From a virus, in the IMG/VR virus record IMGVR_UViG_3300021225_000095, positions 1-28,616 of that record: 28,616 nucleotides of DNA, one strand, 5' to 3'. Shown here piece by piece: positions 1 through 28,616 of the stretch. The position numbers were made by a program, and so were the translations under genes. Every line of letters starts with the position of its first letter. Within the stretch, counting starts at the first letter, position 1. Below the pieces are notes generated by a model that did not search any database, had not been told where the DNA came from, and saw nothing but the letters and a program-made list of their open reading frames with translations.

Positions 1-17
1 GATAAAACTAAGATAAG

Positions 18-416
18 ATGAAGCAAATAAATATGTTTGGATCACAATTTAAGCAAGATGAAAGCGAAAAAAAGTATTCATCAAAAATTGAATCACCAAT
101 TTACGAACCTAAAAACAAAAAACCTCATATTATTGAACTTTGTGACAAGTCTAAAACGCATCGTTTAATTAGAGAAATTGATGAATCATCTTTAGATTAT
201 GATGAAAAAATTTTTCTAATTGACGCAGCGAGAAGGCATAATGTATTCAATTACGAAAAAATAGCTGATTACTACGCACACTCATCTAAAGAAATGCAAC
301 ATTTGATGGAAAGAAGTGGACTTGTTATTATTGATTTTGAAAAGGCTATTGAATATGGATATGTTCAATTATGCGATGAAATAAGAACTCAATACATGGA
401 AGAATATGGAGAATAA
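18..416 (+). CDS. Unrecognised phage protein next to a DNA-modification-type glycosyltransferase
   Basis: 132 residues, acidic, with no signal peptide or membrane segment. The N-terminal 35 residues are polar and low in complexity. The C-terminal half (about 60-125) is predicted helical and contains 'HNVFNYEKIADYYAH' and 'SGLVIIDFEKAIEYGY', which look like conserved phage-protein blocks, but I cannot attach a function to them. The start at 18 follows 'AACTAAGATAAG'; nearly the same string (AACTAAGATAA) precedes the terminase gene at 6372, which supports this start. The 3' end overlaps the next gene by 11 bases, so the two are probably translated together. A partnership with that glycosyltransferase in base modification is inference from position only. 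Confidence 0.75.
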   Translation: MKQINMFGSQFKQDESEKKYSSKIESPIYEPKNKKPHIIELCDKSKTHRLIREIDESSLDYDEKIFLIDAARRHNVFNYEKIADYYAHSSKEMQHLMERSGLVIIDFEKAIEYGYVQLCDEIRTQYMEEYGE

Positions 417-1233
417 TTATATTGTATTTATTATATCTCATGGTAGACCAAATAGCATAAAAACATTAAAACTACTAAGAGCAAGAGGATATACAAAAAA
501 AGTATATTTTGTTTTAGATAATGAAGATTCAACCATTGATGATTATATAAAAAAGTTTGGAAAAGAAAATGTAGTTGTTTTTGATAAACAAAAAATAGCA
601 AACCTAACAGATGAAGGAAACAATTTTGACAATAGAAGAACAACAACACACGCAAGAAATGCTTGTTTTGATATTGCACAAGAATTGGGATATGAATATT
701 TTATTGTTTTAGATGATGATTATTATTCTTTAGGATATAGATATATTGAAGGTGAAAAAAAGATAAATAATCTTGACAAGGTATTTGATTTAGTATTAAA
801 TTATTATAAAAGTATTAATTGTAAATCATTAGCTTTTTCACAAGGTGGGGATCACATTGGAGGATTTTGTGGTATAAAATTGAAGAGAAAGTGTATGAAT
901 AGTTTTATATGCTCTACAAATAGAAGGTTTTGGTTTGTAGGACAATTAAATGAAGATGTAAATACTTATGTTACACTTGGTGCAAGAGGTGATTTATTTT
1001 TGACTTATACAAATATAAATTTAAGTCAGGGTGATACACAAAGTACAAGTGGTGGGATGAGTGATGCATACAATTTGAGTGGTACTTATGTTAAATCTTT
1101 TTATACAGTAATGTATCATCCAAGCGGTGCTAAGATTAAAATGATGAATACTAAATTTCCAAGAATACATCATTCAATAAAATGGATCAACACAACTCCA
1201 ATGATTGTTAGTGAAAAATATAAAAAATTATGA
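406..1233 (+). CDS. TET-associated-type glycosyltransferase (TAGT-like), probable DNA base hypermodification enzyme
   Basis: 275 residues with a GT-A-like layout: 'SHGRP' (11-15) after the first strand, 'LDNEDS' (37-42), 'HARNACFDIA' (82-91) and an acidic 'LDDDY' (102-106), which would serve as the metal/sugar-nucleotide DXD motif. This order matches, from memory, the TET/JBP-associated glycosyltransferases, which add sugars to hydroxymethylated pyrimidines in phage DNA. Inferred role: glycosylating a modified base in phage DNA to block host restriction. No TET/JBP oxygenase, thymidylate-synthase-like hydroxymethylase or base kinase is in the window, so the acceptor base is unknown and those genes may lie to the left. 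The gene overlaps the previous gene by 11 bases and the next by 4 (ATGA). It is visibly more AT-rich than the primase gene, which suggests separate acquisition. The alternative is a glycosyltransferase for another acceptor. Confidence 0.72.
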   Translation: MENNYIVFIISHGRPNSIKTLKLLRARGYTKKVYFVLDNEDSTIDDYIKKFGKENVVVFDKQKIANLTDEGNNFDNRRTTTHARNACFDIAQELGYEYFIVLDDDYYSLGYRYIEGEKKINNLDKVFDLVLNYYKSINCKSLAFSQGGDHIGGFCGIKLKRKCMNSFICSTNRRFWFVGQLNEDVNTYVTLGARGDLFLTYTNINLSQGDTQSTSGGMSDAYNLSGTYVKSFYTVMYHPSGAKIKMMNTKFPRIHHSIKWINTTPMIVSEKYKKL

Positions 1234-1502
1234 AAGAAAGCCAACTCCAAACAAAAATAGTTAAGAAGTTAAAAGAGCATGGGTGGTTTGTTACAAAGTT
1301 GATTAGTACCTCAACACCTGGCATTTGCGACCTAATGGCTATTCGTAAAGGTGTGGTCATAATGCTTGAGGTCAAGACTGACAAAGGTGTGGTGTCTGAA
1401 CTGCAAAAGTACATGATTGAGAAGCTGAACAACATGGGCATTTTTGCGAGGGTGGTAAATTGCATTGAAGATATTGATATACATTGCTATAAGGAATACT
1501 AA
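1230..1502 (+). CDS. VRR-NUC domain nuclease
   Basis: 90 residues, a complete stand-alone VRR-NUC (PD-(D/E)XK superfamily) domain. Visible core: an N-terminal E3/Q5 helix, 'GICDLMAI' with D34, the 'LEVKTDKG' strand with E47 and K49, and Q59 in the following helix ('SELQKYM'). These are the metal-binding and catalytic positions of the family. Such small nucleases are common beside phage replication genes and are thought to act on branched or flapped DNA. The start codon overlaps the glycosyltransferase stop (ATGA), placing it in the same operon. A Holliday-junction or replication-intermediate role is an inference from family and context. Confidence 0.85.
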   Translation: MKESQLQTKIVKKLKEHGWFVTKLISTSTPGICDLMAIRKGVVIMLEVKTDKGVVSELQKYMIEKLNNMGIFARVVNCIEDIDIHCYKEY

Positions 1503-1523
1503 TTATACACTAAATCAAACACT

Positions 1524-1838
1524 ATGTACACTTTCAAAGGAACAATCAACCGAGTTACCAACAATGGCATCATTAACATCACATTTGACTTAGGGTTTCA
1601 CATGAAACATACCTCAAATTGCTTATTGCATAATGTAGCAATATTGGGTGACCATGAGGAGAAGGCTGGTAGGATGCTTAGAGAGTTAATGCCAGTAAAC
1701 AGTCTTGTTTATGTTAATAGCGTAAAGCTTGACCAACATGGTCGACCAATTGTCAAGATATTTACATTCTTTGATGATGGGCATTTAGACAAGATCAGCG
1801 TGAATGATTACTTATTAATGGAAAATTTATCTTGGTAA
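1524..1838 (+). CDS. SNase-fold (OB-fold) protein with most catalytic residues missing
   Basis: 104 residues, beta-rich. The pattern resembles staphylococcal nuclease-like domains: an opening hairpin 'FKGTINRVTNNGIINITFD' (4-22), a second strand 'CLLHNVAI' (33-40), a helix 'KAGRMLRELMP' (47-57), then 'VYVNSVKLDQHGRPIVKIF' (62-80) and 'VNDYLL' (93-98). The G73-R74 pair sits where SNase has its catalytic Arg87. However, the Asp expected after the first turn is Asn, and the Arg/Asp/Glu of the 'RLxGIDAxE' segment are absent. It is therefore more likely a DNA- or RNA-binding OB-fold protein than an active nuclease. It lies two bases upstream of the primase-helicase start, which suggests a replication accessory role. 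The fold call is pattern-based and uncertain. Confidence 0.6.
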   Translation: MYTFKGTINRVTNNGIINITFDLGFHMKHTSNCLLHNVAILGDHEEKAGRMLRELMPVNSLVYVNSVKLDQHGRPIVKIFTFFDDGHLDKISVNDYLLMENLSW

Positions 1839-1840
1839 CT

Positions 1841-4339
1841 ATGAACTATCTTAAACTTGGCATCAATACTATTGCTGTAAATGAAAATAAGCAGGCTATT
1901 TTTCCTTGGAAGGTTTACCAAGAGCAAATGGTAACGGAGGAGGAACTAAGCCGTCAAATGGCAGATAATAGGGCAAAAGGAGTGGCTATCATTTGTGGGT
2001 ATGTTAGTGGCAATGTTGAGGTGATTGACATTGATACAAAGTATGAAACGTATGACCTTTGGGAGGCTATTAAAGGAGCGATTCCGCAAGAATTGTATAG
2101 CAAATTACACATCGTAAAAACCCGTTCAAATGGCAAACACCTCATCTATAAATGCGAGGCGATTGAAGGCAATCAGAAGCTTGCACAGCGACTACCGACA
2201 TTGGAAGAGGCAAAGAATAACCCTTCCATCAAATCTTATTGCATTATTGAAACAAGGGGAGAAGGTGGATATGTTGTTGCACCGCCTACGGAAGGCTACC
2301 TCGTTGAACAAGAGGGTATTAATGTTATAACATCGGATGAACGAGAGATATTGTTTGAGATTATGCGGTCGTTTAATGAGATATTTGAAGAGCAAGTAAT
2401 TGAAGCACATCAGAGGCCGTCAACTAAAGAGTATGGAGTTAGTCCATTTGATGACTACAATCGTAGGGGAGATATTGTTGACTTGATGCAGAGGAATGGA
2501 TGGAAGGTAGTTAAAAGGAACTCGGAAAGGATTTACTTTTTAAGACCAGGTAGTCAGGCAGAGCATAGTGGATCGTGGAACGTAGGAATGGGATTATTTA
2601 GCGTTTTTTCGGTGAACACCCCATTTCAAGTGCAGAAAGGGTATAAGTTGTCAGCAGTTTTTGCCATATTGGAATGTGATGGTGATTTCAAACTGGCTGC
2701 ACGAAAGTTGCTTGACATGGGGTTTGGCGAAAAAAAAACATCCTTCGGTGACAAAGTTGAAAGAGAGTTGTTCACCAAAAGGAATGATGGAGCAAGTAAG
2801 GATGATTTGGTTACGATTTTGGTAAAAAAGCACAACAAATCAGTTGAAGATGCTAAGGTGATGGTTGATGAGTTGGATGCTCGGTGGGGGGAAGAGATTT
2901 GCACGTTCTGGGATGTTGATGATAAGGGTGTAGCTTCAATAAATAGGTATAAGTTGCAGGTTTTTTTGACCACAAATGGGGGTTTTCGCTTATACTTCTA
3001 TGATGCATCGTCAACCATTTATAGGTTGATCAGAGTGAAGGATGGGTTTGTGGAAGAGGCGAGTACAGAGCAGATAAAGAGGTTTATTAAGGACTACATT
3101 GACAAGCTACCTGATTCGTTTGATGGTGGGGTTACTCCACAAGACTTACTTGAGTTGATTTATAAAGGTGCTACTGTGCTGTTTAGTGATGCGTTTTTTG
3201 AGTTTTTTGAGCGGGCAGAGTTGAGTTTTTTAAAGGATACCAAGAATGAGGCTTATTTCCCGTTTAAAAATGGGGTGGCAGTTGTTTCCAAAACGGAAAT
3301 AACTCTAAAAAGTTATGGAGAACTTGGCAAGGTAGTCTGGAAGTCGCAAGTAATTGACCATTTCATTGTACTTGAAGAGGATATTGAGTTGAGTAAGATT
3401 GAGTATTTTAGATTTATTGAGAGGATTAGTGATAATGATCAAGAAAGGTATATTTATGCTCTTGGGTTGATAGGCTATTTATTGCACAATTATAAAGACC
3501 CATCACGACCATTCTCGGTGATACTTGCCGAAGAAACAGAGAAAGAAGCCAATGGTGGTGGGACTGGGAAAGGGATATTTGTGAAGGCATTGGGTTACCT
3601 TTTGAATATAGTTCGCGTGGATGGGAAGAACTTCAAATTTGATAAGTCATTTGCGTTCCAAAGGGTTGACCTGGATACAAGGATTCTGGCAATTGAGGAT
3701 ACAAGGAGAAATGTAGATTTTGAGGGTTTTTATTCAATAATTACTGAAGGAATTACCGTAGAGAAGAAGAACAAAGATGAATTGTTTATACCATATAAAG
3801 ATTCACCAAAGGTGATGTTCACAACGAACTACACCATTCCTAACTCTGGGAATCACGCCAAGAGGAGACAAAAAGTGTTGGAATTTAGTAGCTACTTCGG
3901 GCCAACCAGGACACCAGAGGATGAATTTGGTCACAAACTTTTTGATGATTGGGACAAGGATGAATGGAATAGGTTCTATAATTTGATGTTTGAAGCGGTA
4001 CAGGGATACCTTGACTTTGGAGTGTTGGAAGTCAAGTCAAGTGAAAAAATCAAAAGGAAGCAGATCAGGGTGCAGTTCGGAGAGGAGTTTTTGGAGTTTT
4101 TGATGGGGGTATATGAGGAGCAACCAGGTTGGATAAAGTTAGAACAATTATATAACGATTTTATGTCAATGAGTGGGTTTGAAAAGAAGGATTATAGCGT
4201 AAAAAGGTTCACCAAGGGAATTGAAGAATCGTGTTCCATTTTGGGGATCATGTTAAAAAATAAGAGGGATAAAGGCTCTGGAGGGAAAAAGTTATATAAT
4301 TTTAATATTGAAAAAAATACACATGATGAATTTTTTTAA
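1841..4339 (+). CDS. Bifunctional primase-polymerase / SF3 replicative helicase
   Basis: 832 residues from the ATG at 1841. An in-frame TTG at 1832 is possible but lies inside the upstream gene. The N-terminal domain (about 1-190) is a prim-pol module: 'VEVIDIDTKYE' supplies the metal-binding D63/D65, 'SNGKHLIYK' (about 96-104) includes H100, and 'TRGEGGYVVAPPT' (about 138-150) is the nucleotide-binding strand. The middle contains 'KLSAVFAILECDGDFKLAARKL', seen in phage primase-helicases. The C-terminal ATPase has Walker A 'GGGTGKG' (about 572-578), Walker B 'ILAIEDTRR' (about 615-623) and motif C 'KVMFTTNY' (about 657-664), typical of superfamily 3 helicases. The protein would both prime and unwind phage DNA. 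It ends 387 bases before the DnaA domain IV-like gene, with an iteron-bearing region between them. Confidence 0.9.
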   Translation: MNYLKLGINTIAVNENKQAIFPWKVYQEQMVTEEELSRQMADNRAKGVAIICGYVSGNVEVIDIDTKYETYDLWEAIKGAIPQELYSKLHIVKTRSNGKHLIYKCEAIEGNQKLAQRLPTLEEAKNNPSIKSYCIIETRGEGGYVVAPPTEGYLVEQEGINVITSDEREILFEIMRSFNEIFEEQVIEAHQRPSTKEYGVSPFDDYNRRGDIVDLMQRNGWKVVKRNSERIYFLRPGSQAEHSGSWNVGMGLFSVFSVNTPFQVQKGYKLSAVFAILECDGDFKLAARKLLDMGFGEKKTSFGDKVERELFTKRNDGASKDDLVTILVKKHNKSVEDAKVMVDELDARWGEEICTFWDVDDKGVASINRYKLQVFLTTNGGFRLYFYDASSTIYRLIRVKDGFVEEASTEQIKRFIKDYIDKLPDSFDGGVTPQDLLELIYKGATVLFSDAFFEFFERAELSFLKDTKNEAYFPFKNGVAVVSKTEITLKSYGELGKVVWKSQVIDHFIVLEEDIELSKIEYFRFIERISDNDQERYIYALGLIGYLLHNYKDPSRPFSVILAEETEKEANGGGTGKGIFVKALGYLLNIVRVDGKNFKFDKSFAFQRVDLDTRILAIEDTRRNVDFEGFYSIITEGITVEKKNKDELFIPYKDSPKVMFTTNYTIPNSGNHAKRRQKVLEFSSYFGPTRTPEDEFGHKLFDDWDKDEWNRFYNLMFEAVQGYLDFGVLEVKSSEKIKRKQIRVQFGEEFLEFLMGVYEEQPGWIKLEQLYNDFMSMSGFEKKDYSVKRFTKGIEESCSILGIMLKNKRDKGSGGKKLYNFNIEKNTHDEFF

Positions 4340-4374
4340 TATGACATATAGTTAGGTAACATGAGATTTTGATT

Positions 4375-4407
4375 TTAACATCATCTTAACACGATTTTAA
4401 CATCATT
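4375..4407 (+). repeat. Three tandem iterons with 11-bp period
   Basis: Three consecutive 11-mers start at 4375, 4386 and 4397: TTAACATCATC, TTAACACGATT and TTAACATCATT. The 11-bp period puts all copies on one face of the helix, as in plasmid and phage initiator iterons. A fourth copy, TTAACATCATT, lies at 4448-4458. Partial copies TAACATGA lie at 4357-4364 and about 4624-4631. Confidence 0.75.
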
Positions 4408-4533
4408 TTTGATAGCTAAGTGGTTGATAATCAATTCGGATACGCGATTAACATCATTTTTTCTGTTTTTTAGGGTATACCTGTATTTTTTTGGAAATAG
4501 TATATATATAGAAAAGATAGAAAAATGGAAAAT

Positions 4534-4550
4534 ATCGTGTTATCGTGTTA
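4534..4550 (-). repeat. Inverted-orientation iteron pair
   Basis: ATCGTGTTA occurs twice in tandem, sharing one base (4534-4542 and 4542-4550). Its complement, TAACACGAT, is identical to the middle iteron at 4387-4395. A weaker copy (complement TAACACAT) follows near 4566-4573. The pair sits directly upstream of the -7-like element TAATTTTG at 4556-4563, so a protein bound here could also control transcription. Confidence 0.65.
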
Positions 4551-4555
4551 CCTAC

Positions 4556-4563
4556 TAATTTTG
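4556..4563 (+). promoter_or_regulatory. Candidate -7 element TAATTTTG
   Basis: This is an exact match to the Bacteroidota -7 pattern TAnnTTTG. No clear TTTG -33 box lies at the expected distance; the inverted iterons occupy that position instead. Transcription would start about 150 bases before the DnaA domain IV-like gene, leaving a long leader. The match is short, so confidence is low. Confidence 0.3.
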
Positions 4564-4726
4564 GTATGTGTTATTTTCACTTCGTTCACATGAGTTTTTT
4601 GGGTATACCAATACATAACTTGATAACATGAAAATATAATATACATTTAAGAAAAATCAATCAAAAGGTTAAATAAAGGACTACTATGCATTGCAAGGTA
4701 GTATGTAAAACAATTAAACATTTAAT

Positions 4727-5146
4727 ATGCTTACTCAGAAAAATTTGCTTTCAGTTATTTCGTTTGTTAGTGGTCAACCAGAGGAAGATATTCTTGGCTC
4801 ATCAAGGTCAAGAAGCTTGGTGCTATGCCGTCATGTATACTATCACATTGCAAGGACTAAGATGGGTCTTAAACTATGCCAAATAGGTGCGTTTTTTAAT
4901 CGTGATCATACTACCATCATTCATGGACTAAGTAAGGTAAAGGATATGATAAGCATTGAGGATGATATAACCTGTCATTTCCTTGAACAGGTTAATTTAT
5001 GCTTAAAGGAAAAGTATCTTATACCTACAAGGATAATGGTTACCATACCACATGATGCAGAAATAGAAACAATTTTTAAATACCTTGAAAAAAATGGTTG
5101 CGAATTAGATAGAATAAGCTTGAATTTTGACCAATCACATACTTAG
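4727..5146 (+). CDS. Stand-alone DnaA domain IV-like DNA-binding protein
   Basis: 139 residues. Residues about 5-90 match the C-terminal DNA-binding domain of DnaA: an opening helix, 'EEDILGSSRSRSLVLCRHV' (19-37) equivalent to the basic loop and helix, and the DnaA signature as 'NRDHTTIIHGLSKV' (58-71), whose arginine/histidine/threonines contact the DnaA box. There is no AAA+ ATPase domain (no Walker motifs) and no domain I. Residues 90-139 are extra and unrecognised. The protein can therefore bind DNA but cannot form an ATP-driven DnaA filament by itself. The iteron block directly upstream is a natural target, which makes this a candidate phage origin-binding or autoregulatory protein. A different frame opens at 4686 but gives no recognisable protein. 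Confidence 0.85.
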   Translation: MLTQKNLLSVISFVSGQPEEDILGSSRSRSLVLCRHVYYHIARTKMGLKLCQIGAFFNRDHTTIIHGLSKVKDMISIEDDITCHFLEQVNLCLKEKYLIPTRIMVTIPHDAEIETIFKYLEKNGCELDRISLNFDQSHT

Positions 5147-5167
5147 TGATACTTTGGTATAGTAACA

Positions 5168-5192
5168 AGAAAAAAGGCCCTTAATGGGCCTT
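5168..5192 (-). terminator. Rho-independent terminator of the minus-strand mini-gene
   Basis: A perfect 7-bp stem, AAGGCCC (5174-5180) with GGGCCTT (5186-5192), surrounds a 5-base loop. On the minus strand the stem is followed by TTTTTTCTTG, a classic U-tract; on the plus strand the downstream run (AATTCGTTT) is much weaker. The terminator therefore serves mainly the minus-strand peptide gene, although it may also end transcription from the DnaA-like gene. Confidence 0.8.
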
Positions 5193-5218
5193 AATTCGTT
5201 TAATGAGGTTGAGTAAGA

Positions 5219-5296
5219 TTAGAACCAATTATCAGCTGTGCAAAGGATAAGAGCCAAGATAATGATTGCGATGGTTTGAAGTGTTGATTTTTTCAT
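5219..5296 (-). CDS. 25-residue hydrophobic peptide, the only minus-strand gene
   Basis: Read on the minus strand, ATG at 5296 opens a 25-codon frame ending in TAA at 5219. The peptide begins MKKSTLQT, continues with a hydrophobic stretch (IAIIILALILC, residues 9-19) and ends TADNWF. This is a short basic N-terminus plus one probable membrane segment. An exact TAnnTTTG -7 element lies 23 bases upstream of the ATG and a strong terminator lies 27 bases after the stop, so a complete transcription unit is present. Codon use is unbiased and AT-rich like the neighbours. The function is unknown; options are a membrane-acting superinfection or lysis modulator or a toxin-like peptide. The frame is too short for coding statistics, but promoter, frame and terminator agree. 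Confidence 0.6.
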   Translation of the reverse strand: MKKSTLQTIAIIILALILCTADNWF

Positions 5297-5318
5297 TGTT
5301 GTGAGTTTGTTTATATGT

Positions 5319-5326
5319 CAAAGATA
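5319..5326 (-). promoter_or_regulatory. Bacteroidota-type -7 element for the minus-strand peptide
   Basis: The minus strand reads TATCTTTG, matching TAnnTTTG at every fixed position. Transcription would begin about 16 bases before the peptide ATG at 5296. A clear TTTG -33 box at the usual distance is not evident, because the upstream sequence is almost only A and T. Confidence 0.5.
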
Positions 5327-5340
5327 TATAAAGCATATCA

Positions 5341-5400
5341 ATAATATATAATTATAAATAAATATTTATTATAAATATATATAAATAAATAAATATCAAT
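5341..5400. other. 60-bp stretch with a single G/C base
   Basis: Only one C (5397) occurs in 60 bases. The stretch includes the perfect 14-bp palindrome AATAAATATTTATT at 5357-5370. It would melt or curve easily and lies between the divergent starts of the minus-strand peptide (5296) and the plus-strand gene at 5427. It could be an unwinding element or UP-like promoter sequence; nothing more specific is visible. Confidence 0.5.
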
Positions 5401-5426
5401 GATTTAGTAAAAATGTATTTAATTTT

Positions 5427-5636
5427 ATGTACATGAAAAGAAAGGGATTCTACATAAAGAAGGCTGAGAATGGCCTATACCTAAATATCTTCAAGGCTGA
5501 CTTTGTTGAGTATATTAATGATCAACCTGGTGAGTGGGTTAAGTTTAAGATATACGAGAAGAAGGATGACCCCAAGGGATTTACGCACAATATGGAGGTA
5601 ATACAGCAGAAGGAGAAAGGTGATAGAGTAGATTAA
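5427..5636 (+). CDS. Small unknown beta-rich protein
   Basis: 69 residues, charged (Lys/Asp/Glu rich), no membrane segment. Alternating strands such as 'GFYIKKAENGLYLNIFKADF' and 'GEWVKFKIYEKK' suggest a compact beta-sheet domain of unknown function. The start may be the ATG at 5427 or the in-frame ATG at 5433 two codons later. It stands alone between the divergent promoter region and the twin dyads at 5635-5669; its stop codon overlaps the first dyad. A small regulator or accessory DNA-binding protein is possible but unsupported by motif. Confidence 0.6.
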   Translation: MYMKRKGFYIKKAENGLYLNIFKADFVEYINDQPGEWVKFKIYEKKDDPKGFTHNMEVIQQKEKGDRVD

Positions 5637-5669
5637 TGTTGCAACATTGATTCTTAATGTTTAAACATT
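5635..5669. promoter_or_regulatory. Twin 14-bp dyads 21 bp apart (candidate operator pair)
   Basis: Two perfect palindromes, AATGTTGCAACATT (5635-5648) and AATGTTTAAACATT (5656-5669), differ only in the central two bases. The match extends to 18 bp (TTAATGTTnnAACATTGA) in both. Centres are exactly 21 bp apart, two turns of the helix, so two dimers would bind on the same face. They lie between the stop of the 69-residue gene and the start of the possible small terminase gene (5716), the expected place for an operator of the packaging/head operon. The cognate regulator is not identified. Confidence 0.7.
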
Positions 5670-5715
5670 GAAATTCAATACAAAGACGTTTGTGATTAAC
5701 CACTAAAAAAATCAA

Positions 5716-6063
5716 ATGACTGACGAACAATTACAAGCAAAGATTGAACAAAGGAACGAGAAGAAGAAGGTAGGAGGTTATCGCCCAGGTAGTGGCAGAA
5801 AGAAAAGAATGGAAGAGCAACAAATCATTGAGAAGCTTCACCCAATGGCTACTACTGCATTCACTAAGCTACACGAAAAGATAAAGGAGGGTGACATGAA
5901 AGCTATACAATTGTTCTGTGCCTACTACATTGGTCTACCAACCCAGAAGATAGAGTCTAAGATAGAAGGCAACCTCAACCAGATAGCAATTGAGATCATA
6001 AAGCCTAACATCCTGCTTCAGGACAATAGGACAGTACAGATAGAAGATAAGGATAATGTATAA
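5716..6063 (+). CDS. Possible terminase small subunit
   Basis: 115 residues, charged. The N-terminus holds a basic 'KKVGGYRPGSGRKKR' segment (about 16-31), reminiscent of the AT-hook-like start of small terminase-type proteins. Helices follow ('ATTAFTKLHEKIKEGDMKAIQLFCAYYIGLP', in parts), then an acidic tail. Small size, DNA-binding character and position two features before TerL support a TerS role, which would recognise the packaging site. Against this, a 308-base gap separates it from TerL and no classical helix-turn-helix is obvious. A DNA-binding regulator is the alternative. Confidence 0.5.
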   Translation: MTDEQLQAKIEQRNEKKKVGGYRPGSGRKKRMEEQQIIEKLHPMATTAFTKLHEKIKEGDMKAIQLFCAYYIGLPTQKIESKIEGNLNQIAIEIIKPNILLQDNRTVQIEDKDNV

Positions 6064-6371
6064 GTCATTGATATATAAATACTTGCTTGTCTACTTAACA
6101 TAACATTAGTTATAGGGGATACTAAAGTTGTTAGTATTAAGGCTGATTTGTGGGGCAGAAGGCTCTATACGATGGGGGGGACTTAAAGAAATTACCTTTT
6201 GAGGCAGGCTTTTATACTACCCACAAATAATTTTCACCTAAACTACCTTCATATCATTGCCATATACGATGACCCCCATTAAAACCATATCTTTTCAACT
6301 GGTAAACCCATTCTCAGAATTTTTTTTATTTTTTAAACTTACCTTTGGTAGACCTACAATAACTAAGATAA
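6064..6371 (+). other. Non-coding gap upstream of TerL, possible packaging site
   Basis: No credible gene on either strand in 308 bases. Visible structure: TATACGATG occurs twice, at 6166-6174 running into a seven-G tract (6174-6180) and at 6263-6271 followed by ACCCCCATT, so the G and C tracts could pair over about 90 bases. TTAACATAACATTAG (6095-6109) resembles the origin iterons. A T-rich run (about 6320-6335) precedes a TACCTTTG promoter match. A gap beside terminase genes commonly holds the cos or pac site; this is inference from position. Confidence 0.45.
6340..6347 (+). promoter_or_regulatory. Candidate late promoter -7 element before terminase
   Basis: TACCTTTG matches the Bacteroidota -7 pattern TAnnTTTG exactly. 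The predicted transcription start lies about 17 bases upstream of the TerL ATG (6372), the same geometry as the minus-strand promoter at 5319-5326. The -33 region is T-rich without a clear TTTG. Confidence 0.4.
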
Positions 6372-7517
6372 ATGAACGCCACACTACAAACGAACAAGAT
6401 TTACGAGATACTTCAAGAGAGTGACAAACGCATAAGCGTAATGCAAGGAGGATCACGAAGCGGCAAGACTTATAACATTCTTATTTGGTTTATCGTTAAA
6501 TTGCTTCAAGAGAATGGCAAAACGCTTACGATTGTCAGGCAGTCGCTTCCATCCATAAAGGGTTCGGTATTGAGGGACTTTGTTGATATTCTTACAAAGC
6601 TTAACATTTACTCTGAGGATAATCACAACAAGACTGAGCAGATTTACACTTTGAATGGCAATGTGATAGAGTTTGTAAGTGCAGACCAGCCACAAAAGAT
6701 AAGGGGTAGGGCAAGAACGTACTTATTCTGCAATGAGGCTAATGAACTGAGTTATGAGGCTTGGATGCAGTTAATTATGAGGACTGAGGGTAAGATAGTG
6801 ATTGACTACAATCCATCTGATGTTGCCAGTTGGATTTACGATAGTGTTATTCCTCGTGATGACGCAGACTTCAACATCACCACTTTTAGGGATAACCCAT
6901 TCCTCCCTAAAGAACTGGTTGACGAACTTGAAAGATTGAAGGATGCTGATCCAAACTACTGGCAGATTTACGGCTTGGGTGAACGTGGTCTTAGCCAAGA
7001 TTTGATATATACTCATTATCGGACTACGGAGAATATGCCAGAAGAGGGAGAGGTAGTATATGGATTGGACTTTGGGTTCAATGTGCCGAGTGCATTGGTC
7101 AAGGTGATGTTCGTGGAGGGTGCTGCTTATGCCCAAGAAATGCTGTACGAAACAAGGTTGACCACAAATGATTTGGTAGATAGGCTAAAGGTTCTTAATA
7201 TTGACCCGTACGATGAGATATTTTGTGATGCAGCCGAGCCAAAAACTATTGAGGAACTCGCAAGAAACGGGTTCAATGCTAAACACGCTAATAAGGATGT
7301 GACTGAGGGAATAAGGACTGTAAAGGGTACTCCTTTGTATATTCATCAAGATAGCGTAAATTTACTAAAGGAATTGAAGAATTACCGTTGGAAAACGGAT
7401 AGAAATGGCAATAAACTTGATTCACCAGTAAAGTTTGGTGACCACATACTTGATGCCTTACGTTATAGCATTTTTAGTAAGTTAACAATCCCTAAGATAA
7501 CTTGGGGAGCAATATAA
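6372..7517 (+). CDS. terL: Terminase large subunit
   Basis: 381 residues, a complete packaging motor with ATPase and nuclease. The ATPase domain has Walker A 'GGSRSGKT' (26-33), Walker B 'YLFCNEAN' with catalytic E122 (117-124) and 'DYNPSD' (145-150). The RNase H-like nuclease domain carries acidic metal ligands D233 ('GLDFGF'), D286 ('FCDAAEP') and D357/D361 ('GDHILDALRY'). This is the Terminase_3/PBSX-like organisation. The enzyme cuts concatemers and pumps DNA into the prohead through the portal encoded next. The start follows AACTAAGATAA, the same leader as the first gene of the window. The next gene begins just after its stop. Confidence 0.95.
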   Translation: MNATLQTNKIYEILQESDKRISVMQGGSRSGKTYNILIWFIVKLLQENGKTLTIVRQSLPSIKGSVLRDFVDILTKLNIYSEDNHNKTEQIYTLNGNVIEFVSADQPQKIRGRARTYLFCNEANELSYEAWMQLIMRTEGKIVIDYNPSDVASWIYDSVIPRDDADFNITTFRDNPFLPKELVDELERLKDADPNYWQIYGLGERGLSQDLIYTHYRTTENMPEEGEVVYGLDFGFNVPSALVKVMFVEGAAYAQEMLYETRLTTNDLVDRLKVLNIDPYDEIFCDAAEPKTIEELARNGFNAKHANKDVTEGIRTVKGTPLYIHQDSVNLLKELKNYRWKTDRNGNKLDSPVKFGDHILDALRYSIFSKLTIPKITWGAI

Positions 7518-7522
7518 AAAAA

Positions 7523-8980
7523 ATGGGTCTATTTGACATTTTTGGTAAGAAGAAGGGGTTGAATCCTAATCAGAATGTTCCACCATCTTTTCAAGGTATA
7601 AATGGTGCGGTACTACAACAATATAACACCGAGAGTTATGTAAAGGATGGCTACCTTGGCAATGCTGATGTGTATGCCATTGTGAGTTTCCTTGCAAGGA
7701 AATCCGCAAGTATCCCTTGGTATGTTTATTCACTAAATAATGGTGAGAAAGCGAGAACATCCTTGATGAGGTACAAGCAATTATCAAGAGGCATTCAAGC
7801 TGGTCAGGGTGCTTATGAGCAAGCTATATTGGCGAGAAAGAACGCTTATAGCGAAAATATTGTGATGGATGGGCCACTTGCTAAACTTTTGGAAAGACCT
7901 AACCCAAGCCAGGCTCAAGACCAATTCCTTGAGAACCTAATTGGCTACCATTTCCTATCTGGTGAGGGTAATATCTTTGGTAATACTGGATTGAGTAATG
8001 ATGGGAAGGTATTGGAGATGTTTGTTCTTCCAACGCAGTTCCTTGACATATATCCTGATCCAAACGACCTATATGGCATCAAGGGGTATAAACTAATGGT
8101 TGACCAAGGAATTGACATAGCGAAGGATAGGGTATGTCAATGGAAAACATGGAATCCTGATTTCAATGCATCAACAAGAACTCACTTGAGAGGATTGTCA
8201 CCACTCAGAGCAGCATACAAAACTCTAAGGATGAGCAATGCTGCTGCTGATGCATCTGCTATGATGGCATATAATGGTGGTGCAAAGGGTGCATTGACAC
8301 CTAAAGTTGTGGGTTCGGTATCTGCTCAACCATCAATGGAGCAAGCCAACCTTATTAAGAGAAAGTTGAACGATGATGTGAATGGAACTGCTAATAAAGG
8401 AAGGATTGATGTATTGCAGACACCTTGGGACTATTTGAACTTCGGTTTGAGTAGTGTTGACATGGAATTGGTAAAGACAATGCAGATGTCAATGCATCAA
8501 TGGTGTAGGGTATTTGGTTTGCCTGCTGTGTTGTTTGACACAGATACATCAAGTTACAACAACTATCAGAACGCAATGCGTGACTTGGTAACCAACACTA
8601 TTGTACCAAAGCTTTGTCAATTGCGTGATGAGTTGAATGCTTGGCTTGTGCCGAGATATGGTGAGAACCTTTACATTGACTTTGACATTACAGCACTTCC
8701 AGAGATGCAACAGGACATGGAGAGAATGACCAGGTCACTTCGTGATGCGAACTGGTTGACCTTTGATGAGAAGAGAGTTGCGATGAATTACTCAGAGAAA
8801 GAAGGTGCTTATGAGTATAGCTATGTAAATGGTGGACTTGTAAGACTTGACCAAGTTGGAATGGATTTAACTGTACCTGATGGAGGAACAAATAACAGCA
8901 TGGACAACGGATCAGACACTATGGTCAATAGTGATGATTCGGCATCCCAAGACGGAAGCGGAGAGGAAATGCCGAACTGA
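7523..8980 (+). CDS. Portal protein (HK97/SPP1-like)
   Basis: 485 residues from ATG 7523; an upstream in-frame TTG at 7502 lies inside TerL and is less likely. Portal-type features: N-terminal 'MGLFDIFGKKK', the segment 'YLGNADVYAIVSFLARKSASIPW' (in parts), 'GPLAKLLERPNPSQAQDQFLE' (in parts), the 'HLRGLSPLRAAYKTLRM' helix, and the 'WCRVFGLPAVLF' stretch before the C-terminal helices. The tail end (about 465-485) is acidic and disordered. Twelve copies would form the ring through which DNA is packaged and to which the connector proteins bind. It lies directly between TerL and the MuF-type head protein, the standard order. Confidence 0.93.
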   Translation: MGLFDIFGKKKGLNPNQNVPPSFQGINGAVLQQYNTESYVKDGYLGNADVYAIVSFLARKSASIPWYVYSLNNGEKARTSLMRYKQLSRGIQAGQGAYEQAILARKNAYSENIVMDGPLAKLLERPNPSQAQDQFLENLIGYHFLSGEGNIFGNTGLSNDGKVLEMFVLPTQFLDIYPDPNDLYGIKGYKLMVDQGIDIAKDRVCQWKTWNPDFNASTRTHLRGLSPLRAAYKTLRMSNAAADASAMMAYNGGAKGALTPKVVGSVSAQPSMEQANLIKRKLNDDVNGTANKGRIDVLQTPWDYLNFGLSSVDMELVKTMQMSMHQWCRVFGLPAVLFDTDTSSYNNYQNAMRDLVTNTIVPKLCQLRDELNAWLVPRYGENLYIDFDITALPEMQQDMERMTRSLRDANWLTFDEKRVAMNYSEKEGAYEYSYVNGGLVRLDQVGMDLTVPDGGTNNSMDNGSDTMVNSDDSASQDGSGEEMPN

Positions 8981-8984
8981 GGCG

Positions 8985-9086
8985 ATGATGATGAGCCAAC
9001 TCAGGATGTGGCATAAAAAAAGACTTGAAGATGAACGCGAAGCAAAGAGAGCAATATTGGGTGAAGTTTCAGAGGATTCGGAATGA
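8985..9086 (+). CDS. Possible 33-residue charged peptide overlapping the MuF start
   Basis: ATGATGATG at 8985 opens a short frame five bases after the portal stop, giving a highly charged helical peptide (MMMSQLRMWHKKRLEDERE...) that ends at 9086, 56 bases inside the following gene in another frame. Placement in the portal-MuF gap is attractive and the region 8981-9030 otherwise has no use. No family is recognised and the frame may be chance. Confidence 0.3.
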   Translation: MMMSQLRMWHKKRLEDEREAKRAILGEVSEDSE

Positions 9087-10665
9087 TATAGAGAAAAAAT
9101 ATATCAATTCAATCCAAGAATCAATATTTGCTCAATTTAAAGGTTTTGCTAAGAGTATAGAGAAGAATGGTGTTAGTGCTTCTATTTCTGCACTTGGTCT
9201 AAATTTGTGGGAGAAGGAGTTGATAAAGGTCTTTGAAAAAATGTATAAGGAAAGTGTGGTTTTATTTGGAAATGCTGTGTATAGATCAATTAAAATTGAG
9301 GCTAATCAAAAAGGTGAGACATTTGGCTTCAATGCTCAATGGACTAAAGAGATACTTGAGTTTTTAATGGCTCAAGGGTTTACTCTTGTTAGCAATATCA
9401 CTCAAACAACTAAGAAGAGATTAATTGAGATAGCAACTAATGGAATAACTGAAGGATTGAGCGTTGACCAAATAACAAAGCTTATTTTAGATGATAAGGA
9501 GTTAGAGTATTCTAAAATGAGGGCAACAAGAATAGTTAGAACAGAGGTAATGAGGGGTTCAAATATTGGGGCAATGAAAGGTGCGGAGGCTCATGGGTTC
9601 ATGGTTGATAAACAATGGATAAGTGCGAGGGATAGTAGAACGAGAAGGATACCTGATGATGAGTTTGATCACGTTGAGTTGGATGGTGTGATTGTACCTT
9701 TTGACCAACCTTTCACATCAACTGGAAAGAAAGGTGAGGCGGTTGTAGCAATGCAACCTGGTGACATCTCAGCACCTGCTGGGTTTACTATAAATTGTCG
9801 TTGTACAGTTGGTTTTATTCCCAAACGTGATGCAAATGGTAGACTGATAATGAAACCAAAATTGAATGCACCAAGCATTAATCAACAACCTCAATTTATA
9901 AAACCTATTGAAATACCAGTACAAACGCAAACTCAACCTACAAATACATTTATAATTGGTAAAAATAATAGGGATACTGTTAAAAATTTACAACAATACA
10001 TAAAAGATGTTACTGGATTGAATGTTAGTTCAATAACGGTGTCAAAAGATTTACCAGTTGATGAATTAAATGCTAAAGCAAATCAATTAGTAAAATTATT
10101 TAATGAATATAAAATAAACCCAGGACTTGATTTAAATGATGATGTAAAATTGTCTTTTGCAAGTACAAAAAGATTTTTAGGTGTAGTAGAATCAAGAAAA
10201 GGTATGAATGTATATGGGAAAGTGTTAGGCAAACCTGCTTTAACTCAAATGAATTTTGGAAATAAAAATGAAAGTATTTATGAAATATCATTTGTTCCAA
10301 ATTCAGAAAATACAAGACCAAGTAGTTCTGTTGATATTTTTAATAGACCAATATCTGTTCCTACACATGAATTTGCTCATGTATTAGCAGTAAGTAGTCA
10401 TGCTGAAAATCCAAATACACCTGATTTTATTAGAGATTATTTTAGAGAATTAAGAGTTATTAGAAAAGAATATGCAGATGAAATGATGATGTTTAATAAA
10501 AAAGGAGATAAAAAAAGTATTTACAATATATCATTAGGTAGATATGCATCTACTGATATTGATGAATTTCATGCAGAAGCATTCAAAGAATATAAACTAT
10601 CTACAAATCCTACAAAATATGCAGTTAAAGTAGGTAAATTAATTGATAAATACTTTAAAAAATAA
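9031..10665 (+). CDS. MuF-type minor head protein with C-terminal zincin-like domain
   Basis: 544 residues from ATG 9031 (TTG 9025 is an in-frame alternative). Residues about 160-265 form the Mu gpF/SPP1 gp7 domain: 'ATRIVRTEVMRGSNIGAM', 'WISARDSRTR' and the closing 'APAGFTINCRCTVGF', with paired cysteines. A Pro/Gln-rich linker (about 280-308) leads to a separate C-terminal domain with 'PTHEFAHVL' (HEFAH at 446-450, an HExxH zinc site) and, about 60 residues later, 'STDIDEFHAEAFKEY' (511-521), which could give the third zinc ligand. This is the architecture of MuF polymorphic effector proteins carried in phage heads. From about 9890 the DNA becomes more AT-rich than the N-terminal part, consistent with domain exchange. 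The substrate is unknown; a structural self-processing protease is the alternative. Confidence 0.85.
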   Translation: MNAKQREQYWVKFQRIRNDIEKKYINSIQESIFAQFKGFAKSIEKNGVSASISALGLNLWEKELIKVFEKMYKESVVLFGNAVYRSIKIEANQKGETFGFNAQWTKEILEFLMAQGFTLVSNITQTTKKRLIEIATNGITEGLSVDQITKLILDDKELEYSKMRATRIVRTEVMRGSNIGAMKGAEAHGFMVDKQWISARDSRTRRIPDDEFDHVELDGVIVPFDQPFTSTGKKGEAVVAMQPGDISAPAGFTINCRCTVGFIPKRDANGRLIMKPKLNAPSINQQPQFIKPIEIPVQTQTQPTNTFIIGKNNRDTVKNLQQYIKDVTGLNVSSITVSKDLPVDELNAKANQLVKLFNEYKINPGLDLNDDVKLSFASTKRFLGVVESRKGMNVYGKVLGKPALTQMNFGNKNESIYEISFVPNSENTRPSSSVDIFNRPISVPTHEFAHVLAVSSHAENPNTPDFIRDYFRELRVIRKEYADEMMMFNKKGDKKSIYNISLGRYASTDIDEFHAEAFKEYKLSTNPTKYAVKVGKLIDKYFKK

Positions 10666-10668
10666 ACT

Positions 10669-10839
10669 ATGCAAGTACCTAATTTAATTTGTTATAATTG
10701 TGTACATTTCAGAGAGTTTGAAGGTGGATGTGATGCTTTTCCTAATGGAATACCTGAAATAATAATTGAAACAAATGAACATTCTGAACCTTTAGAAGAA
10801 CAAGAAAACAATATTGTTTTTGAACCAATAGAAAGTTAA
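10669..10839 (+). CDS. 56-residue Cys-rich protein, possible partner of the MuF C-terminal domain
   Basis: A short complete frame starting four bases after the MuF stop and ending three bases before the next ATG, with no intergenic waste on either side. The sequence opens with 'CYNCVHFREFEGGCDAFPNG': three cysteines and a histidine that could bind zinc. It continues with 'GIPEIIIE', 'HSEP' and an acidic end 'NNIVFEP'. I have the impression of a widespread small protein with C-x2-C-H and 'C-x-AFP-x-GIP' motifs, but no assigned function. It shares the AT-rich composition of the MuF C-terminal region, as if the two moved together. In polymorphic toxin loci, the gene directly after the toxin usually encodes immunity; that role is inferred only from position. 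Confidence 0.7.
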   Translation: MQVPNLICYNCVHFREFEGGCDAFPNGIPEIIIETNEHSEPLEEQENNIVFEPIES

Positions 10840-10841
10840 TT

Positions 10842-12335
10842 ATGCCAATTTATCGTTGTGAAAGTAATGGAAAATACAGAATTGGGGAAGGTGAGTGTAT
10901 GTACAGGTCTGAAGAATCGGCACGAGAAGCTTATGTGGCTTACTTGGCTGAGCATCCAGAAGAAGCTCGCAGAATACACGAAGAAGAAAGTAAAAAAGCA
11001 ATAGATATGAACAAGGTCAGCTTTGACTTTGATGATACATTGACACAAGAGAGGTGGCAGAATAAGGCAATGAAGTTGAAGGAAGAAGGAAAGACTGTGT
11101 ACATTGTAACAAGAAGGCAAGATACAATGAGTAAAGCTGTTTATGAGATTGCAGATAAGATTGGAATACCACATTCAAGAGTTTATTTTACAAATGGTAA
11201 GATGAAGTGGGAAACGATAAAAAGACTTGGTATTGGAACGCACTATGATAATAATGAGGATGAGATAAGATTGATAAGAGAAAATACTGATGCTAAGGGA
11301 ATTTTGGTACAAGAGGCTAAGGATATATTGTTTAAAGAAGAAACTTATAATGATTATCCAGAGGCAGCGAGTAATAATGCTAAAAGAGCATTGAAATATA
11401 AAGAGGAGAATGGTAGTGATTGTGGTACACCGGTAGGTTGGGCGAGAGCCAACCAATTGGCAAAACGTGAAAGATTGTCACGAGACACAATTGCTCGCAT
11501 GGCATCTTTTAAAAGACATCAACAAAACAAAGATGTTCCATATAGTGAAGGCTGCGGTGGTATTATGTGGGATGCATGGGGAGGCGATGCAGGAATAGAA
11601 TGGGCAATTAGAAAATTAGAAAAAATAGATAAAAAAAGTATGATATACAATTACAAATCATTTGAGGGCAATGTCAAAGATGTTGACTCAAAGCAAGGAA
11701 TCGTAAGTGGTTATTTTAGTGCTTTCGGAATGGTTGATAGCGATGGTGATATAATGATGCCAGGTGCTTTCAAGCGTTCTATCCAAGATTGGGGGCCAGA
11801 GGCAAAAGGAAGGGTAAAGCATTTGCTCAACCATGATCCAAGCCAACCTTTGGGTAAAATATTGGAGCTGAAAGAAGATAGCTATGGTCTTTTCTATCGT
11901 TCCCAAATTGGTTCGCATAGGTTGGGTCAAGATTTTATAAAGATGGTTGAGAGTGACCTGATTGGTGAGCATTCAATTGGATTTAGGATTCTTAGAGAGC
12001 AGAAAAGCGATAATGCAAATGAGATTCACGAAGTGATGCTTTTTGAAGGTTCAAGCCTTACCGCTTGGGGTGCAAATGAATATACACCTATTTTGGGGAT
12101 AAAAAGTTTGGAGCAAGTTGGTAAAATGCAAGAACAAATTAAGACATTTGAGAAGTTTATAAGGAACAGCGATGTTACTGATGAAACAATTGAACTTTGC
12201 CTGATTAAAGTTAGGCAATTGGCACAAGCGATAGAAAAGGCGAGTAGCACATTGGCAGTTGAAGAAACACCAATGCAGCAAAAGAACAACGAGGTGCTTG
12301 AGCAATTACTGATACAAATTTTAAACAAATTCTAA
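10842..12335 (+). CDS. HAD-like phosphatase / phage central domain / HK97-type prohead protease fusion
   Basis: 497 residues with four regions. (1) About 1-48, a short conserved N-terminus beginning 'MPIYRCESNGKYRIG'. (2) About 56-165, a HAD-like fold: 'SFDFDDTLT' with D62/D64, 'YIVTRR' (87-92) and 'HYDNNEDE' (134-141). (3) About 175-262, a domain with 'PVGWARANQLAK' and 'GGIMWDAWGGDAGIEWA' that I have seen in phage head proteins. (4) About 265-425, an HK97-type prohead protease: 'GYFSAFGMVDSDGDIMMPGAF', the catalytic histidine in 'LLNHDPSQPLG' (H331) and serine in 'GEHSIGF' (S378). The last 70 residues are helical and may act as scaffold. The protease would cleave the N-terminus of the capsid protein encoded next. 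The HAD part, complete in its Asp motifs, is unexpected in a head gene. Confidence 0.87.
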   Translation: MPIYRCESNGKYRIGEGECMYRSEESAREAYVAYLAEHPEEARRIHEEESKKAIDMNKVSFDFDDTLTQERWQNKAMKLKEEGKTVYIVTRRQDTMSKAVYEIADKIGIPHSRVYFTNGKMKWETIKRLGIGTHYDNNEDEIRLIRENTDAKGILVQEAKDILFKEETYNDYPEAASNNAKRALKYKEENGSDCGTPVGWARANQLAKRERLSRDTIARMASFKRHQQNKDVPYSEGCGGIMWDAWGGDAGIEWAIRKLEKIDKKSMIYNYKSFEGNVKDVDSKQGIVSGYFSAFGMVDSDGDIMMPGAFKRSIQDWGPEAKGRVKHLLNHDPSQPLGKILELKEDSYGLFYRSQIGSHRLGQDFIKMVESDLIGEHSIGFRILREQKSDNANEIHEVMLFEGSSLTAWGANEYTPILGIKSLEQVGKMQEQIKTFEKFIRNSDVTDETIELCLIKVRQLAQAIEKASSTLAVEETPMQQKNNEVLEQLLIQILNKF

Positions 12336-12346
12336 ATTAAAGTAAA

Positions 12347-13516
12347 ATGGAAGATTTAAAAAGGTTTGAATCTGCTCTTGAGGCAAAGCTTGCCGAGCAG
12401 AAGGCTGAAGTTGCAGCAAACACCGAGAAAGCTGCTAAAGCTTTTGATTCTCGTATTGAGCAAATCAACGAAGAGTTGGTTAAAGCCAACAAGACTGCTG
12501 CTGAAGCAAGGAACGAAGTTCTTGAAGCTAAGGCTGCTTTCGGAAAATTGCAAGCCAAAGAAACTGCAAAAGTTGCAACTTCTTATGGTGAGCATATCAT
12601 GAACATTAAGAACGAAATTGGTTCTGCTATTGAGAAAGGCTGGAACGACATCAAAGCTGCTGCTCGTGGCAATGGTAAAGGTTTCAACTACGAAATGGAT
12701 GCCAAAGCAGTTGGTGTAATGACCATTGGTAACAACCTGACTGGTTCTGTTTACACTTCTTATGTTGACAACGCTTACTTGAGGTCTTATGTTAACCCTC
12801 ACCTGCGTTCTGTGTTCAACATCATCCCTGTTTCTACCGGTTCTGTTTCTTTCCCTCGTGGTAACACTCCAGTTGGTGAAGGTTCTTTCGGTAAGCAAAC
12901 TGAAGGCAATGGCAAACCACAAGTTGATTATGATGTAACAGTTGTAAATACTGCTCTGTCATTTATCGCAGGTTATGCTAAAGTAAGCCGTCAGATGATT
13001 GATGACTTGCCATTCTTGCAAGCTTATCTTCAGCAGTCTTTGATTGAAGATTTCCAAAAGGCAGAAGATACTTATTATCTGAATGCAATCGCTTCAAGTG
13101 CAACCGCAGGTTCTTCTTCTGGTGCTAACACCGCAGAGAAGTTCATTGATTATGTTGCTCAGTTGGGTGCTTTGAACTGGATGCCAAACCTTTCTTTGAC
13201 CACACACGCTGGTTGGGCCAATTTGTTGAAAACCAAGCCTGCTGACTACTCAGTACCTGGTGGAATGGTTATTGACAACAATGGTAATGTAAGAATCGTT
13301 GGTATCCCAGTTATTCCTCATTCTTTGGTTACTTCTGGTAAGATTTATGTAATGGACACTACTAAGTTCGCCATTGCTCAACAATCTGGTCTGAATGTTA
13401 GAAGCACAGAGTTTGATCAAGATGACTTCATCAAGAACTTGATAACCTTCCGTTGTGAGGCTCGTTGCGAACTCCTTCAGTTCCAACCAACCGCAGCAGT
13501 TTACGGAGCAATCTAA
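12347..13516 (+). CDS. Major capsid protein (HK97 fold)
   Basis: 389 residues. The first 75-85 residues are Ala/Glu/Lys-rich and coiled-coil, corresponding to the delta domain that the upstream protease removes. The rest follows the HK97 capsid pattern: 'SVFNIIPVSTGSVSFPRG' (E-loop/N-arm region), 'YAKVSRQMIDDLPFLQAYL', 'NLSLTTHAGWANLL', and the C-terminal P-domain end 'RCEARCELLQFQPTAAVYGA'. Codon use here is richer in C-ending codons (GAC, AAC, TTC) than in neighbouring genes, as expected for the most highly expressed gene. No separate scaffold gene is present, matching an HK97-like strategy. It is followed by a strong terminator. Confidence 0.95.
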   Translation: MEDLKRFESALEAKLAEQKAEVAANTEKAAKAFDSRIEQINEELVKANKTAAEARNEVLEAKAAFGKLQAKETAKVATSYGEHIMNIKNEIGSAIEKGWNDIKAAARGNGKGFNYEMDAKAVGVMTIGNNLTGSVYTSYVDNAYLRSYVNPHLRSVFNIIPVSTGSVSFPRGNTPVGEGSFGKQTEGNGKPQVDYDVTVVNTALSFIAGYAKVSRQMIDDLPFLQAYLQQSLIEDFQKAEDTYYLNAIASSATAGSSSGANTAEKFIDYVAQLGALNWMPNLSLTTHAGWANLLKTKPADYSVPGGMVIDNNGNVRIVGIPVIPHSLVTSGKIYVMDTTKFAIAQQSGLNVRSTEFDQDDFIKNLITFRCEARCELLQFQPTAAVYGAI

Positions 13517-13548
13517 TTTTTTTTTGATTGTTTTAAAGTGTATAAACG

Positions 13549-13577
13549 GGGGTGGTATTCTTGCCACCCCTTTTTTT
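13549..13577 (+). terminator. Rho-independent terminator after the major capsid gene
   Basis: GGGGTGG (13549-13555) pairs perfectly with CCACCCC (13564-13570) across an 8-base loop, followed by seven T residues. It lies 33 bases after the capsid stop and 12 bases before the next ATG. It would limit read-through from the packaging/head operon into the cargo genes and keep capsid mRNA dominant. Confidence 0.9.
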
Positions 13578-13588
13578 AATTATTTACT

Positions 13589-14173
13589 ATGAAGAATTAT
13601 ATTATTATTGGAGCAATGGATGGCGTGAGCCATGACAATATATTTGATAGGTTAAAAGATGAAATGGACTATCAAGCATATTTTATTGAGCCTGTACCAT
13701 ATTATTTTGATAGACTAAAAGAAAACGTTAAGAAACTATCAAACGCAAGAGCATCAAATTTATTTATATCAGATAATGATGGAAGCGTTGAAATGGTTTA
13801 TGTAAAGCCTGAGTGGATTTCAAAGGACTCATCATTTTTAGATGGATGCAGTTCATTGGTTCAAGATGGTGAGCCGTTAAATAGATACTTAAAAGAATTA
13901 CCTAAAAGTATATTGGAGACAATTACAGTAAGTGCAATAACATTTGAACAATTCTGCAAATGGTATGATATAAAAGATATATATTATTTGCAAATAGATA
14001 CAGAGGGATGTGATGAGAGGATATTAAATACGATTGATTTAGATAAGTATAAAGTAAAAGAACTTAAATTTGAGAATCATTACATAAGTGATACTTTTTA
14101 TACTCAATTACTAATTAAATATCCAAACTACAAAGGAGAGATTGTTGGTGCGGATATAATACTAAAATTATGA
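13589..14173 (+). CDS. FkbM-type SAM-dependent methyltransferase
   Basis: 194 residues. The Rossmann-type core is visible: 'YIIIGAMDGVSHDNIF' (4-19) as the SAM-binding turn, 'YFIEPVPYYFDRLKENV' (31-47) with the acidic residue for the SAM ribose, 'LFISDNDGSVEM' (58-69), and the family hallmark 'LQIDTEGCDERIL' (134-146). FkbM-like enzymes methylate hydroxyls of sugars or small molecules. It overlaps the glycosyltransferase gene by 4 bases (ATGA), so the two probably act together. It follows the capsid terminator and is clearly not structural. The acceptor could be a glycan on the virion or a host surface polymer. Confidence 0.85.
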   Translation: MKNYIIIGAMDGVSHDNIFDRLKDEMDYQAYFIEPVPYYFDRLKENVKKLSNARASNLFISDNDGSVEMVYVKPEWISKDSSFLDGCSSLVQDGEPLNRYLKELPKSILETITVSAITFEQFCKWYDIKDIYYLQIDTEGCDERILNTIDLDKYKVKELKFENHYISDTFYTQLLIKYPNYKGEIVGADIILKL

Positions 14174-15141
14174 ATATAGTTGCTTCTGTACATCTTTATC
14201 CGCCTGATCACAACTGCGGTGCTGAATGGATGTTACATTTTATGTTGAAGGATTTGCAGTCTAAGGGCCACAACGTAAGAGTTCTTTTACATGATGCGAA
14301 TAAGTACAAGGTCAGGAATAATTATGTTTTTGATGGGATTGACGTATTCCCACCAAATGCAAATGTGATAGATGGGATTATGAGATGGTCGGATGCAGTT
14401 TTTACTCATTTGGATTACACAAGATGGACAATCCATACTGCCAAACTTTACAAAAAACCAGTTTTTCATTTAATTCATAACAGTCATCCATATCCAGAGA
14501 TTATAGATGCCGAAAAGAATCAGCATATTATTTACAATTCAGAGTGGTTAAAAGACCTTTTGAACTATAAATTTAGTAATTTTATACTGACACCGCCAGT
14601 TGACTACAATTACTATGATGTAGGTAATGAACCAGAGAAGAGTGAATATATCACTTTGATAAACTTAAACGAGAACAAGGGTGGTAAGATATTTGCAGAA
14701 ATTGCGAGGGCAATGCCACATAAGTCATTTTTAGGCGTTTTAGGGTCATATGATGAGCAGATAACCCAAGCATTGCCAAATGTGACTTATGTTCCTAATT
14801 CGCCTAATATCAAGCAATGGTATGCACAGACAAGGATATTACTAATGCCATCTAAGTATGAGAGTTGGGGTAGGACAGCAACTGAGGCAATGTGTAGTGG
14901 GATTCCTGTGATTTGCACAGACACTCCTGGCTTAAAGGAAAATTGTGAAAAAGGTGGTATATTTATAAAAAATAGGGACAATGTCAAAGAGTGGGTTGAA
15001 GCCATTACAAAGTTGGATGACAAAAAAGCCTATTCATGGGCATCAAGAAAAGCGAAAGCGAGATCAAGAGACTTTGATACAAGAAAAACGCTTGATGAAT
15101 TTGAGAGTTGGTTCAGAGAAATGGTTAATAAATATAATTAA
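14170..15141 (+). CDS. Family 4 (GT-B) glycosyltransferase
   Basis: 323 residues. N-terminal Rossmann domain starts 'MNIVASVHLYPPDHNCGAEWML', with the Gly/Ala-Glu loop of GT4 enzymes. The C-terminal nucleotide-sugar domain has 'LINLNENKGGKIFAEIARAM' (163-182) and the retaining-enzyme motif 'ESWGRTATEAMCSGIPVI' (231-248), whose E231 and E239 form the EX7E pair. It would move a sugar from a nucleotide donor to an unknown acceptor. No membrane segment or signal peptide is seen, so it acts in the cytoplasm. It is translationally coupled to the methyltransferase and lies two bases before the connector gene, so it is inserted inside the structural operon. Decoration of capsid or fibre proteins is a plausible but unproven role. 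Confidence 0.88.
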   Translation: MNIVASVHLYPPDHNCGAEWMLHFMLKDLQSKGHNVRVLLHDANKYKVRNNYVFDGIDVFPPNANVIDGIMRWSDAVFTHLDYTRWTIHTAKLYKKPVFHLIHNSHPYPEIIDAEKNQHIIYNSEWLKDLLNYKFSNFILTPPVDYNYYDVGNEPEKSEYITLINLNENKGGKIFAEIARAMPHKSFLGVLGSYDEQITQALPNVTYVPNSPNIKQWYAQTRILLMPSKYESWGRTATEAMCSGIPVICTDTPGLKENCEKGGIFIKNRDNVKEWVEAITKLDDKKAYSWASRKAKARSRDFDTRKTLDEFESWFREMVNKYN

Positions 15142-15143
15142 AG

Positions 15144-15704
15144 ATGACATATATAGACGGAATAACAATATTAGCTGATGCGGTGGTTGAGCCAGTAAGC
15201 TTGACTGATGCTAAGAATTGGCTTCGTATTACCAATTACAATACTGATGATGAGTTGATTTCATCATTGGTAAATGGTGCAAGGGTACATATTGAAAAGT
15301 TGACTGGTTGTTCTTTGGTTAATAAATCAGTAAGGATAAATGTAGAACTTACACCACAAAGCCAAGGCTTTTGGATTCTTGATGTGCCTTATGGGCCATT
15401 GCTTTGTGTTGATGAGGTGAAGATAAAGACTGGAATGAACACCTATGAGATATTGACAAAGAATAGTGATTTTGAGGTAATAGGTGGTAAGATATGGATA
15501 TACTCACCAGGTGTTTATGTTATAAAGTATCAATGTGGATTTAGTTCTATTCCAGAGGATTTGGCTACTGATATACTTACTTTAACGGCTTGGAGTTATG
15601 AAAATAGGGGGAAAAAGATGAATGCTGATGTTACCAATAGAATGAGTGAGTTTCCATCATGGGAAGGGTTGAATTATCATCAATATAAAAAAATTGTGAT
15701 TTAG
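15144..15704 (+). CDS. Head-tail connector (gp6-like adaptor)
   Basis: 186 residues. 'VEPVSLTDAKNWLRI' (about 16-30) and 'DDELISSLVNGARVHIEKLTG' (in parts, about 36-56) are the opening helices of gp6/phiE125 gp8-type connector proteins, and 'LATDILTLTAWSYENRG' (about 145-161) is the closing helix. Rings of this protein sit under the portal and form the first part of the neck. Its stop overlaps the GTG start of the next gene by one base. It is the first structural gene after the methyltransferase/glycosyltransferase insert. Confidence 0.85.
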   Translation: MTYIDGITILADAVVEPVSLTDAKNWLRITNYNTDDELISSLVNGARVHIEKLTGCSLVNKSVRINVELTPQSQGFWILDVPYGPLLCVDEVKIKTGMNTYEILTKNSDFEVIGGKIWIYSPGVYVIKYQCGFSSIPEDLATDILTLTAWSYENRGKKMNADVTNRMSEFPSWEGLNYHQYKKIVI

Positions 15705-16147
15705 TGGCAAGTGGTTTTAACTTAAATATTAATGATAGTAGGTTCAAAGAAATGCTTAATGAGTATAAAAAGACTGTGAACGAGGTATCGGCTATGATGG
15801 ATCAAGAGATAGCAGCTCATGGTGAGTTAATGGCTACAAGTGCAAAAAATATGGTTCCAGTTAAAGATGGAAGGTTAAAAAATTCAATCAGCTTAAAAAA
15901 AGAGCAATTCCTTTCTTATGAATTAGTTGCTCAAGCAAATTATGCTGCTTATGTTGAGTTTGGTACTGGAAAATACTTTATATCAAATGGTGAGCCTTGG
16001 GATAGTGTTGCATCTAAATTCAAAGGAAAAGGAATAAAACAAGTAAATTTGTTAGCAAGACCATATATGAGACCAAGTATTTTAGCATATATGCCAAGTC
16101 TTACCAAAGCAATTGAAAACTTAATAAAAGAGAAAAAAGTAGTATAA
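15704..16147 (+). CDS. HK97 gp10-like neck/tail completion protein
   Basis: 147 residues starting at GTG 15704 (TAGTG overlap with the connector stop). Family marks: 'MVPVKDGRLKNSI' (50-62), 'NYAAYVEFGTGKYF' (79-92) and 'LLARPYMRPSI' (117-127), the classic gp10-type 'YA-x-yvE-x-GT ... ARPfmrPa' pattern. Proteins of this family act at the head-tail junction or in tail completion. It ends with a one-base overlap (TAATG) into the next gene. GTG is the only unusual start; no better ATG lies near the conserved N-terminus. Confidence 0.88.
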   Translation: MASGFNLNINDSRFKEMLNEYKKTVNEVSAMMDQEIAAHGELMATSAKNMVPVKDGRLKNSISLKKEQFLSYELVAQANYAAYVEFGTGKYFISNGEPWDSVASKFKGKGIKQVNLLARPYMRPSILAYMPSLTKAIENLIKEKKVV

Positions 16148-16578
16148 TGCTTGATAGTTCTAATAATATTAGAAATATATATATAAATGCCTTAAATGGC
16201 AACATTTCTTACAATAGTAGGAATGTTCCTGTTTATGGTCAACAACCATTTACTACTACTCCTGAGAATTATATTGTAATTTCATCAATAAGTGAGGTTG
16301 CGGTAAATACTAATAACTCATTTGGTAATAGTGTTGATGTGGTAATTGATATATTTAGTGAGCAGTATAGAATATATGACAATTCAATTGTTGATAATAT
16401 ATCATCTCAAATACTAAACATACTAATCCCAGATACACAAGTCAATGGTTTTAGTGATACATATTTTGAGGTATTCCCAACACAAAGAACTTCATCAAGT
16501 TATTTGCCATTGAGAAATGGAGAAAACTTTGTTGCGAGAAAGATAATAACAATTAGTAATTTAGTAAATCAAAAATAG
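16147..16578 (+). CDS. Probable tail terminator protein
   Basis: 143 residues, alpha/beta, soluble. Its size, its place between the gp10-like protein and the tail tube, and the pattern of an N-terminal helix, a 'NYIVISSISEV' strand and 'SVDVVIDIFSEQ' strand followed by a helix 'NSIVDNISSQILNIL', match tail-terminator/tail-to-head joining proteins (gpU or DUF3168-like). Direct motif identity is weak, so the call rests mostly on synteny. It would cap the tail tube when the proper length is reached. Confidence 0.65.
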   Translation: MLDSSNNIRNIYINALNGNISYNSRNVPVYGQQPFTTTPENYIVISSISEVAVNTNNSFGNSVDVVIDIFSEQYRIYDNSIVDNISSQILNILIPDTQVNGFSDTYFEVFPTQRTSSSYLPLRNGENFVARKIITISNLVNQK

Positions 16579-16584
16579 AATAAA

Positions 16585-17016
16585 ATGGGACAGATTTTAG
16601 GATCATTGCAGAACGTAGAGATTGATGTAGCTGGTGGCTCATCATTTAAGAATCTCGTTTGTCTGCGTACATCATCAGTTAATACAACTGTTGATTCCAC
16701 CACCGAGCAAACCAATTGTGGGCCTTTGACAAGTGTATCAGATGCTACTGCAAGTGTAGATTTTGATGCAGTTTGTGAAGTTGCTCCAACAGTTTCTCAA
16801 ATTTCATACGAAGAACTTCTTGCTGCAAGTGTTGGTAAAACTCTTGTTAACGTAAGGGTTCAAAATCCAGTTGTAAGTGGTTCAAGTGCAGGTGCTACAT
16901 ATTACCATCAGTTTCTTGGTTATGTAACTTCTTTGACTCTAAACCAATCAACTACTGAGTTCATTAACTTCTCAGGAACTATTTCATCTACTGGAACAAT
17001 TGATGTTACACCTTAA
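16585..17016 (+). CDS. Major tail (tube) protein
   Basis: 143 residues, beta-rich with many Thr/Ser/Val and almost no long helix: 'FKNLVCLRTSSVNTTVDSTTE', 'ASVDFDAVCEV' and the C-terminal 'FLGYVTSLTLNQSTTEFINF' followed by a 'GTISSTGTIDV' strand. This is the composition and order expected of a TP901-1-like tail tube subunit. It is placed just before the tail assembly chaperones, the normal location. Hexamers would stack around the tape measure protein. Only 143 residues is compact for a tube protein. Confidence 0.75.
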   Translation: MGQILGSLQNVEIDVAGGSSFKNLVCLRTSSVNTTVDSTTEQTNCGPLTSVSDATASVDFDAVCEVAPTVSQISYEELLAASVGKTLVNVRVQNPVVSGSSAGATYYHQFLGYVTSLTLNQSTTEFINFSGTISSTGTIDVTP

Positions 17017-17018
17017 TT

Positions 17019-17378
17019 ATGAACTATACTACTATTACTATTAATGATACTAAGATTGGACTAAAATTTGGGATGGCATCGTTTAGATACATTCAAGGTA
17101 AGTTCATAGAGGGAAGAGCATTTGAGAACAATGAGTTAAATGAAATAGGTGTTGCTAATATCATTTATAGCGGTTATTATAATAACTGCATTGTAAAGGA
17201 TATGGAATTAGATTTATCATTTGAGTTTTTTGTTGATTGGGTTGAGTCAAATTTGAAAAATGATGATGCACTCAATCAAATTAAAAATGTAATAAGTGTT
17301 TGGGCAGAAAGTGATTTCATAAAACAAACACAACAAGATGATAAGTCAAAAAAAAAGACATCACGTTTGAAGAAATAG
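17019..17378 (+). CDS. Tail assembly chaperone, G-like product
   Basis: 119 residues, acidic with a Lys-rich C-terminus. It lies between tail tube and tape measure, as the first half of the lambda G/T type chaperone pair. Near its 3' end a nine-A run gives the slip heptamer A_AAA_AAG in the reading frame. Most ribosomes read through to the stop at 17378; a fraction would shift by -1 and add the T-like extension. The chaperone binds the tape measure protein and recruits tube subunits. Sequence similarity to lambda G is not visible, so the call relies on position and frameshift architecture. Confidence 0.75.
   Translation: MNYTTITINDTKIGLKFGMASFRYIQGKFIEGRAFENNELNEIGVANIIYSGYYNNCIVKDMELDLSFEFFVDWVESNLKNDDALNQIKNVISVWAESDFIKQTQQDDKSKKKTSRLKK
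17351..17357 (+). other. -1 ribosomal frameshift slip site A_AAA_AAG
   Basis: Frame-0 codons are AAA (17352-17354) and AAG (17355-17357), preceded by A17351: the exact X_XXY_YYZ heptamer used in E. coli dnaX. After slipping, translation continues with GAC at 17357 in the frame of the downstream gene, which stays open to 17650. No convincing stem-loop follows directly. The shift is by -1, the standard direction for phage tail chaperones. Confidence 0.8.
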
Positions 17379-17650
17379 AATCATTTGCTTTTGGTGAGTT
17401 GAATTTGTTGCCTAATGAATTTTATAGTATAAGTCCTCGCCATTTATCATTAATGATGAAAGGCAATGAGGCAAAGAAGATAGATACATATAAGCAGACA
17501 AGACTTTTGATGTTTACAATGGTGCGGTTAATGGGTGATCCAAAGACCGCACCTAAAACACCAGAAGCATTGTGGGAGTTACCAGGTGATGAAAAAACTG
17601 GTATGAGTGAGGATGAGATGAGAGAAATCTTTAAAAGATTAGGAAAATGA
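17357..17650 (+). CDS. Tail assembly chaperone, T-like extension made by -1 frameshift
   Basis: In the -1 frame the sequence after the slip reads 'DITFEEIESFAFGELNLLP' and continues through 'HLSLMMKGNEAKKIDTYKQ' to an acidic end, about 97 residues. No ATG exists at the start of this open frame; the only early initiator is a TTG at 17399, which would drop the conserved-looking 'ITFEEIESFAFGEL' part. This supports synthesis as a fusion of about 210 residues (113 from G plus 97). The stop overlaps the tape measure start (ATGA). Independent translation from TTG 17399 or internal ATGs is a less likely alternative. Confidence 0.78.
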   Translation, partial: DITFEEIESFAFGELNLLPNEFYSISPRHLSLMMKGNEAKKIDTYKQTRLLMFTMVRLMGDPKTAPKTPEALWELPGDEKTGMSEDEMREIFKRLGK

Positions 17651-19476
17651 GTTCAAGTCCATTTGTTTTTGAGATAGGTGCAGATGTTAGCAAGTTCACT
17701 AAATCTATTAGTGAGGTTGATGCTGAGTTAAAAAATTTAAGAAATATACTTAAAACTCAGACAGGTGCAGCTATTGTTGAAACAAATAAGCAAATAGTAG
17801 CACTTGAATCAAGCTTGGTAAATCTTAAAAAAGTAGGACTTGATAAATTACCTAAAGGTGCAGCAGATGGTACAAATGCTTTATTTTCTTTAAATCAAGT
17901 AGCAAGAGATTTACCATTTGGGTTTATTGCGATTCAAAATAACTTGCCACTTGTATTTGATTCATTTTCTAAACTTACTAAAGAAAGTGGAGGAGTAAAA
18001 AAGGCATTTTCAGCACTTGGTTCTACATTATTAGGCCCTGCTGGTTTTTCTTTTGCAATTGGTGCAGCAATATCAGGTATAACATCTTTGATTCAATCTT
18101 ATGGTTCATTAGGTGCTGCCGTTACTGACATTTTTGGTTTGCAAGTAAAACAAAAAGATTTGCAGAACTCATTAAATTTAGCTTATGCTGAATCTAATGG
18201 TAAAATTGCTGGGGAGGTTGCTAATATTCAATCTCTAAGTGGAATACTTACAGATACTAACTCATCATTAAAAGAAAGGAATGGTGCTTATGATGAACTC
18301 AATAAAAAGTACCCAGGTATATTATTTGGTATTAATAAAGAGGAAATTGGAACAGCAAAAGTAAACGAACAAATAGCAAAAAGAATAAAGCTATTTTCCT
18401 TACAATTAGAACTTGAAGGTAAGGCTGATTCAATAAGAGAACTTATATCTAAATCTGCAAAAGAACAACTTGAACTTGGTGCTAAGTTAAAAACAGGTGG
18501 CTATTTTGATGTACTTGGATTACAATTAAAAGCACTTTTCCAAACTGGAGATGCTGGTGTAGGTGGTGTTTTATCAGCCGTTGGTAATACTTTTACTAAA
18601 ACAAGTGCTGAAGCAACTTTCTATAAACAAAGTTTAAATGGTGTAAATAAAGAATTAGTTGTTGTTAATGCTGAAGTTGATAAATTAATAAAAGGTCAAA
18701 AAGATTCTGTAAATGCTTCAAAGGATGCAGCTAATGCACTAAAACAACAAAACAAAGAATGGGAGCAATTCCAAGAACAAACAAGAGAAGCAAATAAAAG
18801 ACTTGCTGAATTTTATGCAGAGCAACTTCAAAACCAAGCTTTAAAGAATAGAACAGATCAATTAAAAAAGCAAGCAGAAGCAGAGAAGCAATTGGTAAAA
18901 CAAATGCAAGAAGGTGCTGATATTCAAATGCAAATTGATGCACAATCTTTTGATCCACTTGCAGGAATAAAGAAAACACTTGACCCAATAGCAATTGAGC
19001 AAGATATTGCATTCAATCAAGGGCAAAAAATTGAGTATTTAAAATCTCAATTTTTAAGTTTACAAAGTGTATTTGATAAAACAAAAAGTGGTATTGAATC
19101 ATCATTAACAGAGCCATTTGGTTTATTATTTGATAATCTAACAACTAAAGGTAAAAGTGCTTTTGAAGGATTTGGTAAAATGGCAATTGGTATAATAAAA
19201 AAAATAGCTGCTCAACTTATTGCAAGTGGTATAGCTAATTTGATTAGTAATATACTTTTCCCACAAGTAGGAGCAGCAAAAGGCATTATGTCAACACTAA
19301 GTTCATTTACTAAAGGTGGTGGTTTCTTAGGATTTGGTGGTGTTGCTTCTCCATCATTTAGTGGAGTAGGCCCTGGGCAATTAGGTATGAGTGGTAGTGT
19401 TAATATGGTTTTGAGAGGTAGTGATTTAGTGGGGTCAATTAATCGTACAAATTCAACAATTAATAGAGTTGGCTAA
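17647..19476 (+). CDS. Tape measure protein
   Basis: 609 residues. The order is typical: an N-terminal beta/helix segment 'FVFEIGADVSKFTKSI', a helical region, 'NQVARDLPFGFIAIQNNLPL' (83-102), which I recall as common in Bacteroidota tape measures, a hydrophobic stretch 'LLGPAGFSFAIGAAISGI' (128-145), and a long Gln/Lys/Glu coiled coil (about 365-430). A hydrophobic C-terminal part (about 515-560) and a Gly-rich end follow. It sets tail length; at the usual rise of about 0.15 nm per residue, the tail would be near 90 nm. Its start overlaps the chaperone stop, its end overlaps the next gene by 8 bases. The DNA is very AT-rich in the middle. Confidence 0.88.
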   Translation: MSSSPFVFEIGADVSKFTKSISEVDAELKNLRNILKTQTGAAIVETNKQIVALESSLVNLKKVGLDKLPKGAADGTNALFSLNQVARDLPFGFIAIQNNLPLVFDSFSKLTKESGGVKKAFSALGSTLLGPAGFSFAIGAAISGITSLIQSYGSLGAAVTDIFGLQVKQKDLQNSLNLAYAESNGKIAGEVANIQSLSGILTDTNSSLKERNGAYDELNKKYPGILFGINKEEIGTAKVNEQIAKRIKLFSLQLELEGKADSIRELISKSAKEQLELGAKLKTGGYFDVLGLQLKALFQTGDAGVGGVLSAVGNTFTKTSAEATFYKQSLNGVNKELVVVNAEVDKLIKGQKDSVNASKDAANALKQQNKEWEQFQEQTREANKRLAEFYAEQLQNQALKNRTDQLKKQAEAEKQLVKQMQEGADIQMQIDAQSFDPLAGIKKTLDPIAIEQDIAFNQGQKIEYLKSQFLSLQSVFDKTKSGIESSLTEPFGLLFDNLTTKGKSAFEGFGKMAIGIIKKIAAQLIASGIANLISNILFPQVGAAKGIMSTLSSFTKGGGFLGFGGVASPSFSGVGPGQLGMSGSVNMVLRGSDLVGSINRTNSTINRVG

Positions 19477-21913
19477 AGCAGAAAAATATAGGTTTAGTTT
19501 CAAGACACTTGAGGGTCAAACTTGCACAGTAAGGTTTGAGTTTGAAGGGTGGACTGGTGGGTCTACAACTTTGATAGGTGCAGACAAACCATTCACTCTT
19601 GGTGAGTTCAATAGTGATGAAAATATATTTAAACCATTGAGGCCACAATTGGCAACAATGAATATTATAGCATCAGCAAGTGGTGTAAGTACTGATGATT
19701 TTATGATGGATAATGATAATGATGTCATTGTCTATTTTGATTTTGGCTCTTGGGGTAATTATTGGATTGGATATTTAACGCAAGATGATTTTCAAGAGAC
19801 TTGGGTAGATACTAATCACATTTTAACGATTACTGCAACAGAAGGAATTGGACTATTAAAAGAGACAAAACTCAGCAATAATGGTGCTGAATTGATTGGT
19901 ACGTTTACACCTTTTCAAATTATTGAATATGCAATGCAAGGTGCAGTCCAGAACTTTGTAGATTATAGGATATTTTCTAATTTGTTCTATGCATCAATGA
20001 ATGATGGTGATTTGTACACGGGGTTTGATCAATGCACAATTGATGCAAAAGCATTTCAAATTGATGTTCTTGAGTATGATGATTCTTACACAGTTATTGA
20101 GAAGCTAAACACGGCTTGGAATCAGACAATTTATATGTACAAGGGTAAATGGGTGATATTTAGGATTGAAGAGTTGTATTGCCCACCTACTGAGAATATA
20201 AGAGGTTTTAGGTCTGTACTTGGAACAAGGACACTTTTGAACGATAGATTTGATGTTAATGTAGGTATTAACGAAAGCGTTAAGCCTATAAGTCCTGAGA
20301 TGCTTAGATTCTTAAAAAGAAGAACTAAACAAGACATTGTTCAATATAATTATGAGCCGATAAATGAGATAGTACAAAATGGCTCATTTGCAAGAGGTTC
20401 ATTTATTAGTGATGTATCAAATGTAAAATCTTACAACGTAGATAGTTGGACAAGACAAGAAGGGGGAACAAGTGGTGCTCCACCATTTACATCACCAACA
20501 ACACCATCAACAGGAACTTTGACAAGGGTTGAGGTTTATGATGGTGCTTATGGTATTTTAGAAAACAATTATGTTAGGTTTGATTCAGCTATTGCATCAT
20601 CTAATGCAGTTTTTAGATGGATAAAGTCAACTGACCTTGAAATACTACAAGGAGAAAAGATTAGGTTTAGTGTTGATACAAGGTATAAGAATGTTTTTAC
20701 TGATGATGGAGAAAAAAAGCAAGCTTATATACTTTTATATGGTAATGTAAATAATTATTATTTAAAGGCTGATGGTACATGGATTCAAACCAATGCTACA
20801 TTTAGCACAAATGAAAACTATTTAGGTACTTCATACCTTACATCTGGTGACCCATTATATAGTGATTGGGTAACACTTAGTGTAGATTCTCAACCTTGTC
20901 CTGATTTTGGATTAATAAATATTATTTTAGTTAGTGACCATAGGACTTGGGAAGTTGGTGGTCAAGAATCTTGGTATAAATCATTGCAAGTACAAGTATT
21001 GACTGGGTTTAATGGACAATACGAAATAGATATTACAGGTGTTCAGTCAATTTTGACCAAGACTGATACACTAAAAATGGTTGATCAAAGTGAAATATAC
21101 TTTGATGATAGTTATTCAAATAATTTAAAAGGCACTCTTTTAAGGGATGATGGGGTATCATTAACTGATAGGCAATGGCATAGGAGTAGGTATGTATCTG
21201 AGATTTTAGGGTTTAGAAAAGAGAATGCTATTGCTCATTGGCAGTTTAATAGAGTAGATAGAAACAAGATTGATGCCAACTTTTTTGGACTTACATGGGA
21301 TGGTGGAAGCGAACCAATAGGGTTAATTAATACGATTAAGTTTGTAGATGATGACCCAAATAAGATTTATGCTATTTTAAACCTAAAAGAGATTGATTTT
21401 GCTTCATCAACTTGGAATGCTACACTATTAGAGGTTTTTGATAATATTAGGGATGTTGATGATTATGTATTAAAGAATTTTGATGCAGACCCAACAAATA
21501 ATACTTATATTGGTATCACAAAAGTTCCTTGGACAATTGTAAGTGCTGCTGACTTTACTATTGCAACTGGTAATACTTTTACTTACACAGGCACTCCATC
21601 AATATCAGTAAATATAGATTGTGAGGTAAATGGTACTATAAATTCTTTGACAAGTGGTTCAAGTGTAACATTTGACTTTAAAATAAATGGTATATCAAAG
21701 GCTCAACAAATAGTGGATTGTACAACACTTCCTGTTGCTTTTACACTAAATTTGAACAATATATCAACTATAAACTCTGGCAACACTATGTTTGTTAGCA
21801 TTTCAAACAATGTTGATGAGATTAATATAGGAACTGGTAATTTGACTTTCAGTTATTATATACCAGGTACTCCTACTTATGATCCTTATCAAGATAAATA
21901 TATATATCAATAA
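19469..21913 (+). CDS. Large tail tip / hub-like protein with probable carbohydrate-binding insert
   Basis: 814 residues beginning with TTG 19469 (no ATG nearby; overlap of 8 bases with the tape measure). The N-terminal 250 residues are beta-rich: 'YRFSFKTLEGQTCTVRFEF', 'VIVYFDFGSWGNYWIGYL' and 'HILTITATEGIGLLKET', consistent with a tail-associated hub or distal tail protein. Residues about 290-520 resemble a jelly-roll insert ('NYVRFDSAIASSNAVFRWIK', 'GEKIRFSVDTRYKN', 'WYKSLQVQV'), like carbohydrate-binding modules. The last 130 residues are another beta domain. Position directly after the tape measure supports a tip role in host contact. No peptidase or lysozyme domain is visible. Confidence 0.72.
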   Translation: MAKAEKYRFSFKTLEGQTCTVRFEFEGWTGGSTTLIGADKPFTLGEFNSDENIFKPLRPQLATMNIIASASGVSTDDFMMDNDNDVIVYFDFGSWGNYWIGYLTQDDFQETWVDTNHILTITATEGIGLLKETKLSNNGAELIGTFTPFQIIEYAMQGAVQNFVDYRIFSNLFYASMNDGDLYTGFDQCTIDAKAFQIDVLEYDDSYTVIEKLNTAWNQTIYMYKGKWVIFRIEELYCPPTENIRGFRSVLGTRTLLNDRFDVNVGINESVKPISPEMLRFLKRRTKQDIVQYNYEPINEIVQNGSFARGSFISDVSNVKSYNVDSWTRQEGGTSGAPPFTSPTTPSTGTLTRVEVYDGAYGILENNYVRFDSAIASSNAVFRWIKSTDLEILQGEKIRFSVDTRYKNVFTDDGEKKQAYILLYGNVNNYYLKADGTWIQTNATFSTNENYLGTSYLTSGDPLYSDWVTLSVDSQPCPDFGLINIILVSDHRTWEVGGQESWYKSLQVQVLTGFNGQYEIDITGVQSILTKTDTLKMVDQSEIYFDDSYSNNLKGTLLRDDGVSLTDRQWHRSRYVSEILGFRKENAIAHWQFNRVDRNKIDANFFGLTWDGGSEPIGLINTIKFVDDDPNKIYAILNLKEIDFASSTWNATLLEVFDNIRDVDDYVLKNFDADPTNNTYIGITKVPWTIVSAADFTIATGNTFTYTGTPSISVNIDCEVNGTINSLTSGSSVTFDFKINGISKAQQIVDCTTLPVAFTLNLNNISTINSGNTMFVSISNNVDEINIGTGNLTFSYYIPGTPTYDPYQDKYIYQ

Positions 21914-22521
21914 TGGCAGATGTAGTAAAAGCAGAAGGTTTAGTTATAGCATATCTTTTTGAAGATAATGTCTATCCATTAGCTTGTGCCAAGAACTCAT
22001 CAATTACAATGAGTAGGGATTTCTTGGAATTAGCACCAAAGACTAATGGCTTGTATCGTGAATATATTACGAGTAGGAGAGGATTTACGATAAGTGGTAG
22101 TGGATTGGTGAAAATGGCTCAGACTTATATGCATCCTATTGAGTTTTTTGGTGAGTTCTTTACTGGTAGTGATACAAAATTTACCGCTTTTCTTGATATG
22201 ATTGATGCTCAGAATAATTATAGAGTATATCAATTTGATTGTTATATACAAGATATAACACTTGATAGCACTGTTGGTGGGTTTGCAAATTATAGTTATA
22301 CTTTACAAGGTACTGGTGGATTTACTGAGTTGACAATAGTTGATACTTATACTGTTGCAAGTGGGACAATCCCTGCAAGAGATACCGCAACGCATAAACT
22401 TGTTGCGGTTGGTTATGGTGGTAAATGGTATTATAACTATTCAGTTACTGGATCTTTTGTTATAAACTTAGGGACTGCTTTAAATGGTACATCAGTAGTT
22501 GCTGCTTATATCGCATTATAA
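21913..22521 (+). CDS. Tail-tube-like second tail protein
   Basis: 202 residues starting with a one-base overlap of the hub stop (TAATG). 'YLFEDNVYPLACAKNSSITMS' and 'REYITSRRGFTISGSGLVKM' recall TP901-1-type tail tube proteins, where 'g...plac..s.si..s' opens the fold and a 'w.is.sGlv' strand follows; the C-terminal 60 residues form an added beta domain. Because a tube gene already lies at 16585, this may be a tube-like adaptor at the tail tip. Alternatively it is the true major tail protein and the earlier one is its partner. Sequence alone does not decide. Confidence 0.6.
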   Translation: MADVVKAEGLVIAYLFEDNVYPLACAKNSSITMSRDFLELAPKTNGLYREYITSRRGFTISGSGLVKMAQTYMHPIEFFGEFFTGSDTKFTAFLDMIDAQNNYRVYQFDCYIQDITLDSTVGGFANYSYTLQGTGGFTELTIVDTYTVASGTIPARDTATHKLVAVGYGGKWYYNYSVTGSFVINLGTALNGTSVVAAYIAL

Positions 22522-22545
22522 CATAAATAATCTTAAATTTACAAT

Positions 22546-22884
22546 ATGATTGGAGAACATAATTTAAGGGCAATCAAGAGGGGTGATACATGGGTATTGC
22601 CATTGTCGTTTTGGGAGGATGAGTGTCAAGAGGTGGCTATTGATGTAAGTACATATACTTTTAAACTTATGGCAAAAGATAGCGCAGGCACAACTATTTT
22701 CACGTGGAACGATGCTGATTTTGTTGAGGGTGATACAAATGAGAGGACAGTCACATTGACTGCTGTTACAACTGCTACTTATACTGTCGGTGAGTTCAAC
22801 TATGAACTCCAGGTTACTACTGGTTCTGGTATTTTTACATGGATGCAAGGCTTTGTCCAAGTTGTTGATCAAATAACAAGTTAA
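22546..22884 (+). CDS. BppU N-terminal-like baseplate protein
   Basis: 112 residues. 'IKRGDTWVLPLSFWED' (10-25), 'DVSTYTFKLMAKDSAGTTIF' (33-52), 'VTLTAVTTATYTVGEFNYEL' (69-88) and 'WMQGFVQVVDQITS' give the two-sheet Ig-like pattern of BppU N-terminal domains, which attach receptor-binding modules to the baseplate. It lies two bases before a fibre gene, as expected of an adaptor between hub and fibre. It lacks the long coiled-coil of full BppU proteins, so it may act as an independent linker. Confidence 0.7.
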   Translation: MIGEHNLRAIKRGDTWVLPLSFWEDECQEVAIDVSTYTFKLMAKDSAGTTIFTWNDADFVEGDTNERTVTLTAVTTATYTVGEFNYELQVTTGSGIFTWMQGFVQVVDQITS

Positions 22885-22886
22885 CG

Positions 22887-24833
22887 ATGGTAATTAAGAT
22901 TGATTATACAAGTAGTGATGTGTATGTAAGCACATCAGTCTCACCAGTCTATGTGGTGGTGAATTATAGCGGTACGAGTGGTGGTGGCGTTTGGGGACAG
23001 ATTACAGGTACGCTTAGCAATCAGACTGACTTGCAGACTGCTCTTGATGGCAAGTTTGATGATCCTACTGGAGACACAACACAATACATTGCAGGAGATG
23101 GGTCTTTGGTTGCTTTTCCTATTGCGGGTCAGGCAGGTACTTTGGTAAGAGAGGTTAGGAACATAACTGGTGCAACTTTAACAAAGGGTACAGTAGTATA
23201 TATAAATGGAGCAAGTGGTAATAAGCCTACTGTAACAAAAGCACTTGCAACTGGTGACTCAACATCAGCGCAGACATTTGGCATTGTTCAAGCTAATATT
23301 GCAAATAACTCAAATGGATATGTAGTTGCAGTTGGTGATATTGATGGATTAAACACATCAGCATTTGCTGATGGTGCGCAATTATATTTAAGTGCAACGA
23401 CAGCAGGAGCATACACAGATGTAAAGCAATATGCACCAAACCATTTGGTTTATATTGGTGTAATAACAAGAAGTCATCCAACACAGGGTAGGATTGAGGT
23501 TCGTATCCAAAATGGTTACGAATTAGATGAGATTCATAATGTTGCTGCACAAAATCCATCCAACAATGATGCACTAATCTACGAATCAAGCACCTCACTT
23601 TGGAAGAACAAGACAATTGCTACTGCGTTGGGATATACACCACAAGCATCCTTAACACTAACCACAACAGGTACAAGTGGTGCAGCGACATTGGTAGGTG
23701 CTACACTTAATATTCCGCAGTATAGTGGTGGTGGTGGTGGAACACCTGGAGGTTCTAATACTTATGTTCAGTACAATGATAGTGGTGCGTTTCAAGGTAG
23801 TGCAAATTTTATTTGGGATAATTCTAATTCAAGATTAGTAATAAATGGACAAATAAGGTTTGGTACATCTGGGAATTTCGCAAACGTATCAGGTATTAAT
23901 GTTTTATCAAACAATACTTATTTTGATAGTTTAAATGTTTCAAGACATATAACATCAAATCCTGCTTCTATATTTTTACAACAAGTAGATGGAAATCTAA
24001 AATTCCAACAAGCACCAACAGCAGCAGTAGGTAGTGTAGCTACATTTTCAACAAAATTTGAAGTTTTTGCAAATGGAAGATTTGCTACGGGAGGAGCTTC
24101 AGATTATGGTGCATTGGTTAATATGCTTGGCACAACATCTGATGCATTACAAATAGGAAACGCAAACTATTTGAAGTTTGGTGGTCAAGCATCAGGTACG
24201 CAATACATAAAAGCTTTTGAAACAGACTTTACTGTTGGTAATGCCTACTCTGGTGGTAGTCTTATATTAATGTCTGGCAATGCTTCAAGTGCAAAACTCA
24301 CAGCAGCAGGTCGCCTCTTGTTGGGAACAACGTCAGAGAGTACTTATTTACTTGATGTCAACGGGACTGCGAGGGTGATTGGGGAATTAACACTTGGAAC
24401 ATCTTCATCAGTTGGTTATCAAACTTGGATAGAAGGTTCAACAAATACAAGATATACTGCTGGTCAAAAATTTATAGTTACATATGCTTTTGGAACAGTT
24501 TCATTTGGTAATAATAATGCTATACCATCACCTGCAAGTGGAAATAAAATAGGATTTCAGATAACTAATAGGAATGCTCAAACTTTAACATTCTATGAAG
24601 TTGATGGAAGTAATTCTCAGTTATTTATTTCTGCAAATAGTACAAATACTGGTAGTGCTTCAGCAATTGCAGAATTTCAATCTACTACACAAGGCTTCCT
24701 CCCACCTCGGATGACAGCAACGCAGAAGAACGCAATTGCTACACCTGCGGCAGGTCTTATGGTATTTGATACAACATTAGCAAAACTATGCGTATATAGC
24801 GGAACTGCATGGGAAACTATAACATCAATTTAA
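22887..24833 (+). CDS. Tail fibre with modular repeats
   Basis: 648 residues, rich in Gly/Ser/Thr/Ala/Asn. N-terminal attachment segment (1-35) leads to 'WGQITGTLSNQTDLQTALDGK' in parts (36-56), then a conserved fibre module (about 85-210: 'VREVRNITGATLTKGTVVYI', 'GQLY'-type strand 'DGAQLYLSATTAGAYTDV', 'HLVYIGVITRSHPTQGRI'). A Gly-rich hinge 'SGGGGGTPGGS' (280-290) precedes a beta-rich shaft. It ends 'QGFLPPRMTATQKNAIATPA' and 'GLMVFDTTLAKLCVYSGTAW', a common C-terminal fibre end. It likely binds the host surface. A homologous hinge module occurs in the second fibre gene (25141). Confidence 0.85.
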   Translation: MVIKIDYTSSDVYVSTSVSPVYVVVNYSGTSGGGVWGQITGTLSNQTDLQTALDGKFDDPTGDTTQYIAGDGSLVAFPIAGQAGTLVREVRNITGATLTKGTVVYINGASGNKPTVTKALATGDSTSAQTFGIVQANIANNSNGYVVAVGDIDGLNTSAFADGAQLYLSATTAGAYTDVKQYAPNHLVYIGVITRSHPTQGRIEVRIQNGYELDEIHNVAAQNPSNNDALIYESSTSLWKNKTIATALGYTPQASLTLTTTGTSGAATLVGATLNIPQYSGGGGGTPGGSNTYVQYNDSGAFQGSANFIWDNSNSRLVINGQIRFGTSGNFANVSGINVLSNNTYFDSLNVSRHITSNPASIFLQQVDGNLKFQQAPTAAVGSVATFSTKFEVFANGRFATGGASDYGALVNMLGTTSDALQIGNANYLKFGGQASGTQYIKAFETDFTVGNAYSGGSLILMSGNASSAKLTAAGRLLLGTTSESTYLLDVNGTARVIGELTLGTSSSVGYQTWIEGSTNTRYTAGQKFIVTYAFGTVSFGNNNAIPSPASGNKIGFQITNRNAQTLTFYEVDGSNSQLFISANSTNTGSASAIAEFQSTTQGFLPPRMTATQKNAIATPAAGLMVFDTTLAKLCVYSGTAWETITSI

Positions 24834-24844
24834 AATAAAATAAA

Positions 24845-25141
24845 ATGGCAAAACAAATCGCACCCGTCAATGTATGGGTAAATGGAACAAGTAAAGAGGC
24901 TAAATACCTTCAAGTGACTGGCATCAATGACAACTACGAATCAAGTGCTACTAACTATTGGCAGTTGTTCACAATGAACGTAGATGCTGAAGGGGTTGAA
25001 TCAGTAGGTGAAGCGGTGGCTCAAGGAAACTGCACCATCCAGGGGCAGGATTATATTAACTGGGGCGACCAACCCGCTATGGACATCAATACTTGGATTT
25101 ATGATTGGGTTGCTCAACAACTTAACTTGACAATTATCTAA
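24845..25141 (+). CDS. Small conserved-looking tail-region protein of unknown function
   Basis: 98 residues, acidic, with 'VWVNGTSKEAKYLQVTGIND', 'YWQLFTMN' and 'INWGDQPAMDINTWIYDWVA'. There is no signal peptide or membrane segment. It sits between two fibre genes and overlaps the next start by one base (TAATG). The aromatic-rich second half suggests a small compact beta/alpha fold. A fibre chaperone or a small fibre-associated subunit fits the context, but I do not recognise the family. Confidence 0.65.
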   Translation: MAKQIAPVNVWVNGTSKEAKYLQVTGINDNYESSATNYWQLFTMNVDAEGVESVGEAVAQGNCTIQGQDYINWGDQPAMDINTWIYDWVAQQLNLTII

Positions 25142-26586
25142 TGAGGATTAACAGATCCATAATATCAAACCAGACTGAGTCAGTACCAACTACTCGCACA
25201 CTCACAATTGGGGGCGTAACCTATGATCTCTCAGCAGATAGGACATGGGCAGGTGGTAGTGGTGGATTGACCTCAGTAGGATTGTCTGCTCCAACAGGTT
25301 TTAGTGTATCCAACTCTCCACTAACATCAAATGGAACAATTGCACTATCATTTGCAAGTGGATACGCATTGCCTACAACTGTGAAGCAGTCAAATTGGGA
25401 TGATGCCTATACTTTTGTAAGCAACTTTCCAACTCAAATGGGGAATAGTGGAAAGTACCTAACAACAAATGGTAGCACCCTATCTTGGGCAACTGTGAGT
25501 GCATTAACTGATGGTGATAAAGGTGACATAACAGTAAGCGGAAGCGGTGCAACTTGGACAATTGACAATGCTACAATAGGCGTTGCAAAGTTATCAGCAA
25601 GTGGTACGCCATCAGCAACAACATATCTTAGGGGTGACAATACTTGGGCAACAATTACAAGTGGAGGCTCACCAGGTGGATCAAGTGGTGATTTACAATA
25701 TAACAATGCAGGTGCATTTGGTGGTGCTGCAAATGTTGAGATAGATGGAGGTGACCTTGCTCTTGTTGATGCTGGTTTTCCTACTGCTCCTGCAACCGAT
25801 AGAACAAAGATTTTCACAGATGCAATGGCAGGAAGAAGGATGGTGAGTTCAATGGATTCAAGTGGCATCCATTTTGACTTCCAACCTGCTTTATTCAACT
25901 CTACCACTTATATGTGGTTAGCAGGTACAGGTACAACACTTGCCATTAACTGGGGTGTGTCATTTACGGCAAGGAATAATGGAACGGCAGCAGCACAAGC
26001 AACACCTGTAAAGGCATCAACAAGTGCAATAACCTCAATGAATCGTGCCACATTTGGTACTGGTTCAACTACAACTGGTGCAAGTGGTATTCAGTCAACT
26101 GATACTGTTGCTTGGATGGGTAATGCATCAGGTCTTGGTGGGTTTTTCTTCTTTGCAAGATTTGCTCTTGAAGTAATAAATGGTACTTATAGATTCTTTG
26201 TTGGGTTATCTGCTAACAATGCTACTATGGCAGCAGATAGTTCCACATGGAACAATACCATAGGCTTTGGTAAGGATGTTGGTGATTCAACTTTGCAGTT
26301 CATAATGAGGAACAATGGTACAGTAACTACCAAAAAGAATACTGCAATTACACCAAACGCTTCTGATATCTATGACTTATATATCTTTTCAAGACCAAAT
26401 AGTTCACAAATTGAGTTTGAGTTGAGAAATGCAGTAACAAATGCAGTTCTATCAACAAATACAGAGATATCAAACTTACCACTTAATACAACTTTTATGT
26501 ATATGCAATCACATATACAAGCACAAACAGTTGGTACTGCAAAACTACTTGCTCTCAATCGTATGTACTTAGAATCAAACCTATAA
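25141..26586 (+). CDS. Second tail fibre / receptor-binding protein
   Basis: 481 residues. The N-terminal third is a linker with 'TRTLTIGGVTYDLSADRTW' (18-36) and 'DGDKGDITVSGSGATWTIDN' (124-143), motifs I have seen in Bacteroidota phage fibres, then a hinge 'SPGGSSGDLQYNNAGAFGG' (177-195) homologous to the one in the first fibre. The C-terminal 280 residues form a distinct beta-rich domain ('MWLAGTGTTLAINWGVSFTA', 'GGFFFFARFALEVINGTYRF') that resembles a lectin-like or jelly-roll head and is the best candidate for receptor binding. Two fibres suggest a branched or two-receptor system. Confidence 0.82.
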   Translation: MRINRSIISNQTESVPTTRTLTIGGVTYDLSADRTWAGGSGGLTSVGLSAPTGFSVSNSPLTSNGTIALSFASGYALPTTVKQSNWDDAYTFVSNFPTQMGNSGKYLTTNGSTLSWATVSALTDGDKGDITVSGSGATWTIDNATIGVAKLSASGTPSATTYLRGDNTWATITSGGSPGGSSGDLQYNNAGAFGGAANVEIDGGDLALVDAGFPTAPATDRTKIFTDAMAGRRMVSSMDSSGIHFDFQPALFNSTTYMWLAGTGTTLAINWGVSFTARNNGTAAAQATPVKASTSAITSMNRATFGTGSTTTGASGIQSTDTVAWMGNASGLGGFFFFARFALEVINGTYRFFVGLSANNATMAADSSTWNNTIGFGKDVGDSTLQFIMRNNGTVTTKKNTAITPNASDIYDLYIFSRPNSSQIEFELRNAVTNAVLSTNTEISNLPLNTTFMYMQSHIQAQTVGTAKLLALNRMYLESNL

Positions 26587-26587
26587 T

Positions 26588-26794
26588 ATGGCATTGACGT
26601 ATAAATATGTGATAAGGCAGTCTGCAAATATGCTATACTATACTGAGAACCACGATGTACCAATGGCAGATAGGTGGAGTCCTAATTTTATGGATGCTCA
26701 CCAATATGATTCAAAGGCACTTGCGGAGGCTGAGATAGAATTGGATGATCATGGTACTGTTTATTTTCAAGTGCAAGAAATTACGATAAAATAG
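26588..26794 (+). CDS. Small unknown protein after the fibre genes
   Basis: 68 residues, soluble, with 'YKYVIRQSANMLYYTENHD' and 'AEAEIELDDHGTVYFQVQEI'. It starts one base after the second fibre stop. The last strand pattern suggests a compact alpha/beta fold. Its position at the end of the tail operon, just before the lysis genes, would fit a fibre chaperone or head-fibre accessory, but no motif identifies it. Confidence 0.6.
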   Translation: MALTYKYVIRQSANMLYYTENHDVPMADRWSPNFMDAHQYDSKALAEAEIELDDHGTVYFQVQEITIK

Positions 26795-26820
26795 TTATTT
26801 TCACATCTAAATTATATACT

Positions 26821-26952
26821 ATGAACTTGATTGAACTAAAGGCTTCTGCCTACGATTTACTCGCTCAGATTGAATACTTGCAAAAGCAACTACAAGAAGT
26901 TAATGCCAAGATTGGCGAGGAAATTCAAAAGCAGAAAAACGAAAATGGATAG
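26821..26952 (+). CDS. 43-residue coiled-coil peptide
   Basis: A short complete frame from ATG 26821 to TAG 26952. The peptide is almost wholly helical with a heptad pattern ('LAQIEYLQKQLQEVNAKIGEE', in parts), lacking membrane segments. It follows a 26-base gap after the tail operon and overlaps the following membrane-protein gene by 8 bases, so it probably opens the lysis operon. A role as a soluble partner or antiholin of the downstream membrane proteins is possible but only inferred. Confidence 0.65.
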   Translation: MNLIELKASAYDLLAQIEYLQKQLQEVNAKIGEEIQKQKNENG

Positions 26953-27103
26953 CAAGTCAATTGGAATGTGTACGGCGACTATACTGATTAAGATATGGGC
27001 AGATATTGCCTTGTCTGATGTTGGTATAGTCGTTGCTATTTTAGCTGGAATATCAACAATAGTCTATAATGTTTATAGGTTATATAAAGAAATAAAATCA
27101 TGA
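26945..27103 (+). CDS. Small membrane protein, holin candidate 1
   Basis: 52 residues from ATG 26945; a longer in-frame start at 26870 would run through the coiled-coil gene and is not credible. One clear membrane segment 'VGIVVAILAGISTIVYNVY' (about 26-44), a weaker hydrophobic N-terminal stretch 'IGMCTATILIKIW', and a basic end 'RLYKEIKS'. Size, charge tail and location immediately before the spanin and endolysin fit a small holin. Its stop overlaps the next start (ATGA). Confidence 0.6.
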   Translation: MDSKSIGMCTATILIKIWADIALSDVGIVVAILAGISTIVYNVYRLYKEIKS

Positions 27104-27285
27104 GGCAGTTTTTCACAGAGGATAACAATAGGCTAAGTATGAAGCGGTTTTGTGCTTTTATTGGCACAGTATCGCTTTGTATTATAGCAATTTGCAAACC
27201 GACTGAGGAGATTATTTATGCTTTGACATTTATTGTATCATCATCACTTGGATTCACTTCAGTTGAGAAAATATTCAGAAAATGA
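27100..27285 (+). CDS. Small two-segment membrane protein, holin candidate 2
   Basis: 61 residues with two hydrophobic stretches, 'FCAFIGTVSLCIIAICK' (17-33) and 'IIYALTFIVSSSLGF' (38-52), joined by a short 'PTEE' turn, giving both ends in the cytoplasm (basic 'KIFRK' end). Proteins like this often accompany endolysins in Bacteroidota phages. Together with the preceding gene it may form a holin/antiholin pair; which is which cannot be decided. ATGA overlaps link it to both neighbours. Confidence 0.6.
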   Translation: MRQFFTEDNNRLSMKRFCAFIGTVSLCIIAICKPTEEIIYALTFIVSSSLGFTSVEKIFRK

Positions 27286-27731
27286 GACATCTACTTTTAC
27301 TACTGATCTTCATTAGTTGCAATCCGGTTAAGCAGGTTATAAGAGACCAGGATAAGCTTGAAGAAGTAGCAAAAGTGGTGATAAAAGGTGGATGGTGTGC
27401 TAATGACACTACATACATCACAAAGTCAGATACACTTGTTGAGGTTGATACACTAATCACAACTGATACACTTACTGATACCTACATCATCAACGATACG
27501 GTATATCTTACTAAGTGGAACACCAGAGAAATAACCAAAACTTTGACAATTCACGATACATTGCGTTCAATAATTACTGACAATGCTCGTGTTAGGTTAT
27601 TACAGACCGATTCAGCACGTTTAAGCAATGAGTTGATAACTTGGCAAGGAAAAGCAAGAAGGAGTCAAATTTACCTATTTGGATTGATTGGTTTATTTAT
27701 TCTTATAATTTATCTAAGAAATAAAATATGA
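27282..27731 (+). CDS. Probable unimolecular spanin (lipoprotein plus C-terminal membrane anchor)
   Basis: 149 residues. The N-terminus 'MRHLLLLLIFISCNPVKQ' has a lipobox with Cys13, so it should be lipidated and sorted to the outer membrane (Asn at +2). The middle (42-95) is beta-prone with a repeated Asp-Thr pattern ('SDTLVEVDTLITTDTLTDTY', then 'NDTVYL', 'HDTL'). A C-terminal membrane helix 'IYLFGLIGLFILIIYL' (130-145) ends in 'RNKI', a basic cytoplasmic tail. A lipid anchor at one end and an inner-membrane helix at the other is the u-spanin layout known from phage T1 gp11. It sits between holin candidates and the endolysin, with ATGA overlaps on both sides. It would fuse inner and outer membranes in the last step of lysis. 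Confidence 0.75.
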   Translation: MRHLLLLLIFISCNPVKQVIRDQDKLEEVAKVVIKGGWCANDTTYITKSDTLVEVDTLITTDTLTDTYIINDTVYLTKWNTREITKTLTIHDTLRSIITDNARVRLLQTDSARLSNELITWQGKARRSQIYLFGLIGLFILIIYLRNKI

Positions 27732-28171
27732 AACTAAACAAAGCAGGTGCAGACTTAATAAAGGAATTTGAAGGATGCAAGTTGAAGTCCTATCAGTGTA
27801 GTGCTAAAAAGTGGACAATTGGATTCGGCAACACCTTCTACGAAGATGGTTCACCAGTACTTCCTGGTCACGCTATTACTCAAGAAAAGGCTGACCAACT
27901 TTTTGAATTGATAGCGAATGAGTTTGCTGAAAAGGTTACTAAGTTGGTGACCTCAATGGTGACCTTAAACCAGTTCGGAGCGTTGGTATCTTTTTGTTAT
28001 AATTGTGGAGAGGCAAACCTAAAAAAGTCAACACTGCTTAAAAAGGTAAATGCCAATCCGAATGACCCGACAATAAGGGCAGAGTTCCTAAAGTGGAATC
28101 GTGCATCAGGTAAAGTACTTGCGGGACTCACACGCAGAAGGGAAGCAGAAGCTAATCTTTATTTCAAATGA
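27728..28171 (+). CDS. Endolysin, GH24 lysozyme (T4/P22 type)
   Basis: 147 residues, a complete single-domain GH24 muramidase. The catalytic region reads 'LIKEFEGCKLKSYQC' and 'KKWTIGFGNT', giving E15, C24 and T30 in the E-8aa-C-5aa-T spacing of R21/P22-type lysozymes, where Cys or Asp occupies the second place. 'SFCYNCG' (about 97-103) and 'GLTRRREAEANLY' (near the end) complete the family. No signal peptide or SAR anchor is seen, so release depends on a holin. The start overlaps the spanin stop and its own stop overlaps the next start (ATGA). Confidence 0.93.
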   Translation: MKLNKAGADLIKEFEGCKLKSYQCSAKKWTIGFGNTFYEDGSPVLPGHAITQEKADQLFELIANEFAEKVTKLVTSMVTLNQFGALVSFCYNCGEANLKKSTLLKKVNANPNDPTIRAEFLKWNRASGKVLAGLTRRREAEANLYFK

Positions 28172-28616
28172 ACAAGTCACAACTTTGTGCTGAATATAGA
28201 GAGAAGTTTGGATGGGAAATGCCAAGTTTAAAATTGGCAAGAATTATATATAAAGACAATCCATTGTTATTTAAAAGTGCTGAGTCAGTAAGGTTGGTTC
28301 TAAGGCAAATTGAGGGAAAATCAAATAACAGAACAAAGGTGAGAAAAGAAATACCAAATAGACCAAAGAATCCTTATAACCTTCCAGAGTCAGATGAGGC
28401 AATTTATGAACCATATAAATTAGATGCAAAAAGGTTGCTTGTTTTATCTGACATCCATATACCTTATCATAGCATTGATGCGCTGACTTGCACATTTGAT
28501 TATGCAAAAAAAGAGAAGCCAGATGCTATACTTTTGAATGGTGATACAATTGACTTCTTTGGATTGAGCAGATTTGCTAAAGATCCAAAAGCCAGGTCAT
28601 TTGCACATGAACTCAA
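28168..28616 (+). CDS. Metallophosphoesterase (calcineurin-like), 3' end outside the window
   Basis: An open frame from ATG 28168 to the edge, 149 residues visible. The N-terminal part (1-50, 'LCAEYREKFGWEMPSLKLAR', 'SAESVRLVLRQIEGK') looks like a small helical DNA-binding-type module, followed by a basic linker. From 88 the metallophosphoesterase core begins: 'LLVLSDIHIPYH' with D95 and H97, and 'LLNGDTIDFFG' with D126 and D129, the first two of five metal-binding motifs. Such phage enzymes act as phosphodiesterases or nucleases, for example in DNA or nucleotide processing. It shares a 4-base overlap with the endolysin, but its function is probably unrelated to lysis and may open the next module. 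Confidence 0.88.
   Translation, partial: MNKSQLCAEYREKFGWEMPSLKLARIIYKDNPLLFKSAESVRLVLRQIEGKSNNRTKVRKEIPNRPKNPYNLPESDEAIYEPYKLDAKRLLVLSDIHIPYHSIDALTCTFDYAKKEKPDAILLNGDTIDFFGLSRFAKDPKARSFAHEL

Follow-up and report, generated by a model that had tools for sequence, protein, structure and literature searches.

Self-loading initiator helicases of the D5 type, with or without a fused primase, are represented by Rep of SaPI5 and Cch2 of SCCmec (PMC7581432). The C-terminal domain of Cch2, a relative of SaPI5 Rep, binds direct repeats located downstream of its own gene and requires the iteron AAGTG (PMC7581432). P4 alpha, as described in PMC4234260, unites a primase, a helicase and a C-terminal winged helix in a single polypeptide and binds origin repeats. 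ORF904 of plasmid pRN1 consists of an AEP Prim-Pol, an SF3 helicase and a C-terminal winged helix, and its origin, located downstream of its own gene, is a large stem-loop without iterons (PMC4234260). Which iterons a self-loading initiator helicase recognises is known in a few systems.

The window analysed here is the whole 28,616-nt stretch of a viral record (IMG/VR, IMGVR_UViG_3300021225_000095). Its region 4350-4635 is, with a probability of about 80%, an iteron replication origin that would be read by a Prim-Pol/D5-type helicase, directly downstream of whose gene it lies. Judged from comparison of sequences, the repeats very probably constitute the phage replication origin, in which repeat sequence changes between phages and spacing is fixed. 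Most likely, this code is read by the C-terminal tail of the neighbouring primase-helicase and not by the DnaA-like protein. The features of the locus are as follows.

1832-4339, plus strand: Prim-Pol (AEP), D5/SF3-type helicase (DUF5906) and C-terminal winged helix in one protein of 835 aa (Pfam), proposed initiator
4199-4243, plus strand: codons of the winged-helix recognition helix, residues 790-804 (helix 370-384 in the AF2 model of residues 421-835)
4250-4306, plus strand: codons of the beta-hairpin wing, residues 807-825, including residues that separate iteron classes (AF2 model, alignments)
4356-4365, plus strand: degenerate outer iteron GTAACATGAG (GTAACATGA), at the position of the relatives' outer copy, 19-20 bp before the trio
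4375-4384, plus strand: iteron 1 of the 11-bp trio, TTAACATCAT
4386-4395, plus strand: iteron 2 of the trio, TTAACACGAT
4397-4406, plus strand: iteron 3 of the trio, TTAACATCAT
4424-4434, no strand: perfect palindrome TTGATAATCAA between trio and pair
4440-4448, plus strand: iteron 1 of the pair, ATACGCGAT, overlooked by the earlier note
4448-4457, plus strand: iteron 2 of the pair, TTAACATCAT (fourth copy)
4460-4533: AT-rich stretch (74 bp, 78% AT) with direct and inverted iterons on either side, candidate unwinding element
4534-4543, minus strand: inverted iteron ATAACACGAT (form TAACACGAT)
4542-4551, minus strand: inverted iteron GTAACACGAT (form TAACACGAT), 8 bp from the other inverted copy
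4623-4632, plus strand: distal iteron-like copy ATAACATGAA (ATAACATGA), also present in class A relatives L001, L002, L007, L009 and L018
4727-5146, plus strand: stand-alone DnaA domain IV-like protein of 139 aa (PF08299), probable accessory factor

The earlier note had described three 11-mers repeated with an exact 11-bp period, a fourth copy and a core inverted twice. All of them were found: TTAACATCAT at 4375, TTAACACGAT at 4386 and TTAACATCAT at 4397, the fourth copy (TTAACATCAT) at 4448, and minus-strand copies at 4534-4543 and 4542-4551. The trio starts about 35 bp 3' of the primase-helicase stop codon and occupies similar positions in most relatives; the pair is spaced by 9 bp (end-of-core positions 109 and 118). 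This repetition is far above chance. NTAACAYSAW has 7 matches in 387 bp as against a mean of 0.1 and a maximum of 2 in 2000 first-order Markov resamplings, none of which reached the 11-bp trio score of 7. Seven further matches occur over the remaining 28.2 kb, and the palindrome TTGATAATCAA is the sole exact copy in the whole window. The AT bias, which had been called strong, does exist but is moderate, with 73.9% AT in the intergenic region as against 64.3% in the window. By AT content, stretch 4460-4533 belongs to the top 3% of 74-bp segments, and the window contains less stable stretches than this putative unwinding element. Search of 4340-4726 for DnaA boxes (TTATNCACA) yielded neither TTWTNCACA nor TTATCCACA within one mismatch. 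In two relatives (L019, L021), a perfect DnaA box TTATCCACA closely precedes the DnaA-like gene, 284-292 bp from the primase stop. GC skew has one sign, with no change near 4.4 kb; since the record is a fragment with a single skew sign, origin mapping by GC skew is uninformative.

Both flanking genes are of the kind that had been proposed. The upstream product matches PF09250 (Prim-Pol, 3.8e-13) and PF19263 (DUF5906, 2.6e-8), with GGTGKG invariant in its helicase core. The downstream product matches Bac_DnaA_C (PF08299, E=4.6e-14), and consists of domain IV only, without an AAA+ domain. Its fold matches 3pvp, the M. tuberculosis DnaA-DNA complex, with a TM-score of 0.90 by target length, and it carries the DHTT signature; the 139-aa protein is therefore predicted to probably still bind DnaA-box-like DNA. 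The DnaA-like gene is followed by a symmetric hairpin AAGGCCCTTAATGGGCCTT at 5174-5192, which scored as a terminator on both strands. Elsewhere in the window, a TET-associated glycosyltransferase is encoded at 406-1233 (PF20691, 1.5e-32; phrog_842), hinting at modified cytosines in phage DNA, and a ParB-like protein (phrog_620, 2.5e-8) at the left end, 18-416.

Scanning with the primase-helicase retrieved 73 viral loci, to which a second scan with the distant member L057 as query added essentially no further contigs. The GenBank phage matches MW202828 and MW202711 were rejected as relatives, as they do not share the architecture. The intergenic region 3' of the primase gene measures 130-560 bp in most loci, and the next gene in most of them codes for a DnaA domain IV-like protein of 127-163 residues. 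Comparison of the intergenic regions revealed that 11-bp phasing is conserved in most loci. In most relatives, an outer copy is followed after 19-20 bp by three copies with 11-bp spacing; beyond a spacer come two copies 9 bp apart and a T-tract. This geometry, 20-11-11-[30/31, 42, 53 or 64]-9, is kept across clades with quite different iterons. The spacer between trio and pair (30/31, 42, 53 or 64 bp) corresponds to about 3, 4, 5 or 6 helical turns, and the palindrome inside it is kept in most relatives, with swap of its A/T centre. Some clades (L036/L066/L073, L050-L054, L064) have a reduced trio or none. Since dozens of related phages keep this geometry, the array is strongly supported as an origin-type one, as the earlier note had supposed. 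Relatives that retain both genes and lack the repeats had been expected to speak against this; such relatives do lack the sequence TTAACAYSAT, but not the architecture. Six loci (L001, L007, L010, L025, L026, L048) also contain variable numbers of GGGGTTTTTGG-type G-rich repeats, located between the inverted iterons and the DnaA-like gene. These repeats are common to distant clades, and the window has one chance-like match to them, inside the primase gene.

The earlier note had expected the phage to use a code of its own. The iterons do differ from the DnaA box, but, unexpectedly, the code varies from phage to phage within the family. Forms found across related loci include TTAACATCAT, GGTACGCGAT, TGTAGTCCAT, GTTGCACGAT and TGTACCACTT, distributed in part as follows.

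TTAACATCAT (class A): window, L001, L002, L007, L009, L018
GGTACGCGAT or GGTACGTCAT: many close relatives and more distant clades
TGTAGTCCAT or TGTAGCGCAT: L026 clade
GTTGCRCGAT: L027
TGTACCACTT: L034
TGTTCCACTT: L042
AACCGAT: L057

Between classes A and B, the iteron core ACRYSAT is constant and the 5' flank varies (TTA versus GGT). Iteron copies are dispersed over 100-250 bp on both strands and largely change together, except that class A phages retain ATACRCGAT as the first iteron of the pair. Such concerted change of dispersed copies on both strands points to a protein acting in trans. In L125, a Bacteroidetes MAG, the gene for a related helicase is followed at about 7143-7400 by tandem AAGTGATAAAGTGATAAAG and inverted TATCACTTTGTCACTTT, resembling the AAGTG iterons of SCCmec Cch2.

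The code is tracked by the primase-helicase. In a clade with 85-94% identical primases, classes A and B are separated perfectly by its residues 808, 809, 813, 815, 816 and 821, and loci with mixed iterons (L004, L039, L011) have mixed class residues. Iteron type correlates with the wing at r=0.87. Given the helicase core, partial Mantel correlation of iteron distance with the wing/recognition segment is 0.52 in 42 loci (p 0.001) and 0.75 within the close clade (p 0.0005), permutation p-values that do not remove dependence on a possibly single A/B switch; the corresponding values for the DnaA domain IV protein are -0.28 and 0.02. Among 20-aa windows over the whole primase, the wing scores highest (0.89 and 0.82; median 0.23), as compared with 0.45 for the best window of the DnaA-like protein and 0.03-0.59 for neighbouring genes. 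Along the primase-helicase, the signal is strongest in the last 35 residues and has a second, lower maximum at 521-550. Residues 531, 535 and 537 (window 3422-3442) also co-segregate with iteron class (R/N/Q versus K/S/K); this patch, 531-537, possibly represents a further DNA contact or collar residues.

Because iterons and wing codons lie only about 70-400 bp apart, linkage can contribute to this coupling. As a guard against mere linkage, synonymous divergence was controlled, and the wing signal persisted (partial r 0.76-0.83). Linkage as sole cause was rejected, since synonymous divergence of the same region gives -0.25 once the wing is known. Joint transfer of primase tail and array as a simple recombination block was likewise discarded: the L007 tail (4229-4328) is about equidistant from A (0.71) and B (0.70), and the L007 array is A-like (0.78 versus 0.61 against B relatives). 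The A/B code switch comprises one to three independent events and may be single; class A forms one group in the C-terminal tree and is unresolved in the tree of the primase body.

The C-terminal part was modelled with AF2 (residues 421-835, 415 residues, mean pLDDT 80.6). At the C terminus of the model lies a winged helix, formed by helices 350-361 and 370-384 and strands 387-393 and 399-405 (model numbering). The class-separating residues are located in its beta-hairpin wing, and the recognition helix is essentially constant between classes A and B. Iteron binding by this C-terminal domain is predicted from co-variation of wing and iteron. The whole 421-835 model served as query of the fold search, the winged helix being searched as part of it, and the best match is SaPI5 Rep (7ola_C; Z 17.4, 332 residues, rmsd 5.4), in an alignment extending to model residues 396-399. 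The C-terminal domain of P4 alpha is not among the 50 fold matches listed, which does not exclude likeness. A profile built from the primase alignment matched no PDB sequence.

Could the 139-residue protein read the iterons as DnaA boxes peculiar to the phage, as the earlier note had implied? Its gene is adjacent in most relatives, its fold is truly that of DnaA domain IV, DHTT signature included, and the 11-bp pitch resembles that of closely packed DnaA sites, such as those in E. coli oriC. However, coupling of this protein to iteron type vanishes once helicase divergence is taken into account. Loci with the same iterons can have DnaA-like proteins of only 57-60% identity, and loci whose iterons differ can have proteins of 85-87% identity; L002 has class A iterons, yet in its DnaA-like protein it shares 82% identity with a class B phage. 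No recognition-helix residue of the DnaA-like protein separates classes A and B, and its DHTT(V/I)IH signature stays constant while the code changes. Moreover, three loci (L057-L059, contigs of 47-64 kb that may be incomplete) keep the array without a PF08299 match. The coupling tests together with these arrays led us to reject the DnaA-like protein as code reader, and the iterons are improbable as its boxes.

The array might instead be an operator without origin function, through which the primase-helicase or a phage repressor regulates the flanking operon. Initiators often autoregulate via their own iterons, the array is located upstream of the DnaA-like gene, and the downstream transcription unit starts close to the inverted iterons. 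On the other hand, promoter matches are at chance level only, and in L058 and L059 the whole module has the opposite orientation with respect to the genes: the pair comes first, and the trio follows the palindrome. A direct set, an AT-rich stretch and an inverted set following a Rep-type gene also fit an origin better. An operator appears about as unlikely as DnaA boxes. Lower still is the probability of a large hairpin of the pRN1 type, recognised by the Prim-Pol/helicase protein and with the repeats secondary. pRN1 shares the domain order and has a stem-loop origin downstream (PMC4234260), and the intergenic region of the window folds somewhat better than shuffles (z -2.1, a mild excess). 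Nevertheless, repeat spacing and palindrome are what is conserved, the iterons change in concert, and complementarity is fully accounted for by direct and inverted iterons.

We return to the proposed iteron origin read by the primase-helicase. Its initiator would be the 835-residue Prim-Pol/D5-type helicase, binding the iterons with its C-terminal winged helix. Reading of the shared core ACRYSAT is probably the task of the recognition helix, and reading of the variable flank (TTA versus GGT) that of the wing. Copies on the same face, three at 11 bp and two at 9 bp, about whole turns apart, would assemble the helicase, and the palindrome probably serves to bend DNA or as a site for a host factor. 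Opening would then occur in the AT-rich stretch that separates direct from inverted iterons, helicases would load from both sides, and the Prim-Pol domain would prime. The DnaA domain IV protein, which looks like an optional accessory, likely has a host-directed or accessory role and would take no part in reading the code.

In this family, many initiator tails and iteron codes are naturally paired on one scaffold that hardly varies; the DNA-recognition code of a replicative helicase thus becomes testable by exchange of few residues. The array also provides a simple sequence signature by which origins may be located in uncultured phages whose replication proteins are of the Prim-Pol/DUF5906 kind. 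A tempting inference is corrected as well: a DnaA-like gene beside repeats does not necessarily encode their reader. Only tentatively, with somewhat less than even confidence, do we regard these loci as a natural set of reprogrammed origins, with a fixed 3+2 scaffold, one initiator family, repeated code switches made partly via wing residues rather than the recognition helix, and a DnaA domain IV protein gained or lost beside them as a second, host-directed factor.

Compared with bacterial oriC and DnaA, the locus likewise has phased short repeats beside a gene for DnaA domain IV. In contrast to oriC, the intergenic region of the window contains no DnaA box, the neighbouring protein is devoid of AAA+ domain III, and the code is uncoupled from it. 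As far as the repeats and their co-variation indicate, this is not a DnaA-type origin, but one of the self-loading-initiator kind, in which the helical scaffold is fixed and the code can change. The crenarchaeal plasmid pRN1 has the same domain plan, whereas the conserved feature of the window is a phased iteron array instead of a stem-loop. With P4 alpha, the locus shares a single protein with primase, helicase and C-terminal winged helix and an iteron origin. The primase of P4 alpha is, however, of the Toprim (DnaG-like) type; here an AEP Prim-Pol (PF09250) is N-terminal.

SaPI5 Rep and Cch2 resemble the present system in their helicase, C-terminal DNA-binding domain and iterons directly 3' of the gene, and a D5/SF3-type helicase core, a C-terminal winged helix and iterons directly 3' of the gene are present here; specific binding of the iterons by the C-terminal domain and autonomous replication driven by region and protein would be predicted. 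Iterons of some relatives (TACCACTT) resemble the Cch2 repeat TACCACTTAAT, and CACTT (that is, AAGTG) iterons occur in phages L034, L036 and L042 and in L125; phages of the family probably infect Bacteroidota. Unlike in SaPI5 Rep and Cch2, an AEP Prim-Pol is fused to the helicase, a DnaA domain IV gene is adjacent, and the 3+2 geometry is fixed, with a central palindrome and several iteron codes within one family. On these grounds, the family is assigned, by prediction, to the SaPI-Rep/Cch2/P4-alpha type of origin.
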